Below the pieces are notes generated by a model that was given only the letters and a program-made list of their open reading frames with translations, was not told the origin of the DNA and did no database searches. A stretch of DNA of 64,000 nt, taken from the NCBI RefSeq assembly GCF_001904725.1, contig NZ_MRCE01000012.1:62001-126000 (forward strand), written 5' to 3'. Both the position numbers and the translations under genes were made by a program. Numbering within the stretch: position 1 is the stretch's first letter; every line of letters begins with the position of its first letter. The DNA comes from Phormidium ambiguum IAM M-71 (GTDB lineage: Bacteria > Cyanobacteriota > Cyanobacteriia > Cyanobacteriales > Aerosakkonemataceae). Positions 1 through 64,000 of the stretch are shown piece by piece.

Positions 1-1
1 A

Positions 2-1330
2 CTAGGTAAAGAACTGACTAAACTACAAAAAATACCCGAAGCTAATCGCACACCTGAACAACAAAAAAGAATTGCAGAATTAATTCAAATTCAACAACAA
101 ATTCGCGCCGAATTTAATAACTTTATTAACAGCCCTACAGTCGTCGCCTTAACACAAAAACTTAGTCAAACTACAAGTGGTGAAAACTTAAATTTGCGAA
201 CTCTCAATAAATTACAAGGACAATTAAAACAGTTGTCACAAAACGCTGTGTTACTTTATCCTTTAATTTTAGAAGACAGATTAGAACTAGTATTAGTAAC
301 TAGTTATTCACCACCCATTCGCCGTACAGTTAACATCAAGCGGCAAGAATTAAATCGGTTAATTGTAGAATTTCGTTTAGCTTTACAACAACCTAATACT
401 GATGCGACAATATCAGCAAGTAAACTATATAATTTATTGATAAAACCAATAGAAAATGACTTAATTCAAGCCCAAGCCAAAACTATAATTTATGCCCCAG
501 ATGGGCAATTACGTTATATTCCGATCGCGGCTTTATTTGATGGTAAACAGTGGTTAGTTGAGCGATTTAGTATTAACAACATTACCTCTGCTAGCCTGAC
601 TGATTTTAACAGTAAAAATATTACCCACCTCAAAATTTTAGCGGCAGCTTTTACCCAAGGTAGTTACAAAATAAGTGTGGGAAATCGTGAATTAACCTTT
701 GTTGGCTTGCCTTTTGCGGGGCGAGAAGTAGAAAATTTAGCAGTAATAATTCCCAGTACTACTAAATTGATTGATAGTGCTTTTACACCTCCGGCTACTG
801 TGCCTAAATTAAACGAATATAACATTATTCATTTAGCAACTCACGCTGCTTTTGTGATTGGGCAACCTCAAGATTCATTTATACTTTTTGGTGATGGAAG
901 TCGGGTGACATTACGCGATGTAGAAACTTGGTCATTACCAAATGTAGAATTAGTAGTTTTGAGTGCTTGCGAAACAGGAATTGGCGGACAATTAGGGAAT
1001 GGAGAAGAAATTTTAGGTTTTGGTTATCAAATGCAATTAACTGGTGTGAAGGCTACTATTGCTTCTTTGTGGTCAGTTTCTGATGGTGGTACTCAAGTTT
1101 TAATGGATGCGTTTTACGCTGAATTAAGCAAGGGAAATATCAGCAAATCCGAAGCATTGCGCCGCGCACAAATTGCTTTAATTAATAGTAATAAATTCCT
1201 GACAACGGCACAAAGACGAGGTATAACTACTGCTCAGCCGATTCGTAATAGTTTAACAGCTACAGTTAGCGATCGCCTAAATCACCCTTATTATTGGGCA
1301 GCTTTTGTGTTAATTGGTAACGGCTTATAG
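2..1330 (+). CDS. CHAT-domain protein, C-terminal part (5' end outside window)
   Basis: The frame is open from base 2, so the gene begins before the window; the TTG at 194 is not needed as a start. About 442 codons are visible. The first 65 residues are Gln/Glu/Asn-rich and probably helical. They lead into a CHAT domain, the caspase-like cysteine-protease fold. The His of HLATHA falls near visible residue 281 and the Cys of LSACETG near 323, so both members of the catalytic dyad are present, followed by the usual GATIASLWSV-like strand (here VKATIASLWSV). In filamentous cyanobacteria such proteins normally carry TPR repeats N-terminal to CHAT and often lie near two-partner-secretion genes; the TPR part would be outside this window. 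Substrate unknown. Confidence 0.88.
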   Translation, partial: LGKELTKLQKIPEANRTPEQQKRIAELIQIQQQIRAEFNNFINSPTVVALTQKLSQTTSGENLNLRTLNKLQGQLKQLSQNAVLLYPLILEDRLELVLVTSYSPPIRRTVNIKRQELNRLIVEFRLALQQPNTDATISASKLYNLLIKPIENDLIQAQAKTIIYAPDGQLRYIPIAALFDGKQWLVERFSINNITSASLTDFNSKNITHLKILAAAFTQGSYKISVGNRELTFVGLPFAGREVENLAVIIPSTTKLIDSAFTPPATVPKLNEYNIIHLATHAAFVIGQPQDSFILFGDGSRVTLRDVETWSLPNVELVVLSACETGIGGQLGNGEEILGFGYQMQLTGVKATIASLWSVSDGGTQVLMDAFYAELSKGNISKSEALRRAQIALINSNKFLTTAQRRGITTAQPIRNSLTATVSDRLNHPYYWAAFVLIGNGL

Positions 1331-1334
1331 TATA

Positions 1335-1377
1335 TAGTTGCGCTTTAGCGCCAGATAAGAACGCTAAAGCGCAACTA
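1335..1377. terminator. Perfect 16-bp inverted repeat between convergent genes
   Basis: The arms TAGTTGCGCTTTAGCG (1335-1350) and its exact complement (1362-1377) enclose an 11-nt loop. It sits 4 bp after the CHAT stop and 6 bp before the NmrA-like gene's stop, so it can act as a bidirectional terminator. There is no clear U-run. The sequence also has the look of a dispersed cyanobacterial palindrome. Confidence 0.6.
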
Positions 1378-1382
1378 CGTAC

Positions 1383-2315
1383 CTATAGAGATTCATAAGT
1401 GAGTTCTTGATTAGCCCAATTAGTTTCTTGCAAAAATTCTTTAAAAGTAGTCAACAATCCGGGAAATTCCTCTTCTCTTAAATAATTAACATCCGCTTGA
1501 TAACCTTTTTTACGATACCATTGAATTAATTCAAACAGTTCTTTTTTGAGGAAAAGTAAGAAAATCCAAGGTGGTATTTCTTTATGAACAACACTCATTC
1601 CCTGCGCTTGGGAAAACTCGGCTGCCATTTGTTGTGGTGTTAGCAGATCTCCAGCTAATTCAATCTTTTTCCCAATATACTTTTCGGGATGCTTCATCAC
1701 ATAAGCAGCAACACGACCCAAATCTTTTGTAGTAATTAAATGTAAGGGTTTGTTGGGTTGAATAGACAAGGGAAAACTACCTTTAAGAATTGATGGTCTG
1801 GTGTACTTTTTCCAAAATTCTTCCATGAACAAACAAGCGCGCAACATAGTAGTTGGTAAACCTGTTTGTTCTAAGATTTGTTCTACTTGATATTTCTGTT
1901 CAATATGACTAATTCCTGAATTTCTTTCCGCCCCGCCTGCGGAATTATAAACAAAATGCTTGATGTTAGCATTTTTAGCAATTTGGGCAACTCTTTTTGC
2001 TCTTTCTATTTCTAAAGGATCGGCTTTAGACAAATCAGCAGAAGTGGCATGACAATAAACATGGGAAATTCCTGCAAAGGCAGCTATTAAAGATTTTTCA
2101 TCATCTAAATTAGCCTCAAATAATTCAACTCCAGCATTATTTATTTTGGCTAAAGAAGGACGGCTCAGGTCGATTTTCCGGGTGGTAGCACGTAGATTGG
2201 TTATTCCTTGTTCCAAAAATCCCTTGACTACGTTTCCACCTGTGCCACCTGTAACACCAATTAGCAGCACTTTATCGATGTTAAAATCAGGAGAATTCAT
2301 TAGCTTTATTGTCAT
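1383..2315 (-). CDS. NmrA-family NAD(P)-binding protein
   Basis: The 310-residue protein has an N-terminal Rossmann loop GVTGGTGGNVV (about residues 20-30), and the NmrA/atypical-SDR body follows: a short Asp-rich segment after strand 3, YNSAGGAER in place of the classical Tyr-x-x-x-Lys centre, and a C-terminal substrate lobe (LRACLFMEEFWKK onward). Members include NADPH sensors, isoflavone-reductase-like enzymes and quinone reductases, so the substrate cannot be called. An internal Met six codons in (MNSPDFN) is an equally plausible start. The gene is divergent from the RCCR-like gene across a 170-bp intergenic stretch, which probably carries both promoters. Confidence 0.8.
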   Translation of the reverse strand: MTIKLMNSPDFNIDKVLLIGVTGGTGGNVVKGFLEQGITNLRATTRKIDLSRPSLAKINNAGVELFEANLDDEKSLIAAFAGISHVYCHATSADLSKADPLEIERAKRVAQIAKNANIKHFVYNSAGGAERNSGISHIEQKYQVEQILEQTGLPTTMLRACLFMEEFWKKYTRPSILKGSFPLSIQPNKPLHLITTKDLGRVAAYVMKHPEKYIGKKIELAGDLLTPQQMAAEFSQAQGMSVVHKEIPPWIFLLFLKKELFELIQWYRKKGYQADVNYLREEEFPGLLTTFKEFLQETNWANQELTYESL

Positions 2316-2485
2316 TGTTAACAGGGAAAATTTTAATTATTTTCCGGTGCGATCGCATACCTCTAAAGATTTATTTTCCCTAAATTGAGAAAATTATTAA
2401 CGAAACAGACTTAAAAGTATTCAAATATAGCTAAACTTGAGAAAAGCGATCGCCTAAACAATAAACATAGCAGAGATAATCGAAA

Positions 2486-3250
2486 ATGGTTAATCCACAG
2501 CCAAACTTAGACAACGCCGTAGTATTTGAACAACTTTGGCAAATTACTCACGAACTGCGCCAAAAAATAGAAGCACGTTTTACACTACATCCAGAACCAT
2601 CGACAAAAGATTTAGAAGAATATACTGGAATTGATTCTAATGTTAAAGGTTCAATGAAAACTTTTTCAGGTTCAGAAATTGATTGGTTGGTACATTCTTT
2701 GCTACATAACTCCAAAACTGGTTTTAGTACCATGCGGCTAACTACTTGGTTAAAACCTCATATTTCTGTTCCACATTTAGCTTTTGAATTTAGCTCTTTT
2801 GGCAATATTCTCTTTTATATTGATTACGTTCCTCGCAACGATCTTTTAATGAATTTAGATGATTTAAATCGTTACTATGAACCAGTTAATCAAACATTTT
2901 TAACATTACAATCTGATTCTCGTCTATCTCCATTTATCAGTAAAAGTTTGCAGGTTCGAGTATTTCAATCGCCAATTAGTTTATGTTACACTTGTTCGCC
3001 TACAGAAGATTTATTGACGCTGATTCGCACAATTTCTCATGAAATGGTAGATCGTTGGTTAGGTTGGATAGATGTAGCTGAAGCTGTTCCTGAATCAATG
3101 CGAAAACTTTTGTCTGAGCGCGATTTATTTATTCGTCGTTACAGTGCTGAAAGCGATCCAGGTAACAAAAAGGCAGAGCAAATCTTAGGAAATGAATTAA
3201 CAAATAAATTAGTAAAAGCTCTCTGGGGTGGCGATCGCTTTCTCACTTAA
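2486..3250 (+). CDS. Red chlorophyll catabolite reductase (RCCR)-like protein
   Basis: The 254-residue cytoplasmic protein has no signal or membrane segment. From memory of plant RCCR, the order of conserved blocks matches: a Ser/Ile-Asp-x-Leu block (EIDWLVHSLLHN, about 63-74), then VPHLAFEFSSFGNI (about 93-106), then IDYVPRNDLLMNLDDLNRYY and a SPFISKSLQVRV block. RCCR is a member of the ferredoxin-dependent bilin reductase superfamily; in plants it reduces the open-chain product of pheophorbide a oxygenase. The bacterial substrate is unknown and could be another linear tetrapyrrole. It stands alone, 96 bp before the cyclase gene, and ends at a HIP1 site. Assignment rests on recalled motif order, not on an alignment. 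Confidence 0.68.
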   Translation: MVNPQPNLDNAVVFEQLWQITHELRQKIEARFTLHPEPSTKDLEEYTGIDSNVKGSMKTFSGSEIDWLVHSLLHNSKTGFSTMRLTTWLKPHISVPHLAFEFSSFGNILFYIDYVPRNDLLMNLDDLNRYYEPVNQTFLTLQSDSRLSPFISKSLQVRVFQSPISLCYTCSPTEDLLTLIRTISHEMVDRWLGWIDVAEAVPESMRKLLSERDLFIRRYSAESDPGNKKAEQILGNELTNKLVKALWGGDRFLT

Positions 3251-3346
3251 AAAATAAAGATATATAATAGTAACTTAAGGAAACTTAGTATTTGGGTGTG
3301 GATACTATATTAAAACATTGCTTAATCAAAAAGCAGGAAAGATTCG

Positions 3347-4849
3347 ATGAATCTCAAAACACTTTACCAAAATCCCCAAGGATTTGGGCAAAAAATACAG
3401 CAATTGTGGGATAAACTTCAACTAATTTTACTAAAATTACTGTATAAACGCACTATTTTAATTTTAGCAATTCTTTTTTGCACGGGAGTTGCAGGATCGT
3501 TATGGAATGTATCTCGCCTGTCATGGAATTTAATCGAATCTCAAGCACTAGAAAATGCTGCTTTATATGTACAAACTATCCAAGCAGCACGCACACTTTA
3601 TAGTTCTGATGCAGTTAATCGAATCAAAGAAATCCACGAAATTACTGTTACTCATGATTATAAAAATAAAGCAGGTGCTATACCTTTACCAGCCACATAT
3701 TTAATCGAACTTGGTAAAGAAGTAATTGAAAAAAATGCAGGGATGTCAGTTAGATTGTATAGCGATTATCCATTTCCTTGGCGGCAAGCAGAAGGCGGTG
3801 CAAGAGATGATTTTGAGTTACAAGCATTACGTTATTTGAGATTACATCCTGAGCAGCCTTTTTATCGTTTTATTAAAGCCAAAGATAGTCTAAAATTACG
3901 ATATACGCAAGCTGATATTTTGCAACCAAGTTGTGTTAATTGTCATAACACACACCCTAGTAGTCCGAAAACAGATTGGAAAGTTGGCGATGTGCGAGGA
4001 GTATTAGAGATTAACAGTTCTCTAGATAATTTGATGCACAAAACTAATGAAGGTTTACAAGGAACTTTCATTACTTTAGGAATGTTGTCAATGTTCGGAC
4101 TTTTTGGTTTAACTTTAGTAATTACCAGATTACGCGATACTTCCAAAGAATTAGAATTGCGTGTAATTGAACGCACCTCGGAATTACAAAAAGCTAACGA
4201 TCAATTAGCTGATGAACGAGAAAAATCGGAGCGGTTATTATTAAATATTTTACCAGAACCGATCGCCGATCGTCTCAAAGAAGGACACAAAAGTATTGCC
4301 GATGGCTTTGCCGAAGTAACTATTTTATTTGCGGATTTAGTCAACTTTACCGGACTATCAGAAAAAGTAACTCCTACGGAACTTGTTGCTTTACTTAATG
4401 ATATTTTCTCGGCGTTCGATCGCCTCACTGAAAAACATAGTTTAGAAAAAATTAAAACAATTGGTGATGCTTATATGGTAGCAGGTGGCATTCCCAATCC
4501 GAGAAAAGATCACGTTCAATGCGTAGTTGAAATGGCTTTGGATATGCAGGAAGAAATCAGAAAATTTAATGCAGAAAATGACTATAATTTAAATATTAGA
4601 ATTGGCATTAATACTGGGCCTGTAGTAGCTGGAGTAATTGGCACAAAAAAATTCATTTATGACCTTTGGGGTGATACAGTTAATGTCGCTAGCAGGATGG
4701 AATCTCATGGTTTAATAGGTGAAATTCAAGTGACAGAAAAAATTTATGAAATGTTAAGCGATCGCTACAATTTCATTTCAAGAGGTTCAGTTAACATTAA
4801 AGGTAAAGGAGAGATGATTACCTATTTACTTATAAGCAGAAAAGAGTAA
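3347..4849 (+). CDS. Class III adenylate/guanylate cyclase with periplasmic heme-c (Tll0287/DUF3365-like) sensor
   Basis: The 500-residue protein has a membrane segment at about 30-53, then an extracytoplasmic DUF3365/Tll0287-like domain (about 55-230). This domain carries a covalent-heme motif CVNCH near residue 197. A second membrane segment follows (about 240-262), then a short coiled coil, and the cyclase domain (about 312-480). The metal Asp residues lie in LFADLVNFTG and IGDAYMVAGG. The Lys in EKIKTIGD and the Asp in YDLWGDTVN are the purine-selecting pair expected for ATP, so cAMP is the likely product. The nitrilase gene starts 31 bp downstream on the same strand. The layout suggests redox, gas or ligand sensing at the heme, with cAMP as output. 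Confidence 0.9.
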   Translation: MNLKTLYQNPQGFGQKIQQLWDKLQLILLKLLYKRTILILAILFCTGVAGSLWNVSRLSWNLIESQALENAALYVQTIQAARTLYSSDAVNRIKEIHEITVTHDYKNKAGAIPLPATYLIELGKEVIEKNAGMSVRLYSDYPFPWRQAEGGARDDFELQALRYLRLHPEQPFYRFIKAKDSLKLRYTQADILQPSCVNCHNTHPSSPKTDWKVGDVRGVLEINSSLDNLMHKTNEGLQGTFITLGMLSMFGLFGLTLVITRLRDTSKELELRVIERTSELQKANDQLADEREKSERLLLNILPEPIADRLKEGHKSIADGFAEVTILFADLVNFTGLSEKVTPTELVALLNDIFSAFDRLTEKHSLEKIKTIGDAYMVAGGIPNPRKDHVQCVVEMALDMQEEIRKFNAENDYNLNIRIGINTGPVVAGVIGTKKFIYDLWGDTVNVASRMESHGLIGEIQVTEKIYEMLSDRYNFISRGSVNIKGKGEMITYLLISRKE

Positions 4850-4880
4850 GATTATCTTAAATCAATTACAATCAAAAAAT

Positions 4881-5921
4881 ATGGAAGCCGCCAATAAACA
4901 AGACTCCTTTTTTGCTTTGGCACTTCAGGTAACTTGTCATGCAGTTAACCAAGTGCAGGATCGGAGTGAGGCGCGATCGCTCATCCAGCAATCAATTAAC
5001 CGCATAGAAAAACAAATTGCTGGTAGCATCGCTTTTATTGGTTCTGATTGTAAATTAATAGTATTACCGGAATATTTTTTAACAGGTTTTCCAATGGGAG
5101 AATCTATAAATATTTGGGCAGAAAAAGCTTGTTTAGAAATGGCTGGTGCTGAGTATGAAGCATTAGGAAAAATCGCGCAAAAATATCAAATATTTTTAGC
5201 AGGAAACGCTTACGAAATCGATCCAAATTTTCCTAAATTATACTTTCAAACTTGTTTTGTAATCGATTCTTCCGGCACAATTGTTTTAAGATATCGGCGA
5301 TTAAATTCAATGTTTGCTCCCACTCCCCATGATGTTTGGGATAAATATTTAGAATGTTATGGATTAGAAGGAGTTTTCCCTGTTGCTAAAACTGCCATTG
5401 GCAATTTAGCCGCCTTAGCTTCCGAAGAAATTTTGTATCCTGAAGTTGCCAGGTGTTTAGCCATGCGAGGTGCTGAAATTTTTCTGCATTCTACATCAGA
5501 GGTGTTTGGCAAAGAGCGATCGCCAAAAGAAGCCGCCAAAATCACCCGTGCAGTGGAAAATATGAGTTATATAATCTCAGCAAATACTGCCGGAATTGCT
5601 AATATCCCTATTCCTATTTCTTCGGCAGATGGAGGTTCTAAAATTATCGATTATCGAGGATTAGTATTAGCAGAAACAGGTGCGGGAGAAAGCATGGCGG
5701 CATTTGCCGAAATTGATTTAACAGCTTTGCGAAGGTATCGCCGTCGTCCGGGATTAAACAATTTCTTGTCTCGTCAAAGATTTGAATTATATGCACAAAG
5801 TTACGCGCAAACTCACTTTTACCCAGCTAATACAATGGAAAATCAAGAAATAGATCGGAAACATTTTATGAAGACGCAACAAGAAGCGATCGATCGATTA
5901 TCAAACTTAGGCATAATTTAA
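4881..5921 (+). CDS. Nitrilase-superfamily protein lacking the catalytic Cys and Lys
   Basis: The 346-residue protein has the carbon-nitrogen hydrolase fold. The catalytic Glu is kept in VLPEYFLTGFP. The Lys position, normally Y-R-K-L/I-H, reads RYRRLN, so Lys is replaced by Arg. The nucleophile block, normally a Cys-Tyr/Asn-Glu run before FPE, reads LASEEILYPE, so Cys is replaced by Ser (codon tcc at about 5420). The following GAEIFLHSTSE strand is well conserved, so the gene is not decaying. A C-N hydrolase mechanism is unlikely as known; it may be a binding protein or a Ser-variant enzyme. It is followed after 38 bp by an aldehyde dehydrogenase, suggesting a shared pathway. Confidence 0.85.
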   Translation: MEAANKQDSFFALALQVTCHAVNQVQDRSEARSLIQQSINRIEKQIAGSIAFIGSDCKLIVLPEYFLTGFPMGESINIWAEKACLEMAGAEYEALGKIAQKYQIFLAGNAYEIDPNFPKLYFQTCFVIDSSGTIVLRYRRLNSMFAPTPHDVWDKYLECYGLEGVFPVAKTAIGNLAALASEEILYPEVARCLAMRGAEIFLHSTSEVFGKERSPKEAAKITRAVENMSYIISANTAGIANIPIPISSADGGSKIIDYRGLVLAETGAGESMAAFAEIDLTALRRYRRRPGLNNFLSRQRFELYAQSYAQTHFYPANTMENQEIDRKHFMKTQQEAIDRLSNLGII

Positions 5922-5959
5922 ATTTAATTTCTGTGCATTAATAGTTAAACAACAAAACT

Positions 5960-7375
5960 ATGAAAGATAAAATTCAAGTTCGCAATCCTCATACAGGCAG
6001 AATAGACTACTGGATTACCCAGCCAACATTAGAAGAACTAACAGCAAAATCTGCCAAATTGCGCGAAGCTCAAATTAATTGGCAAAAAGCCGGATTAGAA
6101 ACCAGAATTGCCGCCTTACAACAATGGAAACAAGAAATTATCTCAAAAAAAGACCGACTAATTGAAGCTTTAGTAAATGACACGGGTAGATTATCAGTCA
6201 CAGTTTTGGAAATAGATTCTGTAATCTCTAGTATCGATCGCTGGTGTAAAATAGCCCCAGACTTACTAATAGAAAGCGAAACAACCACATCAATTCCATT
6301 TATTAAACTGCAAAGTCAACTAGTTCCCTACACATTAATTGGCGTAATTAGCCCTTGGAACTTTCCTTTATTACTATCTACAATTGATACAATCCCCGCA
6401 TTATTAGCAGGTTGTGCAGTCATCGTAAAACCTAGCGGAATTGCGCCTCGTTTCATTCAGCCACTGTTAGAAACCATTGCATCTGTTCCCGAATTATCAT
6501 CAATATTAACCTATATCGAAGGCACAGGAGAAATCGGAAGCAATTTAATAACATTAGTCGATTTAGTATGTTTTACAGGTAGCGTCAATATTGGTAAAAA
6601 AGTAGCAGAAGAAGCTGTTAAACAATTTATTCCAGCTTTCTTAGAATTAGGAGGTAAAGACCCAGCAATTGTTACAGAATCAGCCAATTTAGAACTAGCC
6701 ACATCAGCTATTTTATGGGGTTCAATTGTCAATACAGGACAATCATGTTTGTCAACGGAACGTATTTACGTTTCCGAAGCAATTTTTGATACCTTTGTTA
6801 CCCAATTAGTTGCCAAAGCTCAACGAGTTAAACTAGCTTTTCCCAGCGTGGAAAATGGAGAAATCGGCCCGATTATTGCCGAGAAACAAGCCAAAGTTAT
6901 TGACGAACAATTACAGGATGCAGTAGCCAAAGGAGCAGTAATTCATTGTGGAGGAAAGATTGAAGAATTAGGCGGCGGTTTATGGTGCAAACCGACAGTT
7001 TTAACCCAAGTCAATCACAGCATGAAAGTAATGACTGAAGAAACATTTGGCCCGATCATGCCCATTATGAAATTTAATCATATTTCCGAAGCGATTCACT
7101 TAGCCAATGATAGTATTTATGGATTAAGTGCCGCAGTTTTTGCTGGAACAGAAACCGATGCGATCGAAATAGCACAACACTTAAATGCAGGCGCAATTAG
7201 TATTAACGATGCCGCTTTAACAGCTATCATACATGAAGGAGAAAAAAACTCATTTAAGTTTTCAGGAATGGGCGGTTCGCGCATGGGTGCAGCAGCAATA
7301 AAAAGGTTTATGCGGACAAAAGCCTTATTAATTAAAACCCAACCAATTGCCAACCCTTGGTGGTTTGATATTTAA
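5960..7375 (+). CDS. Aldehyde dehydrogenase family protein
   Basis: The 471-residue NAD(P)-dependent aldehyde dehydrogenase is full length. The cofactor-site blocks ISPWNFPLLLS and IVKPSG are present, as are the general-base block LELGGKDPAIV, the catalytic Cys in NTGQSCLSTERIYV and the C-terminal EETFGPIMPI. All key residues are intact, unlike those of the neighbouring hydrolases. It probably oxidises an aldehyde made or released by the surrounding gene products. The substrate class cannot be called from motifs. The 3' end abuts the next gene, whose ribosome-binding site lies 6 bp after this stop, so the two are surely co-transcribed. Confidence 0.92.
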   Translation: MKDKIQVRNPHTGRIDYWITQPTLEELTAKSAKLREAQINWQKAGLETRIAALQQWKQEIISKKDRLIEALVNDTGRLSVTVLEIDSVISSIDRWCKIAPDLLIESETTTSIPFIKLQSQLVPYTLIGVISPWNFPLLLSTIDTIPALLAGCAVIVKPSGIAPRFIQPLLETIASVPELSSILTYIEGTGEIGSNLITLVDLVCFTGSVNIGKKVAEEAVKQFIPAFLELGGKDPAIVTESANLELATSAILWGSIVNTGQSCLSTERIYVSEAIFDTFVTQLVAKAQRVKLAFPSVENGEIGPIIAEKQAKVIDEQLQDAVAKGAVIHCGGKIEELGGGLWCKPTVLTQVNHSMKVMTEETFGPIMPIMKFNHISEAIHLANDSIYGLSAAVFAGTETDAIEIAQHLNAGAISINDAALTAIIHEGEKNSFKFSGMGGSRMGAAAIKRFMRTKALLIKTQPIANPWWFDI

Positions 7376-7393
7376 ATGATGGAGGAATTAGTT

Positions 7394-7837
7394 ATGTCAA
7401 TACGCGAAGGAATGCCCGTACTTGTAAGACACGAAGGCGACTGGATAGGAACTTACACTTTAGTTGACCTTGAAGGAAACATTCTCGACAAACACAAATC
7501 CCATTTAACCTGTCAATTTCCCGAAACAGGTGACTATGCTTATTATCAAATTAATCGCTACGAATGGGCGGATGGAAAACGCGAAGAACATCAATTTCCC
7601 GGAACATTTCGTGATAATAAACTGTGGTTTGATACAGAAAGAATAGAAGGGAAAGCTTGGGAAGTAGATGATGCAACTATCATTTTGTGGTTTGGCTATA
7701 AAACCATGTCCGATATGCAATTATACGAAATGATTCAGATTAGTCCTTGCAATAATTATCGTGCTAGGACTTGGCATTGGTTTAAAAATAATCAAATATT
7801 TAGACGTACTTTGATTCAAGAAGAACGAATGAAATAG
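7394..7837 (+). CDS. DUF3598-like small beta-rich (calycin-type) protein
   Basis: The start is placed at the ATG at 7394 because GGAGG (7381-7385) stands 8 nt before it. The upstream in-frame ATGs at 7376/7379 overlap or precede this site. The 147-residue product is Trp/Tyr/Phe-rich, with alternating strands such as EGDWIGTYTLVD, YYQINRYEW and DATIILWFGYK, no signal peptide and no Cys pair. The opening HEGDWIGTYTLVDLEG resembles the DUF3598 group of lipocalin-like cyanobacterial proteins. Those are thought to bind small lipophilic ligands, but no enzyme activity is established. It sits between the aldehyde dehydrogenase and an alpha/beta-hydrolase and may bind the pathway intermediate. Confidence 0.72.
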   Translation: MSIREGMPVLVRHEGDWIGTYTLVDLEGNILDKHKSHLTCQFPETGDYAYYQINRYEWADGKREEHQFPGTFRDNKLWFDTERIEGKAWEVDDATIILWFGYKTMSDMQLYEMIQISPCNNYRARTWHWFKNNQIFRRTLIQEERMK

Positions 7838-7862
7838 AAGTTTTTAATTTAGGAAAAGCCAA

Positions 7863-8681
7863 ATGCCAAAACTAATTAAAAGAGCATTTTTAGACACAGA
7901 AGACGGACAAATTTTATATCGTATTGGTGGTGAAGGAGAACCTCTGCTTTTACTCCACATGAACCCCCGAAGTAGTGATGAATATCGGGAATTAATGCCA
8001 ATTATTGCCCAAAAAAGACGAGTCATTGCAATGGATTTAATGGGATTTGGTGACTCTGATAAACCACCCAGACTTTATTCAGTTGCAGACTACGCCAAAA
8101 CAGTCATTGCCCTTTTAGACGAATTAAAAATAGAGAAAACCTGCATTTTAGGCAACCATACAGGTGCTTTTGTTTCGGGAGAAGTCGCCGCAACTTATCC
8201 CGAAAGAGTAGAAAAACTAATTGTTTGCAATGTTGCTGGTTTTGGAGAGGATGGCAAAGCTGATTTAATGAGGAGATTTGACGAAGGTTTTAAGATAAAA
8301 GAAGATGGTTCTCATTTAATGGAAAGATGGTTAGCGCGTTCTAGATATGTCGGTTCTGCTGAGTTAAACCATCGCTGGGTTTTAGATGATTTAAAATGTT
8401 TTGGTCATCCTTTATATGCAGTTTGGGCGGTAGGAAATTACTGTTTGGATGCGCCAGAAAGATTTAAATTAATTAAATGTCCTGCTTTGATTATTTGGGG
8501 AATTGATGACATGGAAGAATTTGAAAGATTGGGTTTGGCAAAAGCTAAAGATAGATTCTTTCTTTCCCAAGCATTACCACAGGCAAAAGTTGTGGAATTT
8601 CCTGGGGGAACTATTTGTATGATGAATCAAATTCCTGAAGAAATAGCGCAAGCAGTAACGGAATTTTTGGACAGTCCTTGA
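7863..8681 (+). CDS. Alpha/beta-hydrolase-fold protein with altered nucleophile elbow
   Basis: The 272-residue protein has the classical fold: oxyanion strand LLLLHMNPRSS (about 27-37), DLMGFGDSDKP, then the nucleophile elbow. The elbow reads LGNHTGAF where G-x-Ser-x-G is expected, so His replaces Ser. The acid strand LIIWGIDDMEEF keeps Asp. At the position of the catalytic His, normally G-G-H, the sequence is FPGGTICMM, so that His is missing as well. Two of the three triad residues are therefore changed while the rest of the fold is well kept. It follows the calycin-like gene by 25 bp and is probably the last gene of the tight operon, since the next start is 119 bp away. A His-Thr-Gly elbow subfamily may exist, but its chemistry is not known to me. 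Confidence 0.85.
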   Translation: MPKLIKRAFLDTEDGQILYRIGGEGEPLLLLHMNPRSSDEYRELMPIIAQKRRVIAMDLMGFGDSDKPPRLYSVADYAKTVIALLDELKIEKTCILGNHTGAFVSGEVAATYPERVEKLIVCNVAGFGEDGKADLMRRFDEGFKIKEDGSHLMERWLARSRYVGSAELNHRWVLDDLKCFGHPLYAVWAVGNYCLDAPERFKLIKCPALIIWGIDDMEEFERLGLAKAKDRFFLSQALPQAKVVEFPGGTICMMNQIPEEIAQAVTEFLDSP

Positions 8682-8730
8682 GTTTAGTTGAATAGACTCT
8701 TGGCAAAGTCGGAAAGTTTTGGATTTTTAC

Positions 8731-8770
8731 CACAGATATCCACAGATGAACACAGATGAACACAGATGTT
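8731..8770. repeat. Four tandem 10-bp units
   Basis: The units CACAGATATC, CACAGATGAA (twice) and CACAGATGTT run head to tail in the gap before the SUMF1-like gene. Related cagatgaacgcagatg tracts occur around 25.2-25.4 kb, so this is a dispersed simple repeat. Confidence 0.85.
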
Positions 8771-8800
8771 TGCACAGTGTTATTAGAGGAGATTAATTAG

Positions 8801-9713
8801 GTGATTGTCACGTCAGATTTGCTAACTTTTGATTTTGATGTAGTAACAGTTAATCCTCAAGGTGAAGAAGTTGAACGTATCCGCAGTTCAGCTAAATATC
8901 GAGTGGAAGAATTAGGACAAGGCGTAATTTTAGAAATGGTTACTATTCCTAGTGGTACTTTTTTAATGGGGGCAAATAAAACAGAGGAAGGCAGGTTAAA
9001 AAATCAAAATACACAACATTTAATAACTATACAACCTTTTTTTTTTGGGTAAATATCCTGTTACTCAAGCGCAATGGGAAGCAGTAGCAAATTTGCCAAA
9101 AATTAATCAATTTTTACATCCAGACCCATCAATTATTAAAGCATCAAATAACCCTGTGGAACAAATTTCTTGGGATGATGCGATCGAATTTTGTGCCAGA
9201 TTATCTCAACATACAGGAAAACAATATCGACTTCCCAGCGAAGCTGAATGGGAATATGCTTGTCGCGCCGGAACTACGACACCTTTTCACTTTGGAGAAA
9301 CTTGCACAACTGAATTAGCAAATTATTCAGGAATAGACTGGGAATATATGGGAAAAATTTGCAGTCGTGGTGCTTATGGTTTAGGGCCAAAAGGACAAGA
9401 TAGAAGAGAAACAACACCTGTAGGAAGCTTTGAGGTTGCTAATAGTTTTGGACTCTATGATATGCACGGAAATGTTAGAGAATGGTGTGCAGACTTTTGG
9501 CACGATAATTATCAAGATGCGCCGACTGATGGTAGTGCTTGGGTGACAGGTGGAGATAGGGAAAAACGGGTTTTGCGTGGTGGTTCTTGGAATACAGGGC
9601 CTACAAAATGTCGATCGGCTTTTCGTAGCGTTTTAGAAGCAAATGCTTCCCTTTATGATGTCGGTTTTCGGGTTGCTTGTTCTTACAATATAGCCAGTCT
9701 AAATGAATTGTGA
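8801..9713 (+). pseudogene. SUMF1/FGE-like protein interrupted by a frameshift in a T10 tract
   Basis: GTG at 8801 follows AGAGGAG. The first frame encodes 83 residues and stops right after a run of ten T (about 9037-9046). Reading continues in another frame to 9713. Removing one T joins them into QPFFLGKYPVTQAQWEAV, exactly the family's N-terminal block. Downstream come EQISWDDAIEFCARLS, RLPSEAEWEYACRAG, DMHGNVREWCADFW and VLRGGSWNTG, all typical of formylglycine-generating-enzyme-like domains. The two Cys that activate oxygen in true FGEs are not in the usual place, so it is more likely a structural or accessory relative. The tract may be a sequencing error, a true mutation or a slippage switch. 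Confidence 0.82.
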
Positions 9714-9736
9714 AAACTTCTTCTTCTCTTCTTTTT

Positions 9737-9795
9737 TCGTGTCCTTCGCGTCTTACGCGCTACGCGCACGCTACGCGAACGCGGTTCAAAAAAAA
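9737..9795. repeat. Dispersed palindrome-rich repeat, copy 1
   Basis: A GC-rich repeat containing GCTACGCGAACGCGGTTC followed by an A-run. Its reverse complement recurs at 35886-35949 with only a few changes. It lies between the SUMF1-like gene and the MDR gene. Confidence 0.8.
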
Positions 9796-9833
9796 TCCTT
9801 TTCACCAATCATTTAGACTCTCTATAAAAGATT

Positions 9834-10841
9834 ATGACTTTAACCAAATACCGGAAACTGATTGCTAAAAATTTGAGTAATGATTTTAAATCTGCTGTTG
9901 AAATTGTAGAAGCAGATATTCCCATTTTATCAGCAAATAACATCCTAATTCGTAATAAATATGCTGGCATTAATGCAGGTTTTGATACCTTAAGTTGTCG
10001 TGGTGAAGTTCCCTACATTAACCTTACGCCACCTTTTGATTTAGGAGTTGAAGCAGTTGGGGAAATAGTAGCAGTTGGGAGTGAGGTTAAAGATTTACAA
10101 ATTGGTGATGCAGTAGCAACAACTGTCAGGGGTGGGGGATATCGAGAATATCAAGTTTTGGATGCTAAATTAGCTGTGAAAATTCGGGAAGCTAACCCGG
10201 AAATTTTAACTTTAATGCCTACAGGTGTATCAGCTTTAGTGGCGTTGGAAAAAGTAGGAGAAATGCGAAGTAATGAGGTGGTTTTAGTTACTGCTGCTGC
10301 TGGAGGTACGGGACATATTGCTGTACAATTGGCTAAGTTAGCGGGTAATCATGTAATAGGAATTTGTGGATCGGATGCTAAGGTAAAATTGTTGAAGGAT
10401 TTGGGGTGCGATCGCCCAATCAACTACCGCCAAGAAAACCTAAACACAGTTTTACAACAAGAATATCCTCAAGGCATTAACTTAGTATTTGAATGTATTG
10501 GCAAAGAAACATTTGACACTTGTGTAGATAATTTAGCTGTACGAGGCAGATTAGTAATTGTCGGGTTTATATCCGAATATTTAAATGATTTTGAATTGGT
10601 AAATCAGCCGAGAATTTATAGTAAAATATTCTGGAAAGCTGCTTCTGTGCGAGGTTTTTTGATGCCGCATTATGCAGAGTTTGGGGCGGAGGTGTGCGAT
10701 CGACTTTTAAACCTTTACTATTCCGGTAAAATTCAAGTAACAGTTGACCCCACTGAGTTTAAAGGATTAGAGTCAATTCCTGATGCCGTAGAATACCTGC
10801 TGAGTGGGAAAAACTGCGGCAAAGTAGTAGTTAGTTTTTAA
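9834..10841 (+). CDS. MDR-family NAD(P)H-dependent oxidoreductase (quinone/prostaglandin-reductase type)
   Basis: The 335-residue medium-chain reductase resembles the zinc-free ZADH2/prostaglandin reductase 3 branch. Evidence is an N-terminal barrel with GVEAVGEIVAVGSEV, then the cofactor loop TAAAGGTGHIAVQLAKLAG (about 155-173), and a NYRQEN segment where the NADPH-phosphate site lies. The structural Cys cluster and zinc ligands of alcohol dehydrogenases are absent. Such enzymes reduce alpha,beta-unsaturated ketones or 15-keto lipids. It follows the SUMF1-like gene by 120 bp and is convergent with RidA, overlapping it by 4 bp. Confidence 0.85.
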   Translation: MTLTKYRKLIAKNLSNDFKSAVEIVEADIPILSANNILIRNKYAGINAGFDTLSCRGEVPYINLTPPFDLGVEAVGEIVAVGSEVKDLQIGDAVATTVRGGGYREYQVLDAKLAVKIREANPEILTLMPTGVSALVALEKVGEMRSNEVVLVTAAAGGTGHIAVQLAKLAGNHVIGICGSDAKVKLLKDLGCDRPINYRQENLNTVLQQEYPQGINLVFECIGKETFDTCVDNLAVRGRLVIVGFISEYLNDFELVNQPRIYSKIFWKAASVRGFLMPHYAEFGAEVCDRLLNLYYSGKIQVTVDPTEFKGLESIPDAVEYLLSGKNCGKVVVSF

Positions 10842-11272
10842 TCTAAAAAAACCGCAGTACATTTAATTTCCACAATCAACCCAGGAGTAGACAAAGCAGT
10901 AATCCCAAAACCAGTCCAAGTCGGAAAATTGTTAGTAAAATATCTATCCTTCACCTGCATAAACAATTGCAAATGGGGAATCGTAAAATTTTGTTGTTCC
11001 CCAGGCGAAACAGGTGGTTGTCCAGTAACATGATAAGTAACCATTTCTACCACATCATCAAAAGTTGCACCTGCCGCCGTCAACACCTTTTTTACATTCT
11101 CAAAAGCTTGGACAAATTGCGGTTCAACTCCCTGGACAACTTGCATATTTTCATCCCTACCTACTTGCCCGGAAATGTATAATGTATTATTAATTTTGAT
11201 TCCCGGACAATAATGGTACTTTTCATACAAAACTTCCATTCCTTTAGGGATAATCACTTCGCGCTTAGACAT
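10838..11272 (-). CDS. RidA/YjgF-family protein without the canonical Arg
   Basis: The 144-residue protein has the chorismate-mutase-like fold of Rid proteins: NNTLYISGQVGRD at the N-terminal strand, the central helix ENVKKVLTAAGATFDDVVEM and the C-terminal strand LIVEIKCTAVF. In active imine deaminases the stretch P-x-Arg precedes that strand; here it reads FPTWTGFGI, so Arg is replaced by Trp. The protein therefore probably belongs to an enzymatically different Rid subgroup. It is divergently transcribed from the NTF2-like gene across 77 bp and convergent with the MDR gene. Confidence 0.88.
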   Translation of the reverse strand: MSKREVIIPKGMEVLYEKYHYCPGIKINNTLYISGQVGRDENMQVVQGVEPQFVQAFENVKKVLTAAGATFDDVVEMVTYHVTGQPPVSPGEQQNFTIPHLQLFMQVKDRYFTNNFPTWTGFGITALSTPGLIVEIKCTAVFLD

Positions 11273-11349
11273 ATAACCAGCAATTTTTAAATTGCTAACT
11301 CAATTAATTAGATAAATTTTACAATAATTTTACAGATGAGGAAAGGGAA

Positions 11350-11748
11350 ATGACAGAACAACAGCAAAAAACATTAGAAGTTGGGCAAAAAGCCTTTTCT
11401 TATTTAACTCATGGACTGAAAACGGGAGAATGGGACGAGTTTTTAAATATGCTGACTGATGATTTTACCTTTTGGTTTCCAATGGGTAAATATCACGGTT
11501 TAAATGTAGGTAAACCGAAAGCCAAAGAATTTTTAGAATACGTTTCTCAATGCTTCGCTGGCGGACTTTCGATCGCTTCTGTAGAACGAGTAACTAGTAG
11601 CGATACAACAGTTGTTTTTGAATTTTTAGACGAAGGTAAATTTCTAGAAGAACCTTATAAAAATCGAATTGCAGCTTCCTTTGATATTCGCGGAGATAAA
11701 ATTTGTGGATATCGGGAATATTTCGGTAGTGATGGAAAATCGAATTAG
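11350..11748 (+). CDS. SnoaL/NTF2-like small protein
   Basis: The 132-residue single-domain protein has helix-helix-strand spacing of the cone-shaped NTF2-like fold: ALKTGEW-type helix (here GLKTGEWDEFLNMLTDDFTFWFP), then a long C-terminal sheet with TVVFEFLDEGKF and FDIRGDKICGYREYFG. Family members are isomerases, cyclases, hydrolases or ligand binders. A good GAGGAAAGGGAA ribosome-binding site precedes the ATG. It is divergent from ridA, so it may belong functionally to the same metabolic cluster. Confidence 0.78.
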   Translation: MTEQQQKTLEVGQKAFSYLTHGLKTGEWDEFLNMLTDDFTFWFPMGKYHGLNVGKPKAKEFLEYVSQCFAGGLSIASVERVTSSDTTVVFEFLDEGKFLEEPYKNRIAASFDIRGDKICGYREYFGSDGKSN

Positions 11749-11774
11749 GGATGGCAAAACTTCTAGATTGTCTC

Positions 11775-11865
11775 TAGACATCTCCAAATAACAATGTAGA
11801 AACGTTGTATAAAACGTCTCTACATTCATTCCAGGTAACGCACCTTGAATTTCTGGAGATGTCTA
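11775..11865. repeat. Nested double inverted repeat
   Basis: The outer arms TAGACATCTCCA (11775-11786) and TGGAGATGTCTA (11854-11865) are perfect complements. Inside lies a hairpin with 14-bp arms, AATGTAGAAACGTT (11793-11806) and 11813-11826, with one mismatch and a 6-nt loop. The inner hairpin belongs to the gtagagacgt family also seen at 29127-29160 and 60948-60976. It falls between the NTF2-like gene and the kinase. Confidence 0.8.
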
Positions 11866-11909
11866 ATGATATGTCACAATTAAATCTATGAGTTTCGACC
11901 TTACACGCA

Positions 11910-13247
11910 ATGGCTTGGAACAGAGGACATAAACTAAAAGATGGTAAATACACCATCCGGGAAGTGCTGGGAGAAGGGGGTTTTGGCATCACCTATCGCG
12001 TCAGAGATGAAAAGGGGCAACAGTTTGCGCTGAAAACTCTCAACGATGAAGTAATTGCCAACCCGAATTTTGCAAAACTACAAGAAGATTTTATGAATGA
12101 GGGGCTGCGGTTAGCCCAATTTAAAAACCATCCGCATATCGTTAAAGTTTATAAGTTACTCCAAGAAACAGTTCAAATCAATAATTCAAGCAAAGGTTTA
12201 TTTGGTTTATTTGGGGCAAAATCTTCTAGCCTTTCCCTTTGCTGCATTTTGATGGAATATATTGAGGGGACTAATTTAGCTAAATGGGTAGAAAAGCGAG
12301 GTGCAATACCCGAAGCTGAAGCTTTGCGCTATATTCAGCAAGTTGGGGAAGCTTTGATAGCAATTCATCAAGAAGGTTCTTTGCACCGAGATGTGAAGCC
12401 ACATAATATTATTTTACGGGCTAGTAGCTTGGATGCAGTATTAATTGATTTTGGCATGGTGCGGGATTTTTCCCCAAATCACTCAACTCATACGATGGGA
12501 GGAACTCCTTTGTATGCTGCGCCGGAACAATTTGGTTTGATCCCAGATCCACCAAAGGAATATACTGATGTTTATGGTTTGGCAGCAACTTTGTTTTATT
12601 TGCTGACTGGAATACATCCGAATTATAGCGTTGTTGAATCAATTAAGATTCCTTCTGCGAGTGAGCGAGTACGCGAAGCAATTATTAAAGGCATGGAATT
12701 TCGAGCCAAAGATCGTACTCAATCTGTGCAAGATTGGCTAGAATTACTCTTAGGAAAAGATGATTTAAGTTCCGATAAAGGGGTAGATTACCAGAAATTA
12801 CGGGATTTACTCAAAGCGGGGAATTGGCGAGAGGCTGATCAAGAAACTGCGAGAGTAATGCTTAAAGTAGCAAGAAGGGAAAAGGAAGTTTGGTTAGATG
12901 ACAAACACATTGAAAATTTTCCCTGTACCGACCTTCGCACAATAGACCGACTTTGGGTAAAATACAGCAATGGGCGCTTTGGTTTTTCTGTACAAAAGCG
13001 CATTTGGGAAAGTGTGGGGGGAAAACCTGGAGAGTGGGGTGGAGAAATTTACAATAAGTTCTGCGATCGCGTAGGCTGGTATGAGATGAAAAAAGACACC
13101 TGGAAATCATACGATGACCTCACCTTCTCCCTTAATGCCCCTGGGGGGCATCTCCCCAGGTGTGTGCCCCTGGCGGGCATCTGGCGATGGGTGGGGCCGA
13201 AGGGTCCTTCTTCTCTCGCGTCGAGACTTGTAAATTGTAACCTATAA
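11910..13247 (+). CDS. Ser/Thr protein kinase with C-terminal GUN4 domain
   Basis: The 445-residue protein begins with a Hanks-type kinase (about 12-285). Its glycine loop GEGGFGITYRV, VIK-type Lys in FALKTL, catalytic HRDVKPHN, DFG in LIDFGMVRDF and APEQ activation segment are all intact. Residues about 295-445 form a GUN4-type domain (DYQKLRDLLKAGNWREAD, KVARREKEVWL, FPCTDLRTIDRLWVKYSNGRFGFSVQKRIWE). GUN4 domains bind porphyrins in Mg-chelatase control, so kinase activity may respond to a tetrapyrrole. The 3' end is locally GC-rich with a 17-bp near duplication (13137-13153 and 13166-13182) inside the final loop. Confidence 0.92.
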   Translation: MAWNRGHKLKDGKYTIREVLGEGGFGITYRVRDEKGQQFALKTLNDEVIANPNFAKLQEDFMNEGLRLAQFKNHPHIVKVYKLLQETVQINNSSKGLFGLFGAKSSSLSLCCILMEYIEGTNLAKWVEKRGAIPEAEALRYIQQVGEALIAIHQEGSLHRDVKPHNIILRASSLDAVLIDFGMVRDFSPNHSTHTMGGTPLYAAPEQFGLIPDPPKEYTDVYGLAATLFYLLTGIHPNYSVVESIKIPSASERVREAIIKGMEFRAKDRTQSVQDWLELLLGKDDLSSDKGVDYQKLRDLLKAGNWREADQETARVMLKVARREKEVWLDDKHIENFPCTDLRTIDRLWVKYSNGRFGFSVQKRIWESVGGKPGEWGGEIYNKFCDRVGWYEMKKDTWKSYDDLTFSLNAPGGHLPRCVPLAGIWRWVGPKGPSSLASRLVNCNL

Positions 13248-13391
13248 GGCTTTCCGAAAATTTTTAAGAATTGCAACAGAGGGAAATTCCTCGAAGCTAT
13301 GAGGATTATGGCTTTCCGATACCTGGCACTGAGGTCGGATAATTGAAATAGATGAGGGTAGGATAAACTTTACTTTCAAGTAATAAGCATT

Positions 13392-13577
13392 ATGACATCG
13401 AATTTAACTAAGGAAGAAATCAAAGAGATGATTTTCCAGCTACCTGTAGAAGAAATTATCTCACTGATGGCAGATATTGAGGAAAGAGTGGAAAACCTGA
13501 CAATGATGCAGTTAGCAGAAACAGGATTTGCAGAGTGGAACGATCCAGAGGAAAATATTTACAATGACGAAGCTTAA
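13392..13577 (+). CDS. Small acidic protein, antitoxin-like
   Basis: The 61-residue highly acidic protein is mostly helical, ending MMQLAETGFAEWNDPEENIYNDEA (only the block LAETGFAEWNDPEE is diagnostic). Small cyanobacterial proteins with this ending often sit next to toxin genes. No DNA-binding motif is obvious. It precedes a 133-residue gene by 59 bp. Function is inferred only from size, charge and position. Confidence 0.62.
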   Translation: MTSNLTKEEIKEMIFQLPVEEIISLMADIEERVENLTMMQLAETGFAEWNDPEENIYNDEA

Positions 13578-13636
13578 TTCTAAAAAAAATGTGATTGTTA
13601 TAAACTTGTCAAAGCCAATATAAACTAGGTAACTCG

Positions 13637-14038
13637 ATGACAAGGGAGCAAAGATGGTCGCATTTAAGCCAATTAGAGAGAAAATTCTATAGAAATGCGA
13701 TCGAAAGATACGAAAATATTTTACAAATGATAGAAGATGTTCCCAAAATTGCGATTCGCTACAATTTGAGTGTTGAAGAAGTTGAACGAGCAAAGAATTA
13801 CGTCATTGGCAGCGGCTACAAATATAATTTAGTGCCTGATATTGATATAGCAGAAGCTTGGGAACGGTTATCATTAGGAGAGGGAAATGATATTGATGAA
13901 ATTCTCTTGAGGCATGAAGTTTTAGAATCCGAACTTGTCGTAAATCAAGGTATGGAACAACCAGTAGCGCATCAGATAGCAAATCAACAATACCCTTGGG
14001 GAGAAAGACTAAGTGAAAGTAGGAGAAAATATGATTGA
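13637..14038 (+). CDS. Small protein with HE-x-x-E motif, possible toxin-like
   Basis: The 133-residue protein has no signal or membrane segment. The N-terminal half is basic and helical. The C-terminal half reads ILLRHEVLESELVV followed by EQPVAHQIANQQYP. This LxHE...E...AH pattern resembles the C-terminal ends of some polymorphic toxins and putative zincins (a HExxE core and a later His). It overlaps the next gene by 8 bp, a layout typical of toxin followed by immunity or antitoxin. I do not recognise a named family. Confidence 0.65.
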   Translation: MTREQRWSHLSQLERKFYRNAIERYENILQMIEDVPKIAIRYNLSVEEVERAKNYVIGSGYKYNLVPDIDIAEAWERLSLGEGNDIDEILLRHEVLESELVVNQGMEQPVAHQIANQQYPWGERLSESRRKYD

Positions 14039-14435
14039 TTCAGAGCAGAAGTTTTTGCAAGCATTGGATAAGTGTATAGCCTTAGCAGATATGAAAGCTA
14101 AAGCTTCTAGTTTGCCTTACGAAGCGATCGATATTTTTTGTGAAATTTGCCAAGAACCATCAGTATTTATCAACCTAATTTATCATCATTCAGCCAAAGT
14201 TAAAATAGCATTGAACACCGTTCGAGACTATGCCGCAAATGCCGATAACTGGAAAATAAATGGTTATCCCTTTGGCGTTAAAGATCACTGTAGTATTTTA
14301 GGCTTTTTTCTCCAACTTAATCGTCCACCAAATGAGTTTGAATTCTTTAGTGGTAATTTCCAGACTTCCGAAGATGTTTCCCACCTTTTAATAGAGTGGA
14401 AAGGAATAAACCTTCTTGCTTCTCAATCAGCTTGA
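14031..14435 (+). CDS. Unknown small protein, coupled to upstream gene; possible immunity partner
   Basis: The ATG at 14031 is preferred over the GTG at 14013 because AGGAG (14021-14025) lies 5 nt before it. The 134-residue product is acidic, without signal peptide, with blocks YEAIDIFCEICQEPSVFINL and EFEFFSGNFQTSEDVSHLLIEWKG. The start codon lies inside the end of the upstream gene, so translation is coupled. Position and acidity suggest an inhibitor of the upstream product; no family is recognised. Confidence 0.7.
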   Translation: MIDSEQKFLQALDKCIALADMKAKASSLPYEAIDIFCEICQEPSVFINLIYHHSAKVKIALNTVRDYAANADNWKINGYPFGVKDHCSILGFFLQLNRPPNEFEFFSGNFQTSEDVSHLLIEWKGINLLASQSA

Positions 14436-14530
14436 GCTAGATTAAGCAGAATAAACTTGCGATCGACATTTTCCAAGTGGTACTTTCTTATAGCTAACGG
14501 AAAAAAGGAGTTATCTGACTCAAATTCATC

Positions 14531-16552
14531 ATGAAGCGATCGCTCATCACAATTCCACTCACATTAATCCTGCTAGAATCAGCTGTACCCTTGGCTCTAG
14601 CCGCACCACCGAGACAACCAGACAAAACCGAAGAATGCGAACTTTTGATAGTTGGCGGTGGACTTTCTGGTTCTGCTGCGGCTTACGAAGCCTTACTCGC
14701 CGGAAGAACAGTTTGTCTAACCGAAATTACCGACTGGGTAGGCGGACAAATTTCCTCGCAAGGAACCTCCGCACTCGACGAAAAAGCCACCCAACGGCGA
14801 CTACTGTTTTATCCTCGCGGTTACTTAGAACTTCGCAAACGAATTGAAGAACATTATGGTAGACTCAACCCCGGAAAATGTTGGGTGAGTGAATCTTGTT
14901 TTTTCCCTTATGATGGGCACAAAATCCTTTTTGATATTTTAAAAGATGCCGCCAAAAAAGGTAAAGGAAATCTCAAATGGTTCCCTTCAACAGTCATTAA
15001 AGAACTCGATATTAGTTCTGATGGTAAACAAATTCAAAGCGCGATCGCCATTCAACACCAACCCGCCAAAAATGCACCACCACTAAACACCCTGCCATTA
15101 TCGCGCACCATTGAAGACGCTTATCGCTACGAAAATTCGCCCCAATTTGATAAAACGATCGTTCGTTTTGTTCCGAAAAAAACCAACAAATCAAATCAAA
15201 AACCTCGTCCGGCTGACTGGTATGTAATAGAAGCCACCGAAACCGGAGAATTAATAGGTTTAGCAGACGTTCCTTACCGTTTGGGAATCGATCCTCGTTC
15301 CTATTTAGAACCTTCATCCTCCACAGAAAAAGGCGACAAATTTTGCACCCAAGGCTTCACCTACACCTTTGCAATGGAAGCAACGGAACAGCCACAACCG
15401 CAAATAATGCCTTCATTTTATCCCCAATACGAGCCTTATTACAGTTACGAATTACCCCGTTTAGCCAGCTTCAATTTAGTATTTTCTTATCGTCGCATTT
15501 TCAGCGCCAAACCAGACCAACCATTACCAGGAGATTACAAACAATACCCCATAAATCCTGGTGATATTTCCATGCAAAACTGGACTTGGGGAAATGATTA
15601 TCGTCCCGGAACTGCACAAGATAACCTCATTTATACCCGCGAACAATTGCAAGAAAGCGGACAATTAAACCCCGGTGGATGGATGGGAGGACTCCGCGCA
15701 GAAACCTTACGCAAAGGCGAAGAAAACGCCCTGGGTTTTTATTATTGGTTAGCCAAAGGAACGACAGATTCCCAATTAGGTAATAACGTCAAAACACCTT
15801 ATCCAAACTTGCGTTTTATTAGTGGTTTAGACTCACCAATGGGAACCGCACATGGCTTATCCAAATATCCTTATATGCGCGAAGGAAGACGGATAATTGG
15901 CAGACCAAGTTACGGACAAACAGATGGTTTTACTGTTTGGGAAATTGACATTTCTCGCAACAATTTCCGCCAAGAATCTTATAGTCAAATCCTTTCCCCA
16001 GAAGAGTATCGCCGTTTATGGGCAACTTTATCCGGTTTAAATGCTGCTTCGGTAATTTCTGGTGAATTATCGCCCGAACAAGTGAAACCAAGATCCCGTT
16101 CTGCAATTTTTCCTGACTCAGTGGGAATTGGATTTTATGCGATCGACTTTCACCCCTGCATGGAAAAAAGTCCCCCAGAAGCACCCGGAAACAGAGAACG
16201 AGAAGGTACCAGAAAAGGACAAGGCGGAACCTTTCCCTTTCAAGTTCCTTTAAGAGCAATGATTCCCCAAAAAATCGACAATATGTTAGTAGCAGGAAAA
16301 AGCATCGCCACCAGTCACACAGCAGCAGCAGCTTATCGCGTCCATTCCTTTGAATGGTCAGTCGGTGCAGCCGCAGGAACTACTGCCGACTTTGCTTTAA
16401 AAAATGGCGTTCTTCCCTACGAATTAGTAGATCAACTACCATCAAAAGAACCACAATTAGAAGCATTACAACGCCGTTTAGAACAAAACAAAAACCCCGT
16501 TGCTTTCCCCAATACTTCGATTTTGAATCAATCTTGGGAAGATTGGAAATAA
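14531..16552 (+). CDS. Exported FAD-dependent oxidoreductase
   Basis: The 673-residue protein opens with a signal peptide (about 1-24: basic start, hydrophobic core, ALAAPP cleavage region). The FAD-binding Rossmann motif LLIVGGGLSGSAAAYEA lies at about 38-54. It continues with TEITDWVGGQISSQG, and a C-terminal FAD contact MLVAGKSIATSHTAAAAYRVH. The family is the FAD-dependent oxidoreductase group found in cyanobacteria and planctomycetes, with unknown substrate. Export of a flavoprotein through Sec is unusual, though Tat-independent examples exist. An upstream region with a HIP1 site separates it from the small three-gene unit. Confidence 0.87.
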   Translation: MKRSLITIPLTLILLESAVPLALAAPPRQPDKTEECELLIVGGGLSGSAAAYEALLAGRTVCLTEITDWVGGQISSQGTSALDEKATQRRLLFYPRGYLELRKRIEEHYGRLNPGKCWVSESCFFPYDGHKILFDILKDAAKKGKGNLKWFPSTVIKELDISSDGKQIQSAIAIQHQPAKNAPPLNTLPLSRTIEDAYRYENSPQFDKTIVRFVPKKTNKSNQKPRPADWYVIEATETGELIGLADVPYRLGIDPRSYLEPSSSTEKGDKFCTQGFTYTFAMEATEQPQPQIMPSFYPQYEPYYSYELPRLASFNLVFSYRRIFSAKPDQPLPGDYKQYPINPGDISMQNWTWGNDYRPGTAQDNLIYTREQLQESGQLNPGGWMGGLRAETLRKGEENALGFYYWLAKGTTDSQLGNNVKTPYPNLRFISGLDSPMGTAHGLSKYPYMREGRRIIGRPSYGQTDGFTVWEIDISRNNFRQESYSQILSPEEYRRLWATLSGLNAASVISGELSPEQVKPRSRSAIFPDSVGIGFYAIDFHPCMEKSPPEAPGNREREGTRKGQGGTFPFQVPLRAMIPQKIDNMLVAGKSIATSHTAAAAYRVHSFEWSVGAAAGTTADFALKNGVLPYELVDQLPSKEPQLEALQRRLEQNKNPVAFPNTSILNQSWEDWK

Positions 16553-16611
16553 TCGCGCACTGAGGACTAGGGAAATGGGGGGATAATTTATTTAACTAAA
16601 TCTTCAATTCT

Positions 16612-16675
16612 CCCCACTTCCCCACCTCCCCACCTCCCCACCTCCCCACTTCCCCACTTCCTCACTTCCTCACCC
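16612..16675. repeat. Eight tandem 8-bp units
   Basis: Eight head-to-tail octamers run CCCCACTT, CCCCACCT (three times), CCCCACTT (twice), CCTCACTT, CCTCACCC. They fill the gap between the flavoprotein and the histidine kinase. This pyrimidine-rich microsatellite is common in filamentous cyanobacteria and has no coding role here. Confidence 0.92.
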
Positions 16676-16750
16676 TTAAGAAAGATCCATATTCAGAAAA
16701 ACTGGGGTTGAATATAAAAAAAGACCGTGTATGTATACGGATAACTCTCC

Positions 16751-19700
16751 ATGAAGCGCGATGCCACAGGTAAGTTGATTAGTAATGGGAAAAAAGAAAC
16801 AAAACAACAATTTAGCGTAACTCTTACCAGTACAGCGTGGCGCTTACTCGATCGAGCAGCAAGCAAGCGAGGAATTTCTCCTTCGGAAGCGATCGAACAC
16901 TTTGCCCGTAGTTTAGAAAATGAAGAATGTTTCGATTGTAACAAACAGGGAGCAAATGAGCTTATAGCGACACAAGAAACTGAGTCCAAGGTAATAACAA
17001 TCCTAGAAAGTATTACCGATGCTTTTGTTGCTTTCGATCGCAATTGGCGCTACACATACGTGAATCAAGCAGCAGCAAAAATTCTGGATAAAAAACCGGA
17101 AGAACTGATCGGAAAGCACGTTTGGCACGAAGTTTTTCCCGAATTGGTAGGTGGGATAGCATATCAGGAAATGTATCGTGCGGTAGCCGAACAAATTCCT
17201 GTTTCTTGGGAAGAATTTGGCGAACCCATTCAGTGTTGGGTAGAAGTGAATGTCTATCCATCTGCTGATGGTATAGCAGTTTATTTCCGCGATGTGACAG
17301 AGCGCAAGCAAGCTGAGGCAGAACGGGAAAGATTGCTGCAAGAACTGGAAATGGAACGGACTCGGTTTGAAGCTGTTTTGCGACAGATGCCAGCAGGCGT
17401 GTTGATTGCTGATGCTGCAACTGGCAAACTGGTTTTGGCGAACGAACAAGCCAAACAAATTGTGAGGTACGACTACAAAGAATTGCTTGAGCTTGAGGAA
17501 TATGTGCCTGTTACTCCATTCGCAGCTTTTCGCCTGGATGGAAGTATTTATGCGCCTGAAGAATATCCGCTACCGCGATCGCTTTTGCAGGGCGAAGTTG
17601 TATCTAACGAAGAAATGATCTTAGAGCAAAATGATGGCAAACACATCTTTATCAATGTAAATTCCGCACCAATTCTCGATCGCCAAAATCAAATTGTCGC
17701 AGCTGTTGCCATCTTCCAAGATGTTACCCAACGCAAGCAAGCTGAAGCTATTTTACGAGAGCAAACCGAGGCATTAGAAAACCAACAAAAATGGTTACAA
17801 ACTGTCTTGGATTTGATGCCAACGCCAACAGTATTTATTGAACCGGAAACAGCAAAAGTTACCTTTGCTAATCGCATCGCCAATGAATTAGCAGGCGGCG
17901 ACTTACCGAAAAACAAATCTCTCGATGAGTATCCCGATGCCTACTGCTGCACTGATACTAATGGCAATCGCATTCCCACAGAAAGAATGCCTGCGGTACT
18001 TATAGCGCGGGGAGAAAAATTGGAAAATTATGAGGTGAACTGGCATACTCCTGGTGGCATTCGCTCAACTCTTTGCTGGGGAGAACTGTTACCAGCTATG
18101 TACGGGCATCCTGCTACTGGGATTGCGATGTTTCAAGATGTTACCAAACTCAAACAGGCAGAAGCGGCGATACAAGAAGCTAATAATAAAGTAACTAATA
18201 TTCTCGAAAGTATTACCGATGCCTTTTTTGCCCTCGATCGTCAGTGGCGATTTACTTATGTCAATAAACGGTTTGAGGAGATTTCACACCGTTCGTCTGC
18301 ATCTTTAATCGGACAATGTATTTGGGAAGTATATCCAGAAGCAGTAGGTTCCGTATTTTACGAAGAGTATCATCGAGCCATTGCAGAGCAAGTTTCAGTA
18401 ATTATAGAAGCGCCGGGACCTGATAGGTTGGATCGTTGGTATGAAGCATTAGCTTATCCCTCAGTCGATGGACTATCAGTTTACTTTCGAGATATTAGCG
18501 ATCGCAAACAACTCCAATTAGAACGCGATCGTCTTTTAGAAAGAGAACAAGCCGCACGACGACAAGCAGAAAGCGAACGCAAACGATTGAGAGATATTCT
18601 CATGGAAGTTCCAGCCATGTTTGCGGTTTTATCGGGGCCAGAACATCGATTTGAATTAGCTAACCCTACGTTTCTCAAGGTATCTCGACGTTCCGAAGAT
18701 ATCATTGGTAAAACATCACGAGAAGCATTTCCTGAAACGGAAGGTCAGGGATATTTTGAGATTCAAGACCGCGTTTATCAAACCGGACAAGTGATTCGAG
18801 GCGAGGAATTTTTATCTCACTGGGATACGAATGGAGATGGCAATTTAACTGAAGGATTTTTCAACCTGGTTTTTCTGCCACTTAGAAATATCGAAGGTCG
18901 CATTGATAGCGTTCTCATTCATGGAATAGAAGTCACTGCACAGGTAAAAGCGCGTCAACAAGTAGAAGCCCTACTCGAACAACTTCAGCAAAAAGAAAGA
19001 CAACAGCAATTTCTCTTGGAATTAAATGATGCGATTCGTTCTATTGAAGACCCCAAGGAAATTATGTGGCGGGTAGTTTGCGCTACAGGAGAACACTTCA
19101 AGGTTACTCGCTGTACTTATGGTGAAATTGACCCAACACAGGAATATGTGATTGTCGATCGTGATTATTGCAATGGTGTAATCAGCATAGTTGGCTCGCA
19201 CCACATGAATTCTTTTGGCCCTCAAATTATTAACGAACTAAAAAAGGGTAAAACCATTGTCGTTGATAATGTCGATACCGATCCTCGCACAGTCGGATCG
19301 GTATCGACTGCTTTCGATGCAATTCAGACCAAATCTCTTGTGTGCGTTCCCTTAGTAAAAGCAGGAAGATTTGAGGCGCTATTTGTCTTGCACCATATTT
19401 CCCCCCGACAGTGGACGGAAGAAGAGGTGGTGCTGATGGAGCGAATAGCCGAAAAAACTTGGTTAGCAGTAGAAAGAGCGCGAGCCGAAGAGGAATTGCG
19501 ACAAAGCAGAACTAGACTGCAACTGGCGTTGATAGTCGGACGCATGGGAACCTGGGACTGGGATATGCAAACCAATACAGTCACTTGGTCAGATGGTCAG
19601 TTCACCATCATGGGACTTCAACCAAACGAGTGCGAACCCAGCTACGAACTTTGGACTAAAAGCGTTCATCCAGACGACTTAGCAGAAACAGAAATAGCAC

Positions 19701-22000
19701 TGCAAACAGCCATGCAGGAGAAAACGGAGTTTCACCACGAATATCGCACGCTTTGGGCAGATGGCTCCCTTCATTGGACAGAAGCGAGAGGACATTACAC
19801 TTATAATATCTATGGAAAACCGACGCGCATGATTGGCGTTTTGATTGACATTACAGAACGCAAGCAAGTCGAACAAGAACGGGAACAATTGTTAGAAAGA
19901 GAACGTATTGCTCGGACGCAAGCCGAAGCTGCACAAAACCAATTGAAAACTATTTTTGAAACCTCTCCGGTAGGAATGGCATGGTTAGATTCCGAAAAAC
20001 GATATGTTGCTATTAATGAAGCATTAGCCGAAATTAATGGATTAACCCGCGAAGAACATTTAGGGCATTCAATTGCAGAAATTTTCGGTCAATGCGATCG
20101 GCAAATAGTGAAACTTTTTGATCAAATTTACCGCACAGGAAATTCTTTTATTTCACCGAGTTTGGCTATTAACCTTCCTAGACGCGACGATCGCCAACCT
20201 GGTTATTACAACGTTTATTATCTGCCAACCAAGAACTCCAACCATCAAGTAAAAGACGTTTTAACGTATGTTTTAGACGTAACGGAGCGAGTACGTTTAG
20301 AGCTTGCCCAACGCTTTCTTGCCGAAGCAAGTGCAGTCTTGGCTTCTTCACTCGATTATCAAACTACCCTGGAGCGAGTGGCAAAACTGGCTGTACCTGA
20401 GTTAGCAGATTGGTGTACCGTTCATATTGTGGAAGAAGATGGCGCGATCGAACAAATTGCCGTAGCTCACAAAGACCCAGCTAAACTGGAATGGGCCCAA
20501 CAAATCCGACATAAATATCCTCTCGATCGGGAAGAGCCTCGCGGCACTGCTTTGACATTGCGAACGGGAGAATCGGATTTAATCGCGGATATTCCAGATG
20601 AAATGCTCGTGCAAGCAGCCCGCGACCCAGAACATTTAGAAATATTGCGACAAGTTGGGTTCAAATCGGTAATGACAGTGCCACTGCGAACCCAAGAGCG
20701 AATTTTAGGGGTAATTTCGTTTATTTCCGCCGAATCTGGACGAAGCTATAATTCAACTGATTTGCAATTAGCTGAGGAACTGGCATACCGCGCTTCTTTA
20801 GCGATCGAAAACGCACAACTCTATCGAGGAGCGCAACGCGAGCGAGCTAAAGCCGAAGCCGCCAACCGAGTCAAAGACGAATTTCTAGCTGTACTATCTC
20901 ACGAATTGCGATCGCCTCTGAATCCGATTTTGGGCTGGACGAAAATACTGCGAACTAAGCACCTCGCTCCAGAAAAAGTCGAACAAGCTTTAGAAACGAT
21001 CGAACGTAATGCCAAACTACAAGCACAATTAATAGAGGATTTATTAGATGTCTCGCGCATCCTCCAAGGGAAAATCACATTAAACGTCGCCAGAGTAAAC
21101 TTAGCCGCCACCATTGAAGCAGCACTGGAAACCGTAAAACTGGCAGCAGAAGCGAAAAATATTCAAATTCAAATCGTGCTCAATCCCCTGACAGGAGAGG
21201 TTTTAGGCGATACTAACCGCCTACAGCAAGTTATTTGGAACCTCCTCTCCAATGCAGTTAAGTTCACCCCAGCGGGCGGACAAATTGAGGTGCGCTTGGA
21301 ACAAGTTGGTACAATGGCTCAAATTCAAGTTAAGGATACGGGAAAAGGCATCACAAAAGAGTTTTTACCTTATGTGTTTGACTACTTCCGCCAAGAAGAT
21401 GGTACGACGACGCGAAAATTTGGTGGACTGGGATTAGGATTAGCGATCGTGCGTCATTTTGTCGAATTGCATGGCGGAACTGTCAAAGCTGACAGTAGGG
21501 GAGCGAATTTAGGCGCTACATTTACCGTTCAATTACCGATACATATAATTGACGCAAGAGGAGTGAAAACTGAAAATACAATACTAGACACTCAGGAATC
21601 AGCACTTAGCACTCGCCTAGCAGGTATTCAGGTATTGGTTGTAGATGACGATGCCGATATGCGGGCGTTGGCAGAATTTATCCTGACGCAAGCTGGCGCA
21701 GAAGTTACCACCGCTGCTTCCGCCGCACAAGCATTAACTTGCTTGAATCAATGTATTCCCGATCTGTTAGTTTGTGATATTGGAATGCCAGAAATGGATG
21801 GTTATTCCCTGATCCGACACATTAGAAAATGGCCCCCCGCAGCGGGAGGAAACATTCCCGCGATCGCTCTAACGGCTTATGCTGGAGAAATCAACCAACA
21901 ACAAGCTATAGCTGCCGGATTTCAGATCCATCTAGCCAAACCTGTTGAACCCGAACAGTTAGTAAAAGGAATTTTGCAGGTGGTGCGTCAAAATTTATAG
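16751..22000 (+). CDS. Multi-PAS/GAF hybrid sensor histidine kinase with receiver
   Basis: The 1749-residue soluble protein has no membrane segment. Approximate order: a ribbon-helix-helix-like start (about 20-60, QFSVTLTSTAWRLLDRAA), five PAS modules (77-190, 200-330, 346-470, 476-586, 613-733), GAF (760-910), two PAS (920-1037, 1060-1178), GAF (1193-1356), HisKA with LSHELRSPLNPILGW (His near 1384), HATPase with LLSNAVKF, DTGKGI and GGLGLGLAIV, and a receiver whose phospho-Asp is in LLVCDIGMPEMDG (about 1675). It is an orphan: no separate response regulator lies next to it. The N-terminal RHH-like piece is unusual on a histidine kinase and would suggest dimerisation or DNA contact. Confidence 0.93.
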   Translation: MKRDATGKLISNGKKETKQQFSVTLTSTAWRLLDRAASKRGISPSEAIEHFARSLENEECFDCNKQGANELIATQETESKVITILESITDAFVAFDRNWRYTYVNQAAAKILDKKPEELIGKHVWHEVFPELVGGIAYQEMYRAVAEQIPVSWEEFGEPIQCWVEVNVYPSADGIAVYFRDVTERKQAEAERERLLQELEMERTRFEAVLRQMPAGVLIADAATGKLVLANEQAKQIVRYDYKELLELEEYVPVTPFAAFRLDGSIYAPEEYPLPRSLLQGEVVSNEEMILEQNDGKHIFINVNSAPILDRQNQIVAAVAIFQDVTQRKQAEAILREQTEALENQQKWLQTVLDLMPTPTVFIEPETAKVTFANRIANELAGGDLPKNKSLDEYPDAYCCTDTNGNRIPTERMPAVLIARGEKLENYEVNWHTPGGIRSTLCWGELLPAMYGHPATGIAMFQDVTKLKQAEAAIQEANNKVTNILESITDAFFALDRQWRFTYVNKRFEEISHRSSASLIGQCIWEVYPEAVGSVFYEEYHRAIAEQVSVIIEAPGPDRLDRWYEALAYPSVDGLSVYFRDISDRKQLQLERDRLLEREQAARRQAESERKRLRDILMEVPAMFAVLSGPEHRFELANPTFLKVSRRSEDIIGKTSREAFPETEGQGYFEIQDRVYQTGQVIRGEEFLSHWDTNGDGNLTEGFFNLVFLPLRNIEGRIDSVLIHGIEVTAQVKARQQVEALLEQLQQKERQQQFLLELNDAIRSIEDPKEIMWRVVCATGEHFKVTRCTYGEIDPTQEYVIVDRDYCNGVISIVGSHHMNSFGPQIINELKKGKTIVVDNVDTDPRTVGSVSTAFDAIQTKSLVCVPLVKAGRFEALFVLHHISPRQWTEEEVVLMERIAEKTWLAVERARAEEELRQSRTRLQLALIVGRMGTWDWDMQTNTVTWSDGQFTIMGLQPNECEPSYELWTKSVHPDDLAETEIALQTAMQEKTEFHHEYRTLWADGSLHWTEARGHYTYNIYGKPTRMIGVLIDITERKQVEQEREQLLERERIARTQAEAAQNQLKTIFETSPVGMAWLDSEKRYVAINEALAEINGLTREEHLGHSIAEIFGQCDRQIVKLFDQIYRTGNSFISPSLAINLPRRDDRQPGYYNVYYLPTKNSNHQVKDVLTYVLDVTERVRLELAQRFLAEASAVLASSLDYQTTLERVAKLAVPELADWCTVHIVEEDGAIEQIAVAHKDPAKLEWAQQIRHKYPLDREEPRGTALTLRTGESDLIADIPDEMLVQAARDPEHLEILRQVGFKSVMTVPLRTQERILGVISFISAESGRSYNSTDLQLAEELAYRASLAIENAQLYRGAQRERAKAEAANRVKDEFLAVLSHELRSPLNPILGWTKILRTKHLAPEKVEQALETIERNAKLQAQLIEDLLDVSRILQGKITLNVARVNLAATIEAALETVKLAAEAKNIQIQIVLNPLTGEVLGDTNRLQQVIWNLLSNAVKFTPAGGQIEVRLEQVGTMAQIQVKDTGKGITKEFLPYVFDYFRQEDGTTTRKFGGLGLGLAIVRHFVELHGGTVKADSRGANLGATFTVQLPIHIIDARGVKTENTILDTQESALSTRLAGIQVLVVDDDADMRALAEFILTQAGAEVTTAASAAQALTCLNQCIPDLLVCDIGMPEMDGYSLIRHIRKWPPAAGGNIPAIALTAYAGEINQQQAIAAGFQIHLAKPVEPEQLVKGILQVVRQNL

Positions 22001-22083
22001 TTATATTTCACTGACAGTTCTCAATATAATATAGTTACATAACTAGATGTATCAATTTATTAAGTTAATTCGGGAACTGCACT

Positions 22084-22410
22084 ATGACTAAAATACTTTC
22101 AGCAGCAATCTTTGGGATGGCAACCGCGCCGACTCAAGCTCCTGAACGCTCTAGTCAAGTTACCCGCAAGCTTTACCCCAATTACAAAATAATTGTGCTG
22201 GACGATGATTTCAACACTTTTCAGCACGTTCATGATTGTTTGGTGAAATATATTCCTGGGATGTCGAGCGATCGAGCTTGGGAACTCACCAATCAGGTAC
22301 ACTATGAAGGTCAAGCTATTGTTTGGGTTGGCCCTCAAGAGCAAGCGGAACTTCACCACCAGCAGTTGAGTCGCGCCGGATTAACTATGGCTCCCTTAGA
22401 AGCAGCATAA
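22084..22410 (+). CDS. clpS: ATP-dependent Clp protease adaptor ClpS
   Basis: The 108-residue protein is the N-degron adaptor of ClpAP/ClpCP. The substrate-binding core YKIIVLDDDFNTFQHV is conserved, followed by LTNQVHYEGQAIVWVGPQEQAELHHQQL. The usual Asn-Asp pair in the pocket reads Asp-Asp (LDDDFNT), a small change seen in some ClpS proteins. A Met at residue 12 (ATG at 22117) could be the start; the first ATG is chosen because it opens the frame. The DUF2103 gene begins 4 bp after the stop, so they are co-transcribed. Confidence 0.93.
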   Translation: MTKILSAAIFGMATAPTQAPERSSQVTRKLYPNYKIIVLDDDFNTFQHVHDCLVKYIPGMSSDRAWELTNQVHYEGQAIVWVGPQEQAELHHQQLSRAGLTMAPLEAA

Positions 22411-22414
22411 AATT

Positions 22415-22705
22415 ATGAATAATTCCCCTGGCGGTAGGTTAGTTCTCACTCATTCAACGCACATTCCCGGCTTAATTGCCGTTTTGGAACGTCTTTGCAA
22501 ATATAATGGCATTCAAACAATTACTCCGGCAGTAATTGGCAGAGCTAAAGGACATTCCCCGCGCTTGCAATTAAAAGTTTCCGTACCAATCCTCGGTGGA
22601 TTCAAATTAATAGCCCGCCAGGGTAAAACTTTTCAAGAGGTTTTTATTATTACTAGCTGCCAAAAAGATGAATTAGAAGCAGCAATTTTTCAAGCCATGA
22701 AATAA
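22415..22705 (+). CDS. DUF2103-family protein
   Basis: The 96-residue basic protein has the pattern RLVLTHSTHIPGL at the N-terminus, which contains two His close together, and a central RAKGHSPRLQLKVSV segment. I place it in DUF2103, a small conserved cyanobacterial family described as a predicted metal-binding protein. It is separated from clpS by only 4 bp and followed by a strong terminator, so the two form a bicistronic unit. Function unknown. Confidence 0.82.
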   Translation: MNNSPGGRLVLTHSTHIPGLIAVLERLCKYNGIQTITPAVIGRAKGHSPRLQLKVSVPILGGFKLIARQGKTFQEVFIITSCQKDELEAAIFQAMK

Positions 22706-22710
22706 TAGCA

Positions 22711-22748
22711 AAAATAGCAGATGGTCAATTGATAGTCTGCTATTTTTT
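22711..22748 (+). terminator. Intrinsic terminator of the clpS operon
   Basis: A perfect 10-bp stem, AAATAGCAGA (22712-22721) with TCTGCTATTT (22736-22745), has a 14-nt loop and is followed by a T-run. It lies 6 bp after the DUF2103 stop. Confidence 0.88.
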
Positions 22749-22768
22749 AATTAAGTTAAACCGATATC

Positions 22769-23143
22769 TTACCTCCGATCGCGCTCCCAGCGATCGATCG
22801 CACTTTGCAAAAGGTCAGCACGGCAAGAATTTGGGCTGCGTCGTCGTTCGTAATCAATCAATCTTTCTACCTGTTTGCGATCGCCTTGGCTTCTTTGCAG
22901 CAGTGAGTTGTAAAGCTGCGTTTCTTTCCCATTATTCGTATTTTTATAAGCTGGTGCTTTTTTACCAATACCTATTTTTGAAGACTCTTGAATTGCATAT
23001 TTAGCTAATAAAAAAGTTAAGATAAGCGCAAATATTAAATAAGGTATTTTATCTGGAAAGTGCGTCACAAAGTAAACTGTCAGCACGAAGATTACTATTC
23101 CAGCTATTAACTGCTGAAATGAAGGTTTATGTTTATGTATCAT
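22769..23143 (-). CDS. Small protein with two membrane segments
   Basis: The 124-residue protein has hydrophobic helices at about 11-27 and 32-48, then a basic cytosolic tail rich in Arg/Gln (QGDRKQVERLIDYERRRSP). The tail is reminiscent of cyanobacterial small proteins ending in DRWERDRR. No catalytic motif. It is convergent with the clpS operon. The plus-strand frame across the same stretch is treated as a shadow because this one has coherent hydrophobic helices and amphipathic tail. Confidence 0.72.
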   Translation of the reverse strand: MIHKHKPSFQQLIAGIVIFVLTVYFVTHFPDKIPYLIFALILTFLLAKYAIQESSKIGIGKKAPAYKNTNNGKETQLYNSLLQRSQGDRKQVERLIDYERRRSPNSCRADLLQSAIDRWERDRR

Positions 23144-23278
23144 ACTTGTTGCGCTTTGGTTTCAGAGCGATTATCTCTTTGTATCTAATACCGATACTAA
23201 AGTTTACAATTATCGTTTGTCATCGGTAGGTTCACGCAGTTAATCAGAAAAATAACCGTTGTTAAATAAACTGAAACT

Positions 23279-23400
23279 AATACCGTCTCTATATGAAACT
23301 GCAATATATTTACCCCCCGGCTAACGCCGTCCCCCCTTAGTAAGGGGGGACTAGAGGGGGGTGTAATAAAGCGCACCTTCATAGAGAATTGGTATAAGTA
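23279..23400. mobile_element. MITE-like repeat, copy A
   Basis: This 122-bp element recurs at 25269-25390 in the same orientation with about six mismatches. The ends are imperfect inverted repeats: 5' ATACCGTCTCTATATGAA and 3' TTCATAGAGAATTGGTAT. The centre is a C6/G6 palindrome around TTAGTAA. No coding capacity, so it would depend on a transposase elsewhere, possibly of the IS630 type. Confidence 0.75.
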
Positions 23401-23488
23401 ATTTTATCAAAAAAATATCTGGCGGCTAAAACAGCCTACACCGACTGCTTGATAATCAGTTAATGGAGAACAATTATCAACAATAAAA

Positions 23489-23519
23489 TAGCAGATTATT
23501 AATTAGTAATCTGCTATTG
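23489..23519 (-). terminator. Terminator for the reverse-strand membrane gene
   Basis: The stem ATAGCAGATTA (23489-23499) pairs with TAATCTGCTAT (23508-23518). Read on the reverse strand it follows the stop at 23533 and is itself followed by TTTTATTG. Confidence 0.75.
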
Positions 23520-23532
23520 TTATAGTTAACAA

Positions 23533-23856
23533 TTACTTCGCTACTTGTTGTAAAGAGAAGCGATGTAAAGGAAGAATAATTACACAACAAACTGTCAAAA
23601 AGTAAGAGATAGTAGCTGTTATTTGCAAACTCATTAATAAAACATCCCAATTAGGTAATTGCAGCTTTTGAGCCAAATCAGCTACACAATAAACCATCCA
23701 GTAAGAGAAGATCATCAAAAATAGCGATCGCTCTGTTTCTTCACACTCTTTTACCTGAGTTTGCTTGTTAATATTAATTAACCAAAGCCCAAGAATAGAG
23801 CCAACAAACGAAGCTAAAACTAAATAATCATGCCAGTGCAAATTTTCGATTTGCAT
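23533..23856 (-). CDS. Small membrane protein with three helices
   Basis: The 107-residue protein has hydrophobic segments at about 10-25, 44-62 and 77-97 (YLVLASFVGSILGLWLI, LFLMIFSYWMVYCVADL, ATISYFLTVCCVIILPL). A short acidic cytoplasmic loop (KECEETE) lies between the first two. No family recognised; predicted inner or thylakoid membrane protein. It has its own terminator and is transcribed alone. Confidence 0.72.
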   Translation of the reverse strand: MQIENLHWHDYLVLASFVGSILGLWLININKQTQVKECEETERSLFLMIFSYWMVYCVADLAQKLQLPNWDVLLMSLQITATISYFLTVCCVIILPLHRFSLQQVAK

Positions 23857-23963
23857 AGTTTATCCCAAAAATTTCAATTGCAAATCAGTCTAAGGGATTA
23901 CACTTCAGAGAACAAGACAATATTTACAAAATTAAATAAAAGTAGTGATTAAAGACGATCGAT

Positions 23964-24149
23964 TTAGCAGTGAGCTATATTTTGCAATTGCTCATTAAAG
24001 TCAGGTCTTTTTTCCCAAACTCCATCGCTATCTAAATAGTTATAATTCTGCCATCGCCCGTTATTAAAATAATAAAATTCTTCCACACGAATTGGATCGC
24101 AAAAATCGTCTAACGCCAAGGCATTCTCAAATCTCCAAAGGAACAGCAC
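23964..24149 (-). CDS. Possible small hypothetical protein
   Basis: The frame encodes up to 61 residues from a GTG at 24149 that lies inside the M24 gene's last codons; a TTG at 24119 gives 51 residues. The composition is protein-like and aromatic-rich (VEEFYYFNNGRWQNYNYLD). No strong ribosome-binding site is present. It could be translated by coupling to the upstream gene. No family recognised. Confidence 0.42.
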   Translation of the reverse strand: MLFLWRFENALALDDFCDPIRVEEFYYFNNGRWQNYNYLDSDGVWEKRPDFNEQLQNIAHC

Positions 24150-25224
24150 GCAACCTTCCTGCTACTTCAATACTAGGCCAATTCGGATCGAAAGTCAGAT
24201 TTTCCAACCTTCCATCCTTAAGAATCACAAAAGTATCTTCAATTTTAGCTCCCGGTAAACTGGGATTCCAAGCCATAGCCATATTTGCTTCTAAAATATC
24301 AGTAGTAGTTGGATTTGCGATAACTTCTCTCGATAAATAACCTGTAGTTCCCCCTTGATGATGTTCTCTAATCGCATTAGGAAAACCGTGCTTTTCATAA
24401 GCACTTGCTAAAACATCGTAAACCGCATTTAAAGACGTTCCAGGTTGACAAAAATTCAAAGCTTCCGCTTCAATTTCTCTAACATGACGATGCAAATTTG
24501 CGTCTTCATCTTTCAAACCACCAAAAACCACAAATCGGGTAAGATTGGCAAATAAACCATAACCCCTAGCGCAAAATACCAACATCGCTTGTCGCCCAAT
24601 GTTTTCCCCAGTTGGTGTAGCATGACGATAAAGCGGTAAACGCCTTTCGCCAGCAACCAAAGTTAAAGCAGGATGTAAACCTCTCGCCCATAAAGCTTCT
24701 GCACCCGCACCCGCAAGTTGGTATTCTGTCCAATTAGAATTAGCAGCTTTTAACACTTCCGTCATCGCTTCACTCGCCTTACGCCCAACTTGACGATAAC
24801 GTTCTAATTCACTGGGCATCATCACTCGTTTATGCTGTTGTAAAGATGGGGGTAATCGCTTTTCTACGTGGGGAATTGGTCGATCGCTCAACACCTTCCC
24901 TCCATTAGTCACTTCCTTTATAAAATTTTCGCACTGAGAAACATCTGCCCAAGGATAGATATAAAACTGAAAATTACCGGGAATTTCTTCATCTTTAAAC
25001 CGTTGGGCTTCAATTTCATTTGTTAGTATCCAGGCATTTTCTTGAGTTACTAAAACTTCCGCAACTCCGATTTCTGCTGTTAATAAAACCGTGTGGGAAG
25101 CGCCAGCAGTCGCCCAGGAAAACCAGTCTGTTCCTTTAAGGCGAATTCCTTGGGCTTCTGTTTCGCTTAAAGCATTGCGGATTAAATTTAATTTTTGGGC
25201 GACTTCTTCGCTGTGTTGATTCAT
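24127..25224 (-). CDS. M24-family (pita-bread fold) protein with altered metal ligands
   Basis: The 365-residue protein has an N-terminal creatinase-like domain (about 10-145) and a C-terminal M24 domain. HHQGGTTGY, the ligand/catalytic His region, and KIEDTFVI, the Glu ligand, are intact. The two Asp ligands are not: the usual D-x-G strand reads LVFCARGYG, and the S/A-D-x-TR motif reads FANLTRF with Asn for Asp. Aminopeptidase activity with two metals is therefore doubtful. A metal-free reaction like creatinase, or a different hydrolase, is more likely. Its C-terminus overlaps the possible small downstream frame. Confidence 0.86.
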   Translation of the reverse strand: MNQHSEEVAQKLNLIRNALSETEAQGIRLKGTDWFSWATAGASHTVLLTAEIGVAEVLVTQENAWILTNEIEAQRFKDEEIPGNFQFYIYPWADVSQCENFIKEVTNGGKVLSDRPIPHVEKRLPPSLQQHKRVMMPSELERYRQVGRKASEAMTEVLKAANSNWTEYQLAGAGAEALWARGLHPALTLVAGERRLPLYRHATPTGENIGRQAMLVFCARGYGLFANLTRFVVFGGLKDEDANLHRHVREIEAEALNFCQPGTSLNAVYDVLASAYEKHGFPNAIREHHQGGTTGYLSREVIANPTTTDILEANMAMAWNPSLPGAKIEDTFVILKDGRLENLTFDPNWPSIEVAGRLRAVPLEI

Positions 25225-25268
25225 GGTATTTTTAGTACGCAGATGTAGGCGTAGCCTTCCTGTAGGGT

Positions 25269-25390
25269 AATACCGTCTCTGGATGAAACTGCAATATATT
25301 TACCCCCCGGCTAACGCCGTCCCCCCTTGCTAAGGGGGGACTAGAGGGGGGTGTAATAAAGCGCATCTTCATAGAGAATTGGTATAAGCA
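25269..25390. mobile_element. MITE-like repeat, copy B
   Basis: Direct repeat of the element at 23279-23400, 1990 bp away. Differences are limited to positions such as GGATGAAACT for ATATGAAACT and CCTTGCTAAGG for CCTTAGTAAGG. The flanking sequence shows an older cgcagatg repeat on both sides, as if the element had landed in it. Confidence 0.75.
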
Positions 25391-25490
25391 GATAAACGCG
25401 GATGAACGCAGATGTACGGGTTATACTCTTATTAAATTAAGGGTTAGGAAATGTTTTGATAATTATAGCCAACAGGGAAGATTTCAAAGC

Positions 25491-25539
25491 GAAGTCTCGA
25501 AAAGATCGGGGGTCAAGGTGAGACTTCTCCCTTGACCCT
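25491..25539 (-). terminator. Overlapping hairpins, probable terminator of the microprotein transcript
   Basis: The stem GGGTCAAGG (25510-25518) pairs with CCTTGACCC (25531-25539); read on the reverse strand it is followed by CCGATCTTTT. A second stem GAAGTCTC (25491-25498)/GAGACTTC (25520-25527) uses bases in the first stem's loop, so the two form alternatives or a pseudoknot. Confidence 0.5.
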
Positions 25540-25639
25540 TTAACTTTTCCCTTTGAGAGATAAACGAAGCTTAGCAAAATAGCTATTACTATTATTTGAT
25601 TAGCTGTAACTTTTGTTTGTTGGGAGTATCCCATTTAAG

Positions 25640-25711
25640 TTACTCAACCACAGATACAAAAACTGCGCTAATTAAGACGTAACCAGCTAAGAATGCGACT
25701 ATAATCAGCAT
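25640..25711 (-). CDS. 23-residue single-helix membrane microprotein
   Basis: ATG at 25711 is preceded by AGAAGGAG with 7 nt spacing, an excellent ribosome-binding site. The product is 23 residues, nearly all hydrophobic: it opens MLIIVAFLAGYV and ends with VVE. That is one membrane helix with a single acidic residue at the end. Its size and shape are like the tiny photosystem, cytochrome b6f or NDH-1 subunits, but it does not match PsbM, PsbT, PsbI, PetL, PetN, PetM or PsaM as I remember them. Identity open. Confidence 0.68.
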   Translation of the reverse strand: MLIIVAFLAGYVLISAVFVSVVE

Positions 25712-25903
25712 TTTAATGCTCCTTCTGCGAGTGCAGTAATAATTTAAATTTACAACTATAGCTTAAGAATTGAACAATTAAGCAGCATCACCCAAAATGA
25801 TGGTTTTTGGCTAACCCTTAGATAGAAAAATGCCAAAGTAGTAGATAGTTAGAGGTACGGTTAGTTAATTGGTGTGTAGCAAAAATTGTTCTACGATACA
25901 TTC

Positions 25904-27478
25904 CTAATCTTGAAAGACCATGATTTGTCCTGAATAACAAGCAACCCAAACTTCTCTGTTCTTTGCATCGTAAGTAATACCAATGGGACTAGCGCCTACT
26001 CTAACTGTTTGTAAAACTTTCATATCTTGGGTGCGAACTTTACTTACAGTATTGTTGCTGTAATTAACGACATAAAGCATTTGACCATCATCTGATAAAA
26101 CCATGCTGCGAGGTGCTGCGCCTGTGTAAACTCTGGAGAGGACTTTAGGCTTTGATAAATCAATTTTGGCGATTCTCCCTTCACTATTTAAAGAAACGTA
26201 GAGATATCTTCCGGTTCGATCGAGATTTAAATGACGTGGCGATCGACCAATATTTCGCAACCAATTAACTGAGTAATCTTGTAAGTCTACTTGAGCAATA
26301 TCTGTAGATCCCATGACAGCAATATAAGCTTTGTCAGATCTGCGATCGACAACTATTCCTCGCGGATAAGCGCCGATTTTAACTCGTTTAATTTCTTGAT
26401 TTTTTTCCGTATCAATAATACTTAAATCCCAACTACACCAATTACTAACTACTACAAAACGGTTATCGGGAGAAGTAGCGACGAACTTCGGAACTGAACC
26501 TACAGGAATTACTTTTTCAATTTGTAGTTTTTCGGTATTAATGCGATACAAGAAACTATTATCTTTTCTTTGGGAAGGATGACAGCGATCGCTTCCCGGA
26601 TTATTAAACCCTGCACCATACATTTGATAATTAGAAACCCAAGCATATTTGCCATCATGGGAAAAACTAACTTCTACAGGTGCGCCATTATAATCACCTT
26701 TAAAATTAGTCAAACCAAACTTAGCTAAATTTACGCGATCGGGAATCGTTTTTACTAATTTATGCTCGCGGTTATACACAGTAATTGTATGGCTGTACAT
26801 CATATTTTGAGCAAAAAATAACCCATTTCCCGAATGCACAATTGATTTCGGCGTAATCCTGCCAGTAATGGTTTTTTTCAAATACATCGGCGCGGTGCTA
26901 GGTTTAGCTGGAGGCACTTTTTTTACAGGTTTGTTGACTACTTTGACAACTGGTTTTGGGCTAATCTTTGGTGTGGGTTTAGCCGTAACAATTGTGGTAG
27001 GTTGTACTTGAGGTGTGGGCTGTTTAGCTGGAGTTATTTCTCGGTTTTCTAGTTGATTCTTGACAATAAAACTGCTAAAAATTAATAGAAATCCTATCAC
27101 TCCAGTAACTAACCACAACAAAGGAATTTTAAATTCCTTTTCTGGTAAAACTACTATTGGAGGTTGAGCAGTATCTAATTTAAATTCCTGTATCCAATTA
27201 GGTGATACTTTGTGAATTTGTTGCCCAACAACTTGCACAGATTTAAAACTTTGGCATTCAAGTCGCTTCATTCCTTCTCTAACAAACCGAACCCAGAAAT
27301 CTCGTTCTAATGGTTGCTGAGATAGTAATGTAATTTGTAAACAACTACCTTCAGGATTGACTATAGCTGTAATTGCTGCTGTGGATAAAGCTTGATTTAT
27401 CAGGGTAGCAATAGCTTGGGTATCGCCTTGTTTTGCTTGAGATAAAATGTCTGGCAGACTTACTACTTGCTGAATCAC
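25904..27478 (-). CDS. Membrane-anchored YVTN/YncE-type beta-propeller protein
   Basis: The 524-residue protein has an N-terminal cytosolic domain (about 1-112), a membrane helix (IPLLWLVTGVIGFLLIFSSFIV, about 118-139), a Pro/Lys/Thr-rich linker (about 147-200) and a seven-bladed-type propeller (about 205-524). The blades repeat phrases such as SPDNRFVVVSNWCSWDLSI, DRRSDKAYIAVMGS, DDGQMLYVVNYSNNTVSKV and GASPIGITYD. Two Cys pairs may form disulfides if the propeller is periplasmic. Similar propellers bind polymers or act as scaffolds; no enzymatic motif seen. Start ATG at 27478. Confidence 0.82.
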   Translation of the reverse strand: MIQQVVSLPDILSQAKQGDTQAIATLINQALSTAAITAIVNPEGSCLQITLLSQQPLERDFWVRFVREGMKRLECQSFKSVQVVGQQIHKVSPNWIQEFKLDTAQPPIVVLPEKEFKIPLLWLVTGVIGFLLIFSSFIVKNQLENREITPAKQPTPQVQPTTIVTAKPTPKISPKPVVKVVNKPVKKVPPAKPSTAPMYLKKTITGRITPKSIVHSGNGLFFAQNMMYSHTITVYNREHKLVKTIPDRVNLAKFGLTNFKGDYNGAPVEVSFSHDGKYAWVSNYQMYGAGFNNPGSDRCHPSQRKDNSFLYRINTEKLQIEKVIPVGSVPKFVATSPDNRFVVVSNWCSWDLSIIDTEKNQEIKRVKIGAYPRGIVVDRRSDKAYIAVMGSTDIAQVDLQDYSVNWLRNIGRSPRHLNLDRTGRYLYVSLNSEGRIAKIDLSKPKVLSRVYTGAAPRSMVLSDDGQMLYVVNYSNNTVSKVRTQDMKVLQTVRVGASPIGITYDAKNREVWVACYSGQIMVFQD

Positions 27479-27562
27479 AATTCACTACCTCACACTAACT
27501 TAAGAATAACTATCTCTTAATTAGGTATTTTGCACAATTAATTTGAAGTAATTTAACAATTT

Positions 27563-28075
27563 TTAGTTTGGGATTAGTACTAAAGGAAATTGGGCAGATT
27601 TGGTTCTCTCTGTGGGATAATGTTGCGTAATTAACTCTTGATGATTTTTCTCTGTGACTCGTATGTGAATGTGCGGTGGACGTGAGCTATAAGGTGGGGG
27701 AAAATGACTTTCAAAACGATAAGAGCCATTTTTGTCACTAAATATAGTAGCTCGATAGCGATCGCTATATTCCCCATCCAACCCCACTAACCAGAATTCA
27801 ATTTTCGCCCCTGCTAAAGGTCTACAATTATTAACTGACTTCACCACACCAGTCAGAACATAACCCGATCCCACACGATTTCTTAACGGTGCATTTGGCT
27901 GATAAAATGGCCCTAAAATATCAGGTGATGTAGGGTGACATCGAGCGGATTGTACTAGTTCAAAACTGTTACTTGGTTGAGAAAATAGCCATTTTGCAGC
28001 TAGGGAAAAACTAGTTCCAGTGAGTAAATATTGCAAAAACTGACGGCGACTTTTGGCTAATTCTAACTTACTCAT
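27563..28075 (-). CDS. Secreted intradiol ring-cleavage dioxygenase-like protein
   Basis: The 170-residue protein begins with a twin-arginine-like signal (KSRRQFLQYLLTGTSFSLA). The rest is a single small catechol/protocatechuate-dioxygenase beta-sandwich: TSPDILGPFYQPNAPLR, LTGVVKSVNNCRPLAGAKIEFWLVGLDGEYSD, YRFESHFPPPY and RPPHIHIRV. The His pair of the last block and the Tyr of PPPY are the Fe(III) ligands expected in the family; the fourth ligand would be the Tyr in DGEYSDRY. At 170 residues it is shorter than catabolic enzymes (about 200-300), as in other extracytoplasmic members. Substrate unknown. Confidence 0.85.
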   Translation of the reverse strand: MSKLELAKSRRQFLQYLLTGTSFSLAAKWLFSQPSNSFELVQSARCHPTSPDILGPFYQPNAPLRNRVGSGYVLTGVVKSVNNCRPLAGAKIEFWLVGLDGEYSDRYRATIFSDKNGSYRFESHFPPPYSSRPPHIHIRVTEKNHQELITQHYPTERTKSAQFPLVLIPN

Positions 28076-28630
28076 GTTGATTAAACCTCACCATCAAATT
28101 GCAGTGCTAGGGTTTTTTGTATATTAAACAACATAACTCATCAGTTTTACTCCCGACCAGTTTCAACTATAACTTAAGATACATATAGGCTTGTCTAGCC
28201 CAATTTGGGTTTAGTTATAAGAAAGCCTTAATTAAATTGACTCCAAATTTTCAGGAAAACCAGTTAGCTAGGTTGAATTAATATGTAGAAGCAAAGCACT
28301 GGAGCAGAGAACAGCAAACAACCGCTACTTTCTTCCAGTTGGCAACTCAAAGGATCTGATTATTTGATTGACTGCTTTGTTTGAATCGCCAAGTCGATCG
28401 CCCTCTATGACCAAAACTATACCGAAAGATTTAACAGCAGTAAGGTGGGTAACTCCCACCTTATTGTTTTATCTATTTCAAAAATACTTTACATCCTTTT
28501 GATAGATTTTTCGGCATAAAAGATTAATTAAATGGAAAGTATTATTTCTGGCTCCTTAAAGAAACAGCCAGCTACAACATTTGAATAAAATAAGAAATTG
28601 AAAAATATGGACAGCATGAAAAGGATAAAT
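28076..28630. other. Long intergenic stretch with an orphan terminator
   Basis: 555 bp lie between the divergent dioxygenase-like and DUF4383 genes. A strong hairpin with T-run lies at 28441-28470 although no forward gene ends before it, so a small RNA may be transcribed here. No frame longer than about 30 codons looks coding. Confidence 0.5.
28441..28470 (+). terminator. Orphan intrinsic terminator
   Basis: The perfect 9-bp stem TAAGGTGGG/CCCACCTTA (28441-28463) with a 5-nt loop is followed by TTGTTTTATC. There is no annotated forward gene within 350 bp upstream. Confidence 0.65.
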
Positions 28631-29083
28631 ATGGCAATTTCAGAGCGTTATTGCGCTCTGGCGATCGGGATTTTATTTCTGTTGATTGGTGTAGCTGGAT
28701 TTATTCCAGCACTCGTTTCATTACCTGGAGTAACTCATTTATCTAGCGTTCCAGTTGATGTAGTTCCTAGTGCTTATAGTGCGGGATTTGGGTATTTATT
28801 CGGAGTATTTCCGACCAATTTCTTGCATAATCTTGTACATTGCTCTGTTGGATTGTTGGGTATTGCATCATATACCAACTTGACTAGCGCACGTCTATTT
28901 AATCGTGCTTTTGCGATCGCTTATGTCTCGATCGCAGTCATGGGATTATTGCCTTTTGCTAACACAACTTTCGGTTTAATGCCAATCTTCGGTAACAATG
29001 TTTGGTTCAACGCTCTAACAGCAGCAGCAGCGGGTTACTATGGATTTTTCCTACCCACAGAAGAGGCAAAACTTAGTACTTAA
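28631..29083 (+). CDS. DUF4383-family membrane protein
   Basis: The ATG at 28631 is chosen because AAAAGGA lies 5 nt upstream; in-frame ATGs at 28607 and 28616 would add a few residues. The product has four membrane helices: ALAIGILFLLIGVAGFIPALV, FPTNFLHNLVHCSVGLLGIA, AIAYVSIAVMGLLPF and NALTAAAAGYYGFF. HNLVH in helix 2 is the DUF4383 signature. Function unknown; the family is often stress-associated and transcribed alone, as here. Confidence 0.82.
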   Translation: MAISERYCALAIGILFLLIGVAGFIPALVSLPGVTHLSSVPVDVVPSAYSAGFGYLFGVFPTNFLHNLVHCSVGLLGIASYTNLTSARLFNRAFAIAYVSIAVMGLLPFANTTFGLMPIFGNNVWFNALTAAAAGYYGFFLPTEEAKLST

Positions 29084-29126
29084 CTCAAGTTGCTAATTAT
29101 ATTCCGTAGGGTGCATCATAGGATTA

Positions 29127-29160
29127 AAATGTAGAGAGGTTGTATACAACGTCTTTATTT
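29127..29160. repeat. Hairpin repeat of the gtagagacgt family
   Basis: The imperfect palindrome AATGTAGAGAGGTTGTATAC...ACAACGTCTTTATT centred on TGTATACA lies between DUF4383 and the TPR gene and may serve as a terminator. Relatives are at 11793-11826 and 60948-60976. Confidence 0.6.
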
Positions 29161-29256
29161 CTAATTAATCATTACTCATCATTTTCTCATCAATTATCCC
29201 TAAATTCCTCAAACAAAGCTTTCAAATCCCTCCTGCCATAAGCTACACGGACAATA

Positions 29257-29808
29257 TCAATTCCATTTCGTTCCCGGTATCATTAGTTTTAAATCATAAT
29301 AAGCTCTATTGTTTTGTTCCTCTAGCCTACACCTTTCTCTTTCAGAGTCTGGATCGACAAACGGAAAGCTTCGTTCTTCAGCACGGGCGGCTAAGTTAAA
29401 CATTCTGCGTTCTTCTGCTGGCCATTCAATGTCCATCCATTGTTTGTGAGATAAACCCATTGAATCAAGCTCTTCTAATTCAATTTCGCAAGCTGGTATT
29501 GGCATAGGAGTTTTGAAAGGTGATGGAGCGAGTAGTCTAGATTTTTCTTCAGCAAACCTTTCTTTACCGAAATCGCTGAAACAGTCTTGATATTGCTCAA
29601 TTTTGGCAACCAAGCCTCGCACTTCGCCAAATTGTTCAAAAGCCCACAGGACATTAGCTAACTGATAGAGAATAACGGGATTGGATGGATCGTACTTCAA
29701 AGCTTCTCGATATAGAAGAAGTGCTTTGTTGAAGCAGCCTTCTCCAAACCAGAGACGATTCGCTTCATCAAATAGCCGCTTTGCTTCTGTTTGACTCATA
29801 TTATTCAA
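29257..29808 (-). CDS. TPR-repeat protein
   Basis: The 183-residue cytoplasmic protein has one to two TPR units: EAKRLFDEANRLWFGEGCFNK and KALLLYREALKYDPSNPVILYQLANVLWAFEQF (about 6-60). The C-terminal half is acidic and charged, with WMDIEWPAEERRMFNLAARAEERS. No enzymatic motif. AAAGGAATTTGAAT precedes the ATG; a second Met is at residue 4. Its partner is unknown. Confidence 0.7.
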   Translation of the reverse strand: MNNMSQTEAKRLFDEANRLWFGEGCFNKALLLYREALKYDPSNPVILYQLANVLWAFEQFGEVRGLVAKIEQYQDCFSDFGKERFAEEKSRLLAPSPFKTPMPIPACEIELEELDSMGLSHKQWMDIEWPAEERRMFNLAARAEERSFPFVDPDSERERCRLEEQNNRAYYDLKLMIPGTKWN

Positions 29809-29897
29809 ATTCCTTTTTAGTCATTTAATAAAATTAGATTACGGTCTCGGATTAATGTCTTGATAGTAAGATCTCAAGTAAATTTCTAATATTGAAT

Positions 29898-30037
29898 TTA
29901 CTTGCTCTTGAAGACCTTGATTGATAAGGTTTTCAGTTTGTAGCCTTTTTCCATGTGTTCTAGCTTTTCTTGTAACTGTGGAAAATCTAATTCACCATCA
30001 ACAAGTTTTCTTGTTCTGGCTTTAAAGAAATTTGCAT
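29898..30037 (-). pseudogene. Frameshifted small antitoxin-like remnant
   Basis: AAAAGGAGG lies 5 nt before an ATG (30037) whose frame starts MQISLKPEQE, like many ParD/CopG-type cyanobacterial antitoxins, but stops after 16 residues (29987). A different frame then continues KLVDGELDFPQLQEKLEHM and on to a stop at 29898. An indel in the A-rich GAACAAGAAAACTTG stretch would join them. No toxin partner is visible beside it. Confidence 0.5.
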
Positions 30038-30076
30038 TTTTCCTCCTTTTGGTGGTATTTATTGTCAAACAATCAT

Positions 30077-30691
30077 TTAAGTAAAATTAACCGCGTAACT
30101 TTTAGTTGAGTTAGGAATCTGTGGTAGATTGCGGCTAACGATCGCAGGCGAAATAATATGTTCTAAATTCCGATCCTGATATCCCACAAACCAAATATAA
30201 ACCTTTTCGCCAACGGTAATATCTCGATTATCGGGTTGATGTAATTGCGGATTGTAGGAAACTTGTGCTAAAGGTGCGCCGATCGCTTCATATCCCCAAT
30301 GATCTAAAATTTTATCCAAAGGTTTGAACAAAGGTAGAATATTTTGGGCTGGTAAATCTGGATGTTCTTGTACAACCTTACAAACAGTAGGATAATTAGT
30401 TAATAAACTTTCTAATTGATAAAAGGTATTATGTTGAAAATCTTCCCTTAATTTTTGGGATTGTTGCTGCAATTTTTGGCGGAGTCGCGCACATTCTTGC
30501 CGCAATTGAGCAATTTCTGTTTCTTCATCTGTATTGATTAGATATGCGTACTTGATCGGATGCACTCGCTTTTGAGTAACTGCAACCTTGGCTGGGGGAT
30601 GAGAATAAACAAAGTTAAAAATAACTAAAATGCAGACCAACCACAGAAGGCACCCAAACCAAAATAAATTAGGATCGTGGCTCATTGTCAA
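30077..30691 (-). CDS. Membrane-anchored GrpE-like protein
   Basis: The 204-residue protein has an N-terminal membrane helix (FWFGCLLWLVCILVIFNFVYS, about 10-30), a coiled coil (EIAQLRQECARLRQKLQQQSQKL, about 58-82) and a C-terminal part that reads like the GrpE tail: ILDHWGYEAIGAPLAQVSYNP, then VGEKVYIWFVGYQDR and SPAIVSRNLPQ. GrpE normally is a soluble nucleotide-exchange factor of DnaK. Here the N-terminal half of GrpE is replaced by a membrane anchor. This would place a Hsp70 cofactor-like domain at the membrane. Catalytic competence cannot be judged. Confidence 0.72.
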   Translation of the reverse strand: MTMSHDPNLFWFGCLLWLVCILVIFNFVYSHPPAKVAVTQKRVHPIKYAYLINTDEETEIAQLRQECARLRQKLQQQSQKLREDFQHNTFYQLESLLTNYPTVCKVVQEHPDLPAQNILPLFKPLDKILDHWGYEAIGAPLAQVSYNPQLHQPDNRDITVGEKVYIWFVGYQDRNLEHIISPAIVSRNLPQIPNSTKSYAVNFT

Positions 30692-30867
30692 TCACTCCAG
30701 CCTTGATTTAACCGCTTAAATGATTGTATTCCTAGAGGGGTGCCTGAGAAATTCTTTTTAGTTTAAATTTAGTAAAGGCAGAAGGCTGTTCGTAGTTAAC
30801 AATATTTACAGCGAAGAGGTTGGTATAATTGTTAACCAAAGAAATTACTGCTATTAACTAAAGTACC

Positions 30868-31284
30868 ATGCCAAACATCCGCTTCATTTTGTACCACAAG
30901 CACCCCACGAGTGCGCGAGTTCAGTTTTTACGTCTTAATGGTACTGTTTGCCAATTTGATGGCTTACCTCCTGAAGCGAAAGTTGTAGCAAGTACAACGG
31001 AAGGTGAAAAGGCTACAGGTGTGGATGAAGCGATCGCTCATATTGAACAAAAATTAACTTTATCCGCTGGTACTCTGAAAATTGAGCCAGAATTTTGGGC
31101 GGAAGTAGATTCACCAGAAGATATGATTAATGTTTATTTAGCAGAGTTTACAACCACCGATCCACCGCATGAAAAAATGGCAGAACAGGAAGGAAAATTT
31201 ATTGCAATTACCGAAGGTCGTAGCTTACCACCTGTAGAATTAGAATTATTGCGACTAGTTTATTCCTTCCTCATGGACGGCTAA
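30868..31284 (+). CDS. Conserved hypothetical protein
   Basis: The 138-residue protein has no signal or membrane segment. Its N-terminus FILYHKHPTSARVQFLRLNGT looks like a beta-hairpin, and the C-terminal half is acidic with a helical end (LELLRLVYSFLMDG). I do not recognise the family. It is convergent with the PSRP-3 gene; two hairpins separate them. Confidence 0.72.
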   Translation: MPNIRFILYHKHPTSARVQFLRLNGTVCQFDGLPPEAKVVASTTEGEKATGVDEAIAHIEQKLTLSAGTLKIEPEFWAEVDSPEDMINVYLAEFTTTDPPHEKMAEQEGKFIAITEGRSLPPVELELLRLVYSFLMDG

Positions 31285-31291
31285 AAAATTT

Positions 31292-31324
31292 GGAGGGTAA
31301 GCATGAAAAAATTGCTACCCTCCC
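31292..31324. terminator. Hairpin after the hypothetical gene
   Basis: The stem GGAGGGTAAGCAT (31292-31304) pairs with ATTGCTACCCTCC (from 31311), one bulge. It starts 7 bp after the gene's stop. It lacks a proper U-tract. Confidence 0.55.
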
Positions 31325-31343
31325 AAAAAATTTAAGATATTGT

Positions 31344-31404
31344 TTGTAGTGACGACTTTAGTCGTTTCTTTCCTAAATAAAAAGACTGAAGTCCTCACAA
31401 CGAA
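31344..31404. repeat. Imperfect inverted repeat of the dispersed gtcctcac type
   Basis: TTGTAGTGACGACTTTAGTC (31344-31363) and GACTGAAGTCCTCACAACG (31384-31402) are imperfect complements. The motif family is scattered in cyanobacterial genomes and here sits between convergent genes. Confidence 0.6.
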
Positions 31405-31463
31405 GCAGATCAATATAACTCAAGCAATGACTAAAACATTAACTTGTGGCGACTTAGATACAA

Positions 31464-31763
31464 TCAGGCGCTACCAGTAAAGGCAACTTCCGGGAACTTA
31501 CCTTGCGCTTCTGACATCGGACGACGCTTGCCTTCCTCTTGCCAGTAGTTAATTACTTCTGTAGCCTTATTGAGAAGTTCAACTCGGTCTGTTTCAGAAA
31601 TCCAGTGCTTGGATTCTAGCTCTTTTTTTAACTCTTCCCAAGCATCATTGCGCGGCCAAAAAAAGTATTTCGTCAAAGGACTAGTACCTTTGCCTACCAC
31701 CTGATCAACTGCGATCGCTACATCTTTCTCTAACCAGAGAACCTTTAAAATGAACTTCGACAA
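31464..31763 (-). CDS. Ribosome-associated protein PSRP-3 (Ycf65)
   Basis: The 99-residue protein matches PSRP-3/Ycf65: [38 protein letters not shown] and [14 protein letters not shown]. The start is placed at the TTG at 31763 because GGAGG (31769-31773) lies 5 nt before it; the family also begins (M)SKFILKV. PSRP-3 is a small-subunit ribosomal protein found in cyanobacteria and chloroplasts. It supports the organism call. Confidence 0.92.
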
Positions 31764-31865
31764 ACCTACCTCCGGGTTCAACCCAGACTTTTCGCGTCTT
31801 TACAACCTTTCTATAATAACCTAATTGTCTAACCTTTTTTCCTTAAATTTTCGAGGTAAATCAAA

Positions 31866-32702
31866 TTGACAGCATCTAACTTAGACAAGAGTGTAAATAG
31901 AGCGTTGGCGATCGTAATTTTCGATATTGATGGGGTCGTGCGCGATGTCGGCGGTTCCTATCGTCGCGCCCTCGCAGATACAGTAGAACATTATACAGGC
32001 GGCGCTTATCGTCCCTCCCAAGTAGACATTGATGCCCTAAAATCCGAAGGAATTTGGAACAATGATTGGGAAGCCTCCCAAGAATTTGTTTATCGCTACT
32101 TTGAAAAACAGGGAAAAACCCGGACAGAAATCGCCCTAGATTACACTACTTTAGTCGCCTTCTTTCAATCTCGTTATCGCGGCCCGAACCCCGAAAATTG
32201 GACAGGTTATATTTGCACAGAACCGTTACTTTTGGAATCAAACTATTTAGAAAGTTTGACAACAGCCGGAATACCTTGGGGTTTTTTCAGTGGTGCAACC
32301 AGAGGTTCCGCAGAATACGTTTTATGTAAACGTTTAGGATTAAAATCTCCTGTTTTAATCGCAATGGAAGACGCACCAGGTAAACCCGATCCTACCGGAC
32401 TTTTCGCCACTGTGCAATTATTAGAACAGCAATTTTCCGCAGATGAAACTACGCCTGTTATTTATGTAGGAGACACGGTTGCTGATATGTACACCGTAGA
32501 AAAAGCTAAAGCGTTACAACCGAATCGTTTATGGCTCGGCGTAGGAGTTTTACCCCCTCATGTTTTACAAGAAACTGCTCAACAACTTGAAGCTTATACG
32601 GCGAATTTAAAACAAGCTGGTGCCAAGATAATTTTGCCAAATGTGCAAGAGTTAACTGCTGAGAAAATTCAAGAATTAATAACAGTGAAAAACCAAGCTT
32701 AA
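31866..32702 (+). CDS. HAD-superfamily IA hydrolase (TIGR01548-like)
   Basis: The 278-residue protein starts at TTG with a GAGG site 10 nt upstream. Motif I IVIFDIDGVVRDVGGSYR (Asp nucleophile and D+2), motif II in GFFSGATRGS, motif III Lys in EDAPGKPDPTG and motif IV IYVGDTVADM are intact. It belongs to the HAD-IA group with TIGR01548-like features, a cyanobacterial clade of uncertain substrate. A dispersed hairpin repeat after the stop may terminate it. Confidence 0.86.
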   Translation: MTASNLDKSVNRALAIVIFDIDGVVRDVGGSYRRALADTVEHYTGGAYRPSQVDIDALKSEGIWNNDWEASQEFVYRYFEKQGKTRTEIALDYTTLVAFFQSRYRGPNPENWTGYICTEPLLLESNYLESLTTAGIPWGFFSGATRGSAEYVLCKRLGLKSPVLIAMEDAPGKPDPTGLFATVQLLEQQFSADETTPVIYVGDTVADMYTVEKAKALQPNRLWLGVGVLPPHVLQETAQQLEAYTANLKQAGAKIILPNVQELTAEKIQELITVKNQA

Positions 32703-32743
32703 AACCTGAAAAATTTGTAATTTCTCTAAATAATCGCATTTTT

Positions 32744-32785
32744 AGCCCCCTCCTCGCGTGCGGGGAGGGGGTTGGGGGTGGGGTT
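32744..32785. repeat. GC-rich dispersed palindrome
   Basis: CCCCCTCCTCGC (from 32746) pairs with GCGGGGAGGGGG, followed by TTGGGGGTGGGG. A widespread cyanobacterial intergenic palindrome, here after the HAD gene; it probably acts as a terminator. Confidence 0.7.
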
Positions 32786-32913
32786 TTCCTTGTTTAACAA
32801 TCTAAGATTTCTCTGAAGTTGCATCATATAATACTAAAAACATAAGTATTGAACTACTACAGCATTATACAATATGAAGTAAACTAACTAAGCCGTTTTT
32901 ATAGTTACAGATT

Positions 32914-34011
32914 GTGTTTTTAGGAAATACACCAAATCAAAATCCAGGTCTATTTGGATTAAAGTACTCAAATCGAGACTTTACCCAAAAGGAAGCTTGG
33001 GGTAAAAACTGTTTTAATTCTTCCTTTCCCGCTGCTCTTTGTTCTTATTTACATAGTAAAAGTCTGGAAAATATATACATTAAGCTCAATTCAAATTTAA
33101 AAGTTGAACATTCAAGTATTAGTAACGCTAATTTTTATGGAATAGATCCCAATTCAGACAATCTTTTTTATGCTTTTGAAACACAGTTTACCCCATATCA
33201 ACAGTATTTGATAGGTACTCTCCCAGGAGTTGATTTAGTTACACAAGCAAAAGATATAGGCTCTTGCTTACAAGCAATTGAAATTAAATTAACAGCTTTA
33301 CCTGATAACACGACTTGTGATTTAGCAGAAGATTACTATGGCTGTGAAATTGTTGTCAGACCAGATACTATAGTTTATCTGGCGTGCAGTATTGTAGATA
33401 ATTTTAGGTTGAACCCATCTCTTATTAGCAGCTTGATAGATGGAAATTTTTCGGAAATTTCTGATTGGACAGAACCAAATTCTGTAATACCTTATATTCC
33501 AGATATGATCAATGTTATTGATTCAATTGCACTGGCAATACTGGAAAATCAGAAACCTTTTTTGATGCAACCTATATGGAAAACTCAAGGAAAATCACCA
33601 AAACTTTCCGAACATTGTTTAGATGTTTTTGTTTGGAGTGATCTGGCTTTTACTAGATTATTTATAGATTTAGCCAAATTAGAAATTAGCACTTTTGGAC
33701 GAATAAGAGCGATCGCAAGACATACTCGCACAATTATTTGGTTATTTAGAATGCTTTATGACTTCAGTGTTAATGGTTCTTTTAATCATAAAAGAATTAT
33801 AGATGCTCTTTCATATAACACAAAAAATGACAAAGCATTTGCTGTTAGCGGTAGACTAACCCATGTTTATATGAGATCTGAAGCATTAAGACAACCAAGA
33901 ATTCAAAAGCAGGAAATAAAAAGAATTATCTTAGGTGGGGGTCAAAATTTATTAAGTCCAGAAAGAAGATTTGATGCTATAATTTATAATTCTCCTGACA
34001 TATTTGACTAG
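32914..34011 (+). CDS. HindVP-family type II restriction endonuclease
   Basis: The 365-residue protein starts at GTG 32914; the in-frame stop TAG at 32902 limits any longer start. The opening NPGLFGLKYSNRDFTQKEAWGKN and SFPAALCSYLHSK match my memory of the HindVP family, whose members cut GRCGYC. A PD-(D/E)xK-type core is likely: GVDLVTQ (Asp) with IEIKLTALPD (Glu-x-Lys). Immediately downstream, 33 bp away, is a C5 cytosine methyltransferase, the usual partner. Local base composition is more AT-rich than the neighbours and HIP1 is rare, consistent with acquisition. Recognition site is not proven. Confidence 0.8.
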   Translation: MFLGNTPNQNPGLFGLKYSNRDFTQKEAWGKNCFNSSFPAALCSYLHSKSLENIYIKLNSNLKVEHSSISNANFYGIDPNSDNLFYAFETQFTPYQQYLIGTLPGVDLVTQAKDIGSCLQAIEIKLTALPDNTTCDLAEDYYGCEIVVRPDTIVYLACSIVDNFRLNPSLISSLIDGNFSEISDWTEPNSVIPYIPDMINVIDSIALAILENQKPFLMQPIWKTQGKSPKLSEHCLDVFVWSDLAFTRLFIDLAKLEISTFGRIRAIARHTRTIIWLFRMLYDFSVNGSFNHKRIIDALSYNTKNDKAFAVSGRLTHVYMRSEALRQPRIQKQEIKRIILGGGQNLLSPERRFDAIIYNSPDIFD

Positions 34012-34044
34012 TATAGTGCTGATTTTAGGACTAAGTTTTTAACA

Positions 34045-35046
34045 ATGAGAACAGTAGATTTATTTGCTGGTTGTGGGGGATTATCACTGGGATTTCAAAA
34101 TGCTGGATTTGAGATAATCGCTGCTTTTGATTTTTGGCATCCCGCAATTGAAGTATATAGAGAAAACTTTCAACATCCTATTTTTGCCAAAGACCTTTCT
34201 GAAAACGAAGTACATAAAACTATTGCTAAATTTAATCCAGAAGTGATCGTTGGTGGCCCACCATGTCAAGATTTTTCCAGTGCTGGAAAAAGGGATGAAA
34301 GTCTAGGTAGAGCAGACTTAACTCTCAGCTTTGCCAATATTGTTTCTCAGATAAAACCTCAATGGCTTGTTATGGAGAATGTGGAAAGGATTGCCAAAAG
34401 TCAAGTTTTACAAACAGCTTTAGAAATATTCAAAGAAAGTGGTTATGGTCTAACTTCTATAATTTTGAATGCCAGTTATTGTGGAGTTCCGCAAGCCAGA
34501 AAAAGATACTTCTTGATTGGTCAACTTGATGGAGAAGATAATGCTTTGAGTCATTTTTTAATGAAAAATCAATCACCAAAACCAATGACTATTTTTGATT
34601 ATTTAGGTGACAGTCTAGGTATTGAGTATTATTATCGCCATCCTAGAAGCTATAAAAGAAGGGCTGTTTTTAGTATTCATGAACCTAGTCCAACAGTTCG
34701 CGGTGTTAATCGTCCCATTCCCAAAACATACAAGAAGCATGAAGGAGATGCCTGTGATATTAACGAGAAATTGCGACCTTTAACTACAATTGAGCGAAGT
34801 TATATTCAAACATTCCCTAAAACTTTTAAGTTTAAAGGTAATAAATCAGACTTAGAGCAAATGATTGGTAATGCTGTTCCTGTTAAGCTGGCTGAATATG
34901 TAGCTCGTTGTATTCTTGAATATAGTGACAGGCAAGATGCCTGTCCTACAAACAAAAACTATTCCAATTTCAGAAACTTATCCAATGCTGCTACTAAAGA
35001 AGAAGGCCAACGACGGACAGTTTTAACCCATTCTATATCTTTATAA
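34045..35046 (+). CDS. C5-cytosine DNA methyltransferase
   Basis: The 333-residue enzyme transfers methyl to C5 of cytosine and would protect against the upstream endonuclease. Motifs: I DLFAGCGGLSLGFQNAG, IV GGPPCQDFSSAG with the catalytic Cys, VI ENVERI, VIII QARKRYFLIG, and X MIGNAVPVKLAEYVARCI. The likely native end lies near residue 296, after motif X. The last 35-40 residues are translated from a dispersed palindrome (34925-34950) and from the antisense strand of the TPR gene, so the tail looks acquired and probably non-functional. Confidence 0.9.
   Translation: MRTVDLFAGCGGLSLGFQNAGFEIIAAFDFWHPAIEVYRENFQHPIFAKDLSENEVHKTIAKFNPEVIVGGPPCQDFSSAGKRDESLGRADLTLSFANIVSQIKPQWLVMENVERIAKSQVLQTALEIFKESGYGLTSIILNASYCGVPQARKRYFLIGQLDGEDNALSHFLMKNQSPKPMTIFDYLGDSLGIEYYYRHPRSYKRRAVFSIHEPSPTVRGVNRPIPKTYKKHEGDACDINEKLRPLTTIERSYIQTFPKTFKFKGNKSDLEQMIGNAVPVKLAEYVARCILEYSDRQDACPTNKNYSNFRNLSNAATKEEGQRRTVLTHSISL
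34925..34950. repeat. 26-bp palindromic repeat, copy 1
   Basis: The hairpin GACAGGC-aagat-GCCTGTC with flanks. Its exact reverse complement is at 36072-36097, so the pair brackets the TPR gene as inverted repeats. It lies inside the methyltransferase reading frame. Confidence 0.9.
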
Positions 35047-35837
35047 CGATCGTCTAATCCCACCACAGCAACCCAGTTACTTTCCGCTTCTCCATGTTGT
35101 CCTTGTTCCCAAAGGGCAGCGGTTAAAGCAGCACGCATATCGGGAAATTGGGGATATTTCCGAACTAGATTTCTCATGGTGCGAATTGCCACTTCTTTTT
35201 GCCCAATTTCATATAATGCTAGGGCATAATTGGCACGGGCAAAGGCAAATTCGGGGACTAATTCAAAGGCTTTTCGGTAATCTGCGATCGCTTTTTCCCA
35301 TTCCCCTAATCCTGCTTCCGCATTGCCTCGGTTATTATAACCCATTGCGTCATTTGGCGCGATTTCTAGTAACTTATTGTAATCTGCGATCGCTTCTTCA
35401 AATTTACCCAATCCTTCTAAAGCTAAACCTCGGTTAAGATAAGGATCGGGGGCATTTGGCGCAAGTTCCATTGATTTATTGTAATCTGCGATCGCTTCTT
35501 TCAGCTTATTTTGCGCCGCCTTACTATTTCCCAAATTTGACCACAACGCTGGGTTATCTGGGAACATTTTAATTAACTCGTTCCAATAAGTTTCTGCTGC
35601 TACAAAGTCTCCTTTTTCGCTTGCATCAAAAGCTTTTTGACCTATTTCATTAGCTTTTTTGAATTTTTCTTCATCAATACTAGGAGAAGGCGCAGTTTCC
35701 GGCGTTTCAATTTTTGGTAATTCGGTTTCATTAATGCTAGGAGTTGCTGTTTCTGTTTGCGCCATCGCTGGCGGAGTATTAAACCCAGCAAGAAACAAGA
35801 TTACTACTGTTAGGAGAGTTAAAATTAAGCGAATCAT
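34959..35837 (-). CDS. Exported TPR protein
   Basis: The start is placed at the Met at 35837: it begins a signal peptide (MIRLILTLLTVVILFLAG, cleavage near PAMAQ) and the 67 codons upstream are made of dispersed-repeat DNA. After a Pro/Glu/Thr-rich stretch, about six TPR units follow, e.g. KEAIADYNKSMELAPNAPDPYLNRG and EEAIADYNKLLEIAPNDAMGYNNRG. The C-terminal repeat units are more degenerate. It is probably periplasmic. The 3' 88 bp overlap the convergent methyltransferase frame. Confidence 0.82.
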   Translation of the reverse strand: MIRLILTLLTVVILFLAGFNTPPAMAQTETATPSINETELPKIETPETAPSPSIDEEKFKKANEIGQKAFDASEKGDFVAAETYWNELIKMFPDNPALWSNLGNSKAAQNKLKEAIADYNKSMELAPNAPDPYLNRGLALEGLGKFEEAIADYNKLLEIAPNDAMGYNNRGNAEAGLGEWEKAIADYRKAFELVPEFAFARANYALALYEIGQKEVAIRTMRNLVRKYPQFPDMRAALTAALWEQGQHGEAESNWVAVVGLDDRYKDIEWVKTVRRWPSSLVAALDKFLKLE

Positions 35838-35885
35838 CTTTATATTTTGGTAGTTGGTATTTGGAGAATTTCGCAGTTTTAAAAA

Positions 35886-35949
35886 TTTTTTTTTGAACCG
35901 CGTTCGCGTAGCGTGTGCGTAGCACGTAAGACACGAAGAACACGAAGAA
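35886..35949. repeat. Dispersed repeat, copy 2 (inverted relative to copy at 9737)
   Basis: TTGAACCGCGTTCGCGTAGC (and onward to CACGAAG) is the reverse complement of the block at 9737-9795, with few substitutions. Confidence 0.8.
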
Positions 35950-35975
35950 GGAGAAGAAGAGGTTTTATTTTTTAA

Positions 35976-36003
35976 ACCGCAGAGACGCAGAGGACGCAGA
36001 GGG
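35976..36003. repeat. Short tandem gcagag repeat
   Basis: CCGCAGAGACGCAGAGGACG and a further GCAGAG: short-period purine-rich units common in cyanobacterial intergenic DNA, upstream of the TPR gene. Confidence 0.7.
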
Positions 36004-36071
36004 AAGAGAAAGAGGAGAGGTTCATGAGTAAAATTCAAATCTAAAATCTAACATCTAAAATTTCCCAGTCC

Positions 36072-36097
36072 TGTAGGACAGGCATCTTGCCTGTCAC
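36072..36097. repeat. 26-bp palindromic repeat, copy 2
   Basis: Exact reverse complement of 34925-34950. It lies 16 bp after the ruvB stop (the stop lies at 36113 on the reverse strand) and could terminate it. Confidence 0.9.
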
Positions 36098-36112
36098 CTC
36101 CAGTCCCAAAAA

Positions 36113-37201
36113 TTAATCATAACCTAAATGTTTCCAAGCGGCAGGTGTGACTGTTCTTCCTCGATGTGTTCTTTGCATTAACCCTATTTGCATTAAGTAA
36201 GGTTCGTAGACTTCTTCAATAGTTTGGGAGTCTTCTCCTGTTGCAGATGCGATCGTTTCTAATCCTACTGGCCCTCCGTTAAAATTTTCAATCATAGTCT
36301 TTAATATTAGGCGGTCTGTCCAATCTAATCCCAATGGGTCTACATTAAATAATGTTAGTGCTTGAGTGGCAATTTGTTGGGTAATTTCGCCGGAAGCTTT
36401 TACTTGACTATAATCCCTAACTCTTTTTAACAAACGATTGGCTATTCTGGGTGTACCGCGAGCACGTCGCGCTATTTCTGCTGCGCCTTCGGGGGTGATG
36501 GGAGTTTTCAAGATTTCGGCGGTTCGCAGTACAATTTGAGTCAGTTCTTCCGGTTCGTAAAAGCGTAATCTGTGAATGATACCAAAGCGATCGCGCAATG
36601 GTGAAGTCAAAGAACCAATCCTTGTTGTCGCTCCTACTAATGTAAAGGGTGCTAAGGGTAAACTGCGCGTTTTGGCAGATTGACCTTTTCCGATCGTAAT
36701 ATCAACCCGAAAATCTTCCATCGCCGGATAAAGTAACTCTTCCGCCATCCGTGACAACCGATGAATTTCGTCAATAAACAGGATATCTCCCTGTTTCATG
36801 CTCATTAGTAACCCCACAATATCACGGGGTCGTTCTAAGGCGGGTGCAGTCGTAATTTTGCAATTTACCTCCATTTCTGCCGCTAAAATTAAGGACATGG
36901 TGGTTTTCCCTAAACCGGGAGGGCCATAAAGTAAGAGATGATCTAAAGGTTCACCTCGGTTTTTTGCGGCTTGAATGGCGATCGTCAGGACTTCCTTCAG
37001 TTCCTTTTGTCCGATATAATCAGCAAGTCGCGGAGGTCTGAGACTTTCTTCCTGCTTTTCCTGTTCGTCAACAGCAGCGGTAGGTTGCAATAAGTTCTCC
37101 TCTGGCGCTTTCCGAGTCTGGCGCTTGCGGGTTGACTCTTGCCGTTGTTTGGGTTTACGCTCTGGTTCGGTAGGCTGTTGCTGGGAAGAAACGATCGCCA
37201 T
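36113..37201 (-). CDS. ruvB: Holliday junction branch migration ATPase RuvB
   Basis: The 362-residue AAA+ ATPase drives branch migration with RuvA. Seen: Walker [13 protein letters not shown], Walker [11 protein letters not shown], sensor 1 VGATTRIG, Arg finger region [10 protein letters not shown], and the C-terminal winged helix [28 protein letters not shown] charged N-terminal extension of about 50 residues (Gln/Lys/Arg-rich) precedes the conserved part, as in other cyanobacteria. It is divergent from hisF with 71 bp between the start codons. Confidence 0.97.
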
Positions 37202-37272
37202 AGTTCAAAATTATGGGTAGATTTTCCGCTAGTCTCTTATTATTCACCACTTCGAGGACGCGAGACATTGCC

Positions 37273-38040
37273 ATGTTAGCTAAACGGATCTTACCTTGCT
37301 TAGATGTCAAAGCTGGGCGAGTCGTTAAAGGTGTCAATTTTGTAGATCTTAAGGATGCGGGCGATCCGGTAGAACTGGCGCAGGTTTATAATGACGCTGG
37401 TGCAGATGAGTTGGTGTTTCTAGATATTACCGCCACTCACGAAGACCGAGGCATTATTTTTGATGTGGTGTATCGCACCGCCGAACAAGTGTTCATCCCT
37501 TTGACTGTTGGCGGTGGCATTCAATCCTTAGAAACGATTAAAGAATTGTTACGGGCGGGCGCAGACAAAGTTAGTATTAATTCGTCCGCAGTGCGCGATC
37601 CAGATTTTATTAATCGGGCGAGCGATCGCTTCGGAAATCAGTGTATCGTAGTCGCAATTGATGCCAGACGCAGGACCGATCCTACTAACCCCGGTTGGGA
37701 TGTATACGTGCGTGGAGGTCGGGAAAATACAGGTATCGATGCGCTCTGGTGGGCCAAAGAAGTGGAAAAACGCGGCGCTGGCGAATTACTAGTTACTAGC
37801 ATGGATGCTGATGGAACCCAAGCAGGGTATGACTTAGAGCTTACCAGGAAAATTGCTGACTCGGTAGAAATTCCGGTAATTGCCTCCGGTGGTGCTGGTA
37901 ACTGCGAACACATCTATGAAGCTTTAACCAAAGGCAGAGCAGAAGCAGCACTCTTAGCTTCTTTGTTACATTACGGTCAACTCAGCGTTGGAGAAATTAA
38001 GAATTACTTAACAAATCATCAAGTACCCGTTCGAGGGTAA
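37273..38040 (+). CDS. hisF: Imidazole glycerol phosphate synthase subunit HisF
   Basis: The 255-residue cyclase starts at the ATG 37273 ([11 protein letters not shown]); the longer frame from 37213 adds 20 residues unlike the family. The catalytic Asp11 falls exactly in [11 protein letters not shown] and the second in VVAIDARRR. The phosphate loops LTVGGGI and IASGGAGN are intact. It makes imidazole glycerol phosphate in histidine synthesis with HisH. A terminator follows. Confidence 0.97.
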
Positions 38041-38044
38041 AAAT

Positions 38045-38083
38045 CCCCGGAAATCTATATCCCAAGGTAGATTCCGGTTTTTT
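38045..38083 (+). terminator. Terminator of hisF
   Basis: The stem CCGGAAATCTAT (from 38047) pairs with GTAGATTCCGG (38067-38077), followed by a T-run. Confidence 0.85.
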
Positions 38084-38147
38084 ACTAGGAATCTATGACC
38101 AAGGCTAAATATATTAAAATAGATTAAGTGTTACGATTCGTAAAAAT

Positions 38148-38360
38148 ATGTTGATCGCTATTTTAATGTTTGATGTGGCTTTGGTCGCTTGGTCACTGCA
38201 TTTGATGCAGGAAGCGTTCGATCGCCAAGAGTTCTCCTTAATGTTGGCAGGAACTTTGGTAGCGCTCTCAGCAGCCGCAATGTTGGTAGTATATTTCCTC
38301 ATGAACAGTTACATGGGTTATTTATCAGAAATAGCTCAACGTCCTTGTCTACTGTACTAA
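38148..38360 (+). CDS. Small membrane protein
   Basis: The 70-residue protein has two membrane helices, MLIAILMFDVALVAWSLHL and MLAGTLVALSAAAMLVVYFL, linked by a short acidic loop EAFDRQEF. A similar short two-helix protein is common near hisF/tRNA in cyanobacteria, but I cannot name a family. It may be in the thylakoid or inner membrane. Confidence 0.75.
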   Translation: MLIAILMFDVALVAWSLHLMQEAFDRQEFSLMLAGTLVALSAAAMLVVYFLMNSYMGYLSEIAQRPCLLY

Positions 38361-38424
38361 AAAATTTGTCGCTCAACCCTTGACAAGGAAACCCAAAATC
38401 AGGCATTATAGAAAAGCGTCAAAC

Positions 38425-38497
38425 GGGGCTATAGCTCAGTTGGTAGAGTGCTTCAATGGCATTGAAGATGTCAGCGGTTCGAGTCCGCTTAGCTCCA
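38425..38497 (+). tRNA. tRNA-Ala (anticodon GGC)
   Basis: A 73-nt cloverleaf: acceptor GGGGCTA/TAGCTCC, D arm GCTC/GAGT, anticodon stem CTTCA/TGAAG with loop ATGGCAT (anticodon GGC), T arm AGCGG/CCGCT with TTCGAGT loop, discriminator A. CCA is not encoded. Confidence 0.97.
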
Positions 38498-38710
38498 TGA
38501 AATTTTGTCGAATAACACATTATTTGTCGTCGTTAACAGATTAATGTCGCTCAACTGTTTTGTGTAACCATCCAAGAAAAGACTGTTGGACTTCAAAATT
38601 CAGTTCCTACTCTACCGAGCAGAGAAAAATTCTGAGGCACTCTTTAGGTAATTTATTACCATTATCAAGACCAAAAAACTAGAACCACTTTATGTATAAA
38701 GCTTCTTGCA

Positions 38711-38992
38711 TTAATAAACTTCATCATGAGAGCCAATATCAACCAAAACAATCACAGACTCTTGTGAATCTTCATCTTGAGAAAAAGTGAAGATAATCCG
38801 ACAATCATATCCTGCTGAACAAGACCACAATCCTTCCAGAGAACCTGTTAGTTTATGAGATTTTAGGGATGGAGTGAAAGGATCATTTTCCAATAAATAT
38901 AAAACATTAATAATCCTATCCTGAAACTCAGGATTCTTTTTTATAATTTTCCTAAAAGCACGTTTAAAACGATTATCCCAAACTATCTTCAT
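38711..38992 (-). CDS. RelE/YafQ-type mRNA interferase toxin
   Basis: The 93-residue toxin has the RelE fold: N-terminal helix FKRAFRKIIKKNPEFQDRI, then HKLTGSLEGLWSCSAGYDCRIIFTF and the end VLVDIGSHDEVY. The sequence is closest to the YafQ/HigB-like branch, where the His near the C-terminus is a catalytic candidate. It starts 20 bp inside the end of its antitoxin gene, so the pair is coupled. Confidence 0.88.
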   Translation of the reverse strand: MKIVWDNRFKRAFRKIIKKNPEFQDRIINVLYLLENDPFTPSLKSHKLTGSLEGLWSCSAGYDCRIIFTFSQDEDSQESVIVLVDIGSHDEVY

Positions 38993-39212
38993 CGTCTCGA
39001 TCGTCTAATAAATCAGCAATCAAATCATCCACAGTTCCTTTTTTTGCTGTTCCTTGTTTCCAAGAGTCTAGAGTAGCCTTGGCATGAGCAGCAATTTCCA
39101 AACGTCTTTTTTCAATTCTTCTTTTTTTAATGAGTTCAAACAAATAATCTTGGTCATCAATCGAGAGGTTTTCAATTGAATCTAAAATTTCTTGAAAAGA
39201 TGTGTTAATCAT
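38973..39212 (-). CDS. Antitoxin partner of the RelE-type toxin
   Basis: The 79-residue acidic helical protein carries IENLSIDDQDYLFELIKKRR and a flexible acidic C-terminus (DDLIADLLDDRDDEDSLG) likely to wrap around the toxin. The N-terminus has no clear ribbon-helix-helix, so the DNA-binding mode is open. It overlaps the toxin by 20 bp, in the antitoxin-first order. Confidence 0.85.
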   Translation of the reverse strand: MINTSFQEILDSIENLSIDDQDYLFELIKKRRIEKRRLEIAAHAKATLDSWKQGTAKKGTVDDLIADLLDDRDDEDSLG

Positions 39213-39225
39213 GTTTTACATCCTC

Positions 39226-39432
39226 TTAATGTTCATACCAGTTATCAATTCGCCTTGACTAAAAACCGCTTAATTCGTATTTCAGAGGTTCAGGTTTACC
39301 TAATCCCTTAAAAGGCGATCGCTATATATCCTTAATTAATTCAACAATTTTGCGATAAATATTTTTATCTAACTTTACCCATTCTGTAAAATCTGCAAAG
39401 GCAGAAGATTCAAAAACAATCCTCCTGCTCAT
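39226..39432 (-). pseudogene. yoeB: YoeB-type toxin remnant with two in-frame stops
   Basis: Reading from ATG 39432 gives RRIVFESSAFADFTEWVK, ELIKDI then TAG, RSPFKGLGKPEPLKYELSGF then TAG, SRRI. This is YoeB, where the stop positions are Gln (CAG) and Trp (TGG) in active toxins, i.e. single-base changes. The C-terminal RLVY-like end is also missing. The ATG overlaps the antitoxin stop by 1 bp, the original operon layout. Confidence 0.85.
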
Positions 39433-39653
39433 TATAAATCCTTTAAGTTAACTTCAACTAAATTTTGCCTCTGTGTAACATTTTCGATTGCGCTCAAAAG
39501 TCTCTCTTTGTTGACTTCTGATTTTAAAAGGTATTCAGTTTCATCAAATTGGGAAACAATAATCTCAATTTCTTTATCCCCAAAAGTCTTTTTGATTTCT
39601 TCTAAAAAAGAACTATCTAGTTCGCTAGCTTTTACCCGATAAACTGTTGACAT
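39432..39653 (-). CDS. YoeB-associated antitoxin, intact
   Basis: The 73-residue antitoxin resembles the small cyanobacterial partners of YoeB: VYRVKASELDSSFLEEIKKTFGDKEIEIIV followed by SEVNKERLLSAIENV. The frame is complete. With its toxin dead, it may persist as a repressor or as an anti-toxin against related toxins. Confidence 0.8.
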   Translation of the reverse strand: MSTVYRVKASELDSSFLEEIKKTFGDKEIEIIVSQFDETEYLLKSEVNKERLLSAIENVTQRQNLVEVNLKDL

Positions 39654-40017
39654 TGTTTTTATTTATTTTCAATTCTAATAATTATAGGCTTATTTTAGCG
39701 CCACTCATCAAAAAACACCACTGTCCTAAACCCACAGAATACAAACCCCACTCACGGAACTCAAAATTTACTGGCAACTCTTAGACTGGAATAAACACCG
39801 AATCCTCATTTTTTGCCAATATCCGATCGCCACAGTAGAATATCACATCTTTTAACATTTGCAACTCTCTACAGGCATAACATAGGAAAGGTGAAGTAAC
39901 CAAAACTTTCTTGATATTCCTAATAAAGCTATTGCTGAATCTCACAATTAGCTTGCTCAAATACTGTCTTAATCTTTTCATTAACTTGAATAATAATGGT
40001 AAAATAGGTGAATTCAT

Positions 40018-40426
40018 CTAACAACAGAATCAAGATTTAAGGCGCACATCTAGCAATTTTACGGTTCCTGTATCGGTAAAGTTATGGGTAAAGTCTCAGA
40101 CATCGTTAATTTTAAAATATCTTAACTTAGCAATACATCGCTACCAGAGTAGTTTAGGATTAAACCATGTCTTAAAATGATGTTTGCTAGAAAAACATGG
40201 AAGTAGCGGCGCTCATAACTGAGTTACGCATAATGAGGCTATTAACCCGATTTCTTACTCGATAATTCGCTGTCCAGCGGAAAAATTTTGGGCAAAACCC
40301 ATTTTTTAGCTAAGTCACGATTCCGGTTTATTTGTCAATTGTTTTCGTCACCGATTGGGTGATATTCCTACTTATAAAAATAAAATTGTGCATTGCTAAA
40401 TTAGATTTAAAAAGGGCAAATATAAT
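40018..40426. other. Gene-free stretch upstream of the giant kinases
   Basis: 409 bp without a supported gene or a clear repeat. It probably holds the promoter region of the first HstK-type gene; no binding motif stands out to me. Confidence 0.5.
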
Positions 40427-43400
40427 ATGGATGCAATTACCAATCTGTTAGGTTATCAGATTAATGAACAAATTTACGTAGGTTCCAGAACTTTAGTATA
40501 TCGAGGAATTCGGCAGAGTACTGGTACAGAATTTTCAGATGATTATCGACAACCTGTAGTCATCAAAATATTACGCAATCAATATCCCACTTTTAGCGAA
40601 CTGGTGCAATTTCGCAATCAGTATACGATCGCAAAAAACCTCAATCAGCCTGGAATTATTCAAACTTATAGCTTAGAACCATATCAAAATGGCTATGCTT
40701 TGGTAATGGAAGACTTTGGTGGCATTTCCTTAAAAGAATGGGTATCGCAAAAGGAAAATCCGCTATCTGTTAGAGAATTTTTAATTTTAGCGATCGCCAT
40801 ATCCGATGCTTTAGATATTTTGTATCGGGAACGCATCATTCACAAAGATATTAAACCCAACAATATTTTAATAAACCCGGAAACTAAACAAGTCAAATTA
40901 ATCGACTTTAGTATTGCCTCTTTATTGCCAAGAGAAACGCAAACTCTGATCAATCCCAATGTGTTAGAAGGAACGCTGGCTTACATTTCTCCCGAACAAA
41001 CTGGAAGAATGAACCGGGGGATTGATTACCGGACGGATTTCTATTCTTTGGGGGTCACTTTCTACGAATTACTAACAGGAAAGTTACCCTTTCAATCAAA
41101 CGATTTGATGGAATTGGTGCATTGCCATATCGCCAAAGCAGCACCATTAATACACGAAATTAATCCAGAAATTCCCTTGGTAATTTCAGAGATTGTCAGC
41201 AAATTGATGGCGAAAAATGTGGAAGATCGCTATCAAAGTGCGTTAGGATTAAAAGCCGATCTCGAAAAATGTTTGCATCAACTCCAAGAAACAGGGGAAA
41301 TTGAGGGTTTTAAAATAGGCCAAAAGGATCTGTGCGATCGCTTCATGATTCCCGAAAAACTCTATGGTAGAGAACAAGAGGTAAAACAACTTTTAGAAGC
41401 CTTTGATAGAGTAGCGCAAGGAAACAGCGAAATGATCCTCGTCGCAGGCTTTTCGGGAATCGGAAAAACCGTTGTAGTTAATGAAGTTCATAAACCGATT
41501 GTCCGACAACATGGCTACTTTATTAAAGGGAAATTCGATCAGTTTAATCGCAATATTCCTTTCTCTGCATTCGTGCAAGCATTCCGCGATTTAATGGGAC
41601 AATTGCTCAGTGAAAGCGATCTTCAACTCCAAGCATGGAAAAGCAAAATCCTAGCCGCCCTTGGTGATAACGGACAAGTTATTATTGAAGTCATTCCCGA
41701 ATTGGAACGAATTATCGGACAGCAACCTCCAGTTCCAGAATTATCGGGGGCTGCTGCTCAAAATTTATTTAATTTGTTATTCCAAAAATTTATCTCCGTC
41801 TTTACTACCAAAGAGCATCCTTTAGTCATATTTTTGGATGACTTACAGTGGGCAGATTCAGCATCTTTGAAGTTGATGCAGTTACTTGTATGTGAATCTC
41901 AGTCCAATCACTTGCTACTAATGGGAGCTTATCGTGATAATGAAGTTTCCGCTACCCATCCGTTGATGTTGACCTTAGATGAAGTTAGTAAGACGGGTAA
42001 AACTGTTAACACAATTACGTTAGCACCGCTCGATCGAATTAGCGTGAATCAGTTGGTAGCAGATACTCTCAGTTGTACTGTTAAAGTGGCGCAACCACTA
42101 ACAGAGTTAGTTTATCAAAAAACTAAAGGAAATCCGTTTTTTGCCACGCAATTTTTGCGAGCATTACATCAAGATGGATTGATTGCATTTAACCCCCCTA
42201 AGTCCCCCCTTAGTAAGGGGGGAAGTCAAGGGGGGTGGCAGTGCGATATTAGCAAAGTTCGCGGTGCAGCACTCACCGATGATGTTGTTGAATTCATGGC
42301 GCAGCAATTACAGAAATTGCCGATCGAAACGCAATCTGTTTTGAAATTAGCTGCTTGTATTGGTAATCAATTCGACCTGGAAACATTAGCAATTGTTTCC
42401 CAAAGTTCAGAAATTGAAACTGCAACGGCATTGTGGAAAACTTTACAAGAAGGTTTCATTTTACCCCAAAGTGAAGTTTATAAATTTTATGTGGGAGAAG
42501 AAGGAAAGATCGATCGCACAACTTCTCCCACAGTTTCCTATAAATTTTTGCACGATCGCGTCCAACAAGCCGCTTATTCTTTGATTCCAGAAAGCGATCG
42601 CGCGATCGCCCACTACCAAATCGGACAACTCCTCCTACAACAAATCTCACCAGAAGCCAGAGAAGAACGCATCTTTGAACTAGTCAATCAATTAAACTAC
42701 GGAACCCCCCTAGTATTTGCACAAACCGAAAGAGACGAACTCGCCCAACTCAACCTCACCGCTTGTCGCAAAGCCAGAAGCGCCACCGCCTATCAAGCAG
42801 CTTGCGAATATGCCAGCGTCGGACTGCAACTACTCGGAACAGAAGCTTGGCAACGACAATACGAAATCACCCTATCCCTACACAACCTAGCCGCCGAAGT
42901 CGCCTTCCTCGCAGGTGCCTTTGCACAGATGGATCGATGGATTGAAGCCGTGATTCATCATGCCAAAACAACATTAGAACAAGTACCAGTTTATCAAGTC
43001 AGAATCCAAGCCTTAGTCGCCCGCAATCAATTTGTCGAAGCCATAGCGATCGGTCAATCCGTCTTCCGAATGCTAGGCGTAAACCTCCCAGACGAACCAA
43101 CCATAGACGACATCCGCCAACTCAAACAAGAAATCGATCGCCTAATTGAAGGTTGCGCGATCGAATCCTTCCTCCATCAGCCAAAAATGAGCGACCCGCA
43201 GCAACTCGCCATCATGCAAAATGCCGCACGACTCACACCCGTCTGTTATATGTCCGGTACAAAACTATACTTCCTCGTCGTTGCACTGCAAGTAAAATTA
43301 TCAATTCAATTTGGCAATAGTCCAGTTTCCCCATTTTGCTACGTCGGTTACGCCTTCCAACTGCGGATGTTGTGGAACGACATGAGCAAAGTACCTCAGT

Positions 43401-45871
43401 TTGGGCAATTAGGATATCAACTCGCCTTAGAACCCGAAGCAAAAAACATTCGCGCCGCCACAAATATGTTAATGGGAGCTTATGTCGGTTGTTGGACGAT
43501 TCATTTGCCAGAAACCCTACCCATTCTTTTGGACGGCTATCAAGCTGGGTTAGAAACAGGCAATTTAGAATTTATGGGCTACGATGCTCAATTGTACTGC
43601 TTCAATGCTTATTGGTTAGGTCAACCATTGGCGGAACTGGAACCGCAAATGCGTGCTTATTATCAACAATTGTGCGACTTCCACCAACTGACAGCAGCAA
43701 ATTGTGTTTTAGCTTACTGGCAAGCGGCAAAAATTCTGTTGGGTGAGTCAGAGGCGGAGATTCCTTTACGTCAAGATGCGTATGAAGAAAAAGTTTTGGA
43801 TGAGGCGAAAGTTGATTTTTATCGATTATCTTTCTTTTATTTGTATCGCTTCACTTTGAATTATTGGTTGGAAGATTTTGCGAAAGCAGAACATGATGCC
43901 GATCGCACCCGACACTATTTAGCTGGAGGGATGGGAAGTGTGGTGGAACCAATCTTTTATCTGTATGATTCTTTGACGATTTTGGCAACTCCTTTTGAAT
44001 CAATAACGGAGTCGGAACCGCGCTGGCAGCGAATGTTAGAAAATCAAGTTAAGTTGAAGGATTGGGCTGATTATGGTCAAAAGAATTTTTTGCATAAATA
44101 TCATTTGGTGGAAGCGGAAAAGTGTCGAGTTCTCGATCGCAAAACCGAAGCTTTAGAATTTTATGATTTAGCCATTCAAGGAGCCAAAGAAAGTGGTTTT
44201 CTTTCAGAGGAAGCTTTAGCTAATGAACTGGCGGCGAAGTTTTACTTGAAATGGGGTAAAGAAAAAATTGCTGCGGCATATATGCAGGAAGCTTACTACG
44301 GCTACGCTCGCTGGGGCGCAAAAGCCAAAAACGATGACTTAGAAAAACGCTATCCCCAATTATTGCAACCCATTTTGCAACAGCAACTACTCGGCATCAA
44401 TTCTCTAGAAAGTATTGCTAATCTCACCTTGTCTAAAAGTTCTACCACTTATAGTTCTAGTAGTAGCAGTATTTCCAATGCCCTAGATTTTGCCTCTGTT
44501 CTCAAAGCGGCTCAAGCTATTTCTAGTAGTATTGAAATCAATGAATTGATGGCTAGTCTCACGCGCATTCTTTTAGAAAACTCTGGGGCGAAAAAATCTG
44601 TTCTAATTCTGCTTCAAAACGGGACTTTACAAGTCAGAGCGATTACTTTTGCCCACGATTGGGCAAATTCAGAAAACATCGAAACAGTTTTGATTTCCCA
44701 AACTTTAGATACTTGTCAAGATGTGCCGCAGAAAATTATTCAATATGTCAAGAATACTCAAAAAACCGTGATTATCGATCGCCTCGAAACAGATATTCCC
44801 GGTTTAATCGGAGATTATTTATTAACTCATAAACCGCAAAGTTTATGTTGTACGCCGATTGTCGATCGCGGAAATTTGGTCGGGATTATTTATTTAGAAA
44901 ATGAACTGACTAGCGGAGTATTTACTAGCGATCGCTTACAAATTATCCACCTGCTTGCCTCTCAAGCGGCAATTTCGTTAGAAAATGCCCATCTGTATCA
45001 ACAATCTCAACAAGCTTTAGCAGATTTACAACAAGCGCAATTACAAATTGTGCAGAGCGAAAAAATGTCGGCGCTGGGAAATTTAGTAGCTGGGGTAGCT
45101 CACGAAATTAACAATCCCGTTGGCTTTATTTCTGGGAATATTAGTGAAGCGATCGCTGCCGTCAAAGATATGACTGAATACGTGCAACTCTACCAAGAAA
45201 AATTTCCCGATCCCGGAGCAGAAATTACAGAAAAAGCCGAAGAAATTGAGATTGACTATTTGTTAGAAGATTTGCCGAAAATGTTGGATTCGATGCAAGT
45301 CGGTTGCGATCGGATTAAAAGCATTAGTACCAGTCTCCGCACCTTCTCCAGAGCGGACAAAGATTACAAAGTTCCCTTCAATATTCACGAGGGAATTGAT
45401 AGTACAATTTTGATTCTCAAACACCGATTAAAAGCTAACGAACAACGTTCAGCGATTGAGGTAGTGAAAGAATATGGAGATTTACCACCAATTGAATGTT
45501 TCCCCGGACAATTAAATCAAGTGTTTATGAATATCGTAGCTAATGCTATTGATGCTTTGGAAGAATCAAATAGTAAGCACAGTTTAGAACCGCAAAAGAA
45601 ACGATCGCATTGCATCACAATTCGGACAAATATGAAATCTCAGGAATGGGTGGAAATTAACATTTCTGACAATGGTTTAGGAATACCAGATGAAGTAAAA
45701 GAGAAGATATTTGACCATTTATTTACTACCAAAGGAGTCGGAAAAGGGACGGGCTTGGGATTAGCGATCGCCAAATCTATTGTCGTGGAAAAACATGGCG
45801 GTTTCATTGATGTTAATTCTACAATAGGTCAAGGAACCGAATTTATCATTACCTTACCCGCTAAACGCTAA
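40427..45871 (+). CDS. HstK-type trifunctional Ser/Thr kinase - AAA ATPase - histidine kinase, paralog 1
   Basis: The 1814-residue protein has a kinase (about 8-275), an ATPase (Walker A AGFSGIGKTVVV near 340, Walker B LVIFLDDLQWADSA near 470), a long helical repeat region (about 640-1330), GAF (about 1361-1520) and HisKA/HATPase (about 1545-1814; His in VAHEINNPVGF near 1558; ISDNGLGIP, GKGTGLGLAI). The Ser/Thr kinase shows HKDIKPNN (Lys for Arg) and LIDFSIAS (Ser for Gly of DFG), a family trait. Residues near 590 (PPKSPLSKGGSQGG) come from a repeat element inserted in frame. No membrane segment. Neighbouring paralog starts 83 bp downstream. Confidence 0.94.
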   Translation: MDAITNLLGYQINEQIYVGSRTLVYRGIRQSTGTEFSDDYRQPVVIKILRNQYPTFSELVQFRNQYTIAKNLNQPGIIQTYSLEPYQNGYALVMEDFGGISLKEWVSQKENPLSVREFLILAIAISDALDILYRERIIHKDIKPNNILINPETKQVKLIDFSIASLLPRETQTLINPNVLEGTLAYISPEQTGRMNRGIDYRTDFYSLGVTFYELLTGKLPFQSNDLMELVHCHIAKAAPLIHEINPEIPLVISEIVSKLMAKNVEDRYQSALGLKADLEKCLHQLQETGEIEGFKIGQKDLCDRFMIPEKLYGREQEVKQLLEAFDRVAQGNSEMILVAGFSGIGKTVVVNEVHKPIVRQHGYFIKGKFDQFNRNIPFSAFVQAFRDLMGQLLSESDLQLQAWKSKILAALGDNGQVIIEVIPELERIIGQQPPVPELSGAAAQNLFNLLFQKFISVFTTKEHPLVIFLDDLQWADSASLKLMQLLVCESQSNHLLLMGAYRDNEVSATHPLMLTLDEVSKTGKTVNTITLAPLDRISVNQLVADTLSCTVKVAQPLTELVYQKTKGNPFFATQFLRALHQDGLIAFNPPKSPLSKGGSQGGWQCDISKVRGAALTDDVVEFMAQQLQKLPIETQSVLKLAACIGNQFDLETLAIVSQSSEIETATALWKTLQEGFILPQSEVYKFYVGEEGKIDRTTSPTVSYKFLHDRVQQAAYSLIPESDRAIAHYQIGQLLLQQISPEAREERIFELVNQLNYGTPLVFAQTERDELAQLNLTACRKARSATAYQAACEYASVGLQLLGTEAWQRQYEITLSLHNLAAEVAFLAGAFAQMDRWIEAVIHHAKTTLEQVPVYQVRIQALVARNQFVEAIAIGQSVFRMLGVNLPDEPTIDDIRQLKQEIDRLIEGCAIESFLHQPKMSDPQQLAIMQNAARLTPVCYMSGTKLYFLVVALQVKLSIQFGNSPVSPFCYVGYAFQLRMLWNDMSKVPQFGQLGYQLALEPEAKNIRAATNMLMGAYVGCWTIHLPETLPILLDGYQAGLETGNLEFMGYDAQLYCFNAYWLGQPLAELEPQMRAYYQQLCDFHQLTAANCVLAYWQAAKILLGESEAEIPLRQDAYEEKVLDEAKVDFYRLSFFYLYRFTLNYWLEDFAKAEHDADRTRHYLAGGMGSVVEPIFYLYDSLTILATPFESITESEPRWQRMLENQVKLKDWADYGQKNFLHKYHLVEAEKCRVLDRKTEALEFYDLAIQGAKESGFLSEEALANELAAKFYLKWGKEKIAAAYMQEAYYGYARWGAKAKNDDLEKRYPQLLQPILQQQLLGINSLESIANLTLSKSSTTYSSSSSSISNALDFASVLKAAQAISSSIEINELMASLTRILLENSGAKKSVLILLQNGTLQVRAITFAHDWANSENIETVLISQTLDTCQDVPQKIIQYVKNTQKTVIIDRLETDIPGLIGDYLLTHKPQSLCCTPIVDRGNLVGIIYLENELTSGVFTSDRLQIIHLLASQAAISLENAHLYQQSQQALADLQQAQLQIVQSEKMSALGNLVAGVAHEINNPVGFISGNISEAIAAVKDMTEYVQLYQEKFPDPGAEITEKAEEIEIDYLLEDLPKMLDSMQVGCDRIKSISTSLRTFSRADKDYKVPFNIHEGIDSTILILKHRLKANEQRSAIEVVKEYGDLPPIECFPGQLNQVFMNIVANAIDALEESNSKHSLEPQKKRSHCITIRTNMKSQEWVEINISDNGLGIPDEVKEKIFDHLFTTKGVGKGTGLGLAIAKSIVVEKHGGFIDVNSTIGQGTEFIITLPAKR
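42192..42237. repeat. Dispersed C6/G6 palindrome inside the coding frame
   Basis: CCCCCCTTAGTAAGGGGGG flanked by CCCCCCTAAGT and AAGTCAAGGGGGG lies in the first HstK gene. The same core is in the MITE-like element (copy A). It is read through as about nine extra residues compared with the paralog. Confidence 0.88.
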
Positions 45872-45954
45872 AGGAGAATAAATTAGTTAATTTTCCCATA
45901 GCTTTTAGATTTATTTAACAACCCGTCACCAGCCATTCTCCAACCAAAGCTCCC

Positions 45955-48900
45955 ATGAATAATTCCCAAAAAAACAACAATGTTTGCACAACCGTTCAAA
46001 TTCCTAACTATCAAATTCTCGAAACACTTTATTCAGGGAGCCGTACTTTAGTTTATCGAGCTATCCGGCTCGACGATCGATTACCTGTTGCGATCAAACT
46101 GCTGAAAAATGAATATCCCACCTTCAGCGAACTGGTGCAGTTTAGCAATCAGTATACGATTGCTAAAAATCTTCATCAACCTGGAATCATCCAAACTTAT
46201 AGCCTAGAACCCTATCGAAATGGCTATGCCTTGGTAATGGAAGACTTTGGGGGTATCTCCTTGAAAGAATGGGCATTGAAAGGAGAAAACGCCCTCTCGT
46301 TGAGTGAGTTTTTAGTTCTAGCGATCGCCCTTTGTAATGCCTTGGATATTTTATACCGCGAACGCATCATTCACAAAGATATCAAACCCACCAATATTCT
46401 GATTAATCCCACCACCAAACAAGTCAAATTAATCGATTTTAGTATTGCATCTTTACTGCCAAGAGAAACCCAAACACTGCTCAACCCCAATGTATTAGAA
46501 GGAACCCTTGCTTACATTTCTCCTGAACAAACCGGAAGAATGAATCGGGGGATTGATTACCGAACAGATTTTTATTCAACTGGTGTTACTTTTTACGAAT
46601 TGCTGACGGGAGAGTTGCCATTTCAATCGAACGATCCGATGGAGTTAGTGCATTGCCATATCGCCAAAGCAGCACCATTAATACATGAAATTAATCCCCA
46701 AATTCCCTCGGTACTTTCAGAAATTGTCAGCAAATTGATGGCCAAAAATTCTGAAGATCGTTATCAGAGTACATTAGGACTGAAACATGACTTAGAAAAA
46801 TGTTTAGATCGGCTAAAAGAAACTGGGGAAATTCAGAGCTTTGAAATTGGGCGACAGGATATTAGCGATCGCTTCCTCATCCCCGACAAAATCTATGGAC
46901 GAGAAGTTGAAGTAGAAACCTTACTGCAAGCATTCGATCGCGTCAGTCAGGGTGCAACAGAAATGATGCTCGTTGCTGGCTTTTCAGGAATTGGCAAAAC
47001 TGCCGTTGTCAACGAAGTACATAAACCGATTGTCAGACAACGCGGCTATTTTATTAAAGGCAAATATGACCAATTTCAACGCAACATTCCCTTCTTTGCT
47101 TTCGTGCAAGCTTTCCGGGATTTAATGGAGCAATTATTAACCGAAAGTGATGGGCAAATCCAGCAATGGAAAACTAAAATTTTAGAGGCGGTTGGTGAAA
47201 ATGGACAAGTAATTATTGAAGTCATTCCCGAACTGTCAAGAATTATTGGTGAACAACCACCAGCAGTAGAATTATCAGGAACGGCAGCCGAAAATCGCTT
47301 TAATTTATTATTCCAAAAATTTACGCAAGTCTTCACCAGCGTAGAACATCCATTAGTAATGTTTTTAGATGATTTGCAATGGGCAGATTCGGCATCGCTG
47401 AAATTAATGCAGCTATTAATGGCTGATACCAGTCATCTTTTCATCATGGGTGCGTACCGCGATAACGAAGTCAATCTACGCCATCCATTAATGTTGACTT
47501 TAAATGAAATTGCTAAATCGCCAGCCAAAATTAATACGATTACTTTAGCTCCCCTAAGTCAAGAGCAAGTAAATAAATTAGTAGCTGATACGCTCAAATG
47601 TTCCGAAGATATAGGAGGGCATCTTTCAGGATTAATTTATCAAAAAACCAAAGGAAATCCGTTTTTTGCCACGCAGTTTATTAAAGCATTGCATCAAGAT
47701 GGATTAATCCAATTTGATTTTGAGTTAGGCTGCTGGCAATGCGATCTATCAGAAGTGACGGCTCGATCGGTTACAGATGACGTTGTAACTTTTATGAGTT
47801 GGCAATTGCAAAAATTACCGCCCTCAACTCAAGATGTTTTGCAGTTAGCTGCTTGTATTGGCAACTCTTTCGATTTAGCAACTTTGGCGATTGTTTCGCA
47901 GCAATCGGAAATTGAGACGGCTGCGGCTTTGTGGAAAGCTTTGCAAGAAGGGTTAATTTTACCAATTGGTGATATTTATAAGTTTTATGTCGGACAAGAA
48001 AATCAAGCACGTACATCAGAAAATCAACCGAGCGTTATTTATAAATTCTTACATGACCGAGTACAGCAAGCAGCTTATTCCCTGATTCCTGATGACCAAA
48101 AACAGACGACTCATTACCAAATCGGACAACTGCTGCTGCAACAGATTTCCGATCGAGCAAGAGAAGAGCGGATTTTTGAAATCGTCAATCAACTAAATTA
48201 CGGAACTGCTTTAATTAGCGAACAAACACAACGAAATGAACTAGCGCAACTTAATCTGATTGCATCTCGTAAAGCCAAAAATTCCACCGCCTATCAAGCA
48301 GCGCGTGAATATGCCGCAGTGGGATTGTCTTTGTTGGGAGAAGACACTTGGCAGCAACAGTATGAAATGACTCTCGCCTTGCATGAATTAGCAGCGGAAG
48401 TAGCACTGCTAAATGGTAGTTTTGAGGCGATGGAACAGTTCATTGATACTGTCATTGAACAAGCACATTCTTTATTAGAAAAGGTGAATGTTTACTGCAT
48501 TAGAATTCAATCTCAGATTTTCCAAAGTAAATTAACTTCAGCGATTGCGATCGCTCAACCAGTTTTACAACAGCTTGGTATCACTTTTCCTGAAACACCG
48601 ACACCATCAGATCTGCAACAGGAAATCAAAGAGATTGAGGAACTTATTGGCGATCGCTCAATTGCCGATTTAGTTAACTTGCCACAGATGCGGGATGCAG
48701 AAAAACTCGCTATTCTGAAGATTGCCAATATCATCAGCCCAGCAGCTTACCTCACTGGTTCAGCGTTGTACCCATTGCTGAATACTTTGTCCGTGAAACT
48801 CTCGATTCAGTACGGTAACACATCGACTTCTACTTTCGGCTATGCGAACTATGGCAATATTCTCTGCAATTTCTTCCAAGTCGTAGATACAGGAACGCAG

Positions 48901-51759
48901 TTTGGTTCTCTGGCACTCCAGATTATCTCAAAACTCGATGCCAAAGCCACTAAAACAGAGGTTTTGATGATTTTGGGGATATTTATTGTACACCGCAAAT
49001 CTCACATTCAAGAAACACTACCCCTCTTGCAAGAAGGTTACACCACTGCCCTAGAATTTGGAAACCTAGTACTTGCTGGATATAATGGGCACACTTTTTG
49101 TCTCAATTCTTTTTGGAGCAGTCAATCTCTGACTACCTTAGAGCAGGATATTAGCGCCTACTGCCATAGTTTGATGCAAATAAATCAATTGACAACCGCA
49201 AATTATTGTCGGATTTATTGGCAACCAGTTTTAAATTTGCTGGGTGTTGCAGAACATACCACCCTTTTGTCGGGAAAAGCCCTGGAAGAAACAGAATTTC
49301 GATCGCAGCTACAGTCTGCCAATGATGGATATGGATTGTATATTTTCCACTTGTATAAACTGCTGCTTTGTTTCTTGTTTGGAGAAATTGAGCCAGCGAA
49401 AAATCATGCTAGTGAAGTCAGGCGCTATTTTATGGCTGGTGCGGGATTAGTCAGCGAACCAGTATTTTATCTTTATGATTCTTTGCTGACTTTGGCACAA
49501 TTTAATCCACTGTTAGACGAAACATCAACAGCATTGCAGAGTGTAACAGAAAACCAAACTCGGTTACAGCAATGGGCGTATTATGCACCCATGAATTATC
49601 AACATAAATTTGATTTAGTAGAAGCGGAAAAATGCCGAGTATTAGGACAAAAAACCGAAGCGATCGAGTTATACGATCGCGCGATCGCAACAGCCAAAAC
49701 CAACGAATACATCCAAGAAGAAGCTCTTGCTAACGAACTCGCAGCTAAATTCTACCTGGAATGGGGAAAAGAAAAAGTAGCAGCTGGCTATATGCAGGAA
49801 GCCTATTATTGCTACGCCCGTTGGGGTGCAAAAGCCAAAGTCGCCGACCTGGAAAAACGCTATCCCCAATTACTTGCCCCCGTATTACTGCAAACCCGTT
49901 CGCTCTTTTCGACTAACGAAACCATCTTCCCATTAGGAACTGTCACGTCCATCAGTTCGGCAACTTCTAGCAGCAGTGTCTCAGATAGCCTAGATTTAAA
50001 AGCGATTCTGAAAGCTTCCCAAGCTATTTCCAGCGAAATCGAACTGTCCAAACTACTTTCATCGTTGCTTAGAATCGTCATCGAAAATGCAGGGGCGGAT
50101 AAATGCGTATTAATGTTGTGGCGAGACTCGCGCTTGTTCGTTAAAGGGTCGATAAGCTTGGGAACACAGCCAGTTGTGTTGCAGAGAATTCCTGTTGAGG
50201 AGAGTCAGGAAATTCCCCTGAAGCTAATTTACAAAGTTAAGCACAACAATCAAACAGTTGTGCTGGTGGATGCAAAAGCCGATCCGATTTTAGCCAACGA
50301 TCCTTATATTGTGCGTCAACAGCCTACCAGTATCTTGTGTAGTCCAATTTTACATCAAGGCAAGTTGATGGGCATTTTATATCTAGAAAATAACTTAGCA
50401 ACGGGGGCTTTTACGAGCGATCGCGTTGAAATACTGAATTTACTTTGCGCTCAAGCTGCTATTTCCCTAGAAAATGCTCGTCTTTACGAGCAAGCCCAAC
50501 AAATGCTAGCAGAATTGAGTGCCAGCAAAGCCCGCTTTCAGAAGCTAGCGGATAATCTTCCTGGCATGATTTACCAGATTCGCCTTGCTCCCGATGGTTC
50601 TATTTCAATTCCCTACGTTAGTCCAGGCTGCGCGGCTTTATATGAAGTAGCACCTGAAGATTTTTTGACAGGCATCACAGATTTTCGGATGCTAGAGCAT
50701 CCTGAAGACTGCCTAGCTCTCACCCAGGCGTTTATCCATTCTGCCGAGACTCTCACGCCTTTCGAGCAGGAATGGCGCATTATTACGACCTCTGGCACTG
50801 TGAAATGGGTGCAGGCGGCATCACGACCGGAACGGCAAGCCGACGGTTCGATCGTTTGGGATGGCGTGATGATGGATATTAGCGATCGCAAACTTGCTGA
50901 ATTTGCCTTACAACAAGCGCAATTACAAATAATTCAAAGTGAGAAAATGTCTGCTTTGGGTAACTTAGTTGCTGGTGTCGCTCACGAAATGAATAATCCA
51001 TTAGGCTTTATTTCTGCTAGCCTGAAACAAGCTAAACCCACTTTCACTGATATTGTTGAACACTTGAAACTCTATCAAGAAACTTGCCAAAAACACAATG
51101 AAGAAATCGAAGACCATGCCGAATCAATTGACTTGGAATATAGTTTAGAAGACTTCCCAAAAATGCTGGATTCCATGACTTCGGCCTGTGAGAGACTAAA
51201 AAATATCAGCACTTCACTGCGAATTTTCTCCCGTGCCGATCGAGATTACAAAGTGCTATTTAATATTCACGAAGGTATTGATAGTACAATTTTAATTCTT
51301 AAACATCGCCTGAAAGCCAATGAACAACGTCCGGCTATTGAAGTGATTACCAATTACGGCAATCTACCTGCAATTGAATGTTTTCCTGGGCAATTAAATC
51401 AGGTATTTATGAATATTATTGCTAATGCTATTGATGCTTTAGATGAATCAAATATTGGACGAAGTTTTGCAGAGATTCAGGCAAATCCCAACCGCATTAT
51501 CATTCAAACTTCCTGGTTAGATAATCGGGTAAAAATTAGTATTTCTGATAATGGAAAGGGCATGACAGAAGCCGTTAAACCAAAGATATTCGACCATTTA
51601 TTTACTACCAAAGGAGTCGGCAAAGGGACGGGATTGGGATTAGCGATCGCCAAGTCTATCGTTGTTGAAAAACATGGCGGTTTCATTGACGTTAATTCTA
51701 CCCCAGACCAAGGAACTAAATTTACCATTGTTTTACCAACAAAAGCCGGACAAACTTAA
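45955..51759 (+). CDS. HstK-type trifunctional kinase, paralog 2 with an extra PAS domain
   Basis: The 1934-residue protein has the same architecture as its upstream neighbour: kinase (about 17-285, HKDIKPTN and DFSIAS), ATPase with GFSGIGKTAVV and MFLDDLQWADSA, helical repeat region and GAF (about 1355-1510). A PAS module (about 1520-1650, with VKWVQAASRPERQADGSI and DGVMMDISDRK) then separates GAF from the histidine kinase (His in VAHEMNNPLGF near 1676). That PAS accounts for the 120-residue difference. The two genes are clear tandem duplicates that have diverged in the helical region. Confidence 0.94.
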   Translation: MNNSQKNNNVCTTVQIPNYQILETLYSGSRTLVYRAIRLDDRLPVAIKLLKNEYPTFSELVQFSNQYTIAKNLHQPGIIQTYSLEPYRNGYALVMEDFGGISLKEWALKGENALSLSEFLVLAIALCNALDILYRERIIHKDIKPTNILINPTTKQVKLIDFSIASLLPRETQTLLNPNVLEGTLAYISPEQTGRMNRGIDYRTDFYSTGVTFYELLTGELPFQSNDPMELVHCHIAKAAPLIHEINPQIPSVLSEIVSKLMAKNSEDRYQSTLGLKHDLEKCLDRLKETGEIQSFEIGRQDISDRFLIPDKIYGREVEVETLLQAFDRVSQGATEMMLVAGFSGIGKTAVVNEVHKPIVRQRGYFIKGKYDQFQRNIPFFAFVQAFRDLMEQLLTESDGQIQQWKTKILEAVGENGQVIIEVIPELSRIIGEQPPAVELSGTAAENRFNLLFQKFTQVFTSVEHPLVMFLDDLQWADSASLKLMQLLMADTSHLFIMGAYRDNEVNLRHPLMLTLNEIAKSPAKINTITLAPLSQEQVNKLVADTLKCSEDIGGHLSGLIYQKTKGNPFFATQFIKALHQDGLIQFDFELGCWQCDLSEVTARSVTDDVVTFMSWQLQKLPPSTQDVLQLAACIGNSFDLATLAIVSQQSEIETAAALWKALQEGLILPIGDIYKFYVGQENQARTSENQPSVIYKFLHDRVQQAAYSLIPDDQKQTTHYQIGQLLLQQISDRAREERIFEIVNQLNYGTALISEQTQRNELAQLNLIASRKAKNSTAYQAAREYAAVGLSLLGEDTWQQQYEMTLALHELAAEVALLNGSFEAMEQFIDTVIEQAHSLLEKVNVYCIRIQSQIFQSKLTSAIAIAQPVLQQLGITFPETPTPSDLQQEIKEIEELIGDRSIADLVNLPQMRDAEKLAILKIANIISPAAYLTGSALYPLLNTLSVKLSIQYGNTSTSTFGYANYGNILCNFFQVVDTGTQFGSLALQIISKLDAKATKTEVLMILGIFIVHRKSHIQETLPLLQEGYTTALEFGNLVLAGYNGHTFCLNSFWSSQSLTTLEQDISAYCHSLMQINQLTTANYCRIYWQPVLNLLGVAEHTTLLSGKALEETEFRSQLQSANDGYGLYIFHLYKLLLCFLFGEIEPAKNHASEVRRYFMAGAGLVSEPVFYLYDSLLTLAQFNPLLDETSTALQSVTENQTRLQQWAYYAPMNYQHKFDLVEAEKCRVLGQKTEAIELYDRAIATAKTNEYIQEEALANELAAKFYLEWGKEKVAAGYMQEAYYCYARWGAKAKVADLEKRYPQLLAPVLLQTRSLFSTNETIFPLGTVTSISSATSSSSVSDSLDLKAILKASQAISSEIELSKLLSSLLRIVIENAGADKCVLMLWRDSRLFVKGSISLGTQPVVLQRIPVEESQEIPLKLIYKVKHNNQTVVLVDAKADPILANDPYIVRQQPTSILCSPILHQGKLMGILYLENNLATGAFTSDRVEILNLLCAQAAISLENARLYEQAQQMLAELSASKARFQKLADNLPGMIYQIRLAPDGSISIPYVSPGCAALYEVAPEDFLTGITDFRMLEHPEDCLALTQAFIHSAETLTPFEQEWRIITTSGTVKWVQAASRPERQADGSIVWDGVMMDISDRKLAEFALQQAQLQIIQSEKMSALGNLVAGVAHEMNNPLGFISASLKQAKPTFTDIVEHLKLYQETCQKHNEEIEDHAESIDLEYSLEDFPKMLDSMTSACERLKNISTSLRIFSRADRDYKVLFNIHEGIDSTILILKHRLKANEQRPAIEVITNYGNLPAIECFPGQLNQVFMNIIANAIDALDESNIGRSFAEIQANPNRIIIQTSWLDNRVKISISDNGKGMTEAVKPKIFDHLFTTKGVGKGTGLGLAIAKSIVVEKHGGFIDVNSTPDQGTKFTIVLPTKAGQT

Positions 51760-51767
51760 TTTTAGGT

Positions 51768-52505
51768 TTAATTCGGTAAAGTGCCTGCCAATAGCTTTTC
51801 CAAAGCTTTTGGATCGTGCAATAACTGTTCTTGCATTTGTTGTGCCTGTTCCCCTGGATAAACATCCTCAACTTCATCCTCAACTGCTTGAAGTGCCGCC
51901 CGCACGACTTCTTCGGGCGCTACTTTTGGCGGCGGAAAATCCTTGCTCATGCGTGTATCCACTGTTCCAGGCATTACTCCAACTACCAATGTTTTCTGTG
52001 CCGCAAGTTCGGCTCGAATACCTTGTGTTGCCAAGAGAGCGGCTGCTTTAGATGCACAGTAGGAGGCGTTGAGTGGAAAGTTGACCTTTGCCAAAATGGT
52101 TAGCATATTGACGATCGCACCTCCTCCATTAGCTTTGAGAATCGGTGCAAACGCTAGACACATCCGCAATGTGCCAAAGTAATTGACTTCAATCTCCGAT
52201 CGCATTTTGTCAAAATTCACATCTGCTACAAATCGCTGATTGAATCCAACTCCAGCATTGTTAATCAGAAGATTCACATCCGAATATGTCTGCGCTGCTG
52301 CTTTTACCGATACTTCATCAGTAATATCAAGTGAAATCGGAATAATGCGATCGGGATCTGTTGCGGCAATTTCTTTCAAACTCTCAGGATTGCGAGCACC
52401 TGCATAAATGCGAGTAGCTCCAGCAGCTTGTAAGCCTTGAATATAGTACTGTCCAATCCCGCCGTTTGCTCCGGTAACTAATGCGATCGCACCTTGAACT
52501 TGCAT
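51768..52505 (-). CDS. Short-chain dehydrogenase/reductase (SDR)
   Basis: The 245-residue SDR has TGANGGIGQYYIQGL cofactor glycine motif, NNAG, and the catalytic YCASK; the usual Ser 13 residues before the Tyr is Thr (NMLTILAKV). The C-terminus ends in a Gln-rich helix. Its convergence with the giant kinase leaves 8 bp. It is divergent from an HxlR regulator gene, the usual layout for regulator-controlled redox enzymes. Substrate unknown. Confidence 0.9.
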   Translation of the reverse strand: MQVQGAIALVTGANGGIGQYYIQGLQAAGATRIYAGARNPESLKEIAATDPDRIIPISLDITDEVSVKAAAQTYSDVNLLINNAGVGFNQRFVADVNFDKMRSEIEVNYFGTLRMCLAFAPILKANGGGAIVNMLTILAKVNFPLNASYCASKAAALLATQGIRAELAAQKTLVVGVMPGTVDTRMSKDFPPPKVAPEEVVRAALQAVEDEVEDVYPGEQAQQMQEQLLHDPKALEKLLAGTLPN

Positions 52506-52648
52506 TCTGCTCTTTCCTTTGTTGTCAGTGGTTTTAAGTCACGAAACACTTCGATCTATCTAACTAATCGAATCAACAAATGATTGATTATCAGGGTATA
52601 CTTCTGCTAACTTTTTTGGAAGTACTTACTTTTTTGTAAGCTCATTTC

Positions 52649-52996
52649 ATGAATGAGAAAGTAATCGAAATGACAAATGAACCAACTCAAGGCACTATAT
52701 TTGTGCAAACTACTTTGAAAGTGTTGGGGGGAAAATGGAAGATTTTGATTCTCTGGCATCTCAAAGATGAAACGCGAAGATTTAGTGAACTCAAAAGATT
52801 AATCCCGGAGATTACAGAAAAAATGCTCATGCAACAACTCCGAGAATTAGAAAAAGATGGAATTGTCAACCGTAATGTTTATTCAGAAGTTCCACCTAAA
52901 GTAGAATATTCATTTACAGAATATGGTCTGAGTTTGAAACCTGTGTTGCAAGTGCTGTGCAATTGGGGTGAAAACCATCTTCAACGTAATTTATAA
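52649..52996 (+). CDS. HxlR-family transcriptional regulator
   Basis: The 115-residue winged-helix regulator carries the HxlR core [47 protein letters not shown] and the wing [16 protein letters not shown]. The Cys normally at the start of such proteins (CP near the N-terminus) is absent, so thiol sensing as in some members is unlikely. It lies 143 bp from the divergent SDR start and presumably controls both. Confidence 0.92.
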
Positions 52997-53000
52997 CTTT

Positions 53001-53732
53001 TTATTTCTCATGATTGCTAACCAAACAATTCTTAGAACGAAATGTTCGATCGATCAGAGTAGTCCAAGCAACATTAAGTTCAGTATCTTGAGGATTAGTT
53101 TGGCGCAGTTGATTTAGCTCAGTGAAAGTGTCGTACCAGAGACGCTTTTTTATTAAAATTTGTAGGCGTTCTCGTGAAGTTGCTTGTTTTAACTGACTCT
53201 CAATTTCGGGAGCTAATGCAATTCTTTCTATTTTTCCACTGGTATACATTTCATGATTGATTCCACCATAAGATAAAATCCATTTATATTTCTGACCAAT
53301 TACCAAAGGGGGTGCTGTTTGGGGGAGACGAAAATCTATAATTCTTGCGGTTTGATTTAGCTCAAAAGTGGTTTGATAAACTATATTGTTTTGTTCGTTT
53401 TGTAATTCTAAATGTACTGATTTGGGCAAGGAAGGTTGACTTTTTAGATAAAACCAAAGAGTTGGATGTTCCGCAGCCGTAAGTCCGTATTGATGAGCAG
53501 GAACGATCGCCAAAAAATCACAAGATCCCCTACTACCTGCGTCTGCGGTATCTCCAGGTTTGCCTCTTGATGGTGGCTCATATTCCAGTAGTTCTATGAT
53601 TTCTGTTAATAAATTCCGGCTTCTAGAAAGTTGCGGATTTACTACATCTGCTAACCCAGATTGACTCATGGTTAAAGCCAAGACAAAATTAATGATAATC
53701 TGCCCCAGCAGAATTTTGTTTTTGCTTACCAT
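53001..53732 (-). CDS. DUF928-family exported protein
   Basis: The 243-residue protein has a signal peptide (about 1-28). It matches DUF928: RGKPGDTADAGSRGSC then FYLKSQPSLPKSVHLELQNE and YKWILSYGG. A C-terminal domain is helical. It follows the CHASE2 gene by 2 bp and is the last gene of the operon. Family function unknown; it often co-occurs with CHASE2 and CHAT proteins in cyanobacteria. Confidence 0.88.
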   Translation of the reverse strand: MVSKNKILLGQIIINFVLALTMSQSGLADVVNPQLSRSRNLLTEIIELLEYEPPSRGKPGDTADAGSRGSCDFLAIVPAHQYGLTAAEHPTLWFYLKSQPSLPKSVHLELQNEQNNIVYQTTFELNQTARIIDFRLPQTAPPLVIGQKYKWILSYGGINHEMYTSGKIERIALAPEIESQLKQATSRERLQILIKKRLWYDTFTELNQLRQTNPQDTELNVAWTTLIDRTFRSKNCLVSNHEK

Positions 53733-53734
53733 AC

Positions 53735-56047
53735 CTATACCTCTTTGCGATCGCTAAATCGTTTTTGGAAAGCTATACAACTATTTACACTCCCGACAGT
53801 TATTAGTAATGCTAAAACAGATGGCACTAGGGGAACCCATCCTCCTTGAATCAACAGAATCAAGCAAACACCATATAAAACTACAACAGTAATGCCAGTC
53901 GCCAACATCACAGCAGATTTCCTTTGTAGTCGCCAAACAATTAATCCACCAATTATCGACCAACTGTAAATCCAAAATCCTTCTTGCCAGCGATTCCCAA
54001 CCCATAATAAAGGTCGATTTTCTAAAACAGCACTAATAATTTGACTTACCATTTGTGCTTGAACTAAAACACCTGGCATTTTTTGATAAGGCAACTGACT
54101 GGCGCTGTAAGGTGTTAAAAAATCATCGCCAGAAATCGGGGCGCTCACTCCAATAATAATAATTTTATCTTTGATTAAATTGGGATTAATTTGCTCGGTT
54201 AAAACATCTGTAATTCTGACTCGTTCGGCTACATTTTTGCGGTAATTAAGCAAAATTTGAAAACCGCGAACATCAACTTGTTGATAAGCGCCTAGTTTTG
54301 GTTCTAAAGGTGCAAAAATAGCACGTCCTAATTGCATTCGATCGTTAGATAAGTTTTGCGGTTTAATCCCCTCTGTTGCTAGGTAATGAAATGCTAATCT
54401 AATGCTCAATGAGTAGTTAGTATGACAAGGATCGTTTTGCAGGGGTTGCATAAAAATTAAGTGGCGACGCAAAATACTATCAGGGTCTACCACAACGTTG
54501 CTAAATCCCAAACGCTTTGGCGAATATTTAGGAGGTGGTTTAATTCCCGGTTTGTTAGGATTGGCGTTATCCTTGGCGCTGCACAAAGCAATGAGACGGC
54601 TATTTTGTTGTAATTGATGACTAAAGGCAGCATAACCTGGTTCGATCGCGCGATTACGAAAAATATCTAAACCAATAGTTCGCGGTTGATGTCGATTTAA
54701 TTTCTCTATTACTTGAGCCAGAATAGCATCTGGTAAAGGAAACCCATAATTATTAATATCCATTTCGGTGGCTTCCACAACTAATAATCGCGGATCTTGT
54801 TTTTCATCAGGACGTAAGCGCATTAACTGATCGAAAACTTGCAATTCCCAAATTTGAAAAAAACCGAGCGATCGCATTCCTATAATTAATAAAGTTACCC
54901 CTAAACTTACCAATAAAGGAGGCAAAAAGTTGCTGGATAGTTGTTCGTTACCCCGCAATTTCTGCCAAGTTGGTGGTGTATTAGCCGGATTTTGACAAAT
55001 AATTGGCAACCAAGTTGCACAGGGATATTCATTTTCTAAATGTTGCAGTTTTTCTCGCGCCTCTCGCACTGCTAAATAAAAAGATTCGCCTCCAGCAAAA
55101 CTATCTAAAAAATGTTTCAAAAATTCCTGTGCAATGCGATCGGATATAGGTTCTCGCATCACCACAATTTGCGGAATATTCAAATCTGCTAAATAACTTG
55201 CTAATCCTAACCCATCACAAGAATTAAAAATTGCTAACTGTAAACCCCTTTGAATAGCTTTTTTCAGGGCATTTTTTAACTGACAAATTGTGATTTTTTC
55301 ACTTTGATTGATATAAAGAACGCCTGTTTCTCCCTCGGTTTGGCTGTGCCCAGCAAAAAACAAAATATCCCAACCTTGTTTATCCCAAAGTTGTTCATCT
55401 AATTCTTGACGTTGGGGTTCTTCGAGAAAAACTAATTCTGCACCCGGTAAATTAGACAGTAATTTGCGATCGTCTTTGATATTAATCCCGCTACTATTAC
55501 CCAAAATTGCTAAGATTCGCACTTTACCAAGGTGAGTTTGAGAGCTAATTTTCCCCGGTTGAAATTCCCGGTTACTTAACCCAATTTCTGCTTTTGGGTA
55601 ATCATCAAAAAAATCCCACAAATGCCAAGGAATTCGTCGCAATTTAATATTGTTTGTTTCAATAATAAACTGAATTTCATCAAATGAATTAAGTTCTCGA
55701 CGTAATTGTCGATCGATGCGACGAAATTCTTCAGAATTCAACCATTTATTGATTTTAATTTGTAACTGCTGACATAGATCGCTAAATTCTACCGTAGAAA
55801 CTTGGACTGTTTCTTCTGGAATAATTTCTATTCTTAATGGCTGACCAAGACGTTGAGCTAGCGATTGATAAAGTAATTGCCAACGAGTATAAATTTGTTC
55901 AATTTCTAGTGCAGGTGGTAAACTGCCCAAAAATTTCATTCCACTAGCGTCGCCCTTTTGGGACAGGATCGCAGTCACCAGAGGAAAACCACTGTAAAAA
56001 TCTCCCTGTCCCAAACTTAAGACGACTAATTTACTCATTTTTTCCAC
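53735..56047 (-). CDS. CHAT-CHASE2 membrane sensor protein
   Basis: The 770-residue protein has an N-terminal CHAT domain (about 150-355) with His in LFFAGHSQTE and Cys in IFNSCDGLG. A membrane helix (about 372-392) leads to a CHASE2 sensor domain outside the membrane (about 400-660: VEATEMDINNYGFPLPDAI, RTIGLDIFRN, IIGVSAPISGDDF), and three helices follow at the C-terminus (about 680-760). Both caspase-like residues are kept. CHASE2 is a ligand-sensing domain, so cleavage or binding by CHAT may be signal controlled. It lies 7 bp after DUF1822. Confidence 0.9.
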   Translation of the reverse strand: MEKMSKLVVLSLGQGDFYSGFPLVTAILSQKGDASGMKFLGSLPPALEIEQIYTRWQLLYQSLAQRLGQPLRIEIIPEETVQVSTVEFSDLCQQLQIKINKWLNSEEFRRIDRQLRRELNSFDEIQFIIETNNIKLRRIPWHLWDFFDDYPKAEIGLSNREFQPGKISSQTHLGKVRILAILGNSSGINIKDDRKLLSNLPGAELVFLEEPQRQELDEQLWDKQGWDILFFAGHSQTEGETGVLYINQSEKITICQLKNALKKAIQRGLQLAIFNSCDGLGLASYLADLNIPQIVVMREPISDRIAQEFLKHFLDSFAGGESFYLAVREAREKLQHLENEYPCATWLPIICQNPANTPPTWQKLRGNEQLSSNFLPPLLVSLGVTLLIIGMRSLGFFQIWELQVFDQLMRLRPDEKQDPRLLVVEATEMDINNYGFPLPDAILAQVIEKLNRHQPRTIGLDIFRNRAIEPGYAAFSHQLQQNSRLIALCSAKDNANPNKPGIKPPPKYSPKRLGFSNVVVDPDSILRRHLIFMQPLQNDPCHTNYSLSIRLAFHYLATEGIKPQNLSNDRMQLGRAIFAPLEPKLGAYQQVDVRGFQILLNYRKNVAERVRITDVLTEQINPNLIKDKIIIIGVSAPISGDDFLTPYSASQLPYQKMPGVLVQAQMVSQIISAVLENRPLLWVGNRWQEGFWIYSWSIIGGLIVWRLQRKSAVMLATGITVVVLYGVCLILLIQGGWVPLVPSVLALLITVGSVNSCIAFQKRFSDRKEV

Positions 56048-56054
56048 CTAATTT

Positions 56055-57029
56055 CTAGATAATAAAATCCTCTTTTAATGTAAAAGTTTCTAAAGAAATT
56101 TGAATACCAAATTGTTCGCCAACACTACCTATAAAGTGTGGTAATTGAATGAAATTATCGAAACTACGAGAAGGAATTTCCTGTATAATTTCGCCAGTTT
56201 CATCTAATAATATTAGTTTGAGATTAGCTGGGAGATAGGTTTCTCCTGATCCAGGATGAAGTTGGACGCGGATTTTTACTCTTTCATCGGTTTCTGGCGA
56301 AATAGCAACTAGTAAAGCTACGCATTGATGACCAAGTTGCACTCCTAGATCGATCAGTTTAGCACCCTTGATAGTTGTTTTTTCGCTCGGCTGTTTTCGC
56401 CAACCAAACTCTAAAGAATTACCTGATTCTAAGTTTAAAAGTGTTTCGACAGATTGCCAACCAGCGACAAAAGTATTTTGCAACCATTGGCTCAATTGAA
56501 TTTGGGATTTGGGATTTGGGATTTGGGATTGGGAAACTGTGAGGTACTCCAAGTAGACGAGTAAATCATCTAGAGTTTGTAGCTGACTAATTGGTAGATT
56601 TCCTGTTGTTACTGTTTTAGCAAATCCTAAAAGTGTGGCTTGTCGATCGCCATCGTCGATCGCTACTACAACCACACCAATTCTGTCCTCTGGAACCTCT
56701 GGTGGCAAGTAATATGTTAATTTTTGTAAGTCGTCAACTTTGACAGGACGACATTCCAATTTTCCTAATCCAGTTAATGTCAAATCAGCTACATCAGCGT
56801 AAAGGCGAATGGCAGAGTTCCAACTGTCGCTATCTTTTAGATCGACAGAAATATCCATCATCTGCATATAATCATTTACTGCGCCGATAGCCAAAGTATT
56901 AAGATAAACTTGTGTTTGTTTTTCGGGAGTTAGTTGTTGATTGGCAAATTGCTGTGCTATCTGCATTGATGCAGTAGTAATGGGCAGTGGAATAGCGTTT
57001 TCTAAGATATGTTTGATACTAGGAATCAT
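56055..57029 (-). CDS. DUF1822-family protein
   Basis: The 324-residue cytoplasmic protein has TM-free sequence and the DUF1822 pattern: AVNDYMQMMDISVDL with WNSAIRLYADVADLTLTGLG, then a C-terminal domain with GHQCVALLVAISPETDERV. Its middle contains SQIPNPKSQIQ, encoded by a heptanucleotide repeat. The gene begins 16 bp after the sigma-like gene. Function unknown; in cyanobacteria it recurs next to a sigma-like gene and CHASE2. Confidence 0.86.
   Translation of the reverse strand: MIPSIKHILENAIPLPITTASMQIAQQFANQQLTPEKQTQVYLNTLAIGAVNDYMQMMDISVDLKDSDSWNSAIRLYADVADLTLTGLGKLECRPVKVDDLQKLTYYLPPEVPEDRIGVVVVAIDDGDRQATLLGFAKTVTTGNLPISQLQTLDDLLVYLEYLTVSQSQIPNPKSQIQLSQWLQNTFVAGWQSVETLLNLESGNSLEFGWRKQPSEKTTIKGAKLIDLGVQLGHQCVALLVAISPETDERVKIRVQLHPGSGETYLPANLKLILLDETGEIIQEIPSRSFDNFIQLPHFIGSVGEQFGIQISLETFTLKEDFII
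56501..56534. repeat. In-frame heptanucleotide tandem repeat
   Basis: About five copies of TTTGGGA on the plus strand (coding: TCCCAAA) within the DUF1822 gene. Seven-base units change frame each copy and return every 21 bp. Confidence 0.9.
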
Positions 57030-57045
57030 GGCGAATTACAGACCT

Positions 57046-57768
57046 CTATTCTAGATATCCCTGATTTTGAGCAAATTTTCGCAGACGTGGCAAACATTCG
57101 CGCTTGTAAAAATTCGCTGCGGTTGACAGTGGTACACCAAATTCTTGCGCGATCGCTTTCCAAGGCGTTTCGGGAGGAAGGCGGCGCAAAATTAACACCT
57201 GGCAAGTTAAATGAGGATATCCTTTAGCGTGAATTTTTGTTAATTCTCCATCTGGATCGGCATTCACCCATTTATAAGTTTCTTCCAAAATCAGCGGCAC
57301 ATCGGGAGATGCGGGAAGATTGTCGATCGGATCGAGATTATTTTCAGCTTGTAGTGAAGAACTAAAAACAATTCTCTCTTGTTCTTCCTGTTGATTTTGT
57401 CGGTAATCTTGCAGTCGCCATTTCAAATAATTATCCAGCCAAGTAATCACGCTACCTTGAGCAGGATTATACTGCTCCAGATTGCGACAGAAATAAAGCC
57501 AAGTTTGTTGCAGCGCATCATTATAATAAGGTGTATTTTCTCGCCAAAGTTTCCCGGAATTTGTCACTATTTGGACAATTTGGTTAATTTTTCGCCGTCG
57601 CTGCCAACTTTTAGGGGGGTAAGAACAAGCTTCCGCGATTAGCTGTTGCAAGTGTTGATGCAAATTATGAGCATGACGATCAGACACTAACTTGCACCTC
57701 AAAGAATATTCTTTGACGCATTTGGGAAATTCCTTTTCCTGAATTGAACTCCTATCTTTTAAATTCAT
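57046..57768 (-). CDS. Sigma-70-like factor heading the CHASE2 operon
   Basis: The 240-residue protein has a sigma-like region 2 (DALQQTWLYFCRNLEQYNPAQGSVITWLDNYLKWRLQDYR) and a region 4-like helix-turn-helix (PPETPWKAIAQEFGVPLSTAANFYKRECLPRLRKF). The start is placed at the ATG at 57768; the longer frame uses a TTG at 57870 and begins in a 73-bp repeat. It leads a four-gene operon (16, 7 and 2 bp gaps) with DUF1822, CHAT-CHASE2 and DUF928. It is probably a dedicated ECF-like factor of a surface regulon. Confidence 0.8.
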   Translation of the reverse strand: MNLKDRSSIQEKEFPKCVKEYSLRCKLVSDRHAHNLHQHLQQLIAEACSYPPKSWQRRRKINQIVQIVTNSGKLWRENTPYYNDALQQTWLYFCRNLEQYNPAQGSVITWLDNYLKWRLQDYRQNQQEEQERIVFSSSLQAENNLDPIDNLPASPDVPLILEETYKWVNADPDGELTKIHAKGYPHLTCQVLILRRLPPETPWKAIAQEFGVPLSTAANFYKRECLPRLRKFAQNQGYLE

Positions 57769-57869
57769 GACTGAATATGGGCTTACCGGATGAGTAGTTA
57801 TCGGAGTCTGGCTGAAAATTTTCGCGGTAAGTGAATGAGTTTTTGGTTTTGCGATCGCGCTTTTGTGCA

Positions 57870-57942
57870 AACTTTTGTAACTATTTCCATCCCATGCGAA
57901 AAAGTTGAATTTTGCTAGATATCTGAACTAGAAGCGATCGCG
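57870..57942 (+). promoter_or_regulatory. 73-bp shared upstream element, copy 1
   Basis: Aligns without gaps with 58278-58350 and 59223-59295. It contains GCGAAAAAGTTGAATTTT and ends in HIP1. Candidate promoter: TTGAAT (positions 36-41 of the element), 17 nt, then CTAGAA (59-64). It lies 82 bp before the small membrane gene and beside the sigma gene start. Confidence 0.6.
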
Positions 57943-58023
57943 CATTGGGGAGCTTACCGCGTTCCTCCCTAATGAATGCGATCGCGTTTTATAGAGATTA
58001 ACTTATTTTTGGTTAACAGAACA

Positions 58024-58236
58024 ATGTACCAAAATCAAACCGATCGAGATCAATATTCGACAATAGATTTGGAAGGTGTCCACCTAACCGTAGATAAAGC
58101 AGTTAATCGACCAATAAAAAACTATTTTTTGATCCTGATTTATTTCAAACAGCTTTGTTACAGCATTTTATTTTTGCTGCTCTTGTTTTTCATAGTTATA
58201 CCGTTATTTTGGCTGACCCTTCTTGCTGACGAATAA
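58024..58236 (+). CDS. Small membrane protein
   Basis: The ATG at 58024 gives 70 residues; an earlier in-frame start at 57976 adds 16. It has an acidic cytosolic head, then a long hydrophobic segment IYFKQLCYSILFLLLLFFIVIPLFWLTLLA, long enough for one or two helices. No family recognised. The 73-bp shared element lies just upstream and links it to the two PEP-CTERM genes. Confidence 0.5.
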   Translation: MYQNQTDRDQYSTIDLEGVHLTVDKAVNRPIKNYFLILIYFKQLCYSILFLLLLFFIVIPLFWLTLLADE

Positions 58237-58277
58237 AAGCGATCGGATATCGGTAGCGCGATCGCATCTCTACTACG

Positions 58278-58350
58278 AACATTTGTAAAAATTTCAAGGT
58301 AGTGCGAAAAATTTAGATTTTAGCAGATATCTCAATTAGATGCGATCGCT
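58278..58350 (+). promoter_or_regulatory. 73-bp shared upstream element, copy 2
   Basis: Ungapped relative of the copies at 57870 and 59223. The -10-like hexamer TTAGAT falls at element positions 59-64; the -35-like hexamer is TTAGAT too. It lies 115 bp before the lectin-like gene. Confidence 0.6.
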
Positions 58351-58464
58351 CTAATAGGTAGGCAACCTTAATACCTTCCAAATTAAAACTTGTAGCGTTT
58401 TATCCACTTAGAGTATCTTTGCAAACTCTAAAGGTTCTTCTCAAACATTAAAAGGAGGATTTGC

Positions 58465-59190
58465 GTGTCTCATACACAAACATCTCTGAAATGTAAACAA
58501 TCACGAAAAGCCCATCTTCCCAAAAAGCTATCAATTATTCTGTTTGGCACGGCATCCATAATTGTAGGAATGGCAGAAGCAGCAGAAGCATCTGTTTTGT
58601 TTAACCCAACAACAGGACACTACTATGAGTTTGTGCCTGGTCGGTTTACCTGGGACGAAGCAAAAACAGCTGCGGAAGCAAGGGTTTTTAATAACCTCCA
58701 AGGTTATTTGACGACTATTACTTCTCAAGCAGAAATGGACTTTATTGTTTCAAACTTAATGTTACCTAGTTTTCCCAACCCGCCCAATCCTCCGGGAGCC
58801 TGGACTAATTTTGATATTTGGGGGTGGATTGGTGCTAGCGATGCAGAACAGGAAGGTACTTGGAAATGGGTAACAGGGCCAGAAGCAGGAACAGTATTTT
58901 GGTCAGAAGGAGCGCCAGTTGATGGTGCATACTCAAACTGGAGTCTTGGCGAACCTAACAATTTGGGGCCTGAAAATTATGCTCACATAGACTACAGACC
59001 GATTCCTGGTACTTGGAATGACTGGTTCAGTTTTGGACGACAAGGTTATTACGTCGAGTACGGTAATCCAGGTCAACCTGAATCAGTCCCAGAACCTACT
59101 TCGATATTAGGTTTGTTGGCTTTTGGTGCTTTTGGTGTAGGTTCGCTGTTAAAACGCAAACCGCAAGGACTGGGTAGCAATTTCAAGTAA
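58465..59190 (+). CDS. C-type-lectin-fold PEP-CTERM protein
   Basis: The 241-residue protein starts at GTG with AAAGGAGG 7-8 nt upstream. A signal peptide (about 20-42) is followed by a C-type-lectin-like domain (about 45-205): HYYEFVPGRFTWDEAKTAAE, GWIGASDAEQEGTWKWVTGPE, WSLGEPNNLGPENYAHI and WNDWF. The C-terminus is a PEP-CTERM sorting tail: VPEPTSILGLLAFGAFG then KRK. It is expected to be processed by exosortase and attached or secreted. EPN is the calcium/sugar motif of mannose-type lectins. Confidence 0.92.
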   Translation: MSHTQTSLKCKQSRKAHLPKKLSIILFGTASIIVGMAEAAEASVLFNPTTGHYYEFVPGRFTWDEAKTAAEARVFNNLQGYLTTITSQAEMDFIVSNLMLPSFPNPPNPPGAWTNFDIWGWIGASDAEQEGTWKWVTGPEAGTVFWSEGAPVDGAYSNWSLGEPNNLGPENYAHIDYRPIPGTWNDWFSFGRQGYYVEYGNPGQPESVPEPTSILGLLAFGAFGVGSLLKRKPQGLGSNFK

Positions 59191-59222
59191 TTTTTTTTAA
59201 AGCGCGATCGCATTCCCATCCC

Positions 59223-59295
59223 AACTTTTACTACCATCTTTAACCGCCGCGAAAAAGTTGAATTTTTACAGATAAATCAATTAGATGCGATCGCT
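59223..59295 (+). promoter_or_regulatory. 73-bp shared upstream element, copy 3
   Basis: Third ungapped copy, 54 bp before the second PEP-CTERM gene. TTGAAT and TTAGAT are 17 nt apart, and HIP1 follows immediately. Confidence 0.6.
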
Positions 59296-59349
59296 TTTTA
59301 TCCAGCTTGCAGTTTCTATCAATCCTTAAAACTCTTGGGAGGATTTATC

Positions 59350-60102
59350 ATGTCTTACTGCCAAAAATCTAGAATAATGTTGACAACAGCTGTCGTTCTT
59401 GGTTTCGCTGCTAGTCCCAGCCTAGCTGCTACCTTTGATGCTGCGGCTGATTTTTCTATTAACAATAATCCTAATAGTGTTTGGCAATACGGTTGGTCAT
59501 CAACGCTGGGATCGGCCCTCAACCTACTTAGCAATACCAAAAGCGACTGCGGTGGTCAAATCGATGTATGGTTTAGACCTAATTCTGCTTTTGGTGCACC
59601 TATTATTGCAAATAACAAAACTGGAAATACGATACAATGTGGCACTGGAAAATTTGCGCCTGGTGAATTACTTTTGCATCCCGGTGCTTCAAATGAATAT
59701 AGTGTGGTTCGTTGGGTAGCTCCTGAAGCAGGAAACTATTCAATTGCCACGAAATTTGCAGGAGCAGATTTTGTTGGGCCAACAACAACAGATGTTCATG
59801 TTCTTTATAATGGTGTCTCTCTTTTCAACGACTTGGTTAACGGTTTTGGCGATCCTAGTGCCAAGCTATGGGCGACAACCTTATCAGTTGCAGCTGGTGA
59901 CATAATTGATTTCGCTGTTGGCTTTGGTAGCGGAGGTTTTTGGTACGACACTACAAGTCTTGATGTCACAATCTCCAGTACAACGTCTCCTAAAAGTGTT
60001 CCTGAATCTACTTCTACATTGGGTTTATTGGCATTAAGTATCTTTGGTGCAAGTTCATTGTTGAAACGCAAACAGCAAGAATCTAGTAGCGGTTTCAAGT
60101 AA
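59350..60102 (+). CDS. PEP-CTERM protein with a PES variant motif
   Basis: The start ATG 59350 has GGGAGG (59337-59342) 7 nt upstream; the frame from 59335 is not needed. The 250-residue protein has a signal peptide (about 8-27), a beta-rich central domain (CGGQIDVWFRP, GNYSIATKFAGADF, VHVLYNGVSLF) and a tail VPESTSTLGLLALSIFG then KRK. The tail has Ser where Pro is normal in PEP-CTERM. It was probably duplicated in arrangement with the upstream lectin-like gene but the domains differ. Confidence 0.88.
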   Translation: MSYCQKSRIMLTTAVVLGFAASPSLAATFDAAADFSINNNPNSVWQYGWSSTLGSALNLLSNTKSDCGGQIDVWFRPNSAFGAPIIANNKTGNTIQCGTGKFAPGELLLHPGASNEYSVVRWVAPEAGNYSIATKFAGADFVGPTTTDVHVLYNGVSLFNDLVNGFGDPSAKLWATTLSVAAGDIIDFAVGFGSGGFWYDTTSLDVTISSTTSPKSVPESTSTLGLLALSIFGASSLLKRKQQESSSGFK

Positions 60103-60229
60103 TTTTAAAAGTGCGTTGGCGCAACCTTTCGTAGGCGATCGTACATCTAAAAATACCCATAATTTGCGATCGCCTCTCCCTTTAAATTTCAACAAAAATT
60201 TACTAACACTATTCAACAGGGGATAAATT

Positions 60230-60904
60230 ATGCTGACTTACTCGCCAGCTTCACCAAAAATTTTTTCCTCATCATCTTTGGCAATATTTATTACTCCCCA
60301 CCGTTCTACTCGTTCTAAATTTAAGCGAGGGCTAGATATCGCTGGTAGTATTTTTGGACTAATGATTTTAGCCATTTTGTTTATCCCTATTGCCATTGCG
60401 ATTAAATTAGATAGTCCAGGTTCTATACTTTACAAACAAAAGCGATGCGGACTGAGAGGACGTTCTTTTATTCTTTACAAATTTCGCACAATGATCAAGA
60501 ATGCTGAGGCATTAAAATCTCAGGTAAAAAATGAAGCAGAAGGAGCAATCTTTAAAAATGAAAATGATTTCCGTGTTACGAGAGTTGGTCGTTTTTTGCG
60601 CCGCACTAGTTTAGATGAATTGCCACAGTTTTGGAATGTCTTAGTTGGCGAAATGAGTTTAGTTGGTACTCGTCCGCCCACCTTGGATGAAGTTGTTTAT
60701 TATAGCGATCGTCATTGGCGCAGATTAAACGTTAAACCAGGTATAACCGGAGAGTGGCAAGTCAACGGTCGTTCTACTGTGAAAAATTTTGAGGACATAA
60801 TTACTTTAGACCTACGTTATCAACATCGATGGAGTCCTTGGTATGATCTTTGGCTAATTATAAAAACTATATGGATTGTAATTGCCAAACAAGGAGCCTA
60901 TTAA
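60230..60904 (+). CDS. Sugar transferase (WcaJ/RfbP-type polyprenyl-phosphate glycosyl-1-phosphate transferase)
   Basis: The 224-residue protein has a membrane segment (GSIFGLMILAILFIPIAIAI, about 40-58) and the family core: KRGLDI at the start of it, GSILYKQKRCGLRGR, YKFRTM, RVGRFLRRTSLDELPQFWNVL and GTRPP. It transfers a sugar phosphate to a lipid carrier at the start of exopolysaccharide synthesis. No polymer cluster is visible in the window. Its position between PEP-CTERM and exoprotein genes fits exosortase-linked extracellular matrix building. Confidence 0.94.
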   Translation: MLTYSPASPKIFSSSSLAIFITPHRSTRSKFKRGLDIAGSIFGLMILAILFIPIAIAIKLDSPGSILYKQKRCGLRGRSFILYKFRTMIKNAEALKSQVKNEAEGAIFKNENDFRVTRVGRFLRRTSLDELPQFWNVLVGEMSLVGTRPPTLDEVVYYSDRHWRRLNVKPGITGEWQVNGRSTVKNFEDIITLDLRYQHRWSPWYDLWLIIKTIWIVIAKQGAY

Positions 60905-61257
60905 TGCAACGATCGCTTATATCTTTTGTATAAATACAAACTTGTATTGTGGAGACACGCAATTTACGTCTCTACATTTGTGCTTATCTACCGTTAATTT
61001 TTACAACAAGAATGTTAGTAAATTATAATATTGCTGTGTATAATACAGTTTACAAGTGGCATTAATAAACAAAAGAATTTGCCATTTCTATAAAAACAAC
61101 TTGTTAGTCGAATTAATCAGGGTTTTTCAAATCAATATCAAATAATAATTAGAAAGCTGTTTTTACCAAGAGTGGTGCTTCTGTTTTGGCATTCTGATTG
61201 GACTTGGTATTTTTGTACCTTGCCACTTGGGTTAACAACTACTTTTAATCATATCCC
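60905..61257. other. Gene-free stretch with one hairpin
   Basis: 353 bp upstream of the exoprotein gene. It holds a short hairpin, TGTGGAGAC/GTCTCTACA (60948-60976), of the gtagagacgt family and nothing else I can support. Confidence 0.55.
60948..60976. terminator. Hairpin after the sugar transferase
   Basis: A 9-bp stem with one mismatch, TGTGGAGAC (60948-60956) and GTCTCTACA (60968-60976). It lies 44 bp after the stop and may terminate the transcript; a short TTTG follows. Confidence 0.45.
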
Positions 61258-64000
61258 ATGTCAAAGTCACTTTTCTTTGGCTCAACTTTAGCTTGTTTGG
61301 CAGTAATAGGTGCGATCGAAAATTTCGGAATTAACCATCCTAGTGCTTCAGCACAACCTATTATTCCCGCAACAGACGGAACTAATACTCAAGTTATCCC
61401 AAATGGTAATCAATTTAACATCCAGGGAGGACAATCCTCCCAAGATGGCAAAAATTTATTTCATAGTTTTCAAAGATTCGGCTTATCGCAAAATCAAATA
61501 GCTAATTTTTTAGCTAATCCCAACATCCGCAACATAATCGGGCGAATCAATGGTGGTGAAGCTTCTTTAATTAACGGATTAATTCAAGTAATGGGGGGAA
61601 AATCTAATTTATATTTGATGAACCCAGCCGGGATTATTTTTGGTTCTAATGCTCAATTAAATGTACCGGGCGCTTTCACTGCTACCACTGCTACAGGGAT
61701 TGGCTTTGGTAATAATAATTGGTTCAACGCAATTGGTAATAATAATTGGTCAGCTTTAGTTGGTACGCCAAATGAATTTAGATTTGATTCTCTCAATCCC
61801 GGAAGTATTGTTAATTTTGGTAATTTAACTGTAGGAACAGGAGAAAGTTTAACTTTAATCGGTGGTAATGTGATTAATCTTGGCACTTTGGAAGCACCAG
61901 GAGGCAGAATTACTGTTGCCGCAGTTCCGGGTAAAAATTTGGTTCGCATTTCCCAAGAAGGACGTTTATTAAGTGTTGAATTACCATTAATCCCAGAGGG
62001 AGAAATTCAATCAGGAATCACAGCTTTGTCATTACCTCAATTACTTACAGGCAATAATATTGGCAATGCTAATGTTGTTTCAGTGAACGAAAAAGGACAA
62101 GTAATTTTGACAGGTTCTGGCATTACCCTACCAGATGCAGCAGGAACTACTATTATCTCAGGTAATGTTTCTAGTCGCAGTCAGCAGTCAGTTGGCGGAG
62201 AAATTAATGTTTTAGGTTCGCGCATTGCTTTACTCAATGCAAATATCGATGCTTCTGGTGTAAACGGTGGCGGCAATATTTTGATTGGGGGAAATCGTTC
62301 TGGACTCGGCCCTTTGCCCAATGCACAATATACTTTTATTAGTCCTGATTCTGTTGTTTCTGCGGATGCTTTGCAAATAGGCAATGGCGGTAAAATTATT
62401 GTCTTTGCAGAAGATACAACGCAAGTTTACGGTAATTTGACGGCGCGGGGTGGGTTGCTGGGAGGAAATGGCGGATTTATCGAGACAAGTGGTTTGCGAT
62501 CGCTTACAATCACCACAACCCCCAATGTCGGCGCAACAGCAGGTTTAGGCGGCGAATGGTTAATTGACCCTTACAATATCACCATTGTTGCCGGAAATGG
62601 TAACACCAACATTAAGGACAAATCGCCCTTTGAATCATCTGGTGATAATGCACAATTAGGTATTGATTTAATTACCGCAGCACTAAGTTCTGGCGATGTA
62701 ACTATCTCCACAAGTGCTAGTGATACACAAGTTGGTGGTACGCAAGCTGGAGATATTAACTTCTTTACACCGTTAACATTTAATTTAACAACTGAAAGAA
62801 CCCTGACACTGGATGCACATAACAGTATTTCCATTTTCCAACCAATTCAGGGAACAGCAGGTAGCGCCCCTTTGAACCTTGTTTTTAACGCCAATAAGGG
62901 GAATTTAACAGGAGATACAGGCAGAGTTGGTATTTTTAATTCAATTAATACTTTGGGCGGTAATCTTACAATCAATGGTAGTGGAATTTTATTGGAAAAC
63001 AAACCATCTTTAAATTTAGGTGGTGGCGATCTTAATTTAACAGCTGTAGGATCTAGTTCAACTTCAGCCCCCATTCTTCATATTAAAACTGGTACTGAGA
63101 TTGATACAGGTGGAGGAAGCATTACTATTACCAGTAAAGTTACCTCTGGCAATGCTATGGCAATCTCAATTGATAAAACTAATTTAATTGTTAAAGGTAA
63201 TGGAAATATTACAATTAATGGAAATAGTGAAAAAAGTCCTGGCGTTTTTATCACAGGAAATCAACTTACTGTTGAGAATGGAACTATTGAAATTAATGGT
63301 AGTGGTAGACCTGATGGACAGGGTATTTTACTCAATGGTGCTACTAAATTAACTGCAACAGGTAATGGAAAAATTAACCTTAACGTTGGTGAAGGTCGGG
63401 GTCGTTTAACGATCGGTGATTTTAGCGAATTAAAAGCTAATGAAGGTGAAATCAATCTTACAGGTAGCGGTGGCATTTTCCTTAATAATAACAGTAGTAT
63501 TCAATCTAATACTGGTACTATAACCCTAAAAAATTCCGATATTATTTATATTAATACTGGCAGCAATATTCAATCTCTAAATGGTCAGATTAATCTGATT
63601 AGCGATAGCGACTTTTTTCTTACTGATGGTAGTATTCAGTCAGGAAATGCTCAAATTAATTTGAGTAGCAAGGGTTTCATTTTTTTCGATAATAGCAATT
63701 TCCAATCTACTAGCGGTGGAATAACACTTACCAGTAATGATTTTGTGCTACTCAATAATGGTAGTAGTCTTAAATCTACTACAGGTGCTATTAGTGTTAC
63801 AGGTAATAATGGTGTTGTAGTCAATTCTAACAGCAGTATTGAATCTAATGATGGTAATATAACACTTGTTGGTCTTTTTAATGGCATTTATATCTATGAC
63901 AACAGCAGCCTGCAATCTACCAACAGTGATATTAATTTAACTGGCATTGAAGTAGAATTTAGTAACAGTAATCTTAATCCCATTCCTGGTAGTGGAAATC
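61258..64000 (+). CDS. Filamentous-hemagglutinin-like two-partner-secretion exoprotein (3' end outside window)
   Basis: The frame is open from ATG 61258 to the window end (914 codons plus one base). A signal peptide covers about residues 1-32 (SKSLFFGSTLACLAVIGAI, cleavage near ASAQ). The TPS domain follows (about 35-170): NLFHSFQRFGLSQNQIANFL, INGGEASLINGLIQ and LYLMNPAGIIFGSNAQL, the sites used by the FhaC-type transporter. Then comes a beta-helix region, and from about residue 740 on there are tandem units of about 23 residues with a shared core like SSIQSNTGTITL. The strand-opposed frames across it are shadows. No C-terminal module is visible. Confidence 0.93.
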   Translation, partial: MSKSLFFGSTLACLAVIGAIENFGINHPSASAQPIIPATDGTNTQVIPNGNQFNIQGGQSSQDGKNLFHSFQRFGLSQNQIANFLANPNIRNIIGRINGGEASLINGLIQVMGGKSNLYLMNPAGIIFGSNAQLNVPGAFTATTATGIGFGNNNWFNAIGNNNWSALVGTPNEFRFDSLNPGSIVNFGNLTVGTGESLTLIGGNVINLGTLEAPGGRITVAAVPGKNLVRISQEGRLLSVELPLIPEGEIQSGITALSLPQLLTGNNIGNANVVSVNEKGQVILTGSGITLPDAAGTTIISGNVSSRSQQSVGGEINVLGSRIALLNANIDASGVNGGGNILIGGNRSGLGPLPNAQYTFISPDSVVSADALQIGNGGKIIVFAEDTTQVYGNLTARGGLLGGNGGFIETSGLRSLTITTTPNVGATAGLGGEWLIDPYNITIVAGNGNTNIKDKSPFESSGDNAQLGIDLITAALSSGDVTISTSASDTQVGGTQAGDINFFTPLTFNLTTERTLTLDAHNSISIFQPIQGTAGSAPLNLVFNANKGNLTGDTGRVGIFNSINTLGGNLTINGSGILLENKPSLNLGGGDLNLTAVGSSSTSAPILHIKTGTEIDTGGGSITITSKVTSGNAMAISIDKTNLIVKGNGNITINGNSEKSPGVFITGNQLTVENGTIEINGSGRPDGQGILLNGATKLTATGNGKINLNVGEGRGRLTIGDFSELKANEGEINLTGSGGIFLNNNSSIQSNTGTITLKNSDIIYINTGSNIQSLNGQINLISDSDFFLTDGSIQSGNAQINLSSKGFIFFDNSNFQSTSGGITLTSNDFVLLNNGSSLKSTTGAISVTGNNGVVVNSNSSIESNDGNITLVGLFNGIYIYDNSSLQSTNSDINLTGIEVEFSNSNLNPIPGSGN

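Follow-up and report, generated by a model that had tools for sequence, protein, structure and literature searches.

The three 73-bp elements found 5' of surface-protein genes in Phormidium ambiguum IAM M-71 are, as judged from sequence comparison, very probably promoters recognized by the adjacent ECF-like sigma factor. The window analysed here is the whole stretch of 64,000 nucleotides that contains them. In these predicted promoters, GCGAAAA would act as the -35 box and GATA(A/T)C (GATAAA in copy 3) as the -10 box, while a conserved TAGA, about ten nucleotides after GATA, is the likely transcription start. The sequence of the elements, their distribution, their co-occurrence with particular sigma lineages, their orientation and their position were observed directly. 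The shared promoter of a regulon put forward in the initial annotation is well supported by three observations: the co-occurrence with sigma lineages, the presence of the same boxes before the sigma gene, and the orientation of all 40 sites examined in detail. The features of the locus are collected in Table 1.

Table 1. Predicted genes, element copies and box pairs around the sigma gene (positions in the window).
Feature	Position	Strand	Remarks
DUF928 protein gene	53001..53732	-	
CHAT (caspase-like) + CHASE2 membrane protein gene	53735..56047	-	PF12770 E 3.1e-13; CHASE2 E 6.6e-67
DUF1822 protein gene	56055..57029	-	PF08852 E 2.9e-75; adjoins the sigma gene
ECF-like sigma factor gene	57046..57768	-	240 aa from the ATG at 57768
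Fifth match to the boxes	57054..57082	-	Within the end of the sigma coding sequence and 24 nt ahead of the DUF1822 start; ambiguous
Predicted promoter core of the sigma gene itself	57797..57825	-	GCGAAAA/GATAAC, 17 nt between CGAAA and GATA, without block A
Element copy 1	57870..57942	+	Block A and GCGAAAAA/GATATC, core 57896-57923; precedes the small membrane ORF and points away from the sigma gene
Small membrane protein ORF	57976..58236	+	Presumed target of copy 1; translation may actually begin at the internal ATG at 58024
Element copy 2	58278..58350	+	Core 58304-58331; 5' of the C-type-lectin PEP-CTERM gene
PEP-CTERM protein with C-type-lectin-like domain	58465..59190	+	Presumed target of copy 2
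Element copy 3	59223..59295	+	GCGAAAAA at 59249, then GATAAA; 5' of the second PEP-CTERM gene
PEP-CTERM protein	59350..60102	+	Presumed target of copy 3; TIGR02595 18.1 bits (cut-off 16)

The three copies do align without gaps, as had been described, with 46 of 73 columns invariant and GCGAAAAA present in each of them; block A is weak in copy 3. The repeat family can be extended to 91 nt, two copies being 65% and 70% identical to copy 1. The positions given initially, upstream of a small membrane ORF and both PEP-CTERM genes and beside a sigma-like gene, were confirmed. A 40-nt core, allowing up to three mismatches, matches three times in the window and not once in any of 100 shuffles. The genome scan proposed in the initial annotation returned the same three matches in the entire 7.4-Mb genome, in a single cluster of 1.5 kb. 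A full-element model gives the three copies 74-76 bits, against 18 for the runner-up, and neither the core pattern nor the model found further copies in the genome outside the cluster.

Aligned copies of the window's family show three conserved blocks, namely block A (AACTTTTGTAAC), GCGAAAA and AGATA. The conserved boxes are GCGAAAA and GATA, with 16 nt between CGAAA and GATA in the copies, and conservation spans about 65 nt of the element. Transcription from the sites, direct recognition by the sigma, the role of block A and the start site are inferred. The initial annotation had instead taken a TTGAAT/TTAGAT pair, spaced by 17 nt, as the promoter boxes. This pair is exact in copy 3 only; copy 1 has TTGAAT/CTAGAA and copy 2 TTAGAT/TTAGAT. 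As boxes, the pair is not supported: TTGAAT is not conserved in relatives and is missing from two of the three copies in Microseira (G002), which carry an 8-bp deletion in the spacer, and TTAGAT is variable and lies approximately at the expected transcription start. The terminal HIP1 is indeed found in all three copies (GCGATCGC, one base before the end), but it is no part of the shared element, because 17 Nostoc-type targets carry GGCAAAA or similar in its place.

The distance from the first base of TTTTGTAA in block A to GCG is exactly 23 nt in 21 of 25 aligned target sites and 22 or 24 nt in two; TTTTGTAA was not found in the remaining two, including copy 3. Five of the 13 copies of the window's family (G007d, G002a, G002b, G008b and G004), those with deletions, shifts or cut ends, were left out of this alignment. 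Block A was not seen in the sigma genes' own promoters. Its presence on target promoters only would fit an activator site or an UP element, and it is probably one of the two.

The same two boxes, separated by 17 nt, precede the sigma gene itself. This arrangement also stands before many sigma orthologues, among them the sigma genes of Nostoc relatives (e.g., GCGAAAAACTTGAACTTGAGTTTGATAAC) and sigma relatives in Microcoleus and others. With these boxes before its own gene, the sigma factor should activate its own expression. This core and the fifth match had both been missed in the initial annotation. The fifth match is ambiguous, since it lies inside the coding end of the sigma gene and conserved codons account for part of it. 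Some Nostoc-type relatives have a match further downstream in the same gap between sigma and DUF1822, so an internal promoter may have shifted. Of the five places in the organism's own genome that fit the short pattern GCGAAAAN{15,18}GATAWC, four fall in a 1.3-kb stretch around the sigma gene, whereas a reversed control fits nowhere; copy 3, with its GATAAA, is not one of the five. For genome-wide use the short pattern alone proved too weak and was abandoned, as its matches were no more numerous than those of the control in 24 of 36 genomes.

The window was also scanned on both strands, over all 64 kb, with a matrix trained on 25 sites from outside the window's family, its spacer penalties being set by hand when the 16-nt spacing of the window was already known. 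The five best matches were, in order, the sigma gene's own site, copy 3, copy 1, copy 2 and the DUF1822 site. The best score was 22.9, for the sigma gene's own site, and in 40 random sequences of the same composition the best score averaged 17.1 with a maximum of 23.7. This maximum exceeds 22.9, and therefore no single match is beyond chance; only their clustering is.

The sigma protein is called ECF-like and not a member of a filed family, because its match to the Pfam model Sigma70_r2 (16.0 bits, E 0.011) remains under the cut-off of 24. Nine of 30 members match that model at E 1 or better, and NCBIfam sigma models likewise stay under their cut-offs. A profile search of the PDB gave SigK at E 0.0018. 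In the structure model (mean pLDDT 75.6, pTM 0.44), residues 38-132 resemble region 2 of sigma-E (4lup; Z 8.6, rmsd 2.1, 86 aligned residues) and residues 159-240 region 4 of SigR (5fgm; Z 6.9, rmsd 2.3, 65 aligned residues), Z values near 9 not being decisive for helical folds, among which they can arise. The first 26 rows of a Foldseek search with the model are all, by title, sigma-factor or transcription-complex entries (best E 0.022). The predicted fold thus agrees, with due caution, with a two-domain ECF arrangement in which regions 2 and 4 are joined by a short linker.

The sigma gene is followed on the same strand by genes for a DUF1822 protein, a CHAT-CHASE2 membrane protein and a DUF928 protein. 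An alignment of ten CHAT-CHASE2 sequences, including that of the window, shows a conserved N-terminus and invariant H230 and C273 in all ten (numbering of the aligned translation). We take these two residues to be the catalytic His-Cys pair. No anti-sigma family was found among the Pfam matches of the eight locus proteins scanned, and PADLOC gave no match for four proteins of the window.

The presence of the boxes before the sigma gene follows the relatedness of the sigma proteins. In a comparison of the best 80 of 216 sigma loci, CGAAA-N16/17-GAT(A/G)A, a pattern that was fixed only after many of these sequences had been seen, precedes the sigma gene in 18 of the 22 loci whose sigma has at least 55% identity. 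The count falls to two of eight loci at 52-54%, none of 29 at 50-51% and two of 21 below. Among the 628 other ORFs of the same loci, six are preceded by the pattern, and five of these look target-like. On a sigma tree of 81 rows, the motif is found in 21 of 26 rows on one side versus one of 55 on the other (Fisher 1e-13), a split that is itself weakly supported (74/89). The tree was made without one interrupted gene (L121), and rows containing an internal stop were represented only by the part that follows the last one. Two of the five motif-negative rows on the first side (L114 and L126) are one base short of the stricter CGAAA-N16/17-GATAA, and a third (L118) is two short.

The two nearest relatives of the window's sigma in this tree, from Argonema (L102) and from genome G004, have no recognizable own promoter at the expected place, even when two substitutions are allowed; G004 had been set to 'none' by hand on the tree, which was later confirmed. 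Both keep target elements, although no own promoter could be recognized upstream of their sigma genes (Argonema, L102, 4017; G004, L057, 6374). Autoregulation is therefore not kept throughout, and the boxes before the sigma genes are best read as a predicted autoregulatory loop in most lineages.

A helix of region 4 differs between these lineages. It reads NFYKREC in 19 of 20 close-lineage loci (the remaining one was not read) and ANFY in three of five loci of an intermediate lineage (two not read), which keeps the motif in four of its five loci. In the other lineage, it reads SSFYQRQC in 32 of the 33 loci shown, out of 55. A different upstream motif, GTAAT..AATACT, is found in 21 of these 55 loci versus none of the 25 loci of the motif-bearing lineages; examples stand upstream of the sigma genes of L166, L171, L176 and L181. 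It is perhaps the cognate promoter of the other-lineage sigma.

The element, too, follows certain sigma lineages across genera. With the full-element model, five of 60 genomes have matches above 34 bits, all of them in the window's family; the next best match is at 23.7 bits, and matches below 24 bits were treated as chance, a few of them being inspected. The five genomes (G000, G002, G004, G007 and G008) contain 13 copies above 34 bits. Within the family, the element exceeds this score in five of five genomes with a close sigma versus none of five without (Fisher 0.008); a family genome without such an element, G006, has a sigma at 55% identity that is apparently outside the close lineage. 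In G002, G004, G007 and G008, one copy adjoins the sigma gene and points away from it. A second element model was applied to 388 genomes of the class. As the organism's own genome is the only member of the window's family in this set, just two weak further matches (26 bits) were obtained: one in a genome with a close sigma apparently on the same contig (G010:C10), the other before a long repeat-protein ORF (G379).

Some of the related loci are disturbed. In Microseira, the sigma gene itself appears interrupted, lying in two frames with one stop (L055 1626-2490), and only the first part of the sigma gene, followed by a masked stretch, is present in G008 (L056 6134-6475). Argonema antarcticum has a small membrane gene and a 135-aa gene that are nearly identical on two contigs (L053 and L054), each with element copies. 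One copy in this organism breaks off after 56 positions, next to a TPR-CHAT-like gene in inverted orientation, which suggests a rearrangement.

A third model, R3, was built from 15 target promoters of eight of the 19 genomes with a motif-lineage sigma (15 with a close and four with an intermediate sigma). At E 1e-3, it matches 18 of these 19 genomes versus four of 20 genomes with only other lineages (Fisher 2e-6), and at E 1e-6 12 of 19 versus three of 20 (Fisher 0.003). When the eight training genomes are set aside, the matches remain at 10 of 11 versus four of 20 (one-sided p 2e-4). Up to 17 matches are found per genome, and the one motif-lineage genome without any R3 match at E 1e-3 is G429. 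In the window, R3 recovers two of the three copies at E 1e-3 or better (5e-6 and 2e-5). Among the four genomes matched without a motif-lineage sigma (G457, G458, G459 and G462), the best match has an E of 1.1e-9. In G458 and G462, the element-like sites are followed by small genes, 107 and 109 aa long, that closely resemble each other.

These data also bear on a second reading, in which the elements would be promoters of a housekeeping or other sigma factor, and GCGAAAA and block A activator or repressor sites inherited with the cluster. The roughly 65 conserved nucleotides are more than a bare bipartite promoter needs, and the TTGAAT-N17-TTAGAT of copy 3 is a loose match to a sigma-70-type promoter. 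Such a reading would also accommodate the four genomes that keep an element-like site without a motif-lineage sigma, and the nearest relatives that keep target elements without the sigma gene's own promoter. However, where that own promoter is kept, it has both boxes at 17 nt without block A, the motif varies together with the sigma lineage and its region-4 helix, and a sigma factor would require just such a pair of boxes, 16-17 nt apart. Dependence on another sigma is thus considered improbable, and recognition by the adjacent ECF-like sigma is retained as the preferred reading.

The position of the elements relative to genes is uniform. Among 83 listed R3 matches, the 40 with retrieved flanks were examined, nine of which had also trained R3 and several of which are near-copies of each other; three lie in genomes without a motif-lineage sigma. 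Rather than being scattered at random or placed downstream of genes, the pattern that the initial annotation had named as counter-evidence, the sites have their next gene, as called within this analysis, on the same strand in 40 of 40 cases, five of these genes being ORFs of 67-84 aa and doubtful standing. The distance to the next gene is 16-612 nt, with a median of 181, and 39 of the 40 sites lie outside other ORFs.

This regularity is opposed to a dispersed or mobile repeat inserted near these genes, the alternative that had been left standing initially. As those of a repeat might, the copies of a single genome resemble each other over 73-91 nt, and the Argonema segment is duplicated with its copies on two contigs. 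But the flanks in relatives are unalike whereas boxes and spacing are kept, and the same-strand genes lie at promoter distance. A repeat is very unlikely, because no copies were found in the 7.4-Mb genome outside the 1.5 kb of the cluster.

A riboswitch, an attenuator or another leader RNA element would likewise be expected upstream of start codons. There is room for a leader, and in Nostoc-type targets the conservation continues about ten nucleotides beyond the inferred start. However, an Rfam search of 57000-60200 gave nothing up to E 1, shuffled sequences fold as well as the three copies do (z 0.0, 0.74 and 0.02), and the majority of the conserved columns are located 5' of the inferred start. 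Such an element is very unlikely next to a promoter of the ECF-like sigma.

The output of this predicted regulon would consist largely of exported or surface proteins: PEP-CTERM proteins in the window, and RTX, TPS-hemagglutinin and lectin-like proteins in relatives. In the window, Pfam gave no match for the second PEP-CTERM protein, the target of copy 3; a small ORF similar to that behind copy 1 is found among element copies in Argonema. From the relatives, 27 target proteins were scanned with Pfam. RTX calcium-binding proteins account for six of these, including one that also has a VWA domain. A TPS secretion domain is present in four, a ricin-type lectin in one and a laminin-G domain in another, and a further protein is PEP-CTERM-like, scoring just below the cut-off. 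Nine have no family above its cut-off, and the remaining five comprise a helix-turn-helix protein, a DUF4870 protein, a HEAT-repeat protein, a TPR-CHAT protein and a response regulator that contains an AraC domain. The RTX, TPS, lectin-like and PEP-CTERM proteins, 13 of the 27 and 13 of the 18 with a recognized family, are of exported or surface type as far as their families indicate. The window also holds the start of a large exported repeat protein, TPS-hemagglutinin-like by eye (61258-63999, plus strand), which runs off the window and begins downstream of a sugar transferase gene. None of the 14 best matrix matches precedes it.

The arrangement resembles autoregulated ECF regulons of the E. 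coli sigma-E type, in which the sigma factor also has a two-domain fold and its own promoter and its targets share boxes 16-17 nt apart. The usual ECF promoter boxes are of the AAC and CGT type. In contrast, the boxes here are GCGAAAA and GATAAC, and the neighbours are CHAT-CHASE2 and DUF1822 genes.

The neighbourhood as such has already been published. Neighbourhoods of an EACC2-caspase, an ECF sigma and DUF1822, with the same genes as here (CHAT with CHASE2, ECF-like sigma, DUF1822), have been described and a link from caspase to sigma proposed (Kaur et al. 2021, PMC8195603). In the passages concerned, the sigma is proposed to control many genes, with neither a promoter nor targets being named; both are predicted here. 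No promoter or targets of this sigma were found in the open-licence PMC papers to which the search extended, subscription papers lying outside it. ECF54 sigma genes likewise occur near genes for CHAT proteins, and control by proteolysis has been proposed for them (PMC8999054).

Among cyanobacterial alternative sigma factors, SigJ of Nostoc punctiforme also has a conserved promoter motif, the J-Box, described as an extended -10 (aAtacT with three upstream Gs) with a weak -35 (PMC6495340). The consensus of the 17 targets here, GCGAAAA and GATAaC, is unlike it when compared by eye; this consensus lacks the extended -10, and the element was rejected as a J-Box promoter. According to the results cited from PMC12188702, five PEP-CTERM genes depend on SigJ and yet have no J-Box, which leaves room for a second regulator. 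The ECF-like SigG, SigH and SigI have, like the present protein and those of a 2024 sigma classification (PMC11119718), regions 2 and 4 only. Promoter recognition by these three is called unclear in a 2009 review (PMC2758279), and DUF1822 is absent from the main text of the 2024 classification.

A further parallel is found in type III-E CRISPR systems, where, in the account given in PMC10028731, the RNA-guided Csx29 protease cleaves Csx30, an inhibitor of CASP-sigma. There, too, a CHAT protease gene and an ECF sigma share one locus that contains matching promoters, but the sensor part here is CHASE2. As a guess, DUF1822 might be the sigma inhibitor. A relay can be sketched tentatively, in which an outside signal received by CHASE2 would cause the caspase-like CHAT domain to cleave or displace the DUF1822 anti-sigma, and the freed sigma would switch on its own gene together with adhesins and surface proteins; we regard it as possible rather than likely.

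If true, this relay would be a membrane-sensing counterpart of the Csx29-Csx30-CASP-sigma system and would lead to a remodelled cell surface, and the sigma paralogues would have diverged in region 4 along with their promoters, giving several insulated relays per cell. The region-4 helix and the upstream motif, which change together between the sigma lineages, also offer a natural case of promoter-specificity switching. Bacterial caspase-like proteins have been proposed, in the passages cited above, to act on genes via a coupled ECF sigma (PMC8195603), and the predicted promoter, the likely autoregulatory loop and the list of targets make this proposal testable.
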